NCBI RefSeq assembly: GCF_019263745.1
Contig: NZ_CP077107.1
Coordinates: forward strand, 3,162,001 to 3,226,000
Length of the DNA stretch: 64,000 bases
Source of the DNA: Methanospirillum hungatei
Lineage (GTDB): Archaea; Halobacteriota; Methanomicrobia; Methanomicrobiales; Methanospirillaceae
Reading direction: 5' to 3'
Position 1 is the stretch's first letter. Each line of letters starts with the position of its first letter. Positions 1 through 64,000 of the stretch are shown here, in pieces. The translations under genes were made by a program, and so were the position numbers. A model generated the notes under the pieces. The model had not been told where the DNA came from and did not search any database. It was given only the letters and a program-made list of their open reading frames with translations.

Positions 1-1299
1 GCAGCCATGTATGTCTCTCCGGTTCCGATGATTCAGGGATTTGGCCTGGTTAGCATTATCGGAGTTATGTTCTGTTATCTGACATCATTAGTTGGCATCC
101 CTCTCATCGCAGTTCTTATTCAATATAAACCAAAAGGCCATGGAACCTCAAAGATGGCAGATACTATTGATAATGGACTTTCAAAGACAGCGGTCTGGAT
201 AGCAAAACGCCCGGTTCCCATTCTGATGGTGGTATTATTCGTTGCAATCATAGGTATTCAGGCTGATACGATGATACCGGTCAGTACTGATGAAAATACC
301 TTTGTGCCGTCAGATATGCCTGCAAAAGTGAATATGGAGAAGGTAACCCGCGTATTGGGATCTACGACATCAATTCCTCTTCTTATTACTGGGTCAGATG
401 TTCTCTCGCTTGATACCATTCAATGGATACAAACATTCTCTGAGTTTGAAAAAGAGACCAAGTCTAAAATAATTGGTGTTTCAAGCATTGTGGATTATAT
501 TTTACTCTATAATGATGGAGTAATGCCCCGGACACAGAGTGAATTAAACACTGTTTTAGATAAAATTCCGGATACTCAGAAGGAACAATTTGTCAATGGC
601 AGGATGGAAACTGTCATTCAGATCTCGACGGTTGATCTCGAGACCGACCAGATGACAAGTATAAAGAAGCAGATTGAAGGGGATCTTGTCTTTATCACGC
701 CCCCACCAGGGGTTCAGGCTCATATTACGGGTTCATTTGAACTCTTCTCTACCCTTGTACCGGAGCTTGTTGACAGTAAGGAACTTATGATCTACCTGGG
801 ATTCCTGTTTATCGTCGTCTTTCTGATTGTTGTATACCGGAATGTAAATGCTGTTTCTCCAATTGTTCCGATTATTGCCATTGTTGGATGGAACGGCGTT
901 GCAATGTACGTATTTGGGATTGATTATAATCCTATGACAGCATGTCTTGGGTCCATGACTATTGGTATTGCTGCGGAGTGGACAATTCTTGTGATGGAAC
1001 GGTACCTTGAAGAGCGGGAGGTTACCCCTGATCCTATTGAAGCGATTAAAAATAGTGTCAGAAAGATTGGATCTGCTATTCTGGTTTCAGGGCTTGCTAC
1101 GTTCTTTGGATTTTCAGCATTACTCTTTGCTACCTTTCCAATCATCAGTAATTTTGGCCTGACAACGATCATCGCTCTTGCATTTTCATTGATTGGAGCG
1201 ATTGTGGTGATGCCAGCAATATTATCCTTCATTGATCAGATTGTTCATGGGGTTGAAAAGATTGAAGAAGAAGTTCTTCATATCCCTCATAAACCATAA
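1..1299 (+). CDS. RND/MMPL-family exporter, C-terminal part (5' end outside window)
   Basis: The reading frame is open from base 1, so the gene starts upstream and about 432 C-terminal residues are seen. It looks like the second half of an RND-superfamily (HAE3/MMPL-like) membrane exporter. There is a transmembrane segment near residues 70-90, then an extracytoplasmic domain of about 170 residues. A block of five hydrophobic helices from about residue 260 to 410 follows, with a small charged C-terminal tail. Such proteins use the ion gradient to move lipids or hydrophobic compounds; the substrate here cannot be told. A hairpin with a T tract follows the stop codon, so transcription probably ends before the phosphatase gene. 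Confidence 0.8.
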   Translation, partial: AAMYVSPVPMIQGFGLVSIIGVMFCYLTSLVGIPLIAVLIQYKPKGHGTSKMADTIDNGLSKTAVWIAKRPVPILMVVLFVAIIGIQADTMIPVSTDENTFVPSDMPAKVNMEKVTRVLGSTTSIPLLITGSDVLSLDTIQWIQTFSEFEKETKSKIIGVSSIVDYILLYNDGVMPRTQSELNTVLDKIPDTQKEQFVNGRMETVIQISTVDLETDQMTSIKKQIEGDLVFITPPPGVQAHITGSFELFSTLVPELVDSKELMIYLGFLFIVVFLIVVYRNVNAVSPIVPIIAIVGWNGVAMYVFGIDYNPMTACLGSMTIGIAAEWTILVMERYLEEREVTPDPIEAIKNSVRKIGSAILVSGLATFFGFSALLFATFPIISNFGLTTIIALAFSLIGAIVVMPAILSFIDQIVHGVEKIEEEVLHIPHKP

Positions 1300-1301
1300 T
1301 T

Positions 1302-1330
1302 TTCTGTTTTTTTCACAGAATTCAGTTTTT
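1302..1330 (+). terminator. Hairpin plus T tract after the RND exporter
   Basis: A 6-bp stem (TTCTGT at 1302-1307 pairing with ACAGAA at 1315-1320) encloses a T-rich loop and is followed by five T at 1326-1330. Archaeal polymerase terminates at T tracts, so this is a plausible end of the exporter transcript. The assignment is by eye only. Confidence 0.4.
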
Positions 1331-1420
1331 AACGATCATTTTCTGAATAATCTATGGTAGTGTATTAAATGAGTAGAGAGGTAGGATATATCTCTTTCAA
1401 ACGCGATGCTCATATAGGGT

Positions 1421-2215
1421 ATGCATACAATAAAACAGCGGATTGAAGCCTCCTTTTTCACCAATAAAGGAGGAACCAGGTCAAATAACGAAGATGGGTT
1501 GTTGGTTTTAAACACGCTCATATCCAATCTATCCATGAAAATTCCTGAATCATTTCATGGAGATGTTACACATGCAATCTTTTGTGTTGCAGATGGTATC
1601 GGAGGGGAACAAAAGGGTGAAGTGGCAAGTCAAGTTATCCTGACACATCTTCGAGATCATTTCTCGGAAATAACTGATGAAGAGACCTTCTCCTCTGTTG
1701 CATATGGAGCGAAAGAACAACTGGAAATGTACGTGGAAAAATATCCAGAAGCATCAAATCTTGGCTGTACTCTTGCAGGGCTTATTATTCATGATGATAA
1801 AGCACTTATTTTTAATATCGGGGATTGCAGGGTATATAGGATTAATGGAAAATTCTTTGAACGGATAACGAAGGATCATTCTGTCGTTCAGCATCTTCTT
1901 GAAGAAGGAGTAATTACCGAGGACGAGATGCGGTATCACCCACGGAAAAATATCGTTACATCCTCTATTTCTGGCGATGGAATAAAAGATTCTATCCATG
2001 TCTGGTTTAAATCAATTTCTCTTCGGGATCAGGATCTTTTTTTCATATGTTCTGATGGGATATGGGAATGTTTCTCACAGGATGAACTGGAGATGATATT
2101 TGAGAAGTATCCCGGATATGCATTCTGCGAGAAGGTTCTGGTTGCCGCCCTTGCCCGCCAGGCATCAGACAATGTTACGGCTATCCTTCTCTCAACCACA
2201 CAAAGTCAGTCATAA
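1421..2215 (+). CDS. PP2C-family protein Ser/Thr phosphatase
   Basis: A 264-residue single-domain metal-dependent phosphatase (PPM/PP2C). Family motifs are in order: GGTRSNNEDG near residue 20 with the metal-binding Asp, ADGIGG at 57-62, FNIGDCRVYRI in the middle, then FFICSDGIWE, and SDNVTAIL at the C-terminus. It should remove phosphate from Ser/Thr residues of cytosolic proteins. Its stop codon overlaps the next start by one base (TAATG), which indicates translational coupling. A Ser/Thr kinase and an FHA protein lie downstream, so it is probably the eraser of that pathway. A TATA-like GGATATATCT lies about 30 nt before the ATG, which would fit a leaderless transcript. Confidence 0.88.
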   Translation: MHTIKQRIEASFFTNKGGTRSNNEDGLLVLNTLISNLSMKIPESFHGDVTHAIFCVADGIGGEQKGEVASQVILTHLRDHFSEITDEETFSSVAYGAKEQLEMYVEKYPEASNLGCTLAGLIIHDDKALIFNIGDCRVYRINGKFFERITKDHSVVQHLLEEGVITEDEMRYHPRKNIVTSSISGDGIKDSIHVWFKSISLRDQDLFFICSDGIWECFSQDELEMIFEKYPGYAFCEKVLVAALARQASDNVTAILLSTTQSQS

Positions 2216-3822
2216 TGAGTTCTCTGATTGTTGTTGAAGTCAGCCTGGTTCATTCTGATGATGATACTGGGCAGTCATTTTCATGGATTGAAAAAAGGGT
2301 TCAGGATTTACTATCGGGTGTGAGCAGGAGATATGATTCGCTCACTCAAAAAACTCCAAAGATCACCAGATTATATGATGATCTTATAAAAAGGGGAGAA
2401 TCTTTTCTAAAAAAAGATCCAATAACCTGGAAAACACCAGATTCTGCTCGAAAGGCGATGGAATCACTATTTAGAAAAGCAGAGCGGTTCAAAATAGTGC
2501 TTGTTCAGATCCTTTTAGAAGAACATGAGATTAAACTCATGGAAGAGACATATCTGAATGAGATACAAAGATACCTTTCTGGTCTATCTGATGAGCACCT
2601 CATGAGTGTTGATAATCAGCAATATGTTGCTTTTTCTCAAAAAGTAATGAGGATATCAGATGTAGAATCATTATCCGACAGGATACTACAATATAAAACA
2701 CTCATACCTGAACTTGCACTTCTTTACCATACCAGCAGACAGAAGCGTCCGCTTATACACAACCGGATAAATGAGCTAAAGAAGGAGCTTGCTTCACTAG
2801 AGTTAAAACAAGTTTCTATGCAGGATCTGGAGATAATTCATTCTTTCACAAAAGAGATTTCCAAGATTTTCGGTCATGGTGATGTCAACCTTCAGGAAAC
2901 ACAATTAAATGAGATAGATGCCCGTATCTCTGCATTTTCACACCAGATATCTGGATTTGAACATACAGATATAGGCGATTTAAAAAAATCCGATATTGAA
3001 ACAAGTCTAAATAAAGTCCTTATAACAAAAGAAGCATCAAAAGATCTTTTAGTCCTTGAAGCGGATTTTTTTCATGGACGAATCAGGTTTTTAGATTATG
3101 ATAATACAGAAGACGATGATTATGAGCCAGTAGATAAAGATCTTCCGTCCGAACGATTAGCATTACAGCGAGATAATCTACAGCTTGAATATGGACTGCT
3201 CAAAGAAAAAATCCCTGAAAAAACAGTAATACGGCAGGAGCTTGATGAGATGATTCAATCTCTTTCGGTTGATCCAGATGCCGGAGCTTTACTTGATGCA
3301 GCCATGATCCTCTTTCATGATCCCTTCCCTGAACTCCGGGAACTCGCTGTTATCAGAAGACAATACGATACATATTTTCTCCAGAAAAAAAGAAAATCGC
3401 TATCTGATGATGAGTGGGATCGTGTAATTATGGCTCTAAACAATCATCTTCAGGTAATGGGGTATCGGGTTCATCTGAAAAAAATGAACCATCTCCGTGA
3501 TGCATTTCGAAAAGCCAGTATCGAGATAGGAACTCCTCTTCCTCATTATTCGGTGATGATTTCAATAAATCCGCTAGATGAACTCGTCTTCAGAATGGTG
3601 AGAGTTGTCGATGGGCTTGATCTGAATGAATTTGATCCTGATCTTATCCAAGAGAATGATGTCACATCTTCCAAAGCCTGGAGTGATGATTTTGATTCTC
3701 TCACCAATGAACTAAAAGATGAGAACATTGTGTTAATTGAGCGTCTTCGAAAAAAACCGGAAGAAGTGCCGATCCATCAGGTAACGCGGTTTGATCTCCT
3801 GACTGATGACTACATTTCTTAG
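2215..3822 (+). CDS. Large helical protein of unknown function in the kinase/phosphatase cluster
   Basis: 535 residues with no domain I recognise. Composition is strongly charged with long predicted helices and likely coiled-coil stretches, especially residues 40-260 and 320-440. There is no signal peptide or membrane segment. An acidic patch (NTEDDDYEPVDKD) lies near residue 300. The start overlaps the phosphatase stop by one base, so the two are surely co-transcribed. The Ser/Thr kinase follows after 50 bp. By position it could be a substrate, scaffold or adaptor of the kinase/phosphatase pair; that is inference only. Confidence 0.75.
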   Translation: MSSLIVVEVSLVHSDDDTGQSFSWIEKRVQDLLSGVSRRYDSLTQKTPKITRLYDDLIKRGESFLKKDPITWKTPDSARKAMESLFRKAERFKIVLVQILLEEHEIKLMEETYLNEIQRYLSGLSDEHLMSVDNQQYVAFSQKVMRISDVESLSDRILQYKTLIPELALLYHTSRQKRPLIHNRINELKKELASLELKQVSMQDLEIIHSFTKEISKIFGHGDVNLQETQLNEIDARISAFSHQISGFEHTDIGDLKKSDIETSLNKVLITKEASKDLLVLEADFFHGRIRFLDYDNTEDDDYEPVDKDLPSERLALQRDNLQLEYGLLKEKIPEKTVIRQELDEMIQSLSVDPDAGALLDAAMILFHDPFPELRELAVIRRQYDTYFLQKKRKSLSDDEWDRVIMALNNHLQVMGYRVHLKKMNHLRDAFRKASIEIGTPLPHYSVMISINPLDELVFRMVRVVDGLDLNEFDPDLIQENDVTSSKAWSDDFDSLTNELKDENIVLIERLRKKPEEVPIHQVTRFDLLTDDYIS

Positions 3823-3872
3823 CACATACCTTAATTCTTATTCGATCCTATACATGGTATCCATAGTGTCGT

Positions 3873-6476
3873 ATGATCCCAAAAGAAATGGACCATCCTG
3901 ATAAAAGAGGAACAACATTACGGGACGGTCTAAAGGATCATACAGAACCATCAAAACCGGTTCATCATGAGGTTATATCATCAGACGAACAACGTTTTTT
4001 TAGATCCTACCGAATTATCAAACAATTTCCTGCAACCGGAGGAGAAGCAGATATATGGCTCATTCAAAAGGACAGGGTCTATTATATTCTAAAACATTAT
4101 CGACTTGGTATTGAACCCAAAATTGATGTTTTAGATCAGGTCAGCCACATTTCTTTACGTAATCCAAAAAATCTGATTAAGATTATTGACTATGGATTTG
4201 ATGAAGAATCGGAACGATGGTACGAGATTTTAGAATATGCTCGGTATGGTTCTCTTCGCGATCTCGTTCAAAAACAATCAATTAGTAATGCCACATTTAA
4301 ATCTATAATTGAAGAGATTGCATTTGGTCTGGACACCCTGCACAAAAATAATGTTTTACATCTTGATTTAAAACCTTCAAATATATTAATTCGAGAGTTA
4401 CGCCCATTAAATCTTATTCTTACTGACTTTGGTATTTCTACCCTGCTTGACACAGAGTTATCACGGCACATTACCAGCACGAAAGGAACCCCGATGTACT
4501 GGGCGCCTGAACAACTGGGTAATGTTGTAGGACGCGAATCAGATTATTGGGCTCTTGGGATTATCGCACTTGAGATAACAGAAAAAAAACACCCATTCGA
4601 GGGACTGAATCATAATCTTATTCTCTCAACCCTGGCTTCACGAGGAATTGTTCTTTCTGAGCAGATACACCCGGATCGCCTCATTTTGCTAAAAGGCCTT
4701 CTGACGCGAAATCCAAAAAAGCGATGGGGAAAACGTGAAGTTTCGTTATGGCTTTCAGGGAAGCGAAATATCCCGGTATTTTATGAAGAGGAGCATATCG
4801 GACGACAGGGAATATCAAAACCATACGAGTTCCATGATGAGAATTATTATAGCCTGCATGATCTGATGTATGCATTCATCGGCGATCCAGCCTCATGGGA
4901 AGATGCAAAACGCCACATTGGGCGGGGGTATCTACTCAGGTGGCTTGAGGCAACCGAACAGTATAACAAAGCCGTCATAATCTCGAAATATAATGAAACC
5001 TGTCCAGACGAAGATGAGCGACTCGTATACATCGCTGCTGAATTAAACAAGGATATTCCTTTTACCCTGTATGGAAAAGTAATCGATATCACGAACCTTG
5101 TCTGGTTCCTGGGTCGTTCTCTAAACCGAGAACAGGATGAATATGAAGAAAAAATACTTTCACTTCTTTTCTCTGGTGATATTGAGGCGATGTATAACAG
5201 ATTCCTTGATATTACTAAACAGGAAGTAAAAAGTATTTTTTTCACACGTCTTTTTACCTGGATTAAAAGTAACCCACGTGGGACGAACGAGAGGAAACGT
5301 CTCTTCCAGTATGCAAAGATTCTCCATGAACGAGAGGTTGCAGGAATTCCTACTGAATGGAGTGCAAAGTCAGTAATCTCAATTATTTCTATCTATCACA
5401 ATTTTATCAGGTTATCTGCGAAATCAGATGCTGAAGAATGTAAAAAAGATATGATAACCGCGGCAAATCATGCATTATCTGCTCAGGTCATAGAACCTGA
5501 TCTCCTCGTAGCACTTGCATCAGCGTTTGAAGAATTGCAGGATCCAAAAACCGGAAAAATGCTTCTCAAGAAAGCTTACAATCTGGATATCCGTGTTTTA
5601 ACTCTTCTTTTTAATAAAAGGATAGGAATTCAGCGTTTCAGATTCTATTCTTCATTGACTCGTGAATTTGAAAAAAACCTCATCTTCATCTCTTCAGATC
5701 CATGGAATGAAACCATCACCTTCTGGAAGAAAAAATACCTCCAATTCTATGAGGAAGATAACTTTTCTCTCACTCTTTCACTCTCTGAACGAATCATCGA
5801 GATGGATAAAATGGGTGCTCATGGTTGGGCTATGAGAGGACTGAGCCTTCTGAAAATAAAACGCAGCCATGAAGCAGAGTTTTGTTTTTCCCATCGTTCG
5901 ATCCATACTGCCGACGATCCCCTGATGACATGGATTTTGGGAGAACAATCTGAAGAAAGTAGAAACCTTTCTGTTGCTGAAGAGAAGTACAATGAAGTTC
6001 CAGAACAGCATTTTGTCCAGCCACTTCCGCGGATCGGAATGGCGCGAATATACTTTAAACAAAAAAGGTACTGGGAAACAATCGAGATATGTGATACCAT
6101 ACTGAAAACATATCCAGGGAATGTGAAAGCCCTATTGCATAAAGGGGACTCTCTCTACGCTATTGATCGAATTGAAGAAGCACTTATATGTTTTGATCTC
6201 ATCTGTGAAAACCATCCGGATAATTATATGGGCTGTGTAAAAGCTGCCAGGTGTCTTCTCAAGATGGGAAAATATGGTGAGGCAAATACCTGCATTTCAA
6301 AGGTGCTTGAAAAAGATGAAACCATCGTTGAAGCATTACGGATAAAAGCCTATATCTCTCTGAAAAGGGGGATTAAGACTGAAGCAAAGCAGTGGCTTTC
6401 GAAAATTCTAACAATTGATCCGGAGAATTCATGGGCTCTCAAAATGCAGTCAATTTCGGGTATAAAAACTCATTGA
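3873..6476 (+). CDS. Ser/Thr protein kinase with C-terminal TPR region
   Basis: 867 residues. A Hanks-type kinase domain spans about 45-290: a glycine-rich loop variant ATGGEADIW (54-62), ATP-site lysine K74, catalytic loop HLDLKPSNIL (D165), DFG at 185-187 and APEQ at 211-214. The usual HRD is HLD, so this is a non-RD kinase that may not need activation-loop phosphorylation. The helix-C glutamate is not obvious. The rest is helical and turns into TPR-like repeats from about residue 590 onward, a likely partner-binding platform. No transmembrane segment is seen, so it is cytosolic, unlike many bacterial PknB kinases. The phosphatase lies upstream and the FHA protein downstream. Confidence 0.88.
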   Translation: MIPKEMDHPDKRGTTLRDGLKDHTEPSKPVHHEVISSDEQRFFRSYRIIKQFPATGGEADIWLIQKDRVYYILKHYRLGIEPKIDVLDQVSHISLRNPKNLIKIIDYGFDEESERWYEILEYARYGSLRDLVQKQSISNATFKSIIEEIAFGLDTLHKNNVLHLDLKPSNILIRELRPLNLILTDFGISTLLDTELSRHITSTKGTPMYWAPEQLGNVVGRESDYWALGIIALEITEKKHPFEGLNHNLILSTLASRGIVLSEQIHPDRLILLKGLLTRNPKKRWGKREVSLWLSGKRNIPVFYEEEHIGRQGISKPYEFHDENYYSLHDLMYAFIGDPASWEDAKRHIGRGYLLRWLEATEQYNKAVIISKYNETCPDEDERLVYIAAELNKDIPFTLYGKVIDITNLVWFLGRSLNREQDEYEEKILSLLFSGDIEAMYNRFLDITKQEVKSIFFTRLFTWIKSNPRGTNERKRLFQYAKILHEREVAGIPTEWSAKSVISIISIYHNFIRLSAKSDAEECKKDMITAANHALSAQVIEPDLLVALASAFEELQDPKTGKMLLKKAYNLDIRVLTLLFNKRIGIQRFRFYSSLTREFEKNLIFISSDPWNETITFWKKKYLQFYEEDNFSLTLSLSERIIEMDKMGAHGWAMRGLSLLKIKRSHEAEFCFSHRSIHTADDPLMTWILGEQSEESRNLSVAEEKYNEVPEQHFVQPLPRIGMARIYFKQKRYWETIEICDTILKTYPGNVKALLHKGDSLYAIDRIEEALICFDLICENHPDNYMGCVKAARCLLKMGKYGEANTCISKVLEKDETIVEALRIKAYISLKRGIKTEAKQWLSKILTIDPENSWALKMQSISGIKTH

Positions 6477-6493
6477 AAGAGATATTCACTTCA

Positions 6494-6507
6494 TTTTTTT
6501 GCTTTTT
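6494..6507 (+). terminator. T-rich tract after the kinase gene
   Basis: Seven T (6494-6500) followed closely by five T (6503-6507), 18 bp after the kinase stop codon. T tracts of this kind are typical archaeal termination signals. The AAA+ gene that follows has its own GGAG ribosome site (6613-6616) and an AT-rich promoter-like stretch near 6535-6550, suggesting a separate transcript. Confidence 0.4.
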
Positions 6508-6622
6508 GAAAAATTTTATGAAGGTTTAAATGCCAGGTAATTATAAGTATCACTATTAACTGTCGCAATTTTTCATTGCCATCAGGAGTTAGGATTATCC
6601 GGAATATTTTATTGGAGCCTAT

Positions 6623-7261
6623 ATGAGTAATCTTCCAAAATGGAGTATGGAGTTTGTCAGGTTTCTTTCAGTTACTCCACAGTTTTCTTTCACCGGAAAC
6701 ATACTTGACGTGTATCCGGTGGACCTTGATGGCATAATTACGACTCTGCGTCTAAAAGATTACATTCGGACTATCCTGGTCAGAGAAGGATATGATATCA
6801 TTTTAACCTTCGAGCCTTTTGTAGGATTTTCGCATATGCATGGGGATCCTGACACCATTCATGCAGTGCTTGGAGATGTCTTATCGGCAGAAAAAACGGA
6901 GCCACCTTCACTTGAAAGAACCATTGAAATTATCAGGAAAAGTGTGGAAAACCGGACTGCATATTCTGCAATCATATTAAATCAGGTATCACGACCATGG
7001 GACGAATTCGTTTCATCTGATACATTCCTGTATCATCTTTTCTCTCTCTGTCAGGATGCAGAGCCTCGTTTGTTAGCCGGCAGTTCATATCCCAGGTTTA
7101 ATCTCATTATCTGGATACATAGCCGGGATGCTCCCCTCCCTTCATGGTATATCCATGATAACACTAAATTCCGAGAGATAATTGTTCCAAAACCAAATTT
7201 TCATTCACGAAGGGTGCTCCTTGAGTCTTTGACAAAAACCTGCCATTATTTGAGTCTTTAG
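6623..7261 (+). CDS. N-terminal part of a ClpB-related AAA+ protein, truncated by a frameshift
   Basis: 212 residues in this frame. The beginning, with FTGNILDVYP and LRLKDYIRTILVREGYDIIL, resembles the N-terminal module of a family of double-domain AAA+ proteins whose second half is ClpB-like. I see no Walker A motif here, so the first AAA-like unit is probably degenerate. The frame ends abruptly after VPKPNFHSRRVLLESL, where the family would continue into a short helical linker. That linker is found intact in the -1 frame just downstream (NLPLFESLGDNEKEES). The switch fits at the A run 7234-7238. I read this and the next entry as one gene of about 597 residues. The start ATG has GGAG six bases upstream. 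Confidence 0.7.
   Translation: MSNLPKWSMEFVRFLSVTPQFSFTGNILDVYPVDLDGIITTLRLKDYIRTILVREGYDIILTFEPFVGFSHMHGDPDTIHAVLGDVLSAEKTEPPSLERTIEIIRKSVENRTAYSAIILNQVSRPWDEFVSSDTFLYHLFSLCQDAEPRLLAGSSYPRFNLIIWIHSRDAPLPSWYIHDNTKFREIIVPKPNFHSRRVLLESLTKTCHYLSL
7234..7238 (+). other. Frameshift point joining the two AAA+ halves
   Basis: Five A in the context TTG ACA AAA ACC. Slipping back one base on AAA, or restoring one missing A, changes the reading to TTG ACA AAA AAC CTG and joins the upstream frame to the downstream one without losing any residue of the expected linker. It could be a sequencing or assembly error, a real inactivating deletion, or programmed -1 frameshifting. It is not a full X XXY YYZ slippery heptamer in the zero frame. 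Confidence 0.65.
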
Positions 7262-8415
7262 GTGATAACGAGAAGGAAGAGTCACTATCACTCCTTATAA
7301 AGAAGACACACAATTTTCAGGCAAATGAACTGATATCTCTCATCTCACTTGTCAGACGTGATGTTATATCAGTATCAGATCTTCCAGAAGCAGTAGTGCA
7401 GTATACCTGTGGACCATCTGAAAATTTTTGGAAGACAGTACATAATAAACTGGTAGAAGGTGCCGAAGAGTTCTTGAATAATCGTGTTTTTGGACAGACT
7501 CATGCAATAAAACGAATATGTAGTCTTTTAAGCCAGTCCTATCTTGGTCTGACTCACACGATTCATTCTCAAAAATATTCCCAACCACGAGGTTTTTTCA
7601 TTCTTGCGGGTCACGAGGGAGTTGGCAAAACTGCCCTTATCCATGCACTAAAAGATCTTCTCCTAGGGACAGCTGGTGATTTGATAATGGTAAACATGAG
7701 TGATTATCAGGATAATGATGCAGGGAAGCACTTTCTCGTGAATGCTTCAATTGAGAATGGCAGTGTTCTTGCAAAAGTCCGACGTAATCCCTATTCAATC
7801 GTGGTCTTTGATAACATTGAATCAGCATCCAGGAAAGTAATGCACCTTTTGAATCTGATTATTCGAGAAGGTGAATTACAGACAGAAGATGGAACCATCA
7901 TTGATTTTTCGGGCTGCCTGGTTATATGTACTATCCGGCTGCATGGATGTTGTCCTGATGCATATAAACAAGGAAAAGTGACAGAAGAGACTATCAAAGA
8001 ATATCAGACAAAAGAACAGATGGCTTCTGAAATCATTGCACAGTTTTTTGAAGAACACATGAGTTTTGATTTTTCCCAGTTAGTTCGAGGCAATACTATA
8101 ATATTTAGAGGTATAAAGGATAAAGCGGCAAAGAGGATTCTAGATTCAATGTTGAATGATGTCTTAAAAAAGATATATGCTAAATATCATCTCATGGTAA
8201 CATTGAGCCCTGAAGTCAGAACGAATGTTGAAAATTATTGTTGCCAGAATCTCTTTCGTGGGGGAATAAGTATCAATCAACGGCTTGAAGAGATGTTGGT
8301 AAGCCCTCTCTCAAAACAGTTGATTGAAGAGAGATTTGAACCGAATGAAAAAGTAATAATATCTCATATCTCAGATAGTGAATCAGGATGGGAGGTTACC
8401 CTCTCCAGGGTGTGA
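7237..8415 (+). CDS. C-terminal ClpB-like AAA+ domain, continuation of the 6623 gene in the -1 frame
   Basis: The frame is open from 7225; without fusion the first usable start would be GTG at 7396. A linker helix (ELISLISLVRRDVIS) leads to a ClpB/Hsp100 D2-like domain beginning at VFGQTHAIKRI. Walker A is GHEGVGKT. The Walker B region is IVVFDNIESAS, where Hsp100 proteins have DE: the catalytic Glu is Asn. The sensor-1 region (LVICTIRL) also lacks the usual Thr-Ser-Asn. The domain may therefore bind ATP but hydrolyse it poorly, or the gene may be decaying. The FHA gene starts 16 bp downstream, suggesting one operon. Confidence 0.7.
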   Translation, partial: NLPLFESLGDNEKEESLSLLIKKTHNFQANELISLISLVRRDVISVSDLPEAVVQYTCGPSENFWKTVHNKLVEGAEEFLNNRVFGQTHAIKRICSLLSQSYLGLTHTIHSQKYSQPRGFFILAGHEGVGKTALIHALKDLLLGTAGDLIMVNMSDYQDNDAGKHFLVNASIENGSVLAKVRRNPYSIVVFDNIESASRKVMHLLNLIIREGELQTEDGTIIDFSGCLVICTIRLHGCCPDAYKQGKVTEETIKEYQTKEQMASEIIAQFFEEHMSFDFSQLVRGNTIIFRGIKDKAAKRILDSMLNDVLKKIYAKYHLMVTLSPEVRTNVENYCCQNLFRGGISINQRLEEMLVSPLSKQLIEERFEPNEKVIISHISDSESGWEVTLSRV

Positions 8416-8431
8416 TGCCAGGAATACTATC

Positions 8432-8932
8432 ATGGTGCTTCAAAAAATTTGCGATACCTGTGGGATGGCGAATCCTGCCACTGAAATGATCTGTATGCGA
8501 TGTTTCTCAGATATTTCAGGTAAAAAACCGGTTGAAAGAAAAACAATCCGGCAAATGGATGGAAAGGGAATCGTTAAAAAACCTCCTGACAGGAGGTTTG
8601 CGAATCTCGGATTTGAGGAAGGACGAACCATCAGGGAAGTAACACCTCTGACGCTATCAATGTCCCCCGGTGTGACGATCACCGTACATCACGGAGATAC
8701 AGTTGGCAGAGATGCTGTTGGCAGAACACTTCTACAACAATATAATGGTGTCTCCCGCCAGCATGCAACATTCAAATATTTCAATGGCAAATGGCTCATC
8801 CGTGACGAAAACTCTACAAATGGTACGTATATCCTGGGAAAGAAGATTTCAGCGGATAAATGGTATGAGATAAAAGATGGAGATACTGTTTCTTTTTCAT
8901 CGAACTGCACGTTTACGGTCCAGACAATGTAA
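8432..8932 (+). CDS. Zinc-ribbon and FHA domain protein
   Basis: 166 residues. The start ATG at 8432 is chosen because it follows AGGA by eight bases and directly precedes the metal site; an upstream start would run into the AAA+ gene. A small zinc ribbon (CDTCG and CMRC, residues about 7-27) is followed by a linker. An FHA domain spans about residues 85-166, with conserved GRD, SRQHATF and NSTNGTYI. FHA domains bind phosphothreonine, so this is the likely reader of the kinase in the same cluster. The zinc ribbon could bind another protein or nucleic acid. Confidence 0.85.
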   Translation: MVLQKICDTCGMANPATEMICMRCFSDISGKKPVERKTIRQMDGKGIVKKPPDRRFANLGFEEGRTIREVTPLTLSMSPGVTITVHHGDTVGRDAVGRTLLQQYNGVSRQHATFKYFNGKWLIRDENSTNGTYILGKKISADKWYEIKDGDTVSFSSNCTFTVQTM

Positions 8933-8946
8933 TTGGATGTGAAAAC

Positions 8947-8953
8947 TTTTTTT
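8947..8953 (+). terminator. T tract between convergent genes
   Basis: Seven T just after the FHA gene stop, overlapping the end of the convergent YbgA-like gene. It is a likely archaeal termination site for the phospho-signalling cluster. Confidence 0.35.
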
Positions 8954-9938
8954 AATACATCTCCCGTCCCCGTTCAATCTCCTCTGGGGGCAATGTTCCG
9001 AGTACATCCGGGTAAGGGGCAAACCAGGTCTGATTTTTCAGATACTCTGAAGGATGTGTTATAAGCCATGTTTGGAGCATGATGCGAAGAGCAGTGAGAG
9101 GAAGAACACCTCGGCGATATGCCTCTATCTGATCTAGGAAATATGATTTTTCTTCATGGTTTAATTCTTTGCTTAAATATCCAATTGCATGAAGCAGGAC
9201 ATTGATTTGGGCGGTAAAGCGGGGAGGGAGTCGTGTTGCCTGAAGGAGAATATTTCGATAATCTACAAAGGTATTCTCTGGATTATTTTTATCAGGATTT
9301 GCAACAATCTGTCCGAGCAATTTGAGTTTTGCCTGACTATATGACGTCAGTAATAGTTTATTGTCTGTATGAAATTGCACCAGGGATTTGATGGTCCCGG
9401 TGTTTTCAGCTTTTCGAAGGTCAGAGAGCATGAAAATCCGGGTAAGAAAATGTTCACGTATTCGCTGGTTTCGGATCCGCCCTTCATCTTCTATCGGGTA
9501 ATGAAGATACCTGATCAGTACTTTCCCACCAAAAAAGCCAGGCCCTTTTTCAATAGGGTGTGATTTCCCGCTCGTGGGGTAGATATTAACATTTGAAATC
9601 CCTGAAGTTGGAGATTTGTTTTTAAGGATAAATCCGTCAACTCCTGATAAAAAATCAAAGAATGAATCTGAAAATGCATTCATAACATCTGTCAGATCTC
9701 TTTCGGTTGTCGGTTGGATGAGTCGATCTCCTTCAGATGTCCGGACTATCCTGATACTGCTTCTCGGAATCCCAAGTCCAATTTCAACTTCAGGACAGAC
9801 TGGAATAAATTCTATTACTGATTTCATCGCAGCAACCTCCGGACTGGATATCATATCTCCGTTATATCTGACCGGATCATGCTCTATACATCTGCTGATG
9901 ACAACCTTGGGTTTAGAAAATTTCCTTTTTTTCTGCAT
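8952..9938 (-). CDS. YbgA-like protein (DUF523 plus DUF1722)
   Basis: 328 residues with two family domains. The N-terminal DUF523 part has VVISRCIEHDPVRYNG and later FIPVCPEVEIGLGIPR, the conserved Cys positions of this family. The C-terminal DUF1722 part begins near residue 180 and has SYSQAKLKLLGQIV. The fused form is typical of bacterial YbgA, which often sits beside photolyase genes; no photolyase is seen here. The function is not established; the conserved cysteines hint at metal or redox chemistry. It is convergent with the FHA gene and divergent from hypC. Confidence 0.85.
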   Translation of the reverse strand: MQKKRKFSKPKVVISRCIEHDPVRYNGDMISSPEVAAMKSVIEFIPVCPEVEIGLGIPRSSIRIVRTSEGDRLIQPTTERDLTDVMNAFSDSFFDFLSGVDGFILKNKSPTSGISNVNIYPTSGKSHPIEKGPGFFGGKVLIRYLHYPIEDEGRIRNQRIREHFLTRIFMLSDLRKAENTGTIKSLVQFHTDNKLLLTSYSQAKLKLLGQIVANPDKNNPENTFVDYRNILLQATRLPPRFTAQINVLLHAIGYLSKELNHEEKSYFLDQIEAYRRGVLPLTALRIMLQTWLITHPSEYLKNQTWFAPYPDVLGTLPPEEIERGREMY

Positions 9939-10040
9939 GTCGTATCAGTGAATATCCTTCACACAGGTATATAGGAATCGGATTACAAAACTATCATTAT
10001 CACCCGGACTGTATACCTCCGGGCACGAGGATTAATCGAC

Positions 10041-10271
10041 ATGTGTATCGCAATACCCGCTGAAATAATAGAAATCCGCAACGATAATACCGCTCTTGTA
10101 GACTTTGGCAGCCTCAGGCAGGATATACGGATTGATCTGGTGGATGTCGCTGTTGGAGATTTTGTTCTGGTTCATGTAGGATTTGCTATCCAGAAAGTGA
10201 ACCGTGATGAAGCTCTGGAAACCAGGGAGCTCTTCCGGCAATGTTATGCAGCGATGGAAGAGACTGCGTAA
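10041..10271 (+). CDS. hypC: Hydrogenase maturation chaperone HypC/HupF
   Basis: 76 residues, the usual size. The N-terminal MCIAIPAEI carries the essential Cys2, which in HypC carries the iron-cyanide intermediate and contacts the hydrogenase large-subunit precursor. VDFGSLRQDIRIDLV and VGDFVLVHVGFAI are the typical core strands. It would serve the NiFe hydrogenases expected in a hydrogenotrophic methanogen. No other hyp gene is in the window, so it is an orphan locus. The start is fixed by the need for Cys2; GAGG lies ten bases upstream. Confidence 0.95.
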   Translation: MCIAIPAEIIEIRNDNTALVDFGSLRQDIRIDLVDVAVGDFVLVHVGFAIQKVNRDEALETRELFRQCYAAMEETA

Positions 10272-10281
10272 AAAATTTTTT
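10270..10281. terminator. A6T6 bidirectional terminator between hypC and marC
   Basis: Six A followed by six T form a perfect palindrome between the convergent hypC and MarC genes. Each strand therefore ends in a T tract, which fits termination from both sides. Confidence 0.45.
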
Positions 10282-10943
10282 CAGGTAATTCCTGTCCCGG
10301 TTAACATCGGAAAAGCTTGTGAGATTCCGTTGATGATAAACTGAACAGCTATTGCCATCAACATAATTCCCATCAACCGGTTTACTACCCGGTATTCACG
10401 CTGTCCAACACGCTTTGTTATCTGCTCAGATGAGACAAGCACCAGGTAGGTGATTATCAAAGTCAGGATTACTGATCCCAGAATGATACCCAGTTCTATC
10501 GGTTGTGACAGTATGGGAGCATCTTTAGAGAGAACAATGACCGTGGTTATTGTTCCTGGTCCGGATATCATTGGAAATGCAAGTGGCATTGATGAAATAT
10601 CGTCTGCATCGATGCTCTCATATTTTTCAGTCGCAGTTACTTTTGCCCGTGATGTCCGTGCATAGACCATTTCCATACCAATACCAAAAAGCAGGACGCC
10701 TCCGGCAATAGTGAATGCGCTTATGGTGATACCAAACAGAGAAAGAAGCGTTGATCCTAACAAGGTAAAAAATATGAGAACTAGCCCAGCTATCCGACAC
10801 CCGTAAGCTGCGACCCGGCGTTTATCCTTTGAGTCCATAAATTCTGTAATAGAATTATAGACAAGCAGTGCCCCGAGTGGATTTACAACTATCAGGATAG
10901 ATGAGAGTGCAAAAAGTGAAAAACTGATGAAATCAGCAGCCAT
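10281..10943 (-). CDS. MarC family integral membrane protein
   Basis: 220 residues with about six hydrophobic helices. The family is recognisable from the N-terminal LIVVNPLGALLVYNSI, the central MPLAFPMISGPGTITTVIVL and the C-terminal VNRLMGIMLMAIAVQFIING. MarC proteins (UPF0056) sit in the cytoplasmic membrane; despite the name no clear drug-resistance role is established, and transport of amino acids or small solutes has been suggested. The gene is followed closely on the same strand by nothing related. Confidence 0.88.
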   Translation of the reverse strand: MAADFISFSLFALSSILIVVNPLGALLVYNSITEFMDSKDKRRVAAYGCRIAGLVLIFFTLLGSTLLSLFGITISAFTIAGGVLLFGIGMEMVYARTSRAKVTATEKYESIDADDISSMPLAFPMISGPGTITTVIVLSKDAPILSQPIELGIILGSVILTLIITYLVLVSSEQITKRVGQREYRVVNRLMGIMLMAIAVQFIINGISQAFPMLTGTGIT

Positions 10944-10960
10944 GGTTCTTTTTATGTATT

Positions 10961-11398
10961 TTAGTAATACACAACTCCATTTTCCAGAGAACTGACATTC
11001 TCATACATTTCACGAGATAGATTGGTGCTAATCACGACTTTTGGAATTTCACATCCAAATGTGTGGGCAGGGAACCAGTAGAGTCCGTCGCCATAAACCG
11101 GCTGTACATCATACACCTTCAGGTCTGCAGCAGTGTAGTTCATTGAGATTATGGAGACATTGGAGAACGCAAGTTTTTGCAGAAGCCTGGACTTGATATC
11201 ATTTTCCCCAAACATAAATGCAATTAGCCTGAATGCATCTTCCAGCACATATTCTACATGAACATCTGCATACCCGGGCATCAATGATATCGAAACAGAT
11301 TTGATCTGGAGATATCCTTCAGGTTCTGTTTCCGCGGCATATGACTGGGACACCAGGATCAGGACACACCCGATCAGCATCACCAGACCGAACTTCAT
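10961..11398 (-). CDS. Secreted protein of unknown function
   Basis: 145 residues with a clear signal peptide (hydrophobic residues 4-16, cleavage likely after SQSYA). The mature part is a predicted beta-rich domain with several N-x-S/T sites that could be glycosylated in archaea. I recognise no family. It lies 18 bp upstream of marC on the same strand and may be co-transcribed with it. Confidence 0.65.
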   Translation of the reverse strand: MKFGLVMLIGCVLILVSQSYAAETEPEGYLQIKSVSISLMPGYADVHVEYVLEDAFRLIAFMFGENDIKSRLLQKLAFSNVSIISMNYTAADLKVYDVQPVYGDGLYWFPAHTFGCEIPKVVISTNLSREMYENVSSLENGVVYY

Positions 11399-11459
11399 TC
11401 TTAAAAGGTTTAACAGAAGATGTTTAAATTCTTTTGTCAGAGAGAAAATTTGACTGGGA

Positions 11460-11744
11460 TTATTTTCTGGAGATTAAGGTGATTTCTATTGAAGAGACAT
11501 GGGTTTTACCACTTTCCGTGTCTACCTCTTCAGTAGATGTGAAGATGGATTTTTTCTCCACATCCAGTAAAAACCTGTTCAGCGCTATTTCTGTGGTATC
11601 CACTGCCCGGGATATTGCCTTTCCCCTGGCTTTTACGGTTACTTCTTCTGCTCCGTTGTTAAACTGGGTGACAACCGCCAGAACATAGTTCATGACTGGT
11701 TTATTTCCCACAAAAACGGTGTTGTCGTCCTGCATGCTACCCAT
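11460..11744 (-). CDS. albA: Chromatin protein Alba
   Basis: 94 residues. The sequence [20 protein letters not shown] followed by [19 protein letters not shown] is the Alba core; the lysine in GNKPV corresponds to the residue acetylated or otherwise modified in studied Alba proteins. It binds double-stranded DNA and RNA as a dimer and coats the archaeal chromosome. The start could be either Met of MGSM; both are close. It lies 5 bp after asd on the same strand, so it is probably the last gene of the lysine operon. Confidence 0.93.
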
Positions 11745-11749
11745 ATTAT

Positions 11750-12766
11750 TTACAGGTACCCGCGGTCACAGATCAGTTCGGCATTCAGCACCGAGGCTCC
11801 GGCAGCACCTCGTATGGTATTGTGTCCCATAGCAATGTATCGGATTCCAGGTCTAAGCCTTCCCACCGATACGGTCATTCCTTTCCCTTTCATGCGGTCG
11901 AGACGTGGCTGAGGACGATCCTGCTGGGTCATGAAATCAACGGATTTCTCAGGTAAAGTTGGCAGATCCTTGAGTGGACATTTCCAATTCCGGAATGCCT
12001 TTGCTACTTCTTCCACCGATTCTTTAATATCAATCCAGATTGCCATTGAATGGCCGTCAATAACCGGAACGCGATTACAACTTGCACTTACGGTGAATGG
12101 AGCGTTGATGACTTCACTCCCATCAAAAGTACCCATGATCTTCAAAGTCTCACGTTCCATCTTCTCCTCTTCTCCCCCAATATAAGGGATCACATTATCA
12201 AAGATAGACATTCCAGGAATTCCTTCAAAACCTGCCCCGGAGATCGCCTGCATAGTCGCTACCCGGAGGTCGGTAAAGTGAAAGTTTCTGATTGGCGCCA
12301 GTGAGACTGTAAGCATGATGGTAGAGCAGTTGGGATTTGTTACAATGAATCCATCAGTGCCTGAATCCCGTTGTAACTCTATCATGCGCAGATGATCTGC
12401 ATTGATTTCAGGAACTACAAGCGGAACATCAGGTGACATCCGGTGAGAACTGGCATTACTGCAGACACCGACACCTGCTTTCGCACAATCAATCTCAATT
12501 TTTGTTGCCAGATCAGCAGGCAGGGCTGAAAATACAATATCAACATTTTTGAGACTTTCAATCCGGGTGTCTGTTACGGTGATGTCTCCAACAGATTCCG
12601 GAAGTGGCAGATCCAACCTCCAGTTGACCGCATCGCGATACTTTTTCCCAGCACTCCGCTCAGAGGCTGTCAGAACCGTAAGGTCAAAATACGGGTGATC
12701 AGCCAGGAGCTGGACAAAACGCTGGCCCACAGCGCCGGTTGCGCCGAGGACTCCAACACTAACCAT
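11750..12766 (-). CDS. asd: Aspartate-semialdehyde dehydrogenase
   Basis: 338 residues. The NAD(P)-binding [14 protein letters not shown] is at the N-terminus, the catalytic Cys is in [10 protein letters not shown], and [16 protein letters not shown] is in the C-terminal half. The enzyme reduces 4-phospho-L-aspartate to L-aspartate 4-semialdehyde, the branch point to lysine, threonine and methionine. Length and motifs match the archaeal/fungal-type class. The neighbours dapA and dapB use its product, so the block is a pathway cluster. Confidence 0.95.
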
Positions 12767-12808
12767 ACCACGTATATATATCTGAACCAGTAATTAAAAA
12801 GGAGGATT

Positions 12809-12982
12809 TTATTCCATGGTGATAGCTTCTGCGGGACAGACATCCACACAGGAACCACAGTCTACACAGAGGTCATTATTCACTACTGCCTTCTCATTTT
12901 CCATGGTGATTGCCGCAGCCGGACATTCATCAACACAGGTTTCACACCCGGTACATTTATTTTTATCAACAATTGCAGTCAT
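12809..12982 (-). CDS. 2[4Fe-4S] ferredoxin, 57 residues
   Basis: A short gene inside the gap between asd and dapB. Translation starts MTAIVDKNKCTGCETC and ends AEAITME. Two CxxCxxCxxxCP clusters are complete (CTGCETCVDECP and CVDCGSCVDVCP), so it should carry two [4Fe-4S] clusters and act as a cytosolic one-electron carrier. A strong ribosome site GAGGAG lies seven bases before the ATG. Its position within the lysine block is probably operon packing rather than a pathway role. Confidence 0.92.
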   Translation of the reverse strand: MTAIVDKNKCTGCETCVDECPAAAITMENEKAVVNNDLCVDCGSCVDVCPAEAITME

Positions 12983-13034
12983 TGATATCTCCTCAAAATC
13001 TTGGTGAAATAGTTAAAAATAGGTTTCGAAAAGG

Positions 13035-13799
13035 TCATGAAAGATTTAGGACGTCTTTCATTCCATAAATCCCTGGTTTTTTCCCTACAATCCACCGTGT
13101 TGCCCGTACCGCTCCTTCTGCGAAAACGGCCCGGTCATATGCCCGGTGGGAAAGAGTCACCGTTTCATAGTTACTTGAAAACATAACGGCATGGTCACCG
13201 ACAATATCTCCTCCGCGGATGACATGCACTCCGATCTCGGAACTTCTCTCGGTCATACCTTCGCGCCCGTAGATCTCTTCCCGGGGTCCTATCTCTTCCT
13301 GAAGAATCTGCAGGATCGTTTTTGCAGTTCCACTCGGCGCATCTTTTTTGTACCGGTGGTGTGCTTCAGTGAGTTCGATGTCATAATCACTCAGTTTACC
13401 TGCAGCGTCTCTGATAAGTGTCCAGAGTATGTTCATACCGATTGAATAGTTCGTTGATATTACAGCCGGAACATTTCCTTTTGCTATTGCATCATCTATT
13501 CCCTTCCGCTGCTCTGAAGTAAGACCAGTTGTACCAAGAATAATGGCAGACCCGGCAAGCGCAGCTATGGGGACATTTTTAGCAGCTGCTGCGGCAATGG
13601 TAAAATCAATAACAACATCTGGTTTTGTTGAGGTTAACAATCCGGAGAATTCTTCGGATGAGACGACTGGAGCATCAAAAAATGTTCCTGTTTTTATGTC
13701 AACTCCTCCGACCAACTGCATATCCGGTTCTTTGGATACAATGCCTCCAATGGTGGTCCCCATCCGACCGAATGCACCACAAATTACTACTTTAATCAT
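13035..13799 (-). CDS. dapB: 4-hydroxy-tetrahydrodipicolinate reductase
   Basis: 254 residues. The N-terminal nucleotide-binding motif is VVICGAFGRMGTTIGGIV. The catalytic signature EAHHRYKKDAPSGTA carries the conserved His pair and Lys, and IRGGDIVGDHAVMF lies in the second domain. It reduces the DapA product with NAD(P)H on the way to diaminopimelate and lysine. The start overlaps the end of dapA by 8 bp, so the two genes are translationally coupled. Confidence 0.96.
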   Translation of the reverse strand: MIKVVICGAFGRMGTTIGGIVSKEPDMQLVGGVDIKTGTFFDAPVVSSEEFSGLLTSTKPDVVIDFTIAAAAAKNVPIAALAGSAIILGTTGLTSEQRKGIDDAIAKGNVPAVISTNYSIGMNILWTLIRDAAGKLSDYDIELTEAHHRYKKDAPSGTAKTILQILQEEIGPREEIYGREGMTERSSEIGVHVIRGGDIVGDHAVMFSSNYETVTLSHRAYDRAVFAEGAVRATRWIVGKKPGIYGMKDVLNLS

Positions 13800-14667
13800 A
13801 TCTGGACAATACCTCTTTCAATTTTGCTGTTGTCTGCTCTGATGCTTCATCAAGGGGCAGCCGAAGTGGTCCGGCAGCCATTCCTAAGAGTTCAGCTGCT
13901 TTCTTTACCGGAATTGGATTGGATTCTATAAACATCGACCGGAAAAGGAGTGAATAGGTATAATGAATATCACGTGCAGTCTGATAGTCCCCGTTCTGGA
14001 CTGCATCGTACATCTCAATCATCGGTTTTGGGTAGAGATTCGCCGCTACTGATATGACTCCCTTTCCTCCTAAAGCTAGAATTGGGAGGGTAAGATTGTC
14101 ATCTCCAGAGATAACAGAAAAATCCTCGTCTTTTGTGAGTTCAATTATGGACGAAATCTGGCCAACATCGCCACTTGCTTCCTTGACGCCGACGATGTTT
14201 GGATGCTTTGCCAGTTCAGCGATTACATCAGGTGTAACATTTTGTCCGGTTCTTCCTGGGACATTATAGACAACTACAGGGATATCACAGTCTGCAAGGG
14301 CTGTGTAATGTTTGACAAGGCCAGAACGGTTCGGCTTGTTATAATATGGACTGATAACCAGCACGCCGTCTGCCCCTGCATCCTTCGCAGCCCTTGTGAA
14401 CCGAAGTGCTTCTGATGTATTGTTAGAACCGGTTCCGGCAAGAACCGGAACTTTTCCACCTGCCTCATCAATAGTAACTTCTACTACCTGTTCATGTTCA
14501 GCAAAAGAAAGAGTTGCAGATTCACCAGTTGAACCACAGGGAACAACGCCATGAACCCCTGCGGCAACAAGGTGCGCTATGTTGGAACGAAGACCATCAA
14601 GGTCCAGATTCCGTCCATGATTTCTTTGAAAAGGAGTAATCAATGCGGGGAAAACACCCTCAAACAT
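13792..14667 (-). CDS. dapA: 4-hydroxy-tetrahydrodipicolinate synthase
   Basis: 291 residues, the standard length. Family motifs: FPALITPF at the N-terminus, VPCGSTGESATL, VLAGTGSNNT, the catalytic Tyr in VVYNVPGRTGQNV and the Schiff-base Lys in NIVGVKEASGD. It condenses pyruvate with aspartate semialdehyde. It lies directly downstream of the S17e gene (5 bp) and overlaps dapB; a dapA/dapB/asd/S17e arrangement is one I recall from other methanogens. Confidence 0.96.
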   Translation of the reverse strand: MFEGVFPALITPFQRNHGRNLDLDGLRSNIAHLVAAGVHGVVPCGSTGESATLSFAEHEQVVEVTIDEAGGKVPVLAGTGSNNTSEALRFTRAAKDAGADGVLVISPYYNKPNRSGLVKHYTALADCDIPVVVYNVPGRTGQNVTPDVIAELAKHPNIVGVKEASGDVGQISSIIELTKDEDFSVISGDDNLTLPILALGGKGVISVAANLYPKPMIEMYDAVQNGDYQTARDIHYTYSLLFRSMFIESNPIPVKKAAELLGMAAGPLRLPLDEASEQTTAKLKEVLSRYD

Positions 14668-14672
14668 GAGGA

Positions 14673-14867
14673 TTATTTTTTGAATTTCCCAGTATTTATC
14701 TTTCTTGTGATGTATCCGGCAACTCTGTTTCTAACCCGCTTGCTCGGAACATTTGTTGCGCCTGCTACCGCTTTTTTGTTTTCTTCAAAGTCGTTAGAAA
14801 ACTTCTCTTCGTGGAACTCAAGAAGTTCTGTCCCGATTTTCTTGATATAAGTCGGTTTAATTCCCAT
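14673..14867 (-). CDS. rps17e: 30S ribosomal protein S17e
   Basis: 64 residues, basic, starting MGIKPTYIKKIGTELLE, with NKKAVAGATNVPSKRVRNRVAGYITRK split over the centre and C-terminus. This is the archaeal/eukaryotic small-subunit protein eS17, which has no bacterial counterpart, and it is one of the clearest signs that the window is archaeal. It is packed between the ThiN-like gene and dapA. Confidence 0.95.
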   Translation of the reverse strand: MGIKPTYIKKIGTELLEFHEEKFSNDFEENKKAVAGATNVPSKRVRNRVAGYITRKINTGKFKK

Positions 14868-14879
14868 GATATATCTCTC

Positions 14880-15428
14880 TCAGTGAGTTGCATCAATAAT
14901 GCGCTGTGATATCTTAATAAGATTTGTTGCAACGGATCCCGGATTTTCTCCAAATATCCGGGCTTCCTGAACCTTGGTTAGACTATTTTTTATAAATAAA
15001 ATGTCAGGAACTCCTGTTTCCTGTTCGCTGCAGAATGCAACAGCCCAGTCCATGGTTGATACACCAGGAGGTATTGCCCCGGCATCGCAGGTAGATGTTT
15101 CAAAAAGCATTTCATCAGTTATCCAGGTCAGTGAGTCGATATTTTTTATTGAGCCAGCGCATCGTATCTCTGGAGCAAACCTGATGGCAGTGAGAATGCC
15201 GGATGTCATGGCTGAAACTCGTCCAAATTCGATATTATCCATATTTATATGATTTCGGCCAGGGAACAGAGTGCATGAACCGACATCTTCAGGAGTTCGT
15301 GCCGCCGGGATTGCATATACTAACTCCATACCATCATCAGGTATGAGTTCTGGACTAACATCATCGATTAATCGTGCTACCGCACGACAGAGTTCTTGTT
15401 TGACTTTATCTTTGTATGATTCTTTCAT
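14880..15428 (-). CDS. ThiN-like (thiamine-phosphate synthase fold) protein
   Basis: About 182 residues. I prefer ATG at 15428 (MKESYKDKV) preceded by GGGGA; a TTG at 15452 would add eight residues. The body resembles the ThiN domain: ELVYAIPAARTPEDVGSC, FPGRNHINMDNIEFG, ILTAIRFAPEIRCAGSIK, DWAVAFCSEQE, GVPDILFI. ThiN makes thiamine phosphate when fused to ThiD, or senses it when fused to a DNA-binding domain (ThiR). Here it stands alone, so catalytic or sensory function is open. It is the first gene of the S17e/lysine block. Confidence 0.7.
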   Translation of the reverse strand: MKESYKDKVKQELCRAVARLIDDVSPELIPDDGMELVYAIPAARTPEDVGSCTLFPGRNHINMDNIEFGRVSAMTSGILTAIRFAPEIRCAGSIKNIDSLTWITDEMLFETSTCDAGAIPPGVSTMDWAVAFCSEQETGVPDILFIKNSLTKVQEARIFGENPGSVATNLIKISQRIIDATH

Positions 15429-15485
15429 GTGTCCCCAGAGAGAGGTAATCAAAATTTATTCATCCCATAAATCTTAACCAGCGGC

Positions 15486-15683
15486 ATGACTCATAATATT
15501 CAAGATATGAAACGATGGATGCTTGATGCCATAGTCGGAGTCGGAAGTCTCATAGTATTTCTTGTGGTTATTCTCCTTCTACCGGCAGTCCTTCCTGGTG
15601 AAATTGGATATTTAGGTGCCCTGCTCATCTTTGTTGCCACCATCAGCGCGGGAGGGTATTTGATTAGAGGAGTCTCCGCCTGA
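15486..15683 (+). CDS. Small membrane protein with two transmembrane helices
   Basis: 65 residues (or 58 from the internal Met at 15507). Two hydrophobic segments, about residues 14-35 and 41-58, are separated by a short PGEIGY loop, so it is a helical hairpin in the membrane. No family recognised. The 3' end overlaps the end of priL on the other strand by about 70 bp, which is unusual but possible for convergent genes. Confidence 0.5.
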   Translation: MTHNIQDMKRWMLDAIVGVGSLIVFLVVILLLPAVLPGEIGYLGALLIFVATISAGGYLIRGVSA

Positions 15684-16769
15684 TTCACTCTTTTTAGTAC
15701 CTGCTTTGTCCAAAATCTGCCGGGATCCTTTCTGTTCGGATGTACTTTTTAAGTTTTTCTTTGAAATTTCCCGTTTTTTTTGCTTGTAATATGTTAATGG
15801 ATGATTGATCTTCTGACAAAGACTGTCTGGGTGAATACAAATTCCATGTGTTCGCATAGTGGCACATTGTGGGGAGATATATTCAGTACTGGTACCTCCC
15901 CTTCCAGAAATATGCTCAACCTGGTACATCGTCTTTCGAAGATCAAAATTTTGAACATTTCCATATAACTCAATGATACGGGTATTTTCCATTCCGATGT
16001 TATGAAGAAATGCAGATATGGCAAATCGTGCCATATGCGTCAGATGACCCTGACCTGCAATTGCTCCCAGAATGGCCTGCATACAAGGTGGAAACGCTGA
16101 TTCCTCTACCTTTCCGAATTCTTCAAGAATATGTTTCTGCCATTCTGATTTTATATTGTCGACTTCCGGTTGCAAGAGTTCACAAATTGATGAAGGAACC
16201 TTGATAGGCAGATTTCTCGCCATTACATATCTAAGTCGCTCCCTGACAATCTCGTCATACTCTAAAGGAGCAACCCTGACCTTACCTCTGATTACAACCC
16301 TGTTTATCAGTCGCCATCGTTCTTCCTGCATCCTGGAAGCCACCGGTATATAGTCAGTCACAGAAATTTCAGTTCCGGTTTCCGGCAGCCCGATTGACTT
16401 TCTAATGAATCGTTTTACATCTGAGGATTCATCCTGGAGAAATGCAAAAACCAGCCATGACTGGTATCTGACCAAGCGATCGATGAGAACCCGGTCCTGT
16501 GCGCATGATACTATAATCCGGCTTACCGGGTAGGAAGCAATAATATTCGTTATTGATTCAGCATCCGGAGGGATATCTGGCAGGGGGGGTAACTCTCTTC
16601 CGTTGAAGGATAGCGCACACTGCATCGTAGTGCTGGCTTCTTTGATGGCATGTTTTCCCCCCGGTGACTGAAGATATTGCTCAAGTGAACTACTAATCGT
16701 CCCAATATACGACTGAGACTCTTTTAAAAAAGGATATTTTGCCAGATCTTTGCGATCAAGGGTGACCAT
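15612..16769 (-). CDS. priL: DNA primase large subunit PriL
   Basis: 385 residues from ATG at 16769 (MVTLDRKDLAKYPFL), chosen because it starts 4 bp after the PCNA stop. PriL binds the catalytic subunit PriS and carries an iron-sulfur cluster; four Cys fit: PPCMQAIL, then the C-terminal PQCATMRTHGICIH and SLCQK. The domain with HLTHMARFAISAFLHNIG is typical. A low-complexity charged tail of about 45 residues follows the last family motif and overlaps the small membrane-protein gene on the other strand. It is in an operon with the sliding clamp, a sensible replication pair. Confidence 0.9.
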   Translation of the reverse strand: MVTLDRKDLAKYPFLKESQSYIGTISSSLEQYLQSPGGKHAIKEASTTMQCALSFNGRELPPLPDIPPDAESITNIIASYPVSRIIVSCAQDRVLIDRLVRYQSWLVFAFLQDESSDVKRFIRKSIGLPETGTEISVTDYIPVASRMQEERWRLINRVVIRGKVRVAPLEYDEIVRERLRYVMARNLPIKVPSSICELLQPEVDNIKSEWQKHILEEFGKVEESAFPPCMQAILGAIAGQGHLTHMARFAISAFLHNIGMENTRIIELYGNVQNFDLRKTMYQVEHISGRGGTSTEYISPQCATMRTHGICIHPDSLCQKINHPLTYYKQKKREISKKNLKSTSEQKGSRQILDKAGTKKSESGGDSSNQIPSRADGGNKDEQGT

Positions 16770-16773
16770 ACAT

Positions 16774-17517
16774 TTAGTCAGCCTCAATCCGGGGTGCAAG
16801 CAGATATTCAACTTGTCCGTTGCCACCTGCAATCTCAAAGGAGAATTTTGCCGGATGGTCTATACCGATGTCAATCGTGACTTTCTCAGCATGACTCATC
16901 ACTTTTCCCATATCTTTGAGGTAATCAATTGAAAACAATGATTTTGCAGATTCCCAGTTTGACGCAATTACTTCTCCGGCAGAAAAGGATCTTCTGATGT
17001 TATCTGAATCTCCTTCTGCATAAAGAACAAACTCTTTATTTTCGGGTTCGATCGAGAACCATATCTTGTCTGACACGATAGATGCAGACTTGATAACATT
17101 ATAGAGCTCTGCACCTGCGATGGTTACCTGCCCCGGAAGCTGAATGCCTGGCGCATTCGGATCCTTCTTGATGGTATTTGGGTCAAGGAGTGTGATTGAA
17201 TAATGGTATCCTTCAAAGGTAACTTCAATTTTATTTGCTCCTTCTGGATGTTCAAGGCGAATTTCACTTGCCTTACCCATCATGGAGTATGTATTTTTCA
17301 GTTTTGCGATATCTAATCCAATCTCTCCGGTTGTTGCCTCGAACTGGCTGAATGCTTCTTTTTTTAAGGTTAAGATGATCATTGCCACATTGGCAGTATC
17401 AACAGCCCTTACCCAAGCTTCGGTATCAGAAAAATGAAGTCTGCATTCAGTTACCAGAGCAGAGAGGGCATCAACGGTATCCCTGAATATATCTGCACTG
17501 ATTGTTGCTTTCAGCAT
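16774..17517 (-). CDS. pcn: DNA polymerase sliding clamp (PCNA)
   Basis: 247 residues, the standard length. The N-terminal FRDTVDALSALVTECRLHF, central LDIAKLKNTYSMMGKASEI and the C-terminal VEYLLAPRIEAD are typical of archaeal PCNA. It forms a homotrimeric ring that tethers polymerase, ligase, nucleases and translesion polymerase to DNA. It is transcribed divergently from rlmE and just ahead of priL. DinB in this window ends with a plausible PCNA-binding motif. Confidence 0.96.
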   Translation of the reverse strand: MLKATISADIFRDTVDALSALVTECRLHFSDTEAWVRAVDTANVAMIILTLKKEAFSQFEATTGEIGLDIAKLKNTYSMMGKASEIRLEHPEGANKIEVTFEGYHYSITLLDPNTIKKDPNAPGIQLPGQVTIAGAELYNVIKSASIVSDKIWFSIEPENKEFVLYAEGDSDNIRRSFSAGEVIASNWESAKSLFSIDYLKDMGKVMSHAEKVTIDIGIDHPAKFSFEIAGGNGQVEYLLAPRIEAD

Positions 17518-17608
17518 CTGCGCTCCCTATGCATTCAGGTTGTGATTTGACACAGATATATGTGCCGGGTTCGCATATAATTGAGGAACTATCAGGTCGA
17601 TAAATTTT
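17518..17608. promoter_or_regulatory. Divergent promoter region between pcn and rlmE
   Basis: A TATA-like CATATAATT at about 17574-17582 lies 27 bp upstream of the rlmE ATG, which would give a leaderless or nearly leaderless mRNA. On the other strand CATATATCTG (17553-17562) lies about 36 bp upstream of the pcn start. No repeated operator was noticed. Confidence 0.4.
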
Positions 17609-18232
17609 ATGGGTTCACAATGGGGTAAAGATAAAACATATCTTAAAGCTAAACAATCTGGGTATCGCTCGCGGGCAGCGATGAAGCTGAAGGAAATAAT
17701 TCGCAGAAATCCGGTTATTCGTCCTGATGATAACATACTTGACCTTGGAGCCGCACCAGGAAGCTGGCTGCAGGTTTTGCGTGAGTTAACAAAAGGAGTT
17801 ATCGTCGGAGTTGACTTAAATCCTATCACTCCTATGGAAGGTGTCATAACCATCACCGGAGATTTTACTGATCCGGCGATTCTCGCCAGAATAAGAGAGT
17901 TGATGCCTGAAGTGAATGGCATTGTGTGTGATGCCTCACCAAAACTTTCCGGTCAGCGGTCACTAGATCAGGCCAGAGCCATTGAACTGAACAGCCAGGC
18001 CCTTAATGTTGCACGTCTGGTTCTCAAACAGGGAGGGAATATGATCATGAAATCATTTCAGGGTGAGGATTTCAGCTGGCTCTACAACCAGATCAAACTG
18101 GATTTCTACTCCGTCAGAACATACAAGGCACAGACCACCCGCAAGGGAAGTACTGAAATGTATATCATAGCAAAGAATTTCATTGGTAATCAGCCTAATC
18201 CGGAGGAGTTTTCGTCAGATGGATCTGCATGA
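17609..18232 (+). CDS. rlmE: 23S rRNA (uridine-2'-O-)methyltransferase RlmE
   Basis: 207 residues of the FtsJ/RrmJ family. The SAM site is ILDLGAAPGSWLQVL. The K-D-K-E catalytic tetrad is visible: Lys in YLKAKQSGYRSRAAMKL, Asp in GIVCDASPK, Lys in MIMKSFQGEDF and Glu in GSTEMYIIAK. It methylates the ribose of a uridine in the A loop of 23S rRNA. The last 14 bases overlap the start of moaA. Confidence 0.93.
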   Translation: MGSQWGKDKTYLKAKQSGYRSRAAMKLKEIIRRNPVIRPDDNILDLGAAPGSWLQVLRELTKGVIVGVDLNPITPMEGVITITGDFTDPAILARIRELMPEVNGIVCDASPKLSGQRSLDQARAIELNSQALNVARLVLKQGGNMIMKSFQGEDFSWLYNQIKLDFYSVRTYKAQTTRKGSTEMYIIAKNFIGNQPNPEEFSSDGSA

Positions 18233-19097
18233 TACGTTTGGCCGGCCTATTTCGAATCTGAGAATTTCTGTAAATTCGGGATGTAATCTCCGCTGTGTAT
18301 ATTGTCACCGGGAAGGAGAGACTAAACCAGAAAATCCCCTTTCTCTTGAGGATATTAAGGCGATTCTTGATATTGCGAATGTTCTTGGAATACGGTCAAT
18401 AAAGTTCACAGGTGGCGAACCTCTTCTCAGGAACGATATTGTTGACATTATCAAAGCAGTTCCGGCGGGGATTGAATCATCCATGACTACAAACGGAACC
18501 CTTCTTGGATCGATGGCGTCTGATCTTCGGGCTGCAGGATTATCGAGGGTGAATATAAGCCTTGATTCACTGAATCCTGACACTTACCGGGCAATCACTG
18601 GAACCGGATTATTGTCTGATGTGCTTGAAGGTATTGAGGCTGCACGGAATGCAGGGCTCACTCCAATCAAGATAAACATGGTTCTTTTAAAAGGGATCAA
18701 TGAAGGTGAAATTGACGATTTCATTCACCTCGTTTCCGGTGATCGCCAACTCATTCTGCAGATTATTGAGCTCATGGATCTGGGAGGGTGCCCTCTTCAT
18801 GCTGACCTTGCTGAACTGGAAGAAAAAATCGCCATACATTCGCGCAAAGTAATAACCCGAAGAATGCATCACCGGAAAAAATATTGTTATGAAGGTGCAG
18901 AGATAGAATTTGTCCGTCCATGGCACAATTCTGATTTTTGCAATCATTGCACACGAATGCGGGTCACCTCAGATGGAAAACTCAAACCCTGTCTGCTTAG
19001 AGATGATAATTTAGTTGATATCAGGGGTAAACGAGGCGAAGAACTCTTAAAACTCTTTCAGACTGCTGCAAAAAAGCGTGAACCATACAATAAATGA
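18219..19097 (+). CDS. moaA: GTP 3',8-cyclase MoaA
   Basis: 292 residues from ATG at 18219, chosen for the strong GGAGGAG at 18202-18208 and because MDLHDTFGRPISNLRIS is the family start. The radical-SAM cluster CNLRCVYC has Cys at 22, 26 and 29. FTGGEPLLR follows, and the second cluster region is CNHCTRMRVTSDGKLKPC. It makes the first intermediate of molybdopterin, which methanogens need for formylmethanofuran dehydrogenase and formate dehydrogenase. The C-terminal GG of bacterial MoaA is not present, as is common in archaea. Confidence 0.94.
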   Translation: MDLHDTFGRPISNLRISVNSGCNLRCVYCHREGETKPENPLSLEDIKAILDIANVLGIRSIKFTGGEPLLRNDIVDIIKAVPAGIESSMTTNGTLLGSMASDLRAAGLSRVNISLDSLNPDTYRAITGTGLLSDVLEGIEAARNAGLTPIKINMVLLKGINEGEIDDFIHLVSGDRQLILQIIELMDLGGCPLHADLAELEEKIAIHSRKVITRRMHHRKKYCYEGAEIEFVRPWHNSDFCNHCTRMRVTSDGKLKPCLLRDDNLVDIRGKRGEELLKLFQTAAKKREPYNK

Positions 19098-19139
19098 TAA
19101 TGCGGAAATGGTTATGTCTAGAACGCTAATCTTGTGATC

Positions 19140-19643
19140 ATGCTTGAGAATAATGAGTATGAAAAGGTTCTTGAAACCTTTTATGACAAATCGCTGATAC
19201 TGGAAAACATGTCCGATTTTCATCCGGACCTGAGTTTCTGGTTTTTTGATGCTATGGCGCATCTGGATTATTCAATTTCCCTCTTCGCATATAATGCAGA
19301 TTCACCCCGGAATCTTTTGTCTCGTGAGTACCTCAAATATAGAAAAGATCAATCCATGCAGGATAGACTTTCATGTTTTGATGGATTTATGAACTGGCTT
19401 TTGGAAAACCACCCTGGTGAGTATGAAAAGTTTCCTTTGTTTCTTCAGAAAATCCATGATCCAAATGATATGGCATCATACCGATCCTTTCGGATTGTCC
19501 TGGATCCCAATGACAAAAAACCTACACCTCCTGCTGTGTTCAGGGTCATGATTGATGAAATATTTGATAAAGCATACCTTGCTTCCATTTACAATGGATC
19601 AAACATGGCACAGTTGTATACGCAGTATATGAATCAGCGGTAA
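19140..19643 (+). CDS. Conserved-looking protein of unknown function
   Basis: 167 residues from ATG at 19140 (a GTG at 19134 is the alternative). Soluble, rich in aromatic residues, with FHPDLSFWFFDAMAHLDYS and a C-terminal VFRVMIDEIFDKAYLASIY. No known motif, signal peptide or membrane segment. It lies between moaA and the M20 hydrolase on the same strand with short gaps, so it may be in their operon. Confidence 0.6.
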   Translation: MLENNEYEKVLETFYDKSLILENMSDFHPDLSFWFFDAMAHLDYSISLFAYNADSPRNLLSREYLKYRKDQSMQDRLSCFDGFMNWLLENHPGEYEKFPLFLQKIHDPNDMASYRSFRIVLDPNDKKPTPPAVFRVMIDEIFDKAYLASIYNGSNMAQLYTQYMNQR

Positions 19644-19658
19644 CTGTGGAGATCTGGT

Positions 19659-20831
19659 ATGGATGTAACTCGTCTCTGTTCTGAACTAGTGAAAATTCGG
19701 TCAGAGAATCCTCCAGGATATACAGATGAGGTGATCTCTTACCTGCAGGAGATTTGTTCAGGTATAGGAGTAGATACGAAAGTTGTCAGTCAGGGGCGAA
19801 AATCGAACCTTCTCTCCAAAGATATTCAAAACCATTTTCTTTTATGTGGACATGTTGATGTTGTTCCAGCACTTGATGATGGCTGGATCAATCCTCCCTA
19901 CTCTGGATTCATTGATGAGACCTGTGTCTATGGGAGAGGCTCTACTGACATGAAAGGAGGAGTTGCTGCCCTTTTGAGTGCCCTTGCAGAGGTAATTGAC
20001 AGAGGTATTGATCCACCAGTTGATCTGGCTTTTGTCTGTGATGAAGAGGGAAATGGGGATTTTGGCATGGAATATTTTGTACAGAAACGTCTTCTTCGTC
20101 CAAAAGCATGTCTGATTGCAGAACCCACTCCGGAACTCTCACCGGTAATTGGCGAAAAAGGGGTACTCAGACTTCATATTACGTTTACCGGAGATGCAGG
20201 GCATGCTTCTTTGCATCCGGTTCTTGGTAATTCTGCAATAGTTCAGGCATGTTCATTCCTTGAGTATTGTGAGAATATTCATTCACGAAGATGGCTTGAT
20301 GATCCCCTGGTCCGTGAAGTAATTGAAAATACTACGCAATCACTCTCTGCCCTGCTGTCAATAACAAAAGAGCAATCAACTGCTATTCTGAGCCGGGTAT
20401 CATACAATCCAGGAATAATCTCCGGCGGAGAGCGTATGAATGTCATAGCCCAAAAATGCCTGCTGGATCTTGACATGCGGATTCCATGGGGTTGTGATGT
20501 TGACTCCTTGATTCGGGATATCCAGACTCATCTTTCTGATACTCAGGTTGATGTTATGGATGTTGCAAAACCCACACTCAGCCGTCCAGGAATGCTCTGT
20601 GATCTTGTTTGTGCAGGTATTTTGGCTGTGCATGGAAAAAAGGCGAAGCCCGGTGTTACACAAGCAGCAAGTGATGCTCGTCACCTACGGGAAATTGGAG
20701 CAGAAGTTGTTAATTATGGTCCTGGTGATCTATCACGCCTTCACGCAGTCAATGAATGTGTCCCGATTCATATGCTTGAGCATTGCAAGGATGTCTATAT
20801 GCATGTTCTTTCACACATACCCTCCCCCTGA
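19659..20831 (+). CDS. M20-family metallohydrolase (ArgE/DapE/CPG2 type)
   Basis: 390 residues. Metal and catalytic motifs: LLCGHVDVVPA (His and Asp), GRGSTDMKGGVAAL (bridging Asp), FVCDEEGNGDFGM (catalytic Glu) and TQAASDARHLRE near the C-terminus. Such enzymes cleave amide bonds of N-acyl amino acids or small peptides. Lysine genes are in the window, but without a DapD gene nearby an assignment as succinyl-DAP desuccinylase is not justified. GGAG precedes the start by eight bases. Confidence 0.85.
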   Translation: MDVTRLCSELVKIRSENPPGYTDEVISYLQEICSGIGVDTKVVSQGRKSNLLSKDIQNHFLLCGHVDVVPALDDGWINPPYSGFIDETCVYGRGSTDMKGGVAALLSALAEVIDRGIDPPVDLAFVCDEEGNGDFGMEYFVQKRLLRPKACLIAEPTPELSPVIGEKGVLRLHITFTGDAGHASLHPVLGNSAIVQACSFLEYCENIHSRRWLDDPLVREVIENTTQSLSALLSITKEQSTAILSRVSYNPGIISGGERMNVIAQKCLLDLDMRIPWGCDVDSLIRDIQTHLSDTQVDVMDVAKPTLSRPGMLCDLVCAGILAVHGKKAKPGVTQAASDARHLREIGAEVVNYGPGDLSRLHAVNECVPIHMLEHCKDVYMHVLSHIPSP

Positions 20832-20833
20832 TT

Positions 20834-21496
20834 TTATCCTTTTAGTTGCGTAAGTTGCTCTTTTGCATGATGGTAATTCGGATCAATCGCCAAGGTACGC
20901 CTATACCAATCAGCAGCTTGTATCTGGTTTCCTTGTTCTTCATAGGTATGCCCGATGTTATATGCAGCATCAGGATATTCCGGACAGATCTCTAAAATTT
21001 CTAGGTAAGTAGCAATTGCTCTGTCATACTGTTTTAATGCTGCAAGAGCATTACCCATGTTCAACATGGTCAGAATATGATCTGGGCGGAAATCCAAAAC
21101 TTTTTCATAATAGGTAAGTGCTTCTTCATATCTTCCTAATGACTGAAGAGTGTTTGCCAGGTTATATCTCGCTTCTAAAGACTCAGGCTCCCTTTCCAAT
21201 GCCTGCAAATACATTTTTTCTGCTTCTGCGTATCTTTCTAAGTTTTGAAGAGCAAGTCCTTTATTGTTCCAGTAAACAGCTGGAGATGGATCTGATGCAA
21301 GAACCCGTTCATAACATCCAAGGGATTCTTCATGCTCCCCAAGCATTCCTAATGCAATCCCTTTCAGGTTCCAGAGCGCAGGATTGTCTGGGGAGTCCCG
21401 GAAGAGTTTTTCAAGGGATTTGAGTGCCTTTTCAGGCCTTCCCCGTTGAATGTCCCTAATAACTGTTGCTGCCGTGTACGCTTTTCTCGTGTTCAT
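20834..21496 (-). CDS. TPR repeat protein
   Basis: 220 residues from ATG at 21496, which overlaps the upstream stop as ATGA. At least five tetratricopeptide repeats run through it with the usual spacing of 34 residues, for example NKGLALQNLERYAEAEKMY and YNIGHTYEEQGNQIQAADWY. It is soluble, with no signal. Coupling to the gene for a membrane-anchored surface protein suggests it binds that protein's partner, but this is inference. Confidence 0.85.
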   Translation of the reverse strand: MNTRKAYTAATVIRDIQRGRPEKALKSLEKLFRDSPDNPALWNLKGIALGMLGEHEESLGCYERVLASDPSPAVYWNNKGLALQNLERYAEAEKMYLQALEREPESLEARYNLANTLQSLGRYEEALTYYEKVLDFRPDHILTMLNMGNALAALKQYDRAIATYLEILEICPEYPDAAYNIGHTYEEQGNQIQAADWYRRTLAIDPNYHHAKEQLTQLKG

Positions 21497-22893
21497 GGGT
21501 TTCGAACCAGCCACCATCGGGTGTAGATAGCATATACTATTGCGTTAATAAGAAGGATCAACAGGACAAGACCGACGCCAAGTCCAACCGGACTAGACAT
21601 CGCCTTTTTTAGAGAGTCAATAATGGTGGGTCCGGCAGTGATTGGAGATGGACCCTGAACGGGAACTTGAGTAATTTCCTGAGGATATATGGCAGGTTCT
21701 GTTGAAACTGGTTCTACTCCATAGAGAGTTTCAGTCTGCACCGGTTCAATTTGCACGGTGGGTTCTGGTGTTACTCCCACCTGGGCCTGGTCTATCATCG
21801 ATTCAGGCGAGGGATAAACAGGCTCATATGCGATTCCGGCAGATGGAGGTGCTGGTGGTAGTGGGTATTGTTGCTGTATTGTGGCAGGTGGTTGACCAGC
21901 TATCGGGGGGAGGGTGGCAGGAACAGAATTTATTTCAGTTGGTGTAGGTGAAGCAAATGCATTTTGGCTTTCGATGAATAGCCCGTATATTGCTGCTTCA
22001 TAAATTGTTCCACTTATCTCTCCGGTAAACTGATTTGAACTGGTTCGGACAGAATCCCAGGTAGCAGTCTGGGGATTGAACTTATGGATTTGAGGATTTA
22101 ATGCCAGTAGATCAGATATCTTCTCAAGAGGGATTTGGAATGAAATTTTTCCTTCAGGATTAAAGTACGTCCGTTCTGGAAATATTTCATACGCATAACC
22201 TGAGAAAGATAGTGACTGGTTTGTGTCTATCGGAGGTAGATCTGCAATCGTTCGTGATGAAATATTTACATTCTGCAAAAATTCTCCGGATGGAGAAAAT
22301 AAAAGTGTATCTTTCTCAAATGTAACTTTTGCCATCCCATCGTCAGATTTGAAGTTTTCTTCAGTTTCCAGCCCATACCGGATTGTGGGATCTGAATCAG
22401 ATGGTTCAGATCGTGGAGGTTCAGTGTAATTTTCTCCAGGTTGCATAGTGTTAACAGGAGGCTGTGTCTGGGCAGGTATCGGAGTCTGACCTGCATATAT
22501 ATTCTCACCTAGGGAAGTACCTCCAGTGAATAGATCAAATTGCTGAGATGTTCCGGGTTCATATACTACTGTTTGAGATGCTGGGACTCCGTTTATCTGA
22601 AAACTGATAAGCAGATTTCCAGACTGGAATTCCTCTTCGGAAACGTTTACTTTTAATCGTGGATCAAACAGTCCAGGACCGCCATAAAATCCGTCAATTT
22701 CTGTAACAATGGATCCTTTTGATACATCCTGGAGAAATGCTGTGATTATTGTCCCTGCAGGCGCAGGTGTGCCATCAATTAAAACATTTCCATAAAATTC
22801 CGCTGGAAGAGGGGGAACAGCCTGAACCGGCAGAATACATGTGATGATAATGAATGTGAAAAGCAGGGAAAGTACTGCTTGAACAAATCTCAT
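21493..22893 (-). CDS. Secreted, C-terminally membrane-anchored surface protein
   Basis: 466 residues. A signal peptide (hydrophobic residues 6-22, likely cleavage after PVQA) is followed by a beta-domain (EFYGNVLIDGTPAPAGTIITA) seen in several archaeal exported proteins, and then a second beta-rich region up to about residue 310. A low-complexity Pro/Thr/Gln-rich stalk spans about 315-425. The end is a transmembrane helix (VGLGVGLVLLILLINAIVYAI) with a short basic tail. The architecture is domain, stalk, anchor. The function is unknown; cell-surface location is a strong inference. Confidence 0.75.
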   Translation of the reverse strand: MRFVQAVLSLLFTFIIITCILPVQAVPPLPAEFYGNVLIDGTPAPAGTIITAFLQDVSKGSIVTEIDGFYGGPGLFDPRLKVNVSEEEFQSGNLLISFQINGVPASQTVVYEPGTSQQFDLFTGGTSLGENIYAGQTPIPAQTQPPVNTMQPGENYTEPPRSEPSDSDPTIRYGLETEENFKSDDGMAKVTFEKDTLLFSPSGEFLQNVNISSRTIADLPPIDTNQSLSFSGYAYEIFPERTYFNPEGKISFQIPLEKISDLLALNPQIHKFNPQTATWDSVRTSSNQFTGEISGTIYEAAIYGLFIESQNAFASPTPTEINSVPATLPPIAGQPPATIQQQYPLPPAPPSAGIAYEPVYPSPESMIDQAQVGVTPEPTVQIEPVQTETLYGVEPVSTEPAIYPQEITQVPVQGPSPITAGPTIIDSLKKAMSSPVGLGVGLVLLILLINAIVYAIYTRWWLVRNP

Positions 22894-23262
22894 ACTTATA
22901 CTATATTTGTGGTTTACTCACATGAAAGAATTCCATCTGGGTAAACAGATGCATGAACCGGGTGTCGAAAACCGGAGAGATTTTTGACCTTTACGATTCC
23001 AAAAAATGTAAAAAATTTATCCTTCGGTTTATGTTTTCTTTTAAAAAAATGTATCTCGTGTTGGTTTTAGTCTTCTCATGAGTATCATTGGTGAAATACT
23101 GAGGGTATACTTTCCATAAAGAGTCATTTAGAATATAAATCGTGAAAAACGTAAATTGTAAATTCTTTGTTACCCTCGCAAGATTTTTCATTATAATTTA
23201 TACAAAATCTTCAATTCGTAACATCTTAATAATATTTGTACAAATAGTAGGATGGTGTAGAT
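22894..23262. promoter_or_regulatory. Upstream region of the cbi operon, 369 bp without a gene
   Basis: AT-rich. It holds a 14-bp perfect palindrome (TATTTGTACAAATA, 23233-23246) 16 bp before the cbiM start. A related imperfect copy AATTTATACAAAAT (23195-23208) lies with its centre 38 bp away. TATA-like sequences overlap this area. A CATCTG/CAGATG hairpin at 22934-22951 lies near the start of the divergent surface-protein gene. No riboswitch consensus or tRNA seen. Confidence 0.5.
23233..23246. promoter_or_regulatory. 14-bp palindrome, candidate operator of the cbiMNOQ operon
   Basis: TATTTGTACAAATA reads identically on both strands. It lies 16 bp upstream of the cbiM ATG, where a bound repressor would block transcription initiation or elongation. 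It does not match the classical NikR operator I know. The metal-responsive regulator is not identified in this window. Confidence 0.45.
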
Positions 23263-23904
23263 ATGCACATACCAGACGCATTTATTCCTCTCCCACAAGC
23301 AGCAGTGTATTGGATTATTGCATTAGTGTTCCTAGCATTAGCGATCAAGTGGGCCCGTTCAGAGTTAAATGAAGATAAAATCCCATTGATTGCAGTTCTT
23401 GCAGCCGGAATTTTTGCTCTTCAGAGTTTTAATCTTCCGGTATCTATGGGAACTAGTGGGCATCTCGTTGGGGGGGCACTTGCGGCAATCGTTCTTGGAT
23501 CACCATTTGCAGCCGTTTTTATCCTGACCCTTGTACTCATTATCCAGGGATTTATTTTTGGAGACGGGGGGATTACAGTTATGGGGGCGAATATTCTGAA
23601 TATGGGAGTCATTGGAGGATTTGTCGGGTATTATTCATTCCAGGGATTACAAAAAATTTTAAAGAATGGATACATCTCAAGTGCTGTTGCGGCATGGCTG
23701 GCCTGTCTTGTTCCTGCTCTAGCATGTGCGGTTGAGATGTCAATTGCCGGAACATTCCCCCTTGTCCCTGGACTTGTTGCAATGGGTATATACCACGCAA
23801 TTATCGGCGTAATAGAGGGCGTTGTTACTGCTGTAATCATCTATGTACTGGCAATGGCCCGTCCTGATCTGGTTGACTCATCCATTGGAGTTGCTTCAGC
23901 ATGA
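23263..23904 (+). CDS. cbiM: Cobalt/nickel ECF transporter, substrate-binding membrane protein CbiM
   Basis: 213 residues with about six transmembrane helices. It starts with MHIPDAF, the family hallmark whose N-terminal Met-His chelates the metal ion, which fixes the start codon. MGTSGHLVGGALAAIVLG holds a further conserved His. It binds Co2+ or Ni2+ outside and passes it in with CbiN, CbiQ and CbiO. Sequence alone does not separate Co from Ni; methanogens need both, for corrinoids and for F430/hydrogenases. Confidence 0.93.
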   Translation: MHIPDAFIPLPQAAVYWIIALVFLALAIKWARSELNEDKIPLIAVLAAGIFALQSFNLPVSMGTSGHLVGGALAAIVLGSPFAAVFILTLVLIIQGFIFGDGGITVMGANILNMGVIGGFVGYYSFQGLQKILKNGYISSAVAAWLACLVPALACAVEMSIAGTFPLVPGLVAMGIYHAIIGVIEGVVTAVIIYVLAMARPDLVDSSIGVASA

Positions 23905-24242
23905 TGAACAATAAGACCTTTATTCTGGTTGGTATCCTTCTTGCTCTGGCTATTGGAATTGTTGCGGTATTTTTTGCATCCGGAGATCCGGACGGACTAG
24001 AAAGTACTGCTCTTGTTGTATCCGGACAAAAGGATCTGACCGGACAGGCACCAGAGGAAGGAGATCCTGAAGTAATAGGGACCGGTTCATTTTCTTATGA
24101 TTCTCCAATGCCAGATTATTCACTTGGTGAGGACATGGGATTATCAGGCGGTATTGTTGCTATTATCGCAGGTATATTCATTACTCTCCTTGTTGTGATG
24201 GGCGCTTCTTACATTTTGAGAGTAAGTAAAGAAGGAACATAA
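23901..24242 (+). CDS. CbiN-like PDGLE-domain protein
   Basis: 113 residues with a transmembrane helix at each end (about 5-27 and 83-107) and a 55-residue outside loop. The loop starts with DPDGLE, which names this family (C-terminal half of the NikN/CbiN-type subunit). It overlaps cbiM by 4 bp (ATGA). In ECF metal transporters this subunit is needed for metal loading of the CbiM-type protein. The loop is longer than usual and rich in acidic residues. Confidence 0.85.
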   Translation: MMNNKTFILVGILLALAIGIVAVFFASGDPDGLESTALVVSGQKDLTGQAPEEGDPEVIGTGSFSYDSPMPDYSLGEDMGLSGGIVAIIAGIFITLLVVMGASYILRVSKEGT

Positions 24243-24405
24243 TCTGAATAGTGAAAAATAATCCCCTTTTTCCTTTTAGTGCGTTATTTTATTACGAATA
24301 TTGTTTCAGTAATATTTTATTAAAAGAACTGTAATGGGTACTCCTGCATATCATCGATTCCATTCTGGTCCATCACTCTGATGACTCCAGACAGGAGATA
24401 CCTTC

Positions 24406-25239
24406 ATGCATATTATCGAGACGCAACAGTTAGGTCATACATATAAGGGCAACATTGATGCTCTAAAAAATATTTCCTTTATTGCTCCCCGAAATACCAG
24501 GATTGCAATAATTGGACCGAATGGTGCTGGAAAAAGTACCTTGTTTAAGCATTTTAACGGTGTCTTAAAGCCAACAACCGGAAAAGTCCTGATCAGAGGA
24601 GAACCAATAACAAAAGAAAATATCAGGGAAGTCAGAAGGACAGTTGGGCTTGTATTTCAAAATCCTGATGATCAGATTTTTTCTCCTACGGTTGAACAGG
24701 ATGTGGCATTTGGACCGACCAATATGGGACTGGATGAAGAAGCAGTAAAGCATCGGGTTCATGAAGCGTTAAGTACTGTCGGTCTGCTTGACTACCGGAC
24801 AAGAGTCCCTCATCATCTTTCAGGTGGTGAAAAAAAGCGTGTTGCAATTGCTGGCATTATAGCCATGGAACCACAGGTTCTTGTACTTGATGAACCAACT
24901 GCAGGGCTTGATCCCCAGGGAGTCAGAGATATTGTAAAATTCATAAAAAATTTTTCTGTTCAGTATGGGATGACGGTTATTTTTTCGACCCACAGCATAT
25001 CACTTGTAGCAGAACTTGCTGATTACATATATGTTATGAATGCCGGAACGTTTGTCGCTGAAGGGACAGTTCCAGAGGTTTTCTCACAGCCCGAACTCCT
25101 TGCAAGTGTTCGTCTGGATATCCCTGTTCTCCCAAAACTCATCACATCACTCCAGTCCCAGGGTGTTCCAATAGAGATGGGGTATACATACCAGGAAGCA
25201 GAACAGGCATTTTTGAAAGCATTTGGAAAGATGTCATGA
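24406..25239 (+). CDS. cbiO: Cobalt/nickel ECF transporter ATP-binding protein CbiO
   Basis: 277 residues. Walker A GPNGAGKSTL, Q-loop VFQNPDDQIFSP, signature LSGGEKKRVAIAG, Walker B VLVLDEPTAGLDP and the switch His in FSTHS are all intact. The Q-loop 'NPDDQ' is typical of ECF-type ATPases. It energises the transporter. The gene is 163 bp after the PDGLE gene, a gap large enough for a second promoter, and overlaps cbiQ by 4 bp. Confidence 0.95.
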   Translation: MHIIETQQLGHTYKGNIDALKNISFIAPRNTRIAIIGPNGAGKSTLFKHFNGVLKPTTGKVLIRGEPITKENIREVRRTVGLVFQNPDDQIFSPTVEQDVAFGPTNMGLDEEAVKHRVHEALSTVGLLDYRTRVPHHLSGGEKKRVAIAGIIAMEPQVLVLDEPTAGLDPQGVRDIVKFIKNFSVQYGMTVIFSTHSISLVAELADYIYVMNAGTFVAEGTVPEVFSQPELLASVRLDIPVLPKLITSLQSQGVPIEMGYTYQEAEQAFLKAFGKMS

Positions 25240-26078
25240 TCGAGGATTTATTTGATCTTGAACAGGTAACATCCCAAAAAAGTGTCATACATTCCCTGGA
25301 TGCACGGGTAAAAATCATCGTATGTTGTGCTGCTATTGTTGGCCTTGTTGCTGTCCCATATTCTCTTATTGTATACGAAGTCGCAGCAATATTATTTGGT
25401 CTGTTTTTGGTACTCTGGGCTCTTTCAAGACTCTCTCCGATGGTATATTTCCGAAGACTTCTGCTCGCTTTACCATTTGGCTTTATGCTATGCGGCTTTC
25501 AAATTTTTTTTAAGAACCGGTACTATACAGAATACCACCCAATCATCGAACTACCCTTTGGAGTTACGATTTTTTCAGAATCGGTTGAATTCGCTTCAAT
25601 ATTATTGATCAAATTTCTTGTATGCTACTCTTTTATTGTTCTTTTGTCTTCAACCTCTTCCCTACAGGATCTTCTCGAAGCGGCAGGAAGATTAAAAGTT
25701 CCTCCAGAACTCATCCTGGCCCTCGGAATGATGATCAGGTACTTGTTTGTGTTTGGAATCATCTACAGAAGAGTAACAGATGCCTTAAAAACCCGTCTTT
25801 TTGATCCTTTTGATCACCGCTTGCCATACAGATACCGGATTGTGAACATGGGTTATATGATGGGTTCGATGTTTATACGGTCACTTGAGCAGGGAGAGAG
25901 GACATATGCCAGTATGCTTTGCCGGGGATATGGACGGGACAGTTATATATATATTCGAAATAAACCCTTATTGTCTGCAGATATCGTTTTTCTTGGCATT
26001 TGCCTGCTTATTATCATACTTGCTCCATTGATCTGCTGGTTTGATCCGATTCAGATGTTCTGCTTTCTTCCAAGATAG
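25236..26078 (+). CDS. cbiQ: Cobalt/nickel ECF transporter transmembrane protein CbiQ
   Basis: 280 residues with five or six transmembrane helices. The N-terminal LDARVKIIVCCAAIVGLV and the cytosolic coupling motif ERTYASMLCRGYGRD are family marks; the Ala-Arg-Gly type motif contacts CbiO. The order here (M, N, O, Q) differs from the common M, N, Q, O, but the set is complete. It overlaps cbiO by 4 bp. Confidence 0.93.
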   Translation: MIEDLFDLEQVTSQKSVIHSLDARVKIIVCCAAIVGLVAVPYSLIVYEVAAILFGLFLVLWALSRLSPMVYFRRLLLALPFGFMLCGFQIFFKNRYYTEYHPIIELPFGVTIFSESVEFASILLIKFLVCYSFIVLLSSTSSLQDLLEAAGRLKVPPELILALGMMIRYLFVFGIIYRRVTDALKTRLFDPFDHRLPYRYRIVNMGYMMGSMFIRSLEQGERTYASMLCRGYGRDSYIYIRNKPLLSADIVFLGICLLIIILAPLICWFDPIQMFCFLPR

Positions 26079-26094
26079 CTAGACATGTAACGTA

Positions 26095-27054
26095 TCATCT
26101 CCTGCATTGGTATACTTCAGGAAGTAATGTATAGGTTTCAGAGAGTAATTCCAAAAAAATGAGAGCGTAATATCGAAGAAAGGTAACCACTGGTGTCATA
26201 ACGAATAGAGTGATTACAGCCATTATAAGAAAAGGGATAATGGCTTCGAACAATGAATATCCGGTGGATGTAGATAGACCGGGAATAATTAGCATTACAG
26301 GAAATCCCAACAGATGCATTACCAACACAAGCATTACTCCAAGGATTATCCCTACGATTAAATCGATACTAATCTTTATCAGGAGGTAAATACCCACTTC
26401 GTCCCATCTTCCTGAAAATTCACGGAGCAGGATGGTCCAGCCCTGAATAATCCCACATAAATGCACCATCATAACCGGAACAACAAAGTCGGTTGTTATA
26501 ATGGTGAGTACCCACACCGGAAGTATCAATATCAAAAGCCCGGTAAGGGTGTATATCAGTGCAACAAAAAACATGGTCTGATTATCAGGATTCTCAATAA
26601 GAACAGGCATTGCAATTCCAATTATTGCACCAGCTGCACATAGACCGATGATGAGAATAATACTAAGATAAAAAGTCATTAGCCTTAATCCCATTCCGAT
26701 CCGCATCTTTAATGAAGGCAAAATTCGTAATGTTTCTGCAGAGAGATAATCGACAAAGATAAATTGGAAAATTGAGCTGAGTAAGGCATACACAAGCAGG
26801 ATAAAGAGTATCCCTGTCATTACCATGGAAATCCGTCCGGTTTCTTCAGTTATCACATCAGTCCCGTTAAGTGCTGAAAGATATGGAATGTCAGCATATG
26901 AATAATCCTGGGGTATCGGGCTTGTTATCCAGGCACCAATGAAAAATGAGATGATTAGGAGACGAAGGATCTGCCCTGTTTTTATGGGCCAAAAAATTTG
27001 TTTCGTATGTCGAAGAGCAGGAACAATTGCCAGGACTGCAAGGTACTCACTCAT
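26095..27054 (-). CDS. Polytopic membrane protein, Yip1/DUF7544-like
   Basis: 319 residues from ATG at 27054, which overlaps the upstream stop as ATGA. Five or six hydrophobic segments fill the protein. The N-terminal pattern (AIVPALRHTKQIFWPIKTGQILRLLIISFF) resembles archaeal proteins annotated as Yip1-like or DUF7544, in which an amphipathic segment precedes the first helix. The function is unknown. Coupling to a DNA glycosylase gene has no evident functional logic. Confidence 0.6.
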   Translation of the reverse strand: MSEYLAVLAIVPALRHTKQIFWPIKTGQILRLLIISFFIGAWITSPIPQDYSYADIPYLSALNGTDVITEETGRISMVMTGILFILLVYALLSSIFQFIFVDYLSAETLRILPSLKMRIGMGLRLMTFYLSIILIIGLCAAGAIIGIAMPVLIENPDNQTMFFVALIYTLTGLLILILPVWVLTIITTDFVVPVMMVHLCGIIQGWTILLREFSGRWDEVGIYLLIKISIDLIVGIILGVMLVLVMHLLGFPVMLIIPGLSTSTGYSLFEAIIPFLIMAVITLFVMTPVVTFLRYYALIFLELLSETYTLLPEVYQCRR

Positions 27055-27761
27055 ATTATCTCCGGAGATTGGATAGTCTGTTGGTTTTTTCCATGTATAC
27101 ATCCAGGAAGACCAGAACCTATCCGAACTGGGCAGGTATCACAGAGCGGATTTTTTTTGCAGACCTTATTTCCTAGGTTGACTATCTGAGCATGAAAATC
27201 ATTATACAAAGCGACATCCGGAGAGAGGCGATCCATGAAGTATTCCTGCATCTGTGCATAGGTTGCTGTCTGTTTAAACCATCCCTGACGTGATCCAATC
27301 CGGCGAGTATAGGCATCAACAACGAATATCGGTTTTTCAAGTGCATACAGGAGAATAGAATCAACAGTTTCAGGTCCAAATCCTGATATTGTCAAAAGTT
27401 CATCTCTAGCCCTTTCTGTTGGAATAGCCATCATCTTTGCTATCTCACCTTTACAGGAACTTAGAAACCACTCCAGGAAATTCATTATTTTATTGGCTTT
27501 TTGATTGTAGTATCTGGATGAACGGATCAAAGGAGCGATAAGTGACGGGCCAGCATTATACAATGAGTGAGGATCTAACAAATGTGCCTCAGATAATGCA
27601 CAGACTGCCTGAAAGGCACCATTCCAGGATACATTTTGGGCTAATATTGCGCCAATTATGGTTTCAAATGCCGAGTCTGACGGCCACCAGTGTTGGTGAC
27701 CATATGTATCGTGTAATACCTGGTAAAAACTAATTAGATCTGTTCCTGTCCAGTTTCTCAT
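27051..27761 (-). CDS. HhH-GPD DNA glycosylase (endonuclease III-like)
   Basis: 236 residues. The helix-hairpin-helix-GPD core is clear: FETIIGAILAQNVSWNGA, then LTISGFGPETVDSILLYAL, followed by the catalytic Asp in FVVDAYTRRIG. A C-terminal Cys cluster is present (VCKKNPLCDTCP plus a later Cys), but the spacing differs from the CX6CX2CX5C of endonuclease III, so cluster binding is uncertain. The protein fits the 3-methyladenine glycosylase III/Nth-like branch, which removes damaged bases. No lysine is obvious at the bifunctional position (QNVSWNG), which fits a monofunctional glycosylase. Confidence 0.85.
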   Translation of the reverse strand: MRNWTGTDLISFYQVLHDTYGHQHWWPSDSAFETIIGAILAQNVSWNGAFQAVCALSEAHLLDPHSLYNAGPSLIAPLIRSSRYYNQKANKIMNFLEWFLSSCKGEIAKMMAIPTERARDELLTISGFGPETVDSILLYALEKPIFVVDAYTRRIGSRQGWFKQTATYAQMQEYFMDRLSPDVALYNDFHAQIVNLGNKVCKKNPLCDTCPVRIGSGLPGCIHGKNQQTIQSPEII

Positions 27762-27857
27762 TTCAATAATTCCAATACCGTGTGAGATCTCATCTCATAA
27801 ATCTTCATTGAAAAATCAAGACACATGAATCTTATGGTTTTAAAACAAGTATAATGC

Positions 27858-28439
27858 ATGAGAGGGCGATTGCATCATCTTCTTGTGTATACCGGAATAT
27901 GTATTCTCTTTCTGATTCCCCTGTTTATCATATCAGGTCAGGAAACGAGTTGGAGTTTGTATACGCTCTTACGGATTGCTGCCCTTTGGGGATTTATATC
28001 ACTGTCAATAGGAATAATCCTGAATCTTTTGAAAAGAAAGGTCAAATCGCATTTAGGGAAACCATTTTTAAAAATTCATCATTACTTTGTGATTGCCGGT
28101 CTTGTATTTGTAACAATGCACCCGGTTTTGTTTGCATACATTGCCCATGACTTCCGGGTATTCATTCCAGATATCTCTTCCTGGGATTCTTTTTTTGCTA
28201 CAGGAGGAAGAACCGCAATTCTATTATTTTATGCAGCTTTTCTTGCCGGTCTTTTTCGAATGACAATCAAAAAACAGTGGAAATATATCCATATGCTGGT
28301 TTATCCGGCGATAATCATCGCAGCAATTCATGCCATTTTCATGGGCCAGTCTATGGCAAACCCGGTCATTTTCTTTTTGATTATCTGTTTAACCATCGTT
28401 GTCTGTATAACCTTTGTTTATGTCAGGATTAAAGGATAG
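27858..28439 (+). CDS. Ferric reductase-like transmembrane haem protein
   Basis: 193 residues with about five or six transmembrane helices. Histidines at the right membrane depths (LKIHHYFVIAG, VTMHPVLFAY, WKYIHMLVYPA and AAIHAIF) match the bis-His haem b sites of the ferric reductase-like/MsrQ fold. It has no FAD or NAD domain, so it would need a partner for electron supply. No partner gene is adjacent. The redox role is inferred from the fold only. Confidence 0.7.
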   Translation: MRGRLHHLLVYTGICILFLIPLFIISGQETSWSLYTLLRIAALWGFISLSIGIILNLLKRKVKSHLGKPFLKIHHYFVIAGLVFVTMHPVLFAYIAHDFRVFIPDISSWDSFFATGGRTAILLFYAAFLAGLFRMTIKKQWKYIHMLVYPAIIIAAIHAIFMGQSMANPVIFFLIICLTIVVCITFVYVRIKG

Positions 28440-28528
28440 TTCGATTTTTTTCAGAAATGGATAAATCCGGGCAGGCCACCTAGGATCATGTGATAAATCC
28501 TATTGCTAACAGGGTTTAATATTCTTTT

Positions 28529-29644
28529 ATGAAAATTTCTGAATTTCAACTTGAACGTTATCTTGCACTCCATGAATTTTCAGCTCCATTTCTTCTTTGT
28601 ACATCAGATAGTGAAACGATGACAATTCGAGAACTATTATCACTTAAACCTGGAGCGGATGAAGAATTTCATAATCTTGGGCTTGGTTATACCGAGTCAC
28701 AAGGAAATCCTGCACTCCGGAAGGAGATAGCAAACCTCTATACCTCCCTCAATTCTGACCAGATTGTTGTCTCTGCAGGAGCTGAAGAAGCAATTTTCCT
28801 TCTTATGAATATTCTTCTCTCTCCCGGTGATCATGTCATTGTCCAGGCCCCGGCATATCAGTCATTGTATGAAGTTGCAAATGCAATTGGTTGTGCGGTA
28901 TCGCGATGGGAATTAAAAGAGAACGGTTCAGGGTGGGTATCTGACATTGAAGAGTTAAAAAGACTCATCCGACCTGATACGAAAGCAATTGTTGTAAACT
29001 CTCCGCATAATCCAACAGGACATCTCTTTACTCATGGCGAGTGGAATGATCTGAATAAGATCATACGCGAGACTTCAATCCGGCTCATATCAGATGAAGT
29101 ATATCGTGGACTTGAGCACGCCAGAGAAGTTCAGCTTTCAGCAGCAGCAGATGAGCACCCGAGGAACATTTCCATTGGTGTTATGTCCAAGGCATTTGGT
29201 CTTGCAGGGCTTCGAATCGGGTGGATTGCAACCCATGACAAGGAGGTTGTCAGACGGTTTCTGGCGATGAAAGATTATACTACGATTTGTTCATCTGCAC
29301 CATCAGAATTTCTTGCAACACTTGCTCTTCAAAATAAAGATGTAATTCTGCAAAAAAACCTCGCAATAGTGCATCAGAACCTACACCTTCTCTCAGACTT
29401 TTTTAAAAAATTTTCACATGTAATGACCTGGTCAGCTCCGATTGCAGGATCTACACCCTTTCCACGGATTATTAATGGTATGTCTGCACAAAAATTCTGT
29501 GATGAAGTCAGAGAGATTATTGGGGTGCTGCTTTTACCCGGTTCCGTATTCGGTGTGGATGGTTCATATGTCAGGTTTGGATATGGCAGGTCAGATATGC
29601 ACCAGTCATTAAACAAACTGGTTCAGTATCTCCAAGAGAAATGA
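28529..29644 (+). CDS. PLP-dependent aminotransferase, class I/II
   Basis: 371 residues. Fold-type I motifs: VNSPHNPTGHLF, ISDEVYRGLE, and the PLP lysine in VMSKAFGLAGLRIGW; the C-terminal FGYGRS contains the carboxylate-binding Arg. The substrate is not predictable; several such enzymes in methanogens act on aromatic or branched amino acids. It stands alone between unrelated genes. Confidence 0.85.
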   Translation: MKISEFQLERYLALHEFSAPFLLCTSDSETMTIRELLSLKPGADEEFHNLGLGYTESQGNPALRKEIANLYTSLNSDQIVVSAGAEEAIFLLMNILLSPGDHVIVQAPAYQSLYEVANAIGCAVSRWELKENGSGWVSDIEELKRLIRPDTKAIVVNSPHNPTGHLFTHGEWNDLNKIIRETSIRLISDEVYRGLEHAREVQLSAAADEHPRNISIGVMSKAFGLAGLRIGWIATHDKEVVRRFLAMKDYTTICSSAPSEFLATLALQNKDVILQKNLAIVHQNLHLLSDFFKKFSHVMTWSAPIAGSTPFPRIINGMSAQKFCDEVREIIGVLLLPGSVFGVDGSYVRFGYGRSDMHQSLNKLVQYLQEK

Positions 29645-29722
29645 TAACAATTGGTGTAGTTTGCCATTCGGTATTATTTAATGCAACCGATAGCAAACAA
29701 ACATGATAAGATAGGTACCTTC

Positions 29723-30370
29723 ATGCCCCCACATGTTCTTATCGTTGATGATGAACCCGCTTTAAATGAGTTATTTGTAATTGGTCTCAATAAATACGGG
29801 TTTAAAACCGAAGGTGTTCTTGGAGGGCAGGAGTGTCTTGAACTCTTAAACACTGAATACCGGCCTGACCTTATTCTTCTCGATATGATGATGGAACCAA
29901 TGGATGGGTGGGAGACACTAAACCGGTTGAAAAGAATTCAGGACGTTAAAAATATCCCGGTCATAATGCAAACCGGTAAAAACCTTACCTACCGGGAAGC
30001 AGAACAATACTCCTATTGCATCGAAGATTATGTGATGAAACCCATCACTCCAAAACGATGTATTGATCATATAACAAATGCTTTGGATAAAGTTCAGAAG
30101 ATTGAAGAGATAATACTGCAGGGTCTTCGTGCAGGATACCCGGAAGAGAAGATACGGCGACTGGCAACAATATATCGGATCATCTATGTTGCAAGAAAAC
30201 TTCAGAGTATTCTTGAAGAACGGTATGGACATCATAACCCGGCTGAAGAGAGTGAAACGTATGGTCCAGAGGATTATGCAAAATTTCTACTTAAACTGCA
30301 GCAGGAGTATGATGATTTACAAAAAGATATTAATTTCACTTTGTTCGGCACCAATCTGAAAAATATGTGA
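29723..30370 (+). CDS. Response regulator with a helical output domain
   Basis: About 215 residues from ATG at 29723 (MPPHVLIVDDEPA), with a GGT-type ribosome site nearby; ATG at 29681 would add 14 residues. The receiver domain is complete: acidic pair VDDE, phospho-acceptor Asp in LILLDMMMEPMDGW, Thr/Lys in MQTGKN and YVMKPITP. After residue 120 comes a helical region of about 90 residues with no known DNA-binding motif. No histidine kinase is adjacent. The output domain may bind another protein. Confidence 0.83.
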   Translation: MPPHVLIVDDEPALNELFVIGLNKYGFKTEGVLGGQECLELLNTEYRPDLILLDMMMEPMDGWETLNRLKRIQDVKNIPVIMQTGKNLTYREAEQYSYCIEDYVMKPITPKRCIDHITNALDKVQKIEEIILQGLRAGYPEEKIRRLATIYRIIYVARKLQSILEERYGHHNPAEESETYGPEDYAKFLLKLQQEYDDLQKDINFTLFGTNLKNM

Positions 30371-30371
30371 A

Positions 30372-32438
30372 TTATCCTTCTTCATCACCATTCCCGTCAA
30401 CAACACATGAGCTGATGATTGATCCTACCGCTCTGAAAGCATCCTGTAGATCCTGATAATTAGGTATGTGTGCTTCTCCAAGCATATCAATGGCAGATTT
30501 CATCGAATCACCTCCAAGAAGACATCCTACAACCATCGAACGTGTGAACCGGGATAAGCGAATCATTTCATGTGCCAGGTTTTTTGGATCCATTAATGCA
30601 ACCGGTGCAGTGATAACAAAGGCAATGTCCCAGAAATTCTGATATTTTATCAGGATATCAAATACACGGGCAAACCTGGAAGCATTGCTATCTCCGAGGA
30701 GATCTACCGGATTTTTATGTGACCAGAGATCGGGAAGAAGTTTATTGAGTTCATCATAGACAGCATCCGGTAAGTTAATCATTTCAAGACCATATTTTTC
30801 TGCATAATCCGATGCAAGAACACCGAAACCACCGGCGTTTGTCAATATGATGGTTCGTTTTCCACGGGGATACCCTTCAGAAACAACCAGTCGTGCAATA
30901 TCAAATGCCTCGTTTAAAGAAAATGCTGGAATAACACCTGCCTGTCTGAATGCAGCGATATATGTCTCAAAACTTCCGGCAAGGGATCCGGTATGTGAGG
31001 ATGCTGCTTCACGTCCTCTGACCGAAGAACCGGATTTTAAGGCTATGACTGGTTTTCTCCCTCTCATTGTCGCAGCATATTTTAGAAAATCTCTCCCATC
31101 CCGGATCTCTTCTACGTACAGAATTATGGCATAAGTTGTGGGATCCTGGTCTAATACCTGCAAATACTCCACAAATCCCATGTCACTCTGGTTACCTACA
31201 CTAATGACCGATGAAAAACCAATTCGACGGGAGATTGACCAGTCAAGAACAGTGGTAATGATCGCGCCACTTTGAGATATGAATCCTATCTGACCAGAAA
31301 GAGGGGACTGAACATCAAAAGTTGCATTGAGTTCAAGAGGAGGAATAATAATTCCCAGACAATTCGGACCAATTATCCTGATTCCTGTCTCCCGTGCTAT
31401 TTTGAGGAGTTCATTCTCGATCTTTTTCCCTTCTTCGCCTGTCTCTCGAAAACCGGCGGTTAGAATCACAGCAACCTTCACTCCCCGGCTCCCGGCTTCT
31501 TTTATAATTTCTGGAACTTTTGGTGCAGGTATAGCAATGACTATCATCTCAACCTGATCCGGAATGTCTGAAAGAGATTTGAATACAGGAACTCCGAGGA
31601 TGTCTTCAGCTTGTGGATTGACCGGATATAATTTCCCTTTAAAATTCAGGAGGTTTCGAAAGACTGCATACCCGACTTTTCCAGGATTGCGGGAAGCACC
31701 TACTACTGCAATAGAGGAAGGATGGAGAATGTCTGGGACAGGTGGTAGCTCTTGACGCACTGGGACAATTTCCGGTTCTCCGGTCCTGACATAGATTCGT
31801 GCATCAACAGCATATGACCCGTTTTCATAGAGGATGACCGGATTAATATCAAATTCTACTATATGTTCGTCTTCAAAGAACATCGTTCCGGCTTTCTGGA
31901 GCAGGGTGACAAGGGCATCTTCATCAAGTGGTTTTCTCCCTCTAAATCCGGTTATGAGTTTATATCCACTCATTTCCCGGATCATCTCACGATATTCATC
32001 TAAGGATACAGGAAGAACCCGCATGGAAAAATCATGGAGCAATTCGACCAGGATTCCACCCATTCCAACGGTGATAATTTTACCGAATGATGGATCAATC
32101 CTCCCCCCTATTAAGAACTCAGTTCCCTGAGGGATCTCTTTCACTACCATATACCCTCGAATATCAGCATCTGGGATGGTTGTGGTAACACGGGAATCCA
32201 TCTGCACAAGCGCGGTATTGATAGCATCAGGACAGGTGAGATTTAAAGCAACTCCACCAGCATCTGATTTATGAATTACCTGGGGAGATACAACCTTTAT
32301 AACAACAGGATATCCGATTTTCTCCGCTGCTGTAAGCACTTCTTCATGCGAAGTGACAAAAAGATAATCTGGAACAGGAATTTCATGCCTGCTCAGAATC
32401 TGGTACCCTTCAAATTCAGGGAGGAGTATTTTCTCCAT
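30372..32438 (-). CDS. ADP-forming acetyl/acyl-CoA synthetase, beta-alpha fusion
   Basis: 688 residues. The N-terminal ATP-grasp (beta) part runs to about residue 225 (IGYPVVIKVVSPQVIHKSDAGG). A CoA-binding Rossmann domain (SSIAVVGASRNPGKVGYAV) follows, then succinyl-CoA ligase-like domains with the phospho-histidine loop ASSHTGSLAG. It interconverts acyl-CoA, ADP and Pi with acid, ATP and CoA; acetate is the obvious substrate in a methanogen. The domain order is beta then alpha, the reverse of the common alpha-beta fusion. Confidence 0.9.
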   Translation of the reverse strand: MEKILLPEFEGYQILSRHEIPVPDYLFVTSHEEVLTAAEKIGYPVVIKVVSPQVIHKSDAGGVALNLTCPDAINTALVQMDSRVTTTIPDADIRGYMVVKEIPQGTEFLIGGRIDPSFGKIITVGMGGILVELLHDFSMRVLPVSLDEYREMIREMSGYKLITGFRGRKPLDEDALVTLLQKAGTMFFEDEHIVEFDINPVILYENGSYAVDARIYVRTGEPEIVPVRQELPPVPDILHPSSIAVVGASRNPGKVGYAVFRNLLNFKGKLYPVNPQAEDILGVPVFKSLSDIPDQVEMIVIAIPAPKVPEIIKEAGSRGVKVAVILTAGFRETGEEGKKIENELLKIARETGIRIIGPNCLGIIIPPLELNATFDVQSPLSGQIGFISQSGAIITTVLDWSISRRIGFSSVISVGNQSDMGFVEYLQVLDQDPTTYAIILYVEEIRDGRDFLKYAATMRGRKPVIALKSGSSVRGREAASSHTGSLAGSFETYIAAFRQAGVIPAFSLNEAFDIARLVVSEGYPRGKRTIILTNAGGFGVLASDYAEKYGLEMINLPDAVYDELNKLLPDLWSHKNPVDLLGDSNASRFARVFDILIKYQNFWDIAFVITAPVALMDPKNLAHEMIRLSRFTRSMVVGCLLGGDSMKSAIDMLGEAHIPNYQDLQDAFRAVGSIISSCVVDGNGDEEG

Positions 32439-32488
32439 GGTTCTTCCTGAAGGTGAGTATAGAATACGAATAAGATAAGGGTTATCTC

Positions 32489-32845
32489 TTAGAGATTCTG
32501 AAGAAGTGCCTGAAATATACCTTTCCGTAAGAGCTCTTTTGTGACTTCACCGGGTTCAAGTTTTACAATTTCTGCCAGTGGATGGCCATTAATCAAGAAT
32601 GCTGATGAATTTTCCGGAATGTCTGCTCCAAATGTATTGTTGATATAGGTCAGTTCCACGCCTGAAACGATGAGTTCACTGGCGAGATCATTGATGACCG
32701 TAGTAATCACATCCGGATCTTCAGGTGTCTCTCCTTTATGCTTCCATTCTACCCGGAGGGATATTTTTTCAATCGTATCTCCTCCACAACCAGGACAGCT
32801 TCCGCATTTATCCGGTGTACATCCGGAACCAAATGTATCAGTCAT
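32489..32845 (-). CDS. DUF2703-like protein with Cys-rich N-terminus
   Basis: 118 residues. An N-terminal Cys cluster (GCTPDKCGSCPGCGG) is followed by a compact domain (ISLRVEWKHKG, VELTYINNTFGADI, NSSAFLINGHPLAEIV) that resembles DUF2703, a thioredoxin-fold-like family. The Cys pairs could bind metal or take part in thiol exchange. It lies 50 bp upstream of the acyl-CoA synthetase on the same strand. Confidence 0.6.
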   Translation of the reverse strand: MTDTFGSGCTPDKCGSCPGCGGDTIEKISLRVEWKHKGETPEDPDVITTVINDLASELIVSGVELTYINNTFGADIPENSSAFLINGHPLAEIVKLEPGEVTKELLRKGIFQALLQNL

Positions 32846-33337
32846 GTGTATACCTCATCAATCAGGTGCCCGGAATGGGCTATGAATGATTCTATATATT
32901 TGTCATATCAGGTCAAGAGTATTCGTCTACATGACTCTGGTAAAAACTGAAAAGGAGAGAATAACATGATAGAGTATAAGGTGGTGATATTTTGTGCAGC
33001 ACTGGTTCCGGAGCAAATCGTATCAGGTGGGATATAGTGGCATGTGGGGGGTTTGGGGGACTTATGTTTCGTTGAGATGCTCCGGCACATTCCTGCACAC
33101 CTACCTAGTCAGAATGAGGGTTTAAGAGGTTATGGTAAACAGGGTGAAAGTGAAAAATGGGTTTTGTCCTGTTTCTAATTAATGGGAATTCGCCAATATT
33201 TTTTGAAAATATTATATTTAAGGTCAAATTAATAAATCCCTTCACTTTCGCAAAACCACATATTCTGACTACTTCCTTTTGATAATAAGGCTCAAGTCTG
33301 ATGCCTGACTATTCATGTGTCATACACTCTGGATCAG
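32846..33337. other. Intergenic region of about 490 bp before dinB
   Basis: Little can be assigned. A 23-codon reading frame with a strong ribosome site starts at 32966. A perfect AT-rich hairpin (AATATTTT/AAAATATT, 33195-33213) lies 124 bp before dinB. The motif GAAAGTGAA (33146) recurs inverted as TTCACTTTC near 33242. G-rich runs occur at 33046-33060. No tRNA, riboswitch or transposon remnant was recognised. Confidence 0.4.
32966..33037 (+). CDS. Possible 23-residue peptide gene
   Basis: ATG at 32966 follows AGGAG by about seven bases, a ribosome site better than most in this window. The peptide begins MIEYKVVIFCAALVPEQ and ends SGGI. It is too short to judge by composition and could be a remnant of a larger gene or chance. 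Confidence 0.2.
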   Translation: MIEYKVVIFCAALVPEQIVSGGI

Positions 33338-34426
33338 ATGGAAGAATTCATTATTGTTCATCTAGATATGGACTCATTTTATGCTTCTGTTGAGATTAGG
33401 AATAATCCGAATTTAGCTGGTCTTCCTGTTGTCATTGGAGCAGATCCCATGCTGGGGAAGGGGCGGGGTGTTGTCAGCACGTGTTCATATGAAGCACGGG
33501 CATATGGTCTTCATTCAGGGATGCCCATATCACGTGCATACCAGTTATGCCCTCAAGCGGTTTTTATCCCTCCCTCAATGGACGTTTATGCTCAGGTTTC
33601 AGCACGAATCATGTCTATTGTGCAAAATATTGCCGGTGAAATAGAACAGGTCTCGATAGATGAGGCGTATCTGGATCTTACTTCCTGTGTAACATACGAA
33701 CAAGCAGCTCATGTGGCGACCGCGATAAAACAAGCAATCAGGCAGCAGGAGGGTCTGACTTGTTCGGTTGGCATCGCTCCTTCCCGAATATATGCAAAAA
33801 TGGCGTCTGAGCTGCATAAACCGGATGGTATGACAATCGTCTCACCTACAGATTTGCTTCCCTTTTTAATTCATCTTCCTGCAGGTGCAATTCCAGGTAT
33901 TGGAAAAAAATCTGAACTAGCATTAACAGATGCCGGAATACATACTATCGGCGATATTGCTACAACAAATATTCAGGTACTCCAAGACATCTTTGGATCT
34001 CATGCAGTCCGATTGTATCAGATTGCGCAAGGTCTTGATCGGGAAGGTCTCCGTAATTCAGGTAAAAGGAAATCGATAAGTCGTGAGCATACATTTCTTG
34101 AAGACACATCAGATCCTGATACGATCCTCTGCTCCATGCAAACGATGATATATTCTCTTCAGGGAGAACTTGAGGAACGAAATATTTATTCGCGCACCAT
34201 TGGGATCAGGATTCGATATCCGGGTTTTATTACGCGGACAAAGTCGGTCACATTCATGCAACCTACCCGGGATATCAGGATCATAGAAAAAGCCGTATAT
34301 GGTTTATTTACTGATATGTGGGATACGAAACCAGTACGGCTTATCGGTGTCAGATGTTTTGGACTTGTATATCCTGACCCTGTTCAGAGAACTCTGTTTG
34401 ACTTTAAACAAAGCGAAATATCCTGA
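33338..34426 (+). CDS. dinB: DNA polymerase IV (Y family)
   Basis: 362 residues from ATG at 33338; GTG at 33317 would add seven. Catalytic motifs: VHLDMDSFYASVE at the N-terminus and EQVSIDEAYLDLT near residue 100, with STCSYEARAYGLHSGMP between. The thumb and little-finger regions follow. It copies past damaged bases. The C-terminus QRTLFDF looks like a PCNA-interacting motif (Q-x-x-L-x-x-F), and the clamp gene is in this window. Confidence 0.95.
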   Translation: MEEFIIVHLDMDSFYASVEIRNNPNLAGLPVVIGADPMLGKGRGVVSTCSYEARAYGLHSGMPISRAYQLCPQAVFIPPSMDVYAQVSARIMSIVQNIAGEIEQVSIDEAYLDLTSCVTYEQAAHVATAIKQAIRQQEGLTCSVGIAPSRIYAKMASELHKPDGMTIVSPTDLLPFLIHLPAGAIPGIGKKSELALTDAGIHTIGDIATTNIQVLQDIFGSHAVRLYQIAQGLDREGLRNSGKRKSISREHTFLEDTSDPDTILCSMQTMIYSLQGELEERNIYSRTIGIRIRYPGFITRTKSVTFMQPTRDIRIIEKAVYGLFTDMWDTKPVRLIGVRCFGLVYPDPVQRTLFDFKQSEIS

Positions 34427-34542
34427 AAAGCGGATATTCTTCAGTGATAATCAGATCTTACAAAGATCGTAGGTCAATTATCCACGATGAAATGGACATT
34501 ATAACACAAGGATTGATAAATTCACGGGAGAAAAATACTAGT

Positions 34543-34845
34543 ATGGGAGAATCGGGGGGACATTTTGAAAATGGAAGATGGGTTGAAAATACTCCAGAGG
34601 AGCAAGTTCCATCTGAACCACAAGAAAATATTGAGGTCAGGCTCCGTTCAGCAGCAGGGCTCATTGGTCGGGGGATAGATGAATTGCTGTCTGCAGGAAG
34701 TGACCTGATCTCAAGCCAGGAAGGGCGGCAACACCTGGGGCGAAAATTGGATCAGATTACCGGAGATGTAGTTCAGGTATGTGAAGAGATCCGGCGTGAG
34801 GGTATAGAGTTTATTAACCAGGCGCGAGATCGTATAATTAAGTGA
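34543..34845 (+). CDS. Small soluble protein of unknown function
   Basis: 100 residues from ATG at 34543 (MGESGGHFENGRWVENT); earlier in-frame Met codons look less likely because a GGGAG lies 12 bases before this one. After a polar N-terminus come two amphipathic helices (VRLRSAAGLIGRGIDELLSAG and a C-terminal QVCEEIRREGIEFINQA, each split here for length). No known family. It is similar in style to small methanogen proteins of unknown role. Confidence 0.5.
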   Translation: MGESGGHFENGRWVENTPEEQVPSEPQENIEVRLRSAAGLIGRGIDELLSAGSDLISSQEGRQHLGRKLDQITGDVVQVCEEIRREGIEFINQARDRIIK

Positions 34846-34904
34846 CGATCTTAAAAGATACAGAATATAAGCGCATTTCATTTTCTGGATAGTCGGAACA
34901 ATAT

Positions 34905-35147
34905 ATGCCCAAATGGCTTGATGTCGGAACCCAGGTAATTAATCTTGATTACATTTCAAAATTCCTGGTTGTCGAAGTGACGAAGGAGCGAAAGGGCCAG
35001 GTTATCGTTGAAAAAGCGATTCTTCGGGCTCATTTGAAAGATGGCGAGCAAGTAAATATTGCAGCATTTAAAAATAAGCTGGACGCCATGACCTGGATAC
35101 GTACACGGCTTCGTAACAGTGAAGAAAAGGTCATTCAAGTCAGATAA
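34905..35147 (+). CDS. Small conserved-looking protein
   Basis: 80 residues, basic, predicted beta-rich at the start (WLDVGTQVINLDYISKFLVV) and helical at the end (LDAMTWIRTRL). I do not recognise a family. It has no signal or membrane segment. It lies 60 bp after the previous small gene and 85 bp before the aldolase. Confidence 0.5.
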   Translation: MPKWLDVGTQVINLDYISKFLVVEVTKERKGQVIVEKAILRAHLKDGEQVNIAAFKNKLDAMTWIRTRLRNSEEKVIQVR

Positions 35148-35232
35148 CCACAATCTCCTCTTTCTTCTTTTCTATCCGACCCTTTGAGTTTCTGAAGGAA
35201 TGTTTATCTGTCCAAAAAGTGAGAGAAATGGC

Positions 35233-36141
35233 ATGAGCAAAGGCTTTGCTGTTCCCCTAGATGTTCCAAAAAGTGAGCAGGATACGTATCTTAAAAATCT
35301 GAAGACGATAACTCATGATTCCGGTCGCCTGATGCTTTTTGCCGGAGATCAAAAGATTGAGCATCTGAATGATGACTTTTATGGGGACGGAATTCATCAG
35401 GATGATAATGATCCTGAACATCTCTTTCGTATTGCGGCAAAATCTAAAATTGGGTGTTTTGCAACACAGTTAGGACTCATTGCAAAATATGGTGCTGACT
35501 ATCCAAAGATTCCCTATCTCATTAAGATTAATTCAAAAACGCACCTGGTTCCAACTGCCCAACATGAACCATTTTCAAATCTCATTAATACAATCGAACA
35601 GGTAGTAGCATTCAGAAAATGCAGTAAACTCAATATCCTTGGAATTGGTTACACCATTTATCTAGGTTCAGAGTATGAATCTGCCATGTTAAGTGCTGCA
35701 GCACAGGCAATTTTCGAAGCACACCAGAATGGTCTTGTTACTGTACTTTGGATATACCCGCGTGGGAAAGCTGTTGGAAATGAAAAAGATCCACATCTCA
35801 TTGCTGGAGCAGCAGGAGTTGCCGCATGTCTGGGTTCTGATTTTGTAAAGGTCAACCCACCTAAAGCTGAAGGTGCTTCGTCAGCTGAGCTGATTAAAGA
35901 GGCCACGCTTGCAGCAGGACGAACAAAGGTGGTCTGTGCCGGAGGATCGAGTGTTGATGGATCAACATTCCTTACCCAGCTCTGGGAGCAGATTCACATA
36001 GGAGGATGTTCCGGGAATGCAACCGGCAGAAATATCCATCAGAAGCCACTGGATGAAGCGGTACGGATGTGTAATGCCATCTATGCTATAACGGTAGATG
36101 GAGCCTCTGTAGAAGATGCAGTAAAGATTTATCATGGTTAA
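35233..36141 (+). CDS. Class I fructose-bisphosphate aldolase (DeoC/LacD family)
   Basis: 302 residues from ATG at 35233 (MSKGFAVPLDVP); an in-frame ATG at 35200 would add eleven. The family is recognised by MLFAGDQKIEHLND near the start, the Schiff-base lysine in SDFVKVNPPK (about K206) and VVCAGGSSVDG. It interconverts fructose 1,6-bisphosphate with dihydroxyacetone phosphate and glyceraldehyde 3-phosphate. The 3' end overlaps the phosphofructokinase start by 8 bp, giving a two-step sugar-phosphate operon. Confidence 0.88.
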   Translation: MSKGFAVPLDVPKSEQDTYLKNLKTITHDSGRLMLFAGDQKIEHLNDDFYGDGIHQDDNDPEHLFRIAAKSKIGCFATQLGLIAKYGADYPKIPYLIKINSKTHLVPTAQHEPFSNLINTIEQVVAFRKCSKLNILGIGYTIYLGSEYESAMLSAAAQAIFEAHQNGLVTVLWIYPRGKAVGNEKDPHLIAGAAGVAACLGSDFVKVNPPKAEGASSAELIKEATLAAGRTKVVCAGGSSVDGSTFLTQLWEQIHIGGCSGNATGRNIHQKPLDEAVRMCNAIYAITVDGASVEDAVKIYHG

Positions 36142-37180
36142 AAAAACCGGATCTATAAAAACAATTGGAATACTTACCGGTGGTGGGGATTGTCCCGGGC
36201 TGAATGCAGTCATTCGTGCAGTGGTAAAGACTGCACACCTATATGACTACACAGTTATCGGGATTCGGAACGGTTGGAAAGGAATTGTTGAAGGGGAGGT
36301 AGAACCCCTCACAGAATTTTCAGTCACCGGAATACTTCCAAAAGGGGGAACCATATTAGGAACTTCCCGAACAAATCCTTTAAAAAGCGAAGAGCAGACA
36401 CAGCAGATGTTGACAAATATCCGCAAGTTTGGTCTTGATGCTATTGTCGCCGTTGGAGGAGATGATACCCTCAGTGTTGCAACCCGCTTGCACCAGATGC
36501 ACATTCCGGTGGTCGGTATTCCAAAAACAATCGACAATGATCTATCAGGAACCGATTACACCTTTGGATTTGATACAGCAGTTGCGATTGTTACTGATGC
36601 TATTGACCGCCTCCACACAACTGCTGAATCACACCACCGGATTATGGTTCTGGAAGTTATGGGCCGCCATGCAGGATGGATTGCTACGATGGCCGGAATT
36701 GCTGGTGGTGCAGATCAGATCCTGATCCCGGAGGTTCCCTTTGATATCGAAGATGTCTGTGAGGGGTTGAAAAAGCGCCGTGAAAGAGGGAAAAAATTTT
36801 CAATTGTGGTAATTGCTGAAGGAGCAAAGCCTGCGGATATGACCGGGTTTGCAACGACTTCATCAAAAGTGGATGATTTCGGGCATGAACAATTGGGAGG
36901 TATCGGTCATCTTCTTGGCAGGGCAATTGAAGAGCGGATTGGTTCAGAAACCAGGGTAACGGTCCTTGGTCATGTGCAGCGAGGTGGTTCGCCAACTGCT
37001 CATGATCGTGTTCTTGCTACGAGGTATGGGGTAAAAGCTGTTGAACAGTTGCATGAAGGAAATTATGGCGTCATGGTTGCTCTTCAGGGAGACAAAATCG
37101 TTCCCATCCCTCTGAGTGATGCAATTACCCAGAAAAAAGTTGATCCTGAACTTTATGAAATGGCTCGGATCTTCTACTGA
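36134..37180 (+). CDS. pfkA: 6-phosphofructokinase, PPi-type signature
   Basis: 348 residues. Core motifs: GILTGGGDCPGLNAVIRA, AVGGDDTLSVA (108-115), GIPKTIDNDLSGTDYTFGF and MGRHAGWIA. Two positions decide the phosphoryl donor. Asp111 in GGDD and Lys131 in PKTIDND replace the two glycines of ATP-dependent enzymes (Gly104 and Gly124 in E. coli). This pair is the known signature of pyrophosphate-dependent PFK, whose reaction is reversible. ADP-dependent kinases of other methanogens are unrelated. Overlap with the aldolase gene means tight co-expression. Confidence 0.9.
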   Translation: MVKKTGSIKTIGILTGGGDCPGLNAVIRAVVKTAHLYDYTVIGIRNGWKGIVEGEVEPLTEFSVTGILPKGGTILGTSRTNPLKSEEQTQQMLTNIRKFGLDAIVAVGGDDTLSVATRLHQMHIPVVGIPKTIDNDLSGTDYTFGFDTAVAIVTDAIDRLHTTAESHHRIMVLEVMGRHAGWIATMAGIAGGADQILIPEVPFDIEDVCEGLKKRRERGKKFSIVVIAEGAKPADMTGFATTSSKVDDFGHEQLGGIGHLLGRAIEERIGSETRVTVLGHVQRGGSPTAHDRVLATRYGVKAVEQLHEGNYGVMVALQGDKIVPIPLSDAITQKKVDPELYEMARIFY

Positions 37181-37181
37181 T

Positions 37182-38063
37182 TCATTTTCCAATTTTTACT
37201 AAAATCTCTTCTAATGAGGGATACTTAGATTCAATACGCTCAACGGTTCCACCTTTAGACGATATCGAACTCGTGATTTCGTTCAGTTCTTCTATTGAGT
37301 GAGCAACGGAAACCCAGAGATTGCCAGACTGCTCAGAATCTATGTCAGGTATTGATCCATCCGGCCATATGAACCAGATCTCATACCTGATGGATCCGAA
37401 TTGTTCACGAAGCTCTGGCATCGTTCCAAATACAACAACCTTACCCCGTTTCAAGATCATCACATGATCACAAATTTCTTCTACCTGGGCCAGGTTATGG
37501 GCAGAAAGGATTATTGTTTTTCCAACCATTCTGAGTTGCTTTAAGTATTCAATGATAAACCGGGTCGTCATCGGGTCCAGACCTGATCCTGGTTCATCAT
37601 ATATCAGGATTGAAGGATCGTGAATAAGTGATCGCGCAATGGCTACTTTTCGTTTCATCCCCTTTGAAAGATTGCCAATACGCTTCCCATCGGGCTGCAA
37701 TGATAACTGGGCCAACAAGAGATCAGCCCTGGCCTGTATGGTAACCCGATCAAGCCCGTAGATCTCTCCAAAAAACCGGAGGTAATCCGGAACCAGCATC
37801 GTTTCATAGAGTCTTGACTCCTCCGGAAGATACCCGATCTGTGATCTCACCAACATTGGATCCCTGATAAGATCCATGCCTCCGATGTCAAGTGATCCTG
37901 ATGTTGGAAGGATAAGACCTGAAAGGATTTTGAGAAGCGTTGTCTTTCCAGCTCCGTTATGGCCGATAATCCCGAAAATTTCACCCTCCCTGCAGGTAAA
38001 TGAAACGTCAGAGAGAGCCGCTACATCGCCATATATTTTCGTAAGGAACGATGCTTCAATCAT
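37182..38063 (-). CDS. ABC transporter ATP-binding protein
   Basis: 293 residues. Walker A GHNGAGKTTLL, signature LSKGMKRKVAIARSL, Walker B ILIYDEPGSGLDP and switch His in LSAHNLAQ are intact. The C-terminal 80 residues are the extension of ABC-2 exporter ATPases. It is divergent from the two permease genes that start 81 bp away, and the three probably form one exporter. Confidence 0.9.
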   Translation of the reverse strand: MIEASFLTKIYGDVAALSDVSFTCREGEIFGIIGHNGAGKTTLLKILSGLILPTSGSLDIGGMDLIRDPMLVRSQIGYLPEESRLYETMLVPDYLRFFGEIYGLDRVTIQARADLLLAQLSLQPDGKRIGNLSKGMKRKVAIARSLIHDPSILIYDEPGSGLDPMTTRFIIEYLKQLRMVGKTIILSAHNLAQVEEICDHVMILKRGKVVVFGTMPELREQFGSIRYEIWFIWPDGSIPDIDSEQSGNLWVSVAHSIEELNEITSSISSKGGTVERIESKYPSLEEILVKIGK

Positions 38064-38144
38064 ACTGAGTAACCTCCTCTTGTTTTCTCTCCTTTAAAGA
38101 GTTACGGTAAGCATTGATATACCATCCCGGCGAACTATCACCCA

Positions 38145-39959
38145 ATGGAGGCTCTCTCACAGCTTCTGACCATAGCAAGATGGGAAATTAAACGCTTTCA
38201 GGGTACGATGAGTAGGGATCTACTGCCAGTAGCGATTGTTCTCCTCGTCCTTCTTGTCGGTGTAAGTGGATTTACTGCCCAGCAGGGGATCCATCTACAG
38301 GATGGTATATACCGGATAGGCGTTGACAGCCAGATATACCTTGATATTATCGGAGGCGATCCCAGATATGTGGTCTATGCTCTTCCGTCAGATGTAGTAA
38401 ATATCCGGTCGCTCGGTCTGGATCTTTCCATCAGGGCCGGATCACTCCTCCGGGCAAATGGGGATAAGGGGGCAGCCGCTCAAAAAAGTTTTGAGCGGGA
38501 TTATCAGGCATATCAGGATTATGTGTATCGCCAACAGACTGATCTTTTCGCAGCATACCCTCTCTGGGTTGATAGTGAATATGTTGTCAGCGAACTTGAT
38601 TTCCTTGCTACCCAGACCGGCCAGCAGCTGGCTGCACCCAGGCAGGCATCCGCCACTCCACCGGTTCCTGATGAGCCGGAAGTTGATTTCATTCCTCCAT
38701 CCGGAATAGTGCCTGCTGATATGGAGATACTTCGATTACAGCTTGAAGAAGAGGCAGCACGAGGATCTGATCAGCTCGGGCGGTATACCGATATACTCTC
38801 TCAACAGGAAGCCCTTGGAGAACTCAGGGTTCCATCCATGCTTTCTCCTCCACTTCCCTTTGATACCATCATATTTATTTTTGTCTTCATTTTTCCATTG
38901 TACTTTACGTCCCAGTTTTTTATGATGAGCATCATGAACGAACGGACTCTCCGGCAGGGTGAAGCACTCATCGCATCCCCGGTAAAACCAATAATTCTCG
39001 TCTTTGGAAAGATGCTCCCCTATGCTATTGGAATGCTCCTTATTGTGTCAATTATTCTTTTTTCCGTGAAAGCCGACATTGCTGCGATATTGCCTCTGGT
39101 TCCGGTAATCCTATTTTTCTTATCATTTGCTCTCTTTATTGGGATGGTATCCAGAAGTTACAAAGAACTTTCGTTTATATCAATATTTTTTTCAACAATT
39201 GCAACTTCGTATCTTTTCTTTCCAAGTATTTTTGCAAATGTGCATATTGTAAGTCTTCTCTCTCCAGTTACTCTGGTTGTGCATGTAATTGATGGGACTG
39301 GCTATACTCTGACTGATTATGTCTATTCAACAGCCTTGTTTTACCTGACAAGTATCATCCTGTTTGGTATCTGTATCCGGAATTTTCACGAAGAACAACT
39401 CTTTACCGAGAAGAGCTTATTGGACACACTGGCACTTTATCTCGGCACTCTGGTTTCAAACAGATACTGGTACCTGTCGCTTATTTTGATATCCGTCATG
39501 ACAATTCCTTTTGTGTTCATGGCACAGATGATGTATCTCGTGCTCTTTTTCAATCTACCAATGCCCTTTTCATTGATCCTGATAATGGTGCTTGCAGCAC
39601 TCACCGAAGAGCTGGTAAAAGCAGCAGGATTTGTAGCATTGGTAACCCACAGTTATCCTCCCATGTCCTGGAAGATTGTGATCCTGGCCTCATTTTTGAT
39701 TGGTTTTGGATTTTTACTTGGAGAAAAATTACTCCTTTTTGTTACGATATCACAGATTGCAGATTCAATTTTTGGTGCAGCGCTCTTTCTTACACTCGGC
39801 CTTTTGTGGATGCCATTTCTGCTTCATGCAGGAACTGTCTTCTGCACCGGTGCGGTGCTAAAAATATGGGGAAAAAATGCACTCCCGATTGGAATTGTTC
39901 TTGCAACAATTGTCCATAGTATATACAATCTCTATCTTCTCAGGGGGTGGGTCTGGTGA
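38145..39959 (+). CDS. ABC-2 permease fused to a PrsW-like intramembrane protease domain
   Basis: 604 residues. Residues 1-420 resemble an ABC-2/NatB-type permease: a first helix at about 25-45, a long extracytoplasmic domain, then a block of helices from about 240. The C-terminal 170 residues are a further membrane domain with the PrsW/CPBP-like motifs AALTEELVKAAGF (EExxK), a second Glu in FLLGEKLLLF, a His in LLHAGTVF and HSIYNLY (HxxxN). These are the expected metal ligands of the protease family. The next permease starts within its last bases. Substrate and cleaved target are unknown. Confidence 0.8.
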   Translation: MEALSQLLTIARWEIKRFQGTMSRDLLPVAIVLLVLLVGVSGFTAQQGIHLQDGIYRIGVDSQIYLDIIGGDPRYVVYALPSDVVNIRSLGLDLSIRAGSLLRANGDKGAAAQKSFERDYQAYQDYVYRQQTDLFAAYPLWVDSEYVVSELDFLATQTGQQLAAPRQASATPPVPDEPEVDFIPPSGIVPADMEILRLQLEEEAARGSDQLGRYTDILSQQEALGELRVPSMLSPPLPFDTIIFIFVFIFPLYFTSQFFMMSIMNERTLRQGEALIASPVKPIILVFGKMLPYAIGMLLIVSIILFSVKADIAAILPLVPVILFFLSFALFIGMVSRSYKELSFISIFFSTIATSYLFFPSIFANVHIVSLLSPVTLVVHVIDGTGYTLTDYVYSTALFYLTSIILFGICIRNFHEEQLFTEKSLLDTLALYLGTLVSNRYWYLSLILISVMTIPFVFMAQMMYLVLFFNLPMPFSLILIMVLAALTEELVKAAGFVALVTHSYPPMSWKIVILASFLIGFGFLLGEKLLLFVTISQIADSIFGAALFLTLGLLWMPFLLHAGTVFCTGAVLKIWGKNALPIGIVLATIVHSIYNLYLLRGWVW

Positions 39960-41023
39960 AGCAACGTCTTGTTACGACAATCGCTAAAAAAGAGATTCGG
40001 AGTATTACTTCAGAGAAGACGATCATTCTAGCAATACTCCTACAGCTCTTCATTGCCATGTTTTCTTCTTTTCTGATGGTAGGTCTTTCAGCTATGTACG
40101 ATCCATCTGTCTATGGAAGGGTAACCGGAGTTCAATATGGCGTAGGATTCATTGGAAATGATACCATCCTGTTTGATCTCTTCTCTCGGGAACCATCATT
40201 TATTCCCTATCAGATGGATGCAGCTACAGCTCTCGGGGCTTTAAAAGAACGAAAACTGGCTGCAGTTTTGTGGACTTCTGAGTCCCCTCCTGAAGCAGAG
40301 GATCCTGTTACTGTTACCTTGTATACCATCAGTAATGATATTCAGTCAACAGTCATTGAGGTGAAGATAAAGGATATTCTGCTGGAATATGAGGAGATAC
40401 TCCGTGATATAAGAAAAGACAGACTTGATTTTGAACCCATTCAGGTATCAGTTTCAAGACCGGTGGCTCAAAATTCATTTTATGAGTTTATATATGGGCT
40501 TCTGATACCCATGCTTCTATTTATGCCTGCAATTATCTCTGCAGGGCTTGTTATTGACCTTATTACAGAAGAGTATCAGCAACAGACACTTGATACCCTT
40601 CGGACCTCATCAGCTACCCTTGAAGATATTGTATGCGGAAAAATCCTGGCCTGCATTGCAATAATTCCGGTACAGGTGATCTTATGGCTGATTCTATTAT
40701 CGATCAATGGCATACGGATTGCAGCTCTTGTCGAGATTTTACTGCATGTCGTTTTTGCATCAGCAGCCCTGATTTTGATTGCTGCAACCATAGCTGTCTT
40801 TTATCGTGACCGGACAAAGGCACAGTTTATCTTTTCAACAGCAGTGATTATTGTATTGCTACTTATTCTGGCATTTCCGTCTAATCCCATTAATCTTATA
40901 GTGCTTCTTGCTGTTGGTGTGGCACCACTTTATCACTGGGCAGTAATGGCAGCATCTATCGCTGGATGTCTGATTCTGATTGTACTAGTTCGAAATATGA
41001 TCAGGAGAGTTGAATACTCCTAA
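39956..41023 (+). CDS. ABC-2 type permease
   Basis: 355 residues from GTG at 39956, which overlaps the previous stop (GTGA) and has GGGGG eight bases upstream; GTG at 39947 is an alternative. It has an N-terminal helix (ILAILLQLFIAMFSSFLMV), an extracytoplasmic domain of about 140 residues and five C-terminal helices. The motif EEYQQQTLDTLRTSSAT is typical of ABC-2 permeases. It pairs with the fused permease and the divergent ATPase. Confidence 0.87.
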   Translation: MKQRLVTTIAKKEIRSITSEKTIILAILLQLFIAMFSSFLMVGLSAMYDPSVYGRVTGVQYGVGFIGNDTILFDLFSREPSFIPYQMDAATALGALKERKLAAVLWTSESPPEAEDPVTVTLYTISNDIQSTVIEVKIKDILLEYEEILRDIRKDRLDFEPIQVSVSRPVAQNSFYEFIYGLLIPMLLFMPAIISAGLVIDLITEEYQQQTLDTLRTSSATLEDIVCGKILACIAIIPVQVILWLILLSINGIRIAALVEILLHVVFASAALILIAATIAVFYRDRTKAQFIFSTAVIIVLLLILAFPSNPINLIVLLAVGVAPLYHWAVMAASIAGCLILIVLVRNMIRRVEYS

Positions 41024-41031
41024 TCATTTCC

Positions 41032-41616
41032 TTATTCCAGAATTTCCCTTTTTGCGGATGCAAGTTTTGGTTCAAGACGCGCTGCTGTTGAAATAGCAAG
41101 ATCAGCACGATCTGAAAGTCCACCGGCTTGCATGATAATTCCTGCATTAAACCAAATTTTTGGCATAGTTGGAAAAAGAGTCAGCGCTTTTTCAATTGCT
41201 TCAAGAGCTGCATCATAGTTACCTGTCTTGTAATAAAGGACAGACAGGTAGTGCCATCTGATCGAAAAATCATTATAATCTACCGGGATTTGATTAAAAT
41301 CACTGATAGCTCCAGGTACATCGCCGGTTTTATATCTGATAAAGGCACGGCGGAATATATACTCCGGATTATCTGGAAACTGCCTGACAAGAACTTCAAA
41401 ATCAGTGAGTGCTTCAGGATACCGTCCTGTGTCAAGGTGACACATCCCCCGGTAATATAAAATATCGAAATCTGTGATTCCACCGGCAATTGCATTGGTA
41501 AAGAAAACACATGCCTCTTTCAGGTCACCATCCCTGTATCTTTTAAGGCCTTCAATATATGCTTTCTTTGCCGGATCATCTACCCGGTTATCAGCCCGGC
41601 TTTCCATAGTGTACAT
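41032..41616 (-). CDS. TPR repeat protein
   Basis: 194 residues with about four tetratricopeptide repeats, such as YYRGMCHLDTGRYPEALTDF and HYLSVLYYKTGNYDAALEAI. No signal peptide. Likely a small protein-binding scaffold. It is convergent with the ABC permease and upstream of nothing related. Confidence 0.82.
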   Translation of the reverse strand: MYTMESRADNRVDDPAKKAYIEGLKRYRDGDLKEACVFFTNAIAGGITDFDILYYRGMCHLDTGRYPEALTDFEVLVRQFPDNPEYIFRRAFIRYKTGDVPGAISDFNQIPVDYNDFSIRWHYLSVLYYKTGNYDAALEAIEKALTLFPTMPKIWFNAGIIMQAGGLSDRADLAISTAARLEPKLASAKREILE

Positions 41617-41656
41617 GTTGCTGATTCCTCTATTTCAACTCATCAGAAGATTGGGG

Positions 41657-42853
41657 TTACAAACGATGAAAAACCCTGGCCAGACGTTCCATGCCGATCT
41701 GAATTTGTGTTTCAGATGATGCAGAGAAATTCAGTCGTATTGCGCTGTTTCCTCCATCATCGATATAAAACGGAATCCCGGGCATTACAGCAACGCCTTC
41801 TTTGATACCGTGTTCAAATACGTTCATTGAATGCATCGATCCTGGTAATGTGAGCATAAGGAACATGCCTCCACTAGGTATTGTGTGGTGAATTGAATCC
41901 GAAAGAAGATCCTCGATGAGGTCAATCATGAGCCTGCATCGTTCACCATATTTCGCAGCAATCATTCTTGTTCTCTGTTCGATGTCGTTTTTTTCCAGGT
42001 ATTGTGTCATGACCATCTGGGAAAAGAGATTTGAATGAAGGTCTGCTGCCTGTTTTGCCCTGTTAAACGCACAAAGGACCTGAGGTGGAGCACGAATCCA
42101 TCCTATCCGAAGTCCTGGAGCAATAATCTTTGAGAATGATCCACTCATCAACCCCTGGTCCGGAAGGTATTTCATCACTGGTTCTCGGGCTTTCCCATCA
42201 AAGAAGAGTTCTCCAAATGCATCATCTTCATAAAGCAGGCAGTCACTTTCTGACAGTATCTCTGCAACCTCTTTTCTTCTCTTATCTGACCAAGTCAGAC
42301 CGGAAGGATTTTGTGAATTTGGGATTCCATAGAAAAAAACTGGATTATCAGATTGAATGCAATTTTTTAGTTCAGCGGGGTCCGGACCTTCTGTATCCGG
42401 ATTAATTGATGAAAAAGATGGACGATAAAATGAAAAAGCCTCAATTGCACCAAGGTAGCCGGGACGTTCAATTAGGATTTTATCGTTTGGATTTGTGAGT
42501 ATTTTAGCTGTAAGATCAAGTGCCTGCTGAGATCCGTTGAGGATCTGAATTTCGTCAGGGTTTACATGCAATCCAAGGCGTGAATAATATCTCCTGGATA
42601 TAATCTCCCGTAATGGACGGTATCCATCGGTAGTTGTGTACTGGAGAGCGATAGAACCATAGTCATCAAATACTGATTCCATTGCTTTTTTGATTCCCTC
42701 AACATCAAAGAGTGATGCATCAGGAAGACCTCCGGCAAAGGATATGATATCAGGTACTGCAGATACCCTGAAGAGTTCATCAAGAAATGATGGGGGAAGC
42801 GTGTTCATGCAGGAAGCAAACCGGTATGTATGAGTCCCCTCCGGATGAGCCAT
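41657..42853 (-). CDS. PLP-dependent aminotransferase (2-aminoadipate/MocR-like group)
   Basis: 398 residues from ATG at 42853 (MAHPEGTHTYRFAS). The N-terminal ISFAGGLPDASLF and central YGIPNSQNPSGLTW are typical of the LysN/2-aminoadipate aminotransferase group. LLYEDDAFGELFF and SGSFSKIIAPGLRIGW follow, the latter with the PLP lysine; the C-terminal AIRLNFS has the carboxylate Arg. There is no GntR DNA-binding domain, so it is an enzyme rather than a MocR regulator. The start is 78 bp from the divergent propeptide-like gene. Confidence 0.85.
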   Translation of the reverse strand: MAHPEGTHTYRFASCMNTLPPSFLDELFRVSAVPDIISFAGGLPDASLFDVEGIKKAMESVFDDYGSIALQYTTTDGYRPLREIISRRYYSRLGLHVNPDEIQILNGSQQALDLTAKILTNPNDKILIERPGYLGAIEAFSFYRPSFSSINPDTEGPDPAELKNCIQSDNPVFFYGIPNSQNPSGLTWSDKRRKEVAEILSESDCLLYEDDAFGELFFDGKAREPVMKYLPDQGLMSGSFSKIIAPGLRIGWIRAPPQVLCAFNRAKQAADLHSNLFSQMVMTQYLEKNDIEQRTRMIAAKYGERCRLMIDLIEDLLSDSIHHTIPSGGMFLMLTLPGSMHSMNVFEHGIKEGVAVMPGIPFYIDDGGNSAIRLNFSASSETQIQIGMERLARVFHRL

Positions 42854-42931
42854 ATATGATTGTTGACTTCCTATCAGGAAATTGTTTTGATACGGCAAGC
42901 CTATTATCTCCCAAATTCAAATAAGCAGAGT

Positions 42932-43651
42932 ATGCAAATTTCAATTGGCCTTTTGCTGGTATTAGGGGTTTGTGTTATTTTCGGGGTATTTGTCATTGCA
43001 GATAATGTTACCAAGGGTTCAGGGGGATCATTACCTGTTCAGGAGATACCTGATGGAGAAAATTCATCAATACAGGCTGATCTGTTAGTCCGGTTTAATC
43101 CGGAATTGTGGAATACATCTGCAATGAAAGTTGCAGCAAATGCTTCACATACATACATCGGATCTACTGTTGAGACAGATTACACCGATCTTGGACTTGC
43201 CGGTCTGCAGCTGGTAAAACTTCCTCCTGGTATGACTGTAAAAGAAGGAGTTTCATATTATCAGGCACTTCCGTATGTTCAATATGCTGAACCAAATGCT
43301 GTTTATTCAATCGAAAGCACATCAAATTCAACTGCAGCACAACCTGCATCTTTGTCAGCAGTGTCGGATAATTTAACATCGCATAATTCCCGTCTGCTTG
43401 TTCAGTTCAAGGTCCAGGCATTTCCAGATAGACAAAATCTGTCAGTATATGCAAACCAGACTCATGCATCCTTAAATGCAACTCTAGTCAAAGATTTCAC
43501 TGCTGATGGATTGGCAGGCCTTCATCTAATTGAACTACCTTCGAAGATTGGAGTACAAGAGGGAATTGGATTTTATAAAAATCAGTCTTCTGTATTATTT
43601 GTAGAACCGGATTATCCGGTTAGTATCACTACTCCGAAAAAGAAAGTCTGA
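42932..43651 (+). CDS. Exported protein made of two subtilase propeptide-like domains
   Basis: 239 residues from ATG at 42932, which begins a signal or anchor segment (ISIGLLLVLGVCVIFGVFVI); an upstream in-frame ATG would spoil it. Two copies of one domain follow, about residues 50-127 and 154-232. Each ends with the same pattern: GLQLVKLPPGMTVKEGVSYY then VQYAEPN, and GLHLIELPSKIGVQEGIGFY then VLFVEPD. The propeptide of the subtilase at 45859-47652 has GLQVVKVPDSMSVPEAVEYY and VAYAEPN. No protease domain is attached. It could inhibit or assist folding of the nearby subtilase outside the cell; that role is inference. Confidence 0.72.
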   Translation: MQISIGLLLVLGVCVIFGVFVIADNVTKGSGGSLPVQEIPDGENSSIQADLLVRFNPELWNTSAMKVAANASHTYIGSTVETDYTDLGLAGLQLVKLPPGMTVKEGVSYYQALPYVQYAEPNAVYSIESTSNSTAAQPASLSAVSDNLTSHNSRLLVQFKVQAFPDRQNLSVYANQTHASLNATLVKDFTADGLAGLHLIELPSKIGVQEGIGFYKNQSSVLFVEPDYPVSITTPKKKV

Positions 43652-43656
43652 TATTA

Positions 43657-45000
43657 TCAGGGTGCTGAAAACCTGAATGATCCATCCCTGATATCAGTAA
43701 CCCATTTTTTAAACATTCTGATACCTTCAATCATATCTGAACCATATTTCGTGAAAAATATCTCTTCTTCTGCATCTGACGCAGGTGACCGCTCTAAATA
43801 TTCAAGGAGTGCTTCTTCTCCATCAAAATCAGTTGCAGCAATTCTGATGAAAAAATCTCCATATGGGGCCATCATCGCCTCTCCCGTAACTGTGGCAATG
43901 TGGTATGGGTGAGAGATTAAAGCAGGAGCTAAATCATTAGAATACATGATACCTGCGTTTTGAAGCAGGTTTGCCATTGGATTCATGTCAATCATGAAGT
44001 AAAACCCTGCTTTTGGAATGGTGACTCTGATACCATCAGTATCTGAACAAAGGCGGGCAAGTCTGGTTGTCATAATCCGAAGAATATTCCTCACAGCATC
44101 CAGGTATTGATCCATCTCATTTTCTGACCGATATGCTGCAATACCTGCCTCCTGGATTGGTACTGCAGAACTTGTGTAGATGGTTGCTGCAATTTTTGCA
44201 ACATCTCTGATAATAGCAGGACTACTTCCTTCTGGCATGATACAACTCCCAAGTCTGAATCCTCCTGCTCCCATTCCTGCTGAAAGGCTATGGATAACAA
44301 AAGTTCCCTCTGGGTAGATCTCTCCCATACTCACGAAAGATTCTGGATCATAGGTGAGCAGGCCATATACTTCATCAGAAAGGATGAATGTATGGTATTT
44401 CCTACATACATCAGCAATTGCTGTCAGTTCTTCCCTGCTATACAATGCTCCAGTAGGATTTCCAGGATTGTTCAGTATTAACAGATGCTGAGTTTTTACC
44501 AGACCCTTGAGCATTGCTTCGAGGGTATTTGGGCGGACTTTAAAATTTCCTGCACCATGAGTATATAACCGATAATATGGAACATTCAGAATCCGGAGTT
44601 GAGGCAGGTATCCAAGCCATCCGGGAGACGGGATGATAACAGAACCAGTCAACAGGGTAAAAAGAGAAAATATGAGACCTTTTGCACCATGGCCGGTAAT
44701 TACCCGGTATGGTTCAATATCAAGCCTGAAGTTTTTTTTATAAAATGAAGCAACTGCTTCCCGAAGCTCAGTGTTCCCGATTGGGTCAGCGTATGTTCCC
44801 TTTCCACTATGAAGCGAGAGAGCTTTTTGAAGCGGTGCGGGAACCGGAAAAGGCGATTGTCCAAGGCCGAACTTAAACATCTGGCCATTACATCCAATTT
44901 CTGCACACCGCTCCTTCTGCTCTTCGATTAATCGAAAATATCGAAGGTTTTCCGGAACCTGGATCCGGTCAACCTTGGCATCGATAATAATGCCGGCCAT
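43657..45000 (-). CDS. PLP-dependent aminotransferase-like protein lacking the usual lysine
   Basis: 447 residues. Fold-type I features are present: GHGAKGLIFSLF, LNNPGNPTGALYS, ILSDEVYGLLTY and the Arg in GGFRLGS. At the place where the PLP lysine is expected (HS-x-SK) the sequence reads VIHSLSAGMGAGGFRLGS, with Ala instead of Lys. The enzyme may therefore not form the normal internal aldimine; it could be a non-catalytic relative or use another residue. It ends a few bases from the convergent propeptide-like gene. Confidence 0.75.
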   Translation of the reverse strand: MAGIIIDAKVDRIQVPENLRYFRLIEEQKERCAEIGCNGQMFKFGLGQSPFPVPAPLQKALSLHSGKGTYADPIGNTELREAVASFYKKNFRLDIEPYRVITGHGAKGLIFSLFTLLTGSVIIPSPGWLGYLPQLRILNVPYYRLYTHGAGNFKVRPNTLEAMLKGLVKTQHLLILNNPGNPTGALYSREELTAIADVCRKYHTFILSDEVYGLLTYDPESFVSMGEIYPEGTFVIHSLSAGMGAGGFRLGSCIMPEGSSPAIIRDVAKIAATIYTSSAVPIQEAGIAAYRSENEMDQYLDAVRNILRIMTTRLARLCSDTDGIRVTIPKAGFYFMIDMNPMANLLQNAGIMYSNDLAPALISHPYHIATVTGEAMMAPYGDFFIRIAATDFDGEEALLEYLERSPASDAEEEIFFTKYGSDMIEGIRMFKKWVTDIRDGSFRFSAP

Positions 45001-45026
45001 GAGGGAATTTCTTACAGTGACCGGAT

Positions 45027-45326
45027 TTATAGTTTCTCTTCTTCGTAGATAATGACAGATGTTGGAAGAATTCCTGGTCTTTCATCAGTCATAAATGAGG
45101 TATAACTCAGTATGTGTACATAATATTCAAGATATCCCTGGATAAAATCTGAAAGACCCTGAGATCTCCTTCCGAGGATGAGGACGACAATAAACTGGAT
45201 CAACATGCAGATACCTGCAACAAATCCATATACCATCAGGACTATTCCAATGATGAATGAATAAATAATCCTTATGAAAAGTTCTATCCTGCCTGCCTTT
45301 TCTTCATATGCGAATAATTGTTTCAT
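45027..45326 (-). CDS. DUF4389 membrane protein
   Basis: 99 residues with two transmembrane helices (about 19-39 and 38-53 as one hairpin region). The C-terminal pattern LSDFIQGYLEYYVHILSYTSFMTDERP (read in pieces as DFIQGYLEYY and SYTSFMTDERP) is typical of DUF4389. The function is unknown. It is 26 bp upstream of the aminotransferase-like gene and 10 bp after the cohesin-like gene, so all may be one transcript. Confidence 0.78.
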   Translation of the reverse strand: MKQLFAYEEKAGRIELFIRIIYSFIIGIVLMVYGFVAGICMLIQFIVVLILGRRSQGLSDFIQGYLEYYVHILSYTSFMTDERPGILPTSVIIYEEEKL

Positions 45327-45336
45327 ATAATTCGTC

Positions 45337-45849
45337 TCACTGTGAAGCTGGTATCATAGGGTTTGGTCCTGCCCCTGATATAACGATGCTTGCTGTTTTG
45401 CTCACCGTTTCATACCTGCCATTCCGATCGTCATCAATGATAACTGGCTGAACACTCAGAGTTGCATATCCTGCAGTTAGGGCATGGATGGTCACCTTGG
45501 CAAGATTAGAAATGGAAAGGGCAGGTTCAACCTGATTTCCGAGATCTGCACCCTGAATGAGGACAGTAGTGCTATTTATATGTTCAACTTTATTCATCGA
45601 CACCCATGATGGGAACGTTATCTCACCAAATGATGCAACGGATGGGTTATCAAGGGTGAGATATAAGGCATACCCTGATAATCCTGCATCACATCCCTCC
45701 ATAATGAGGTCTATCTCCGGTTGTTCTCCTGGATTAGATTCGACAACCGAGGGGTTAAAAAAGAGGAGTGAGTATGCTGATACCGGTGCCATCAGCCCAG
45801 CAATCAGGATCAGTACGCCAAGCACTCTGATAGTATTTGTCTGTTTCAT
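45337..45849 (-). CDS. Secreted cohesin-like domain protein
   Basis: 170 residues from ATG at 45849 (MKQTNTIRV), with AGGTG six bases upstream. A signal peptide (cleavage likely after PVSA) is followed by one beta-sandwich domain of about 140 residues. The opening FFNPSVVESNPGEQPEIDLIM and the closing LAKVTIHALTAGYATLSVQP follow the cohesin pattern. Cohesins bind dockerins, and the gene directly upstream encodes a subtilase with a dockerin-like end, so the two may form a complex outside the cell. No membrane anchor or S-layer motif is present. Confidence 0.7.
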   Translation of the reverse strand: MKQTNTIRVLGVLILIAGLMAPVSAYSLLFFNPSVVESNPGEQPEIDLIMEGCDAGLSGYALYLTLDNPSVASFGEITFPSWVSMNKVEHINSTTVLIQGADLGNQVEPALSISNLAKVTIHALTAGYATLSVQPVIIDDDRNGRYETVSKTASIVISGAGPNPMIPASQ

Positions 45850-45858
45850 CTCCATCAC

Positions 45859-47652
45859 CTACACCATCTGATATAATTTTACAACATCACCAAATCCGAT
45901 AAATCCACTTCCATCAAAGTCAAACTGGCCTATTGGTTCTTCTTTCATAGCAAAAAGAATCTGATTGAATAGTAGTTTGGTATCATCATATTCAAGCCAT
46001 CCATTTCCATTGATGTCTTCAAAGAGGCCATCATCATCCGGATCTGTTGGTGTTGGATAGTTACCTCCAGTTCCATCAGGGAAAGCCTTAACCGGTTGGT
46101 ATGGTGGTTTTACATGGATGTAATTCTCTTTCTCTGCGACTGAGCTTAATCCCTCGTTAGAAACCGTCAGAGTAATAGAATATCTTCCTGGCTTCATATA
46201 GAGATGAACCGGATTCTGGGTGGTTGATTCATAACCATCACCAAATGACCAATGCCACTTTGTCGGCTCACCCGTAGAATGATCAGTAAACTGAACATTG
46301 AGTGGAATTGTTCCTGAAGCAGGATTTGCAGAAAAATCTGCCTGCAACGGAAGAACCTGGCTTAATGCATTATACGCGTTGAGTCTCCCCCCTGAAACAC
46401 AACTCTGATTAAGCCAGTACTTCTTATCAACAGTACTCATGAGCAAATTTTTTATTTGGACCGGTTCATTGGCTGGCTTTTCACTTTTAATAAGAGCTGC
46501 CGTTCCTGCAACAAATGGAACTGCCATTGATGTTCCGTCTTCGAATCCATAACTCCCCGGGGTTGTACTATAGATACTCACTCCTGGTGCCATGAGATCA
46601 ACAGTGGTTACTCCATAATTTGAGAACCATGCTTTTAGATTGGATTCGTCACTTGCTCCAACTGAGATGACATGCGGAGAATCATACCCGGATGGATAAT
46701 GGGGGATTTTATCGGTATCATACCCATCATTTCCTGATGAACAGACAAATAATGCAGGAGTATTATCTATAACTTCCTTAAGAATTTCACTGTTGTAGTA
46801 TGTACCCCATGAACATGAGATAATGTCTGCCCCCATTTCAGAGGCATATAATATTCCCTGTATTTCAAGAACGGTATTACTCGTGCCTGCAGCATCAAAG
46901 ACCTTCACCGGAAGAATTTTTGAGTTCCAACTGACACCTGCAATACCAAGGTTGTTATTCGTTACAGCTCCCAATATTCCAGCACAATGAGTTCCATGAC
47001 CATTATCATCCATGGGATCAGTGTCAGAATTTACAAAATCATATCCGCTTAAACAGTTCTCTGCCAGATCTTCGTGATTGTAATCTACACCAGAATCAAT
47101 TACGGCAACGATAACATCAGAAGATCCGGTGGATACATTCCATGCTTCAGGTGCATGAATATCTGACCTGCCTGTGCTCACATTGGTAGTATTGTTGCTG
47201 TATAATCCCCACTGTAAAGAAAAACCTGGATCATTAGGGAAGTTCATTGGCACATCTGCGATATCCAGATTCTCTTCTGTTATACCTGAATCATCTGTCG
47301 GATTTGGCAGGTATGTTATATAGTTTGGTTCTGCGTAAGCAACATATTCATTGGACTTATAATACTCCACAGCCTCGGGAACAGACATGGAATCCGGAAC
47401 TTTCACTACTTGAAGCCCCTTTACTCCAAGTATTTCCTCTGTAAGTTTTGTTTCTGCCCCGATTTGTGCATTCAATGAAGAAGCAACAGATACCACCGCT
47501 GTTCCTGAACCAATGTCATTATATTGAATAATAACTTCTCCCGGTTCATATGTTCCAGATACATCTGCAGCAGATACTGCACCCCATGATGATAACATGA
47601 GCATAAAAAGCATACATGCTCTAAAAACCCACGATACACTCACTCGTTCCAT
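45859..47652 (-). CDS. Secreted subtilisin-like protease with PKD and dockerin-like domains
   Basis: 597 residues. Domain order: signal peptide (1-29), propeptide (about 34-114), S8 peptidase (about 145-430) with the triad Asp186 in VIDSGVD, His219 in DNGHGTH and Ser375 in DGTSMAVP, and oxyanion Asn308. A PKD domain follows (about 435-525, with WSFGDG), then a C-terminal dockerin-like pair of calcium loops (DINGNGWLEYDD and FDFDGSGFIGFGD). It should degrade proteins outside the cell. The calcium-loop pair suggests binding to a cohesin, one of which is encoded 9 bp downstream. Confidence 0.92.
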   Translation of the reverse strand: MERVSVSWVFRACMLFMLMLSSWGAVSAADVSGTYEPGEVIIQYNDIGSGTAVVSVASSLNAQIGAETKLTEEILGVKGLQVVKVPDSMSVPEAVEYYKSNEYVAYAEPNYITYLPNPTDDSGITEENLDIADVPMNFPNDPGFSLQWGLYSNNTTNVSTGRSDIHAPEAWNVSTGSSDVIVAVIDSGVDYNHEDLAENCLSGYDFVNSDTDPMDDNGHGTHCAGILGAVTNNNLGIAGVSWNSKILPVKVFDAAGTSNTVLEIQGILYASEMGADIISCSWGTYYNSEILKEVIDNTPALFVCSSGNDGYDTDKIPHYPSGYDSPHVISVGASDESNLKAWFSNYGVTTVDLMAPGVSIYSTTPGSYGFEDGTSMAVPFVAGTAALIKSEKPANEPVQIKNLLMSTVDKKYWLNQSCVSGGRLNAYNALSQVLPLQADFSANPASGTIPLNVQFTDHSTGEPTKWHWSFGDGYESTTQNPVHLYMKPGRYSITLTVSNEGLSSVAEKENYIHVKPPYQPVKAFPDGTGGNYPTPTDPDDDGLFEDINGNGWLEYDDTKLLFNQILFAMKEEPIGQFDFDGSGFIGFGDVVKLYQMV

Positions 47653-47762
47653 CCCTCATCCCTCAGTATTTCAGAAAAATTGGCAATTGCCTATAATCTA
47701 TTTTTTATATATCGTTATTGTATAAATAATTAGCAGATGTATCCCTGAATTCGGCTTTTTTA

Positions 47763-48266
47763 TTAATTAATAATTTTTTGCATCCAGATAGTATCAAATT
47801 CTTTACCATTCTTTACACCCACCCGTTCAAACTGTCCCCGGTGAATAAACCCGTGTTTTTCATGGAATTTTACACTTCCCGGATTGAGAGAAGAAATTTC
47901 GGCAAGTATTGATTTTATTCCTTTCTCCCGTGCTTTCTCAATCAGATAATCCAGCATCATGGATCCAATCCGTTTTCCTGTATATTCAGGGTTCAGGAAG
48001 TATGAGATAACTGCAGTATATCGAAATGCCGGCATGGGATTATGGGGCCGTAAAAATCCAAACCCGATCAATACTCCGTTCTTTTTTACCGATACTGAAG
48101 GGTAATGCTCAATAACCGGCATTATGGCATCGAAATATGACAAGGGAAGTGGTGTTTCAAGAAAGGCAGCATAGGTATGTTCAATATAATAATTGAACAA
48201 GGCGATGATTGGTTCTTTGTCTGATTCGATAATCGGACTTAGGAGCAGTTCTGTTGATAGTGTCAT
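47763..48266 (-). CDS. GNAT acetyltransferase, phosphinothricin acetyltransferase-like
   Basis: 167 residues. The acetyl-CoA loop is ISYFLNPEYTGKRIGSMMLDYL, and the C-terminal EISSLNPGSVKFHEKHGFIHRG (in pieces) is typical of the Pat/YncA group, which acetylates small amines such as L-methionine sulfone and phosphinothricin. It lies downstream of a MarR-type regulator on the same strand, with a perfect palindrome 10 bp upstream of its start. Confidence 0.86.
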   Translation of the reverse strand: MTLSTELLLSPIIESDKEPIIALFNYYIEHTYAAFLETPLPLSYFDAIMPVIEHYPSVSVKKNGVLIGFGFLRPHNPMPAFRYTAVISYFLNPEYTGKRIGSMMLDYLIEKAREKGIKSILAEISSLNPGSVKFHEKHGFIHRGQFERVGVKNGKEFDTIWMQKIIN

Positions 48267-48275
48267 AGTCTCAAA

Positions 48276-48296
48276 ATAGTTTAGTCACTAAACTAT
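48276..48296. promoter_or_regulatory. 21-bp perfect palindrome, candidate MarR operator
   Basis: Two 10-bp arms (ATAGTTTAGT and ACTAAACTAT) meet at a single central C. The size and shape are those of MarR-family operators. It ends 10 bp upstream of the acetyltransferase start and 23 bp after the MarR-family gene, so it could control the acetyltransferase on its own. Confidence 0.6.
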
Positions 48297-48318
48297 AAGA
48301 ATTCATTCTGCTCTTAAC

Positions 48319-48831
48319 TCATTTTTTCAAGTTCCAAAAAAAGAGAGATTCTGAATTCGAAGAATTTTCCCGGATATCAATACTTCTCTGTATAACTTTT
48401 TCATAACATTGGAGGATAGATATTGCTCCGTGAATCTGTTCTTCCGGCATATCTGATATCTCCCTAAAAAATTCTGTATACAGTCGGGTATGGAGATCGG
48501 TGTGCCATAAAAACGCCTTCCTTCCTTTGGGGGTAAGATCAAGATAAACGATCTTCCGGTTTTCACTGCTCCTTACTCTGCATATGTATCCCTTCTCCTC
48601 AAGCTTTTGGACCATCTGTGTGACGGCCCCTTTTGTGATGCCCAGTAAGGATGCAATTTCCGAAAGTTTTTCCTTAGGAAATCTCCCTGCAATGTCAATG
48701 AGATGAATTTCAGAAGCAGAAAGGACATCACCATACCCCAAATCTACCGGCTTTTTTTCAATAGCAACAGCCTGATGAATAATCCGAATGAGTGAATCGG
48801 TAAGCTCAGAAAAAGATTTTGGTGAAGTCAT
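48319..48831 (-). CDS. MarR-family transcriptional regulator
   Basis: 170 residues from ATG at 48831 (MTSPKSFSELTDS). The winged-helix core is clear: LSEIASLLGITKGAVTQMVQKLEEKGYI is the helix-turn-helix (read as LGITKGAVTQMVQKL plus flanks), and the wing is VRSSENRKIVYLDLTPKG. It is flanked by helices for dimerisation. MarR proteins bind palindromes as dimers and release them on ligand or redox signals. The adjacent acetyltransferase and the 21-bp palindrome are the likely target. Confidence 0.9.
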   Translation of the reverse strand: MTSPKSFSELTDSLIRIIHQAVAIEKKPVDLGYGDVLSASEIHLIDIAGRFPKEKLSEIASLLGITKGAVTQMVQKLEEKGYICRVRSSENRKIVYLDLTPKGRKAFLWHTDLHTRLYTEFFREISDMPEEQIHGAISILQCYEKVIQRSIDIRENSSNSESLFFWNLKK

Positions 48832-48908
48832 ATTATATGTTTCCCAATCTCTTTGCAATTGGATCTTTATCAAATATAATCTGGTGGCGACAAATAGGAT
48901 ATGGATAA

Positions 48909-49361
48909 ATGAATCTAACCATCCGACCAGCAGTGCGAACAGATTGTCCTCGTCTTCTGGAACTAATCAAGGAACTTGCAGAATATGAGCGTGCTCTTCA
49001 TGAGGTTGAAGTAACTTCGAGCCATTTTGAAGAGTCAGGATTTGGAGATTGTCCAGTTTGGTGGGCACATGTTGCTGAAATATCTGGAATCATTGTAGGT
49101 TTTGCTCTATATTACATTCGTTACTCAACCTGGAAAGGTCAGAGATTATATCTAGAAGATATTATTGTAACCAGGGAATATCGAAGAAAAGGGATTGGAA
49201 AAAAACTATTTGAAGCAGTCCTGGACGATGCGCAGAAGAAAAATTTAAATGGAGTTCTCTGGCAGGTACTCGAATGGAATAAACCTGCCATTGAGTTTTA
49301 TAACCAGTATGCGCCGACTTTTAACCAGGAATGGATAACCTGCACCATTGATAAAAAATGA
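48909..49361 (+). CDS. GNAT acetyltransferase, diamine/polyamine type
   Basis: 150 residues. MNLTIRPAVRTDCPRLLELI is the family start, LYLEDIIVTREYRRKGIGKKL holds the acetyl-CoA loop, and LEWNKPAIEFYNQYAP is typical of spermidine/diamine N-acetyltransferases. The substrate is only a guess. It is divergent from marR with a 77-bp gap. Confidence 0.85.
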   Translation: MNLTIRPAVRTDCPRLLELIKELAEYERALHEVEVTSSHFEESGFGDCPVWWAHVAEISGIIVGFALYYIRYSTWKGQRLYLEDIIVTREYRRKGIGKKLFEAVLDDAQKKNLNGVLWQVLEWNKPAIEFYNQYAPTFNQEWITCTIDKK

Positions 49362-49711
49362 ATATATGTGGCAGGAACCAGGTTTTTTATATAATCATAT
49401 CACTGGTAATGTTCGTTGTAATTTCATAGGTATCATCAAGGTCTTCAAAACTTCTATAGGAACAAATACCGGAAGTTTAGCCTAGTATTATAATAGATCT
49501 CTGGGGAACCTCTATTGGAATAGTATATTCCTGATGTCATCCACCTATTCTATAGTGCACTACATAGTACACGAGAAGTGGTGGATTTGAGAGCCAAAAT
49601 CCGGACATGTGATGCACTTCGTTATAAATACAAACCGCCCATTTTATCCTGGTTGGTTTTGCATTTTATTATTCCTTCAATTCACACATACAACAATCCT
49701 GGAGGATAACC
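49362..49711. promoter_or_regulatory. 350-bp region before the giant TPR gene
   Basis: No gene seen. A TATA-like TTATAAATA at 49622-49630 lies about 85 bp before the proposed start. A 10-bp palindrome TAGTGCACTA sits at 49553-49562. The ribosome site GGAGG is at 49701-49705. The first half of the region shows nothing I can name. Confidence 0.4.
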
Positions 49712-52700
49712 CTGGCTAAAGAAGCAGGAACGAACGAGAAAGTCAAGAAATGGCTATCTATGGGGATGGCATTCCTCAAAAAGGATCAACAAGACCGGGC
49801 GTATTACGCATTTAAAGAAGGACTTCGTATTGATCCGGAAAACTCAGAACTCTGGTTTCAGACTGGAATAGTCCTTGCAAAACAAGAGCGCCATCGTGAC
49901 GCTATAAAGATGTACCGGAATGCTCTCAAATATGATCCGGACAATCTCAATGCACAACTCCGGCTTGGTATGTCAATGCACGAAGTCGGAATGTATAAAG
50001 AAGCCATCCCCGTTCTATCCCATCTCATTGAAAGAGAGAGTGAAAATGAGCAGGCATGGATGTACCGGGGAGCCTGCCATCTTGCTTTAGGAAAATTCCG
50101 TGAAGCACTCAGTGACTTTGAAACGGCCATTGATTGGGGATCTGAACAAACAGAAGTATGGGTCCTAAAGGGGTATTGTCATGTTCAAATTGGTGAATTT
50201 CAAGAGGCACTTGACGCTTATTCATTTGCCGTTGAAATAAACCCTGATGATCCTGTTGCATTTTTTGGCCTGGCAAATGCCCTTGTTCATCTTGATGAAC
50301 GGGATCAGGCGATTGAGGAACTGCGAAAGGCAGTAAAAATTGATCCTGAATATGCTGATGCCTGGAGGATGCTTGCTGATTTGTTTGCTGATTCCGGAGA
50401 GATTGCCCAGGCTTCAAATGCATATGAACAGGTTTTAAAGCTTGAACCCTGGGATCTTGATACCCGATATTCCTATTCAATTTTAAAAGCTGAATTATCG
50501 GATGATAAAGCCGCAGTAACCGATATTTTAAATCAGATAATAAATGAAGGCCAGGAATCAGTTACCTTTTACAATAACCATGGCCTCACGCTCATGCACC
50601 TGAAAAAATATGAGAGTGCGTTACAGGCTTTCAACCGTGCATTACAACTTGGACCTGATAATCCATCAGTATGGCATAATCATGGTGCGGCTTTGTACAA
50701 ACTTAAGTGGTTAAAGGATGCAATGAAATCATTTCAGCATTCTCTAAAATTAAATCCGAAAAATGTCAATGCATGGATAGGTATCGGGATGGTTGCAACT
50801 GCACAGTACGAATTCAGCCGGGCTGCTGCAGCGTATACTCATGCAACAGAGCTCTGTCCCCGGAAGGTAAATGTCTGGATAATGCTTGGCGATACGCAGA
50901 CTGAAAGAAGTATGTTTCAGGATGCAGTGGCAGCATATGAAAAAGCCCTTGAACTAGAGCCTGATAACCCAACTGCCTGGAATCAGCGAGGACTTGCTCT
51001 TCGGCTTATGGATAGTCACCCTGCTGCCCTGGAGTCATTTGAACATGCAGGTGAGACGAAAAACGCTCGTCCAGAATCCTGGATTAATCATGCAATTACC
51101 AGTTTTGAATTGGGTGAATATGATCAATCGGTGAACTCCTTTGAACGAGCTTGTAAATTCGGACCGATTCCTGTCGACAGCTGGCTTATTTATCTGAATG
51201 CTCTGGCTTACGAGCATGAGAATATGAAGGTCATTAAGGGGGCAGAACGGTTTATAGAACTCTTTGGTCCGGATGCGGAAGTACTATTTCTACTGGGGGT
51301 AGCTCAATACGAACTTAAGCAGTATGAGGCTGCTTTGCATCATTTCAGAGAGACCATAAAACTAGATAAAGATCATAATGATTCATTGTTCTGGGCCGGA
51401 TTGACTCTTCTTGAACTCTTTCAGTTTCCTGAGGCAATTACCTGTTTTGAACAGGTTGAAGACAATCATCCCGATGACTATCAGGCCTGGTATTATCATG
51501 GAAAAGCCTTGGTTTCACGTGGAGAACTTCAGAAAGCTGAGTTTATCCTGAAACATTCTATTCAGATATATGATCAGTCATATGAGGCCTGGTACTTGCT
51601 TGCCGATGTGCAGAGTTCAAGAAAGGCCTATTCTGATGCCTTACAGTCAATTGGAAAAGCTCTTGAGTTAGTTCCCTCTTCAAATAGTGCACTCATACTA
51701 AAAGCCACCATTCAGGTTGCACTTGGATCATTCCGGGGTGCCTGTCAGACGTATGCTCTTATCAGTGAACCGGATGCAAGTGATCCTGCTGTTCTGATTG
51801 GTTATGCCCGTGCATTATACCATACCGGTTCATTTCGGGAAGCATATGCCCGGGTTACACGTCTTTTAGTAAATGATGAGAAGAATCCTGACCTATGGCA
51901 CCTTCGGGCAGAAATCGAACGGGCCCAGGGATTATTTGACGAAGCAGCCCATGCCCTTACCCAGGCATGTAAATACGCACCGAATAATAAGAAACTCCAA
52001 TCTTTGCAAGGTATCGTGCTTTATGAAGCAGGAAAATATCCAGAGGCGATATCAGTTCTTGAGAAGGTTTTGGAGGTTGATTCTCAAAATGGGGAGTTAT
52101 GGAAACGAAAGGGTGCTGCTCATGAAGCATTACTCCAGTATGAACTGGCATCAGCAGCGTACCTGAAAGCATCAGAATTTTTGCATGATGATCCGGATCT
52201 TATCCGAAGACTAGGTGTGTCACTCTATCGAAGTGGAAAATGTGATCTTTCAATTCAAAAATTGGATCAATACCTTGAGGTAGTTCCTGATGATCCTGAT
52301 ATCTGGGAGATGAAAGGAAGGGCACTATACAACATGGGAGAATACCTGTTGGCATCTAATGCCCTGTCTCAAGCGGCATTATACCACCCGGATGATACAA
52401 ATTTGCTCTTCCGGTATACACAAAGTCTGGTAAAATCCGGAGAGTTACTCTCTGCTATTCCTACTCTTGACCAGATTCTTGAACGCGATCCGGATAATGC
52501 GGACGCCTGGAAGTTGAAAGCCGAAATTGAACAGGCTTTAGGAAGAAGTGATGAAGCTGCTCATGCAGTGGAAGAAGCATTACGACAGATTCCTGATGAT
52601 CCTGGTCTCATGCTTGCCAGGGTTAAAACATTGTATGAATCAGACAATTATCCAGAATCTCTTGATATGGTCAGAAGGGTTATTGATAAAGCTCCTGATA

Positions 52701-52963
52701 ATTCTGAAGCTTGGTCATTGTATGCTGAACTCCTCTGGATGACTGCTGATCACAATGCTGCCGCCGCTGCATATGAACGAATACTTGCTCATGACGATAC
52801 TAATGCCAGAGCCTGGTTTTTAAAAGGAGATTCTCTTCAGAATGCTGGCAGGTTTGAAGAGGCTGCTATCGCCCATGAGCGGGCGTTTTCTCTGGGTGGA
52901 GATCCATCTGTCGGACTCATGCTCTCGAAAAAAATGAGATATTTACAACAAAGAAAAACATAG
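49712..52963 (+). CDS. Giant TPR repeat protein, probable CTG start
   Basis: 1083 residues if translation starts at CTG 49712; 1067 from ATG 49760. A strong GGAGG (49701-49705) lies six bases before the CTG and 55 before the ATG, and the extra residues (AKEAGTNEKVKKWLSMGMAF) complete the first TPR helix. The rest is almost entirely tetratricopeptide repeats, about 30 with 34-residue spacing, many with the consensus A-x-x-x-[YF]-x-x-[AL]-L-x-L-x-P-D-N. It is a soluble superhelical scaffold. The partner is unknown. Confidence 0.85.
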   Translation: MAKEAGTNEKVKKWLSMGMAFLKKDQQDRAYYAFKEGLRIDPENSELWFQTGIVLAKQERHRDAIKMYRNALKYDPDNLNAQLRLGMSMHEVGMYKEAIPVLSHLIERESENEQAWMYRGACHLALGKFREALSDFETAIDWGSEQTEVWVLKGYCHVQIGEFQEALDAYSFAVEINPDDPVAFFGLANALVHLDERDQAIEELRKAVKIDPEYADAWRMLADLFADSGEIAQASNAYEQVLKLEPWDLDTRYSYSILKAELSDDKAAVTDILNQIINEGQESVTFYNNHGLTLMHLKKYESALQAFNRALQLGPDNPSVWHNHGAALYKLKWLKDAMKSFQHSLKLNPKNVNAWIGIGMVATAQYEFSRAAAAYTHATELCPRKVNVWIMLGDTQTERSMFQDAVAAYEKALELEPDNPTAWNQRGLALRLMDSHPAALESFEHAGETKNARPESWINHAITSFELGEYDQSVNSFERACKFGPIPVDSWLIYLNALAYEHENMKVIKGAERFIELFGPDAEVLFLLGVAQYELKQYEAALHHFRETIKLDKDHNDSLFWAGLTLLELFQFPEAITCFEQVEDNHPDDYQAWYYHGKALVSRGELQKAEFILKHSIQIYDQSYEAWYLLADVQSSRKAYSDALQSIGKALELVPSSNSALILKATIQVALGSFRGACQTYALISEPDASDPAVLIGYARALYHTGSFREAYARVTRLLVNDEKNPDLWHLRAEIERAQGLFDEAAHALTQACKYAPNNKKLQSLQGIVLYEAGKYPEAISVLEKVLEVDSQNGELWKRKGAAHEALLQYELASAAYLKASEFLHDDPDLIRRLGVSLYRSGKCDLSIQKLDQYLEVVPDDPDIWEMKGRALYNMGEYLLASNALSQAALYHPDDTNLLFRYTQSLVKSGELLSAIPTLDQILERDPDNADAWKLKAEIEQALGRSDEAAHAVEEALRQIPDDPGLMLARVKTLYESDNYPESLDMVRRVIDKAPDNSEAWSLYAELLWMTADHNAAAAAYERILAHDDTNARAWFLKGDSLQNAGRFEEAAIAHERAFSLGGDPSVGLMLSKKMRYLQQRKT

Positions 52964-53011
52964 GCAAATTCTCTCCTAGCACTATGGTTACCAATAGATC
53001 AACTATGTTCT

Positions 53012-53407
53012 TTATCTGGTATCAGGCTGGATACGGTACGCCATTCCTTGGAATTGTGCAATTTTTCTTTCATCACCATCAAGAACGACCACTGAATACG
53101 TTCCAAGTGTTTTTGTTTTACTAAACTCAGAGGCTTTAGCAATGAGAATTCCCCCTGATACTGGCCTCATATATGAAATTGATGTATTAATTGCGACAGA
53201 TGGTACATCATCAGTATTGCAGGCTATGGCAAATGCACAGTCAGCAAGCGTAAAGATTACACCTCCATGCACCGTTCCGTGCGCATTCAGATGTTTTGAT
53301 GATATCCTAAGCGAAAGAGTTGCATGTCCTGCTCCTGATTCTTCATATACGATACCCAATTCACTGGCAAAACGATCAGATGTAAGAAACGATTCTCCAA
53401 AATTCAT
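53012..53407 (-). CDS. Hotdog-fold thioesterase (PaaI-like)
   Basis: 131 residues from ATG at 53407, with GGAG five bases upstream; a GTG at 53431 overlapping the previous stop is an alternative giving 139. The motif HGTVHGGVIFTLADCAFAIA is the PaaI/acyl-CoA thioesterase signature. It hydrolyses CoA thioesters of aromatic or short acyl groups. It directly follows the phosphatase gene. Confidence 0.87.
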   Translation of the reverse strand: MNFGESFLTSDRFASELGIVYEESGAGHATLSLRISSKHLNAHGTVHGGVIFTLADCAFAIACNTDDVPSVAINTSISYMRPVSGGILIAKASEFSKTKTLGTYSVVVLDGDERKIAQFQGMAYRIQPDTR

Positions 53408-53427
53408 ATAATTACTCCAGCGTGCAT

Positions 53428-53952
53428 TCACTTTTTTTCTGGCTCATTGAGGTGATCGTTAGCCCAGTATATAATTTGTTTTTGAGCATAGGTTTGTGCA
53501 CCGGCACCAGCATTACGAATGATATGCTCAGCATCAACTCTACAGACTCCTGCAGTCATTAAGAGAATAACTGCGAACAATCCGGTTCTGCCAATTCCCA
53601 TTCTGCAGTGAACTAATAATGATTCACCCTTGATTAAAAGTTGGGAGTATTTTTTTGCAAGAACAAGGAATTTTTCCGGATGTTCGGGTACACCAAAATC
53701 TGATATTGGAAAACATTCTATGGATATCTCACGGTCTGGTTTGTGTATGTAGGTCAGGTATTGTGGTGAGACCTCTGCTATTTCATCCATGTCAGGCAGG
53801 CAGATAATATAATTAATATTCCTTTTTTTCAGTTCATGTTCAAATGTTGCGATATCTTCATATTTTCCTGGCATCGGATGAAGAAATAATGACCCGGGCA
53901 GGTACTCCGGGAGAGAGACTTTCCTGAATAATAACCTTGATAATTCAGGCAT
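53428..53952 (-). CDS. Dual-specificity/tyrosine-type protein phosphatase
   Basis: 174 residues. The CX5R active site is VHCRMGIGRTG with Cys116 and Arg122; the general acid is probably Asp85 in FPISDFGVPE. The fold is that of cysteine-based phosphatases of the DSP/PTP class, which act on phosphotyrosine, phosphoserine/threonine or small phosphate esters. With the PP2C enzyme near 1.4 kb, the window has two unrelated phosphatase types. Confidence 0.88.
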   Translation of the reverse strand: MPELSRLLFRKVSLPEYLPGSLFLHPMPGKYEDIATFEHELKKRNINYIICLPDMDEIAEVSPQYLTYIHKPDREISIECFPISDFGVPEHPEKFLVLAKKYSQLLIKGESLLVHCRMGIGRTGLFAVILLMTAGVCRVDAEHIIRNAGAGAQTYAQKQIIYWANDHLNEPEKK

Positions 53953-54135
53953 TGCGAGTATACTCCATATGAATATATGCCGCTTTCAATAAATGTAGCC
54001 TTTGCTTATGGTATTTTTATGTCTATTTTTAGATATTTTCTCTGAAAAAGTATTCTCGGTCCAAATCGCTTAAATATTCTGCCGACTACCATTCTTACAG
54101 CCAATGTGGTTAACGTCAGAGGAGATGGGAAGTAG

Positions 54136-55917
54136 ATGAAGATATGGGGTATATCAAGATCACATAAGCATATTTTCCTGGTAATTTTGTTAATTTGCAT
54201 AATATTTCCCGTATGTTCTGGTGCAGGAACATCGATACAACCAGTTCAGAACCAGATAGTGATTTTTTCCGGCCAAATCCCCTATGGGGATGGGAATGTC
54301 TCGATCAGATCAGACTCAGGTGTCTTATATCCAGTTCCAGCTATGAGTCCACTTGGGATCATTCAGGCTCTTGCAGGAACTGGTATGATTGCAGAATATC
54401 ATATTGGAGACGAATTGCTTGATAAAAGGGGGATATTTACTCTTGATGGGATTAATTCATTCAGTGTTTCTGATCAGGATGCCTGGTATGTTTTGGTAAA
54501 TGGTATTCAGTTAAGAGAGTATTTACTCCCAAAGCGTGAAGGACTGAACACCTGCTTATTAAAAGATGGTGATGATGTCCTGTTCGCATATGGAGACCCA
54601 ACATTGCCATCCAGCTCTGCAAAGGCTTTCATTTGGGTGCAGGTGGGGAGTAAAACCGGTGTCATGCAATTATTATCACCATCCGCAGTAATGGGTCAGT
54701 ATGTTATTTCTCAAGTTCCGGTTTCTGTTCCGGCAATGACTGCAGTTCCGACTCCGGCACCAACGGTTGCTCCTACCGTAGAAGTGACTGCAGTTCCGAC
54801 TCCGGTTCCAACCGTTGTTCCTACCGTAGAAGTGGCTGCAGTTCTGACTCCGGCACCAACTGTCGCTCCTACCGCAGAAGTGACTGCAGTTCCGACTCCG
54901 GCACCAACGGTTGCTCCTACCGCAGAAGTGACTGTAGTTCCGACTCCGGCACCAACTGTCGCTCCTACCGCAGAAGTGACTGCAGTTCCAACTCCAGCAC
55001 CAACGGTCGCTCCCACTGTAGTAGTGACTGCAGTTCCAACTCCAGCACCAACGGTCGCTCCCACTGTAGTAGTGACTGCAGTTTCAACTCCAGCACCAAC
55101 GGTCGCTCCCACTGTAGTAGTGACTGCAGTTCCAACTCCAGCACCAACGGTCGCTCCCACTGTAGAAGTAACTGCAGTTCCAACTCCAGCACCAACGGTC
55201 GCTCCCACTGTAGAAGTAACTGCAGTTCCGACTCTGGCACCAACGATTGCTCCCACTGTAGAAATAACTGCAGTTCCGACTCTGGCACCAACGATTGCTC
55301 CCACTGTAGAAATAACTGCAGTTCCGACTCTGGCACCAACGGTTGCTCCCACTGTAGAAGTAACTGCAGTTCCGACTCCGGTTCCGAATGGAACCCCCAC
55401 AGCCAATCTCACGGTATCCAATACTACAAATAGTGAACCAATAAACACGTTAATCGAACCAAATGTGACCGGAGAGAACACAACAACTCCACAACCCACG
55501 AAATCCTCTCAAAAGCCTGACCGAATGCTTTACTCTGGTGTATATGCACTCCCAGAGGGTACCGTGAATATCACGGTTAATTCTGGAATGGACTATGAAA
55601 TCCCGGTTAATACACCCATCGGTCTTCTCCATCTTCTTTTAAAAGAAGGCCTCATTAAAAACATAAGTATTGATGATCGCGGGATGCATAAAGGCGGAAT
55701 ATTAATTCTTGATGGAATTAATGAATATTTTGGGACTGCGACAAAAATCTGGTTTGTAAAAGTAAATGGAAATCTTTTGGAAGACTACTTAGTTCCAAAA
55801 ACGGATGGTTTGAATATATATACTCTTGTGGCGGGTGACACCGTTTCTTATTACTATGGAGATCCAGCTGAATCCCTGGTAGATGCAGAAGCAATGCTCG
55901 TTGTCACATTGGGATAG
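54136..55917 (+). CDS. Exported protein with two DUF4430 domains joined by a Pro/Thr repeat stalk
   Basis: 593 residues. A signal peptide (about residues 10-29) is followed by a first DUF4430-like domain (about 35-170, with FTLDGINSF, AWYVLVNGI and LLPKREGLNTC). About fourteen repeats of 16 residues based on TAVPTPAPTVAPTVEV make up the middle. A second DUF4430-like domain is at the end (LILDGINEYF, IWFVKVNGN, LVPKTDGLN). DUF4430 is related to the cobalamin-carrier/ubiquitin-like beta-grasp group; binding of a ligand or cell wall is possible. The repeats form a stiff, probably glycosylated linker. There is no C-terminal anchor. Confidence 0.8.
   Translation: MKIWGISRSHKHIFLVILLICIIFPVCSGAGTSIQPVQNQIVIFSGQIPYGDGNVSIRSDSGVLYPVPAMSPLGIIQALAGTGMIAEYHIGDELLDKRGIFTLDGINSFSVSDQDAWYVLVNGIQLREYLLPKREGLNTCLLKDGDDVLFAYGDPTLPSSSAKAFIWVQVGSKTGVMQLLSPSAVMGQYVISQVPVSVPAMTAVPTPAPTVAPTVEVTAVPTPVPTVVPTVEVAAVLTPAPTVAPTAEVTAVPTPAPTVAPTAEVTVVPTPAPTVAPTAEVTAVPTPAPTVAPTVVVTAVPTPAPTVAPTVVVTAVSTPAPTVAPTVVVTAVPTPAPTVAPTVEVTAVPTPAPTVAPTVEVTAVPTLAPTIAPTVEITAVPTLAPTIAPTVEITAVPTLAPTVAPTVEVTAVPTPVPNGTPTANLTVSNTTNSEPINTLIEPNVTGENTTTPQPTKSSQKPDRMLYSGVYALPEGTVNITVNSGMDYEIPVNTPIGLLHLLLKEGLIKNISIDDRGMHKGGILILDGINEYFGTATKIWFVKVNGNLLEDYLVPKTDGLNIYTLVAGDTVSYYYGDPAESLVDAEAMLVVTLG
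54736..55380 (+). repeat. 48-bp tandem repeats in the DUF4430 protein gene
   Basis: About thirteen to fourteen direct repeats of 48 bp encode the 16-residue Pro/Thr/Val/Ala stalk. Some adjacent copies are identical at the DNA level (for example around 54990-55150 and 55225-55340), showing recent duplication or conversion, so copy number may vary between strains. Confidence 0.85.
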
Positions 55918-55926
55918 AAATAAAAA

Positions 55927-56451
55927 TCATTTTTTCCATCTTGATAGGCCAGAAGTAAATACTCTAACCATCTCTTCTGCTTTATCAGATGGAACCTCTA
56001 ATTGGTTTGCCAGGATTGGAGCATATTTTTTTATCATTGTATCATGAGTAAGGTCTGGCTCGGTAAACTCTCCATTCTGATAACAATAAGTGCAATATAA
56101 TGAGCTCAAAGTGCCATCATGTTCTGTACCAGCATCAGTATCAGAAAATATTGCCATGCCACAGCTTTGGCAAGAAGGTGCAATACGCCCACTCCACCGA
56201 TACAAAGTTTTTATCTGATCAATCACGAATGTTCTGGCTTTTTCAATGGGCATGCCATACATTTGTGACATGATCTGAGCACCATGTTCTGCTATTCCCT
56301 CAAAAGATGCATTTTTATCGGTAAATGATCCCTGTTGATAACAATAAGAACAATATATCGAAGATGTACTTCCATTTTCTTCAGTTCCGAAATCTTCACC
56401 TTTCAAAAGGGGCATGCCGCAACTTTGACAAACATTTGATTTTTCTGACAT
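55927..56451 (-). CDS. Protein with two putative zinc-ribbon domains
   Basis: 174 residues from ATG at 56451 (MSEKSNVCQSCGMPL). Two copies of one module occur: CQSCGMPL with YCSYCYQQGSFT, and CQSCGMAI with YCTYCYQNGEFT. Each copy has four Cys in CxxC pairs, fit for one Zn, and each is followed by a helical tail. It resembles the zf-ribbon_2 family, usually found as one copy. The function is unknown; an internal duplication is obvious. Confidence 0.8.
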   Translation of the reverse strand: MSEKSNVCQSCGMPLLKGEDFGTEENGSTSSIYCSYCYQQGSFTDKNASFEGIAEHGAQIMSQMYGMPIEKARTFVIDQIKTLYRWSGRIAPSCQSCGMAIFSDTDAGTEHDGTLSSLYCTYCYQNGEFTEPDLTHDTMIKKYAPILANQLEVPSDKAEEMVRVFTSGLSRWKK

Positions 56452-56699
56452 GATTACTCTCCAGAACAGGGCTGTTTTCATATATATATGAAAAAACATT
56501 ACCCATATGGTAAATTCAGGACCTTTTACTCCTGATCCATAACGTATATTAGTTAGGTATTTAAATGTATCACGTGCAGGGTGAAAGTAATCCCATTACC
56601 TATCATATTGATAACCACTAAATAAAAAAGAAATTAGTTTTATCTGGCTTGATAATATCAGATCACGATCCTTTTATCTATTCAGGCAGAAATTCATTT

Positions 56700-56864
56700 A
56701 TGGCTTCATGGGTTTGTACGAAATGTGGATATTTGTATGATGATCGGTTTGGTGATCCTGAGCATGGAGTTCCAGCTGGGACCCCTTTTGAAAAGATTCC
56801 AGACTCCTGGGTCTGCCCCCGTTGTAAAGCATCAAAGGCATTCTTTGCTAAAAGAAAAGAATGA
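56700..56864 (+). CDS. Rubredoxin
   Basis: 54 residues from ATG at 56700, which gives the normal rubredoxin length. CTKCGYLYDD and CPRCKASK carry the four Cys that bind one iron, and GVPAGTPFEKIPDSWVCP is the usual central part. It passes single electrons to oxygen- and peroxide-reducing enzymes in strict anaerobes. It is 35 bp upstream of the sensor kinase on the same strand. Confidence 0.95.
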   Translation: MASWVCTKCGYLYDDRFGDPEHGVPAGTPFEKIPDSWVCPRCKASKAFFAKRKE

Positions 56865-56899
56865 TCTCATCTTTTTAAAGTATTTTTTTAGGAACCACA

Positions 56900-59314
56900 A
56901 TGAAACCAGGGACTGATTCAGGTCTACATATTTCTCTGCCGGTCCTGGTAATGGTGGTCCTTACAACGATATTCATTCTTGTAACCGGGATAATATCTGT
57001 TTTGATTCTTGATCAGACATATCAGCATTTGATGCATGAATGGGATAATGATGTCCGCCACAATGAACAATATCTTGAAAATTCTCTAAAACTTATAAAC
57101 CTGGGACTTTTATTATTTGACCATACCTTTGATGCTTCGATGAAGGAACAGTTTGGATATTTTATTGAAGCATATAACCAGTCTGGTAATGATCCATCAC
57201 TGATGAACCTGACCCATTTAAAATTGCAATTAAACCCATCATTACGAAATATTGCGGACTTTTATATTATTAACAGTTCTGGTATTGTCATTGATACCAC
57301 CTATCCGGGTGATCTGGGACTTGATTTTAAAATCTGGCCTGCCGTGTATGAAGACATCTCTAATATTCGGAACGGATCAGTATTTGAAGCAGATCGTGCA
57401 GTTTATGGATTCAGCTCTGCAAAAAATTCGCGAAAATTTGCGTATCAGCCTACTCCAGATCATCAGTACCTCTTTGAAATTTCCTATCTCATAGGGGATT
57501 ATGACGCTGCTAGAAAGAATTTCTCATATGCTCAGGTGATGAGAACTTTTGTCAATGATACACCACATATCCGCTCATTGACATTATATGATTCAATGAA
57601 CAGGATCCTCTGGAGTAGTGACGGGAAGAGAACTCTACCCAATTCAGAAGTTATCAATTTTGTTAAGGGATCTTTCGAAAGAGGTAACCGGACATGGATA
57701 TCAGATCCTGTAAATAATTCAGAGGTTTATTACAAGTTTATTGAAATTTCTGATGAAAGCACCGTTTCTGGAAATATGCTTGACCTTGTTGCAAGAATTG
57801 AATATGACACATCAGTGAGAGAAGCTCACCTGAACTCACTAAAATTATATCATGTTCTGGTTTCTTTTATTGCAATATTGCTCGGAATTTTCATTGCATA
57901 TTTTCTGGCAAATCACATTACACGCCCGATGAGAAAAATAATTGATGACATTAACCGAATAGCCCATGGAGATTTATGTCATCGTGTCTCATATTCTGGA
58001 AGCGCTGAGTTTACTCAGTTAGAGGCCAGTCTGAATCTATTAATTACTCATCTTAACGATCTCATCACAAATCTTCAGGAGAAAGAGCAATATCTCAGGG
58101 AGAGCAAGGAAGGATACCAGACCCTGGTAGAACGATTAAATGAAGGAATATGGATCGTTGATAAAAACGAGATCACAACTTTTGTCAATTCCCGTATGGC
58201 TGAGATACTAGAGACGACTCCAGATGAAATCATTGGTAAACATGCCCGGGACATCATTCATCCCTCAAACTATGATTTATTTGATACAAAAATGAGTAAT
58301 CGTCATCATGGCATATCGGAACGATATGAAATTTCTCTGCTTACAAGTAAAAATAATCTCATCTTTACAGAAATCTCTGCATCCCCTTCTTTATCAGATG
58401 ATGGGAAATATATCGGATCATTTGGAATTGTAACTGATATTTCTGAACGGAAAGAGAATGAACAGAAGATCAGAAGTTATACTTTGGAACTAGAAAAGAG
58501 AACTCATGAGTTAGAGGTTGTCAGGGATGAATTATTTCGGATAAATAAAAATCTTGATAGTATCGTTCATGAACGGACAAAAGAGGTATTTCGGTTATTA
58601 GAACAGAAAAACGATTTTATCATGCAACTCGGCCATGATCTAAGAACGCCTCTCACTCCAATTCTAGGATTATTGCCTCGTCTCTATGAGATATCTGGCG
58701 AAGAACATGATATGATTTTACAGATCATTGAAAGAAACGCGAGGCATATTCAGAACATTGGCTCAAAATCATTGAAACTTGCAAAATTGAATTCTTTGGA
58801 TTATATCCCGGAAAATGAAAATGTAAACATTGCAGATACTACCAGAACAGTCCTTGATATCAACCGCATATCAATTCGAAATGCCGGGATTACAGTGACT
58901 GTTCACATCCCTGATAATTGCATAATCAGGGGGGATCAGATTCTTATCCAGGAACTCATTGACAATCTTATTTCAAATGCCATAAAATTTTCAAAACCAT
59001 CTTGTGGAACTATCCTAATAAAAGCTGATATTTCTCATAATATTATGACACTTACTGTTAGTGATACAGGAATTGGTCTGTTACCTGGTGAAGAGCAGAG
59101 TATTTTTGAAGAATTTTATAAATCAGACAGATCTCGCCATGATAAAACATCCACTGGACTTGGACTGGCGATATGTAAAAAAATAGTCCAAAAACATAAT
59201 GGGACGATCACGGTCTCAAGTAAAGGACCTGATTGTGGTACTACATTTACTCTCACTCTTCCGGTTCATTTGGAGAATGAAGATCCCAGGGTCATTCATA
59301 AAAACGATAATTAA
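56900..59314 (+). CDS. Membrane sensor histidine kinase (HAMP, PAS)
   Basis: 804 residues. TM1 is about 13-37, then an extracytoplasmic sensor domain of about 275 residues, TM2 at about 315-337, and HAMP (NHITRPMRKIIDDINRIAHG). A PAS domain spans about 405-520, with a coiled-coil linker. The phospho-acceptor His579 is in QLGHDLRTPLTP, and the ATPase domain has NLISNAIKFS, VSDTGIGL and GLGLAICKKI. No receiver domain is attached. The three response regulators downstream are its likely partners. An AGGA lies seven bases before the start. Confidence 0.93.
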   Translation: MKPGTDSGLHISLPVLVMVVLTTIFILVTGIISVLILDQTYQHLMHEWDNDVRHNEQYLENSLKLINLGLLLFDHTFDASMKEQFGYFIEAYNQSGNDPSLMNLTHLKLQLNPSLRNIADFYIINSSGIVIDTTYPGDLGLDFKIWPAVYEDISNIRNGSVFEADRAVYGFSSAKNSRKFAYQPTPDHQYLFEISYLIGDYDAARKNFSYAQVMRTFVNDTPHIRSLTLYDSMNRILWSSDGKRTLPNSEVINFVKGSFERGNRTWISDPVNNSEVYYKFIEISDESTVSGNMLDLVARIEYDTSVREAHLNSLKLYHVLVSFIAILLGIFIAYFLANHITRPMRKIIDDINRIAHGDLCHRVSYSGSAEFTQLEASLNLLITHLNDLITNLQEKEQYLRESKEGYQTLVERLNEGIWIVDKNEITTFVNSRMAEILETTPDEIIGKHARDIIHPSNYDLFDTKMSNRHHGISERYEISLLTSKNNLIFTEISASPSLSDDGKYIGSFGIVTDISERKENEQKIRSYTLELEKRTHELEVVRDELFRINKNLDSIVHERTKEVFRLLEQKNDFIMQLGHDLRTPLTPILGLLPRLYEISGEEHDMILQIIERNARHIQNIGSKSLKLAKLNSLDYIPENENVNIADTTRTVLDINRISIRNAGITVTVHIPDNCIIRGDQILIQELIDNLISNAIKFSKPSCGTILIKADISHNIMTLTVSDTGIGLLPGEEQSIFEEFYKSDRSRHDKTSTGLGLAICKKIVQKHNGTITVSSKGPDCGTTFTLTLPVHLENEDPRVIHKNDN

Positions 59315-59333
59315 ATTTTTATCTTAGTAGGAA

Positions 59334-59978
59334 TTAAAAAAGAGTAGTCTGGTTGGAGATGTGATTTGATATCGGACGAATAAGATCCGGACCATCTATT
59401 CCTGGAGTACTGATCTTTTCAGACACCCGATGTATCAAAAGATCGGATGGAGGGATTTTGCAAATTTTTTCTGGATCACATCCGGCAAGATAGTCATTTT
59501 CAGCTTCTTTCGGGATAATAAAGGGCATCCGGGGATGAATGATTTTCACTTTTCCTTCTGAAGCGGTTGTCAGAATTACTACCTCTTTCACATCTCCGGT
59601 ATCTCTCATAAGGCCGGCAAATGTCAGGATAGGATAAGATGGCAGAAAGAAATAATATGGAATTTTCTGCCCAGATATATGGTGCCATTCATAATATCCG
59701 GATACAGGAATAAGGCATCTTCCAGTTTCATTGATTTTCCTGAAGAGTGGTTTTTCGAGAACGGTTTCTGATCTTGCATTGATAATTCGGGTTTTTAATC
59801 CGTTCATAAAACCGAATGTTCCCATTTCCGCTAAGGGGCTGTCATCTCCCTTCGAAATAAACAACATTGGTTCTGCAGGAGCCAAATTGTATCGTGGAAT
59901 ATATGTATCAGGAATTTGAACCCTATAACGTTCTGACAACTCTCCGGGTGATGCAGCTATACAAAACCTACCGCACAT
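59334..59978 (-). CDS. SRAP domain protein (YedK/HMCES type)
   Basis: 214 residues. The essential Cys2 is in MCGRFCIAAS, so the start is firm. RYNLAPAEP, NARSETV, SGYYEWH and IHPRMPFII supply the other active-site residues. The protein forms a thiazolidine link with abasic sites in single-stranded DNA and so protects them. It lies 3 bp downstream of a response-regulator gene, so it may be co-transcribed with it. Confidence 0.92.
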   Translation of the reverse strand: MCGRFCIAASPGELSERYRVQIPDTYIPRYNLAPAEPMLFISKGDDSPLAEMGTFGFMNGLKTRIINARSETVLEKPLFRKINETGRCLIPVSGYYEWHHISGQKIPYYFFLPSYPILTFAGLMRDTGDVKEVVILTTASEGKVKIIHPRMPFIIPKEAENDYLAGCDPEKICKIPPSDLLIHRVSEKISTPGIDGPDLIRPISNHISNQTTLF

Positions 59979-59981
59979 GTT

Positions 59982-61442
59982 CTATTTTTGGTCTGGAAGG
60001 AACCTGTTTTGGATGTCATAATGCCGTCGCAGGAATCCCAGCACTTTTTCAGACTCTACCCATCGTCTATCCAGTTGGGTGATCATCTGGTCAATTTCCC
60101 GGATTTGTTGCATGAGTGTGTCCCGTTCTTTTCCTTGTATAGAATCCATCATTGACAACCATCCGGTAATTACTGCAAGTGGATTTCTGATCCCATCATT
60201 CAGGATGGCAAATTCTCCAAGATTACGTTCAATTTGTGATAATAATGCTTCCTTTTCTTTCTCAAATGCAAGCTGAAATGTAATGTCACGGGAAATTGAC
60301 AGAACTGATCTTACTCTCCCTTCCATGTCCAGTTCAGGGAACAAGCGCCAATTAAAAGTAACCAGACCTTTCACGGATTGAAATGATATATTCATCTCTA
60401 CAGGATTTGCAGATATAATAACCTCATGGATCAGATTATCCCATTTTTTACCATCTTTTAAATAAGGGATGATGTCAGAATATCTTTTCCCAATCAGGTA
60501 TTCTGGATCAAAAGGAATATATGGCAAAATTGCAGGATTGACGTATCTATGCCGACCTTCAAGGTCAAACCTCATTACAATATCTGTATTATTCTCAACC
60601 AAGGCCCTGAAATTTTCCCTGCTTTCAATTAATGCATATTCTGAACGTTTTTGAAGGGTGATATCCCGGACAGAGCCAATAAATCCGATTCTTTCCATAT
60701 CTGCTGATAGTATCGGAGAAACTGTTATCCTGAAATATCTGTCATTATCATTTCCCTCTCCGAAAAAACTATGATACTCTTCAGTTATTGTTCTGGTATC
60801 TTCATCTGAATCACCAGAAATATAAGAGGCCTGTTCTCCGAGAAAAAGAACCCGTTCAATCAGTGATAAAGCTCCTGGTGATTTGAATCGGTTAATTACA
60901 CTGTTTCTTTTTTGGAACAGGATGTCTTTTGATGGTATCCCGGTGAGTTCCTCCATTACCCTGTTCCATGCGATGATTTTTTGTGTTGAATCAACTGAAA
61001 GAGTAGCATCTGGGAGAAAATCAATGATTTCTTCAAGAAAATTTCTGGACTTTGCAAGAGCTTTTTCTGATCGCCTTCTCGTCACTGCCTGGACAATCAG
61101 CTGCTTCATCTCGGTAAATAATACATAAGGATCTTCTCCTTTTTGCAAATAAAAGTCAGCACCAGCGTTTAGTGCTTCAATCACTACCTCATGCCTGCTT
61201 TTTCCGGTACAAACGAGAAAAGGAGTCATGTCATTATTATTTCGAACTCTCCTGAGCAGTTCCAGCCCATCAAGGCCTGGCATTTCATAATCTGCAATTA
61301 TTGCATCAAAGGAATGAGATTCGATTAGTTGGATAGCTGTTTCGCCATCGGTAACCGGAGTAATGATGCATCCTCCGAGCCGTTCTTCAAGGTAGATGCG
61401 TGCAATTTCACACATGCTTGGCTCGTCGTCAACAAAAAGCAC
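59982..61442 (-). CDS. Response regulator with two PAS domains and a helical end
   Basis: 486 residues from GTG at 61442. That start leaves only MLFVDDEPSM before the acidic pair, shorter than usual; CTG at 61472 with GGAG upstream would add ten residues ending PPIS. The receiver has Asp in AIIADYEMPGLDGL and Lys in YLQKGEDP. Two PAS domains follow (about 145-260 and 270-395). The C-terminal helices include FAILNDGIRNPLAVITG, which resembles a histidine-kinase dimerisation region in which His may be replaced by Asn, and there is no ATPase domain. Confidence 0.87.
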   Translation of the reverse strand: MLFVDDEPSMCEIARIYLEERLGGCIITPVTDGETAIQLIESHSFDAIIADYEMPGLDGLELLRRVRNNNDMTPFLVCTGKSRHEVVIEALNAGADFYLQKGEDPYVLFTEMKQLIVQAVTRRRSEKALAKSRNFLEEIIDFLPDATLSVDSTQKIIAWNRVMEELTGIPSKDILFQKRNSVINRFKSPGALSLIERVLFLGEQASYISGDSDEDTRTITEEYHSFFGEGNDNDRYFRITVSPILSADMERIGFIGSVRDITLQKRSEYALIESRENFRALVENNTDIVMRFDLEGRHRYVNPAILPYIPFDPEYLIGKRYSDIIPYLKDGKKWDNLIHEVIISANPVEMNISFQSVKGLVTFNWRLFPELDMEGRVRSVLSISRDITFQLAFEKEKEALLSQIERNLGEFAILNDGIRNPLAVITGWLSMMDSIQGKERDTLMQQIREIDQMITQLDRRWVESEKVLGFLRRHYDIQNRFLPDQK

Positions 61443-61678
61443 GGATATCGGGGGGGAATTTTCTATATCCAGAATACCACATCTCCAATAAGGGCAGTAC
61501 AGCGATTGTAATTCGAAATAATAGTTACATGTAAACCTTCTAATGAATGGGGAATATTTACATCAACTATAAATTACTTATGGTGTTCTGACTTAGTGTA
61601 TGCCATGAAAGCATGTATCTAAATCATGAGCAGTGCACTATAGTAGATTCATCATGGTAATATAATTACGTATAGGTC
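61443..61678. other. Intergenic region between two response-regulator genes
   Basis: 236 bp, AT-rich, holding the promoter for the upstream end of the 59982-61442 gene. A run of seven C (about 61449-61456 region, read G on this strand) directly precedes that start. No RNA gene or repeat was recognised. Confidence 0.3.
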
Positions 61679-62038
61679 TCACAGAAGAACCTTTTCGATC
61701 TCCTGAAGAATACCCTGTTTCTGAAATGGTTTCATGATATAACTTACGGCACCACATTTAAATGCCAGTTTTGCCATTTCAATAGATTGAATAGCAGTAA
61801 CCATCAAAACCTTAGCTTCCGGATTTATCCCCAGAATTGTTTTTAACGCCATCATTCCATCCATCTTTGGCATGATAATATCCATAAGTACCAGATCTGG
61901 TTTCGTTGTAAGATACATTTCGACAGCCTGTTGGCCATCCTCCGCTTCTCCTACTATTTCAAAACCATCTTCGGTAAGAATATTCACAAGAATAGTCCTC
62001 ATAAACCTGGTATCATCAACCACTAAAATGCGGACCAT
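61679..62038 (-). CDS. CheY-like single-domain response regulator
   Basis: 119 residues, a receiver domain only. Acidic pair VVDDT, phospho-acceptor Asp in LVLMDIIMPKMDG, Thr in MVTAIQS and Lys in SYIMKPFQK are all present. The pattern is close to archaeal CheY, but no chemotaxis gene is in the window, so flagellar control is not implied. It is 25 bp downstream of the next response regulator and probably in one operon with it. Confidence 0.92.
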   Translation of the reverse strand: MVRILVVDDTRFMRTILVNILTEDGFEIVGEAEDGQQAVEMYLTTKPDLVLMDIIMPKMDGMMALKTILGINPEAKVLMVTAIQSIEMAKLAFKCGAVSYIMKPFQKQGILQEIEKVLL

Positions 62039-62063
62039 TCAAAACCTCCTATCTGGAAACAGA

Positions 62064-63227
62064 CTATTCACCTCTATCTTTTTCCAGAGCAACAATCTCA
62101 TGAATCATCCCATCTGGGATTTCCATGGTGATTCCAAGTACACCAATAATATCATCATTCTGGCTGATTGGAAGTGTCCATGACAGGAACGCTGACCCCT
62201 TAACGCCTGGTTCTTCCGGCAATAAAGATAGGGATTTCTTACCTGTCAATGCGGTTTTGCATCGGTTTTTCCAATCCTCCTTTACTCCTTCATCGGTTGG
62301 AATATCATCAATACACTTTCCTATCAGATTTCCCCACCGCTCAATATGGGCTGAGTTTTGCTGGGTAAAGAGATTGTCCGTGTTTATTGCCCATATTCGT
62401 GCAGGAAATGTGTTCACAAGAGTAGAGAGAAATGCCTCACGATCTGATAGAATATTACGCAGTATTACCTGCTCTGTAAGATCTATACCAACACCAACAA
62501 GGCCAGAGATCACACCTTTCGAATCTTTCACCGGTTGACGACGGAAAAAAATACTTCTTGTATCACCAGATGCGGTTTTGATTTCTTCAAGGTTTTCAAG
62601 GTGAGGAATGCCATGTTTAAAAATCAGATCTTCATACCTGCTAAACGATTCTGCAAGGCTTTGGTTGAATAGGTCATAATCTGATCTTCCAGTGATCTCT
62701 GCGGCCTTTTTCCCGGAAATTTCTTCAAATAACTGATTAACATGCAAAAATTTTCTTTCTGCATCTTTCATATAGACAATGCCCGGTACAGTAGCAAGCA
62801 TTGTCGTCAGGATCTGGTTACTTAAAGTAATTTCGTCGGTCTTTTGTTTCAAACTAATGTGGGTTTTAATCCGTGCGAGCATCTCTCTCGTATCAAACGG
62901 CTTTGTCAGATAATCTCCTGCACCAAGCCGGAATGCAAGTTCCTTATCCTGAACAAGACCAAGGGCAGTAACCATAATGATTGGAATATGGTTATATTGA
63001 GGATCAGCTTTGAGCATTCGTAACAGATCAAATCCTGACTGACCTGGCATAATGACATCAAGGAGGATGAGATCCATGTCCGGAGTATCATGCAGAACAT
63101 TCAATGCTTTGTCAACATCTTCTGCGTCATGGACTGTATATCCCTCCATTGAGAGCCGGTTTGTTAAATAATCCCGGATTCCGGGATCATCATCAACCAC
63201 CAGGAGCCTGGTATCCGATGCCACCAT
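62064..63227 (-). CDS. Response regulator with PAS domains
   Basis: 387 residues. The receiver domain (1-125) has VVDDDPG, Asp in LILLDVIMPGQSGFD and Lys in DYLTKPFDTREM. A PAS domain (about 140-255) and a second PAS-like region (about 265-380) follow, with ISEL-type signatures such as YMKDAERKFLHVNQLFEEI. No HTH, GGDEF or kinase domain is seen, so the output must be through protein contact. It heads an operon with the CheY-like gene. Confidence 0.9.
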   Translation of the reverse strand: MVASDTRLLVVDDDPGIRDYLTNRLSMEGYTVHDAEDVDKALNVLHDTPDMDLILLDVIMPGQSGFDLLRMLKADPQYNHIPIIMVTALGLVQDKELAFRLGAGDYLTKPFDTREMLARIKTHISLKQKTDEITLSNQILTTMLATVPGIVYMKDAERKFLHVNQLFEEISGKKAAEITGRSDYDLFNQSLAESFSRYEDLIFKHGIPHLENLEEIKTASGDTRSIFFRRQPVKDSKGVISGLVGVGIDLTEQVILRNILSDREAFLSTLVNTFPARIWAINTDNLFTQQNSAHIERWGNLIGKCIDDIPTDEGVKEDWKNRCKTALTGKKSLSLLPEEPGVKGSAFLSWTLPISQNDDIIGVLGITMEIPDGMIHEIVALEKDRGE

Positions 63228-63289
63228 GTATCATAACTCTTCGTGAAAGATTATAATTCAGAAGGGTTTAGTTTTATAATTTATTGGAA

Positions 63290-63697
63290 TTATATACAGT
63301 GACGGTCAAGCTCTTCATTGCATAATAGGTCACAAAGTGCAACGTCCGGATTCGTCCTTGGAACATGTTCCCATGATACGTGTTGGTATTGAGCGGACAG
63401 TTTTTTCACCTCATTATAAAGATTTTGTAGATGAGGTTTATGAATTTTGTATAAACCGGTTATTTGCCTTATTGCAAGCTGACTATCCGAGTAAATTGTC
63501 AGGTACGGATCTGAATACAAGTGTGCTTTGGTAAGGGCTCTGATTATGGCTGTATACTCCGCAACATTGTTTGTCGTCTCTCCTAAAAATTCAACATATG
63601 ATTCAATCAAAGTTCCATTTTCATCTTTGATTATATACGAACAGGCAGCAGCTCCTGGATTTCCCCGTGATGCACCATCTGTAGAGATCTTCAACAT
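63290..63697 (-). CDS. rnhA: Ribonuclease HI
   Basis: 135 residues. Catalytic acids: Asp in STDGASRGNPG, Glu in TTNNVAEYTAI, Asp in TIYSDSQLAI and the final Asp in TNPDVALCDLL. It cuts the RNA strand of RNA/DNA hybrids. The small size and absent basic loop match the archaeal/Bacillus YpdQ-like group. It is divergent from the LysE gene. Confidence 0.92.
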   Translation of the reverse strand: MLKISTDGASRGNPGAAACSYIIKDENGTLIESYVEFLGETTNNVAEYTAIIRALTKAHLYSDPYLTIYSDSQLAIRQITGLYKIHKPHLQNLYNEVKKLSAQYQHVSWEHVPRTNPDVALCDLLCNEELDRHCI

Positions 63698-63741
63698 TGG
63701 GTATAGTGTTCATCGTATCAGACACATACATGTATGGATAC

Positions 63742-64000
63742 ATGACGATCCCCGAACTTGCTCTCATGGGATTTATCATCGGTCTGACCGGTGCTCTCGC
63801 TCCCGGACCAACACTGGTGGCAACCATTCATTCAGCCCTTCGTATCGGCTGGACCGGGGGGCCACGGGTTACGGTTGGGCACATTATTGCAGAAATGGGA
63901 ATTGTTTTGCTTATAGTGGCAGGAGTCACAACCGTATCAGATACTTATCGCCCGGTAATTGCTGGAATCGGAGGGGTTGCCCTTGTAATTTTTGGTGGGA
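63742..64000 (+). CDS. LysE-family exporter, N-terminal part (3' end outside window)
   Basis: 86 residues are visible from ATG at 63742 (ATG at 63730 would add four). The N-terminal helix GFIIGLTGALAPGPTLVATI with the PGP motif is typical of LysE/RhtB exporters of amino acids; the substrate cannot be judged. The frame stays open to the end of the window. Confidence 0.82.
   Translation, partial: MTIPELALMGFIIGLTGALAPGPTLVATIHSALRIGWTGGPRVTVGHIIAEMGIVLLIVAGVTTVSDTYRPVIAGIGGVALVIFGG

Follow-up and report, generated by a model that had tools for sequence, protein, structure and literature searches.

What does a secreted protein made of two subtilase propeptide-like domains do when it carries no protease, and does it act upon the subtilase encoded close by? 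The question is raised by a window of 64,000 nucleotides (positions 3162001-3226000 of the single-contig, 3.39 Mb Methanospirillum genome G000), in which an earlier note had described such a protein and had taken the nearby subtilase to be its cognate enzyme. We refer to this protein as the double propeptide-like protein (DPP). From what computation shows of DPP (its domain family and predicted fold, its tandem layout and N-terminal export segment, its conservation, and the retained motif and tail), we infer binding, inhibition, glycosylation and target: DPP is probably an exported, N-glycosylated, two-headed propeptide mimic that blocks one or more of the secreted PF22148 subtilases of its genus, and not specifically the neighbouring one.

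A tandem of propeptide-like domains without a protease

The DPP open reading frame occupies positions 42932-43651 on the forward strand, with an ATG at 42932 and a stop at 43651, and encodes 239 amino acids from a start Met that is common to the aligned orthologues. A hydrophobic N-terminus is followed by a short linker and two domains of the Pfam family PF22148 (Fervidolysin_NPro-like). Judged by eye from the orthologue alignment, residues 1-23 (42932-43000) form a predicted signal peptide that ends in VFVIA and is followed by DN; a small residue at -1 and then Asp or Gln are conserved at this point in the Methanospirillum orthologues, and no lipobox was seen when the N-terminal sequence was read by eye.

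In Pfam scans DPP matched PF22148 over two stretches with 52.8 bits (E 5.4e-14). Scored separately in a profile search of the genome, the domains gave 34.3 and 21.9 bits, both above the curated cut-off for this family of 21 bits. Domain 1 extends from 43076 to 43315 and domain 2 (residues 153-233) from 43388 to 43630. PF22148 is the sole Pfam match in all 12 aligned DPP homologues, and neither a protease or catalytic domain nor any other domain was found by these scans in DPP or its homologues, in agreement with the earlier description of two tandem propeptide domains that lack a protease. The scans gave no significant match of DPP to Inhibitor_I9 (PF05922), only to PF22148; DPP is not classed as a member of the I9 family, only as working like one.

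The neighbouring subtilase

The neighbouring subtilase (45859-47652, reverse strand) comprises a PF22148 propeptide (residues 28-110), a Peptidase_S8 domain, a PKD domain and an EF-hand/dockerin-like C-terminus, and the distance of 2.2 kb previously given was confirmed between the gene ends. On its other side the DPP gene is divergent from a class I/II aminotransferase gene (41657-42898, reverse strand), near which lies a gene encoding a TPR-like protein (41032-41616, reverse strand). Comparison of the locus across the genus located the TPR gene near the DPP gene in 10 of 10 genomes and the aminotransferase gene beside it in seven of the ten (not in G005, G010 and G011). Directly downstream of the subtilase is a gene for a small exported protein of 173 amino acids (45337-45858, reverse strand), 68-90% identical across the genus. 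This protein resembles a cohesin-type partner, the subtilase C-terminus having EF-hand/dockerin-like repeats, but a cohesin identity was set aside as neither Pfam nor a PDB sequence search returned a match.

That DPP is the dedicated inhibitor or foldase of this neighbour is an unlikely reading, although the subtilase block is present at the locus in five genomes (G000, G002, G005, G008 and G010), its location on a separate contig in G011 is consistent with the same arrangement, and the propeptide of the enzyme belongs to the same domain family as DPP. The block is missing from the DPP locus in G001, G003 and G007, all three of which retain DPP, and in Methanospirillum stamsii (G009) the subtilase slot holds a papain-family protease (PF00112) with the same PKD domain and C-terminal tail. 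The search for similar pairs in related genomes that had been proposed thus revealed co-location in only part of the genus. Moreover, no member of the neighbour's propeptide clade was found in G001, G003, G007 or G009, in a tree that held part of the domains of G001, and DPP and the subtilase do not form an operon, because they converge and are separated by unrelated genes. The M. stamsii C1 protease (L041:5697-7304) itself represents a swap of catalytic domain on a conserved PKD and dockerin-like C-terminal module.

Sequence relationships also point away from the neighbour. The claim that the DPP domains match its propeptide stands as far as the family is concerned, but identity is only 32%, whereas the nearest propeptide in the genome by search score, that of the subtilase at G000:C1:2087027, is 47% identical over 74 residues. 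All 22 stand-alone domains fall in one clade of the domain tree (97/80), apart from the neighbour's group, although on this short alignment an AU test did not reject a tree joining the two (p = 0.18). The tree hints that the domains were duplicated separately in two clades (AU p 0.31 and 0.35). With the subtilase absent from the locus in four genomes and other propeptides closer in sequence, the proposal that the nearby subtilase is the cognate enzyme was not borne out, and the locus is a caution that distance alone misleads in pairing an inhibitor with a protease. DPP is likely to target other subtilases of the PF22148 family, or else foreign proteases.

Conservation and distribution

DPP orthologues are present in nine other Methanospirillum genomes, with 35-57% overall identity; two fragmentary genomes of the genus (64-67% complete) gave no clear orthologue. 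Pairwise dN/dS within the genus is 0.09-0.24, well below 1 and above most neighbouring genes. The gene is under purifying selection, and whole-gene averages gave no sign of positive selection.

Methanospirillum DPPs contain 8-14 N-x-S/T sequons, compared with 1.6-4.1 in shuffled copies. DPP itself has 10 against about 2, an enrichment of some five times, while the nearby exported subtilase has 5 sequons where 6 are expected. None of the 59 sequons within the two domains of related sequences falls in a beta strand, strands accounting for 29% of the domain residues. This pattern fits surface glycans that would spare the presumed docking face of the sheet, and on the strength of its sequons DPP is probably N-glycosylated.

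Outside the genus, a stand-alone relative with a single domain is encoded by Candidatus Methanofilum and by a related MAG (L052 and L051), and a representative of another genus (G211) encodes a lone-domain lipoprotein of 163 amino acids (L055:6139-6630, reverse strand), which the tree sets apart from the other stand-alone domains on a long branch. The matches listed from 391 phylum genomes and, short of the weakest ones, from 232 class genomes included no further PF22148 protein recognised as both small and intact, and viral contigs gave no relative. Further stand-alone candidates (G283, G460, G316 (phylum sample), G143 and G008:C13) proved to be broken, contig-truncated or frame-split subtilases, and the bacterial pattern matches were all subtilases except for one long protein. 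S8 proteins are encoded in all eight of the genomes checked, each of which has a stand-alone domain. G211, at 98% completeness, lacks any PF22148 subtilase and has one atypical S8 protein, so a lone domain needs no endogenous PF22148 partner. Among the matches listed, Methanospirillum has about eight PF22148 subtilases, whereas related genera usually have one or two. A separate locus (L115, G012:C86) carries two tandem S8 genes, in one of which the His and Ser of the catalytic site seem to have been lost (GGGTH, GTNQA); from its sequence this copy is likely to be a pseudoprotease beside an intact-looking one.

The G211 lipoprotein, together with the export and sequon richness of DPP and a rate of evolution above that of the neighbouring genes, could be taken to mean that DPP inhibits foreign subtilases from other microbes and acts as a protease shield for the S-layer and sheath of the methanogen. 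We consider this improbable, as the nearest propeptides are those of the genus itself, whose PF22148 subtilase set is unusually large, and positive selection was not seen in the whole-gene averages.

Predicted fold and inhibitor hallmarks

An AlphaFold2 model of DPP, built with an alignment of 12 homologues (pLDDT about 80-92), predicts the propeptide fold of two helices on a four-stranded sheet in both domains. Domain 1 runs strand 50-55, helix 63-76, strands 79-83 and 92-96, helix 103-111 and strand 116-121; the corresponding elements of domain 2 are strand 154-159, helix 167-180, strands 184-188 and 197-201, helix 208-216 and strand 221-226. The structural comparison of three domains suggested in the earlier note gave an identical order of strands and helices in both DPP domains and in the AlphaFold2-predicted propeptide of the neighbour. 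Branch lengths in the domain tree indicate that domain 2 evolves faster than domain 1, with the fold predicted alike. A search of the PDB by fold ranked generic tandem ferredoxin-like proteins first and returned one subtilase in the top 50, site-one protease (8uwc; aligned over 83 columns at a probability of 0.99), and a PDB sequence search found no DPP homologue.

In subtilisin BPN' and malarial SUB1 a propeptide Glu-x-Asp motif caps two enzyme helices, and the C-terminal tail runs through the S4-S1 subsites; the capping residues touch the enzyme in BPN' (Glu69/Asp71) and in PfSUB1 (PMC6993865). Alignment identifies an equivalent capping motif in domain 1, E120-P-N122 (43289-43297), with its role assigned from that work, followed by a substrate-like tail, AVYSIE (+1 to +6; 43298-43315). 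The second domain has E225-P-D227 (43604-43612; Asp or Asn in orthologues) and the tail YPVSIT (43613-43630). The Glu and the Asn or Asp are present in both domains of all DPP orthologues, and the Glu and Asn of domain 1 are invariant in 12 of 12 aligned homologues.

Conservation of the domain 1 tail is high to +6 and drops beyond. The predicted mature start of the short-junction relatives is the sequence xxP[ND]DP, and in all 11 of them exactly six residues lie between the motif and the position two residues before P[ND]DP. The mature enzyme is thermitase-like, and the N-terminus of thermitase is YTPNDP. The six-residue spacing puts the predicted P1 at +6, and the G211 lipoprotein ends exactly here. 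Positions +3 and +5 correspond to P4 and P2; with few exceptions they carry a hydrophobic residue, whether the domain is stand-alone or fused (fractions of 0.94 and 1.00 for domain 1, 1.00 and 0.80 for domain 2, and 0.88 and 0.90 for the subtilases). By sequence register, the tail has the right length and the hydrophobic residues to reach through S4-S1. In the M. hungatei orthologues, Leu at +5 is the last residue of domain 2 (YEIRL, then the stop); in the DPP of the window this domain extends six residues beyond +6. Position +6 of domain 1 is acidic (Glu) in most orthologues, and the tail of this domain is internal and hence could be cut.

The description of DPP as a stand-alone, double, exported, propeptide-like protein is supported, and the protein retains the hallmarks of an inhibitor. 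Both motif and tail belong to the traits of the family and could have been retained by descent. Ferredoxin-like folds are readily reused, and the second domain is divergent and scores weakly, as might be expected had the domain been recruited to another extracellular job, as an adhesion or structural module, with loss of protease binding. This is distinctly improbable, given that the enzyme-binding residues and a tail of the predicted propeptide length have been kept, for which a structural module would have no need.

Proposed function and targets

We favour inhibition of the PF22148 subtilases of the genus, whereby each DPP head would dock on a mature subtilase as a propeptide does. The sheet face would rest on the enzyme, the Glu-x-Asn/Asp motif would cap two helices at its surface, and the tail, six residues long, would occupy the substrate cleft and so block the protease. 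DPP would act in this way outside the membrane, on one or more of the secreted PF22148 subtilases. Subtilase propeptides are chaperones as well as inhibitors (PMC10580911), but it is very unlikely that DPP is instead a trans-acting foldase (intermolecular chaperone) for exported subtilases, as the PF22148 subtilases examined have their own propeptide and none needs one in trans.

By relatedness, the candidate targets are the subtilases of 775 and 776 amino acids encoded at 2087027 and 2619728. The phyletic pattern suggests as candidates the group of G000:C1:776745 and 1376652, which the domain tree places in all five of the near-complete genomes compared. It is a tentative and rather doubtful extension of this proposal that a genus-wide, glycosylated, secreted, double-headed inhibitor restrains some eight secreted subtilases between the membrane, S-layer and sheath, such that envelope proteins would be spared until the proteases leave, and that the two heads have diverged for different enzymes. 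A tandem inhibitor throughout the sheathed genus Methanospirillum would reveal how archaea keep their many secreted subtilases in check, and DPP is a compact natural candidate for a two-site inhibitor.

Comparison with known systems

The closest parallel is Plasmodium SUB1-ProM, a stand-alone subtilisin propeptide-like inhibitor for which inhibition has been measured, and which has an E-x-N motif, P4 at +3 and a C-terminal Leu at +5 (Asn148 to Leu153) (PMC6993865). DPP is likewise small, secreted and without an enzyme, with a Glu-x-Asn motif and P4 at +3, and is conserved genus-wide; the M. hungatei orthologues share the end at +5. In contrast, SUB1-ProM is a single-domain eukaryotic protein, syntenic with subtilase genes throughout its genus (PMC6993865), whereas DPP is tandem, archaeal and rich in sequons, has a subtilase neighbour in part of its genus, and is assigned its function from sequence.

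Stand-alone inhibitors of MEROPS family I9 include Pleurotus POIA1, the yeast proteinase B inhibitor and Arabidopsis SPI-1, and Toxoplasma MIC5 is a mimic of this type (PMC6993865). These share a stand-alone propeptide fold with DPP and act on subtilases. These proteins are eukaryotic; in the Pfam scans DPP matched PF22148 and not Inhibitor_I9. Each of the four consists of a single propeptide-like domain.

DPP resembles the fervidolysin-type N-terminal prodomain of thermitase-like subtilases in PF22148 family, predicted fold, motif and tail, but that prodomain is normally fused to a protease and DPP comprises two copies without one. The propeptide of pernisine is archaeal, inhibits its enzyme when added separately, and is highly selective (PMC10580911); unlike DPP it is released from its own precursor and is not separately encoded. 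DPP is most likely a tandem, archaeal form of the known stand-alone propeptide inhibitors, those described in the cited literature being eukaryotic.
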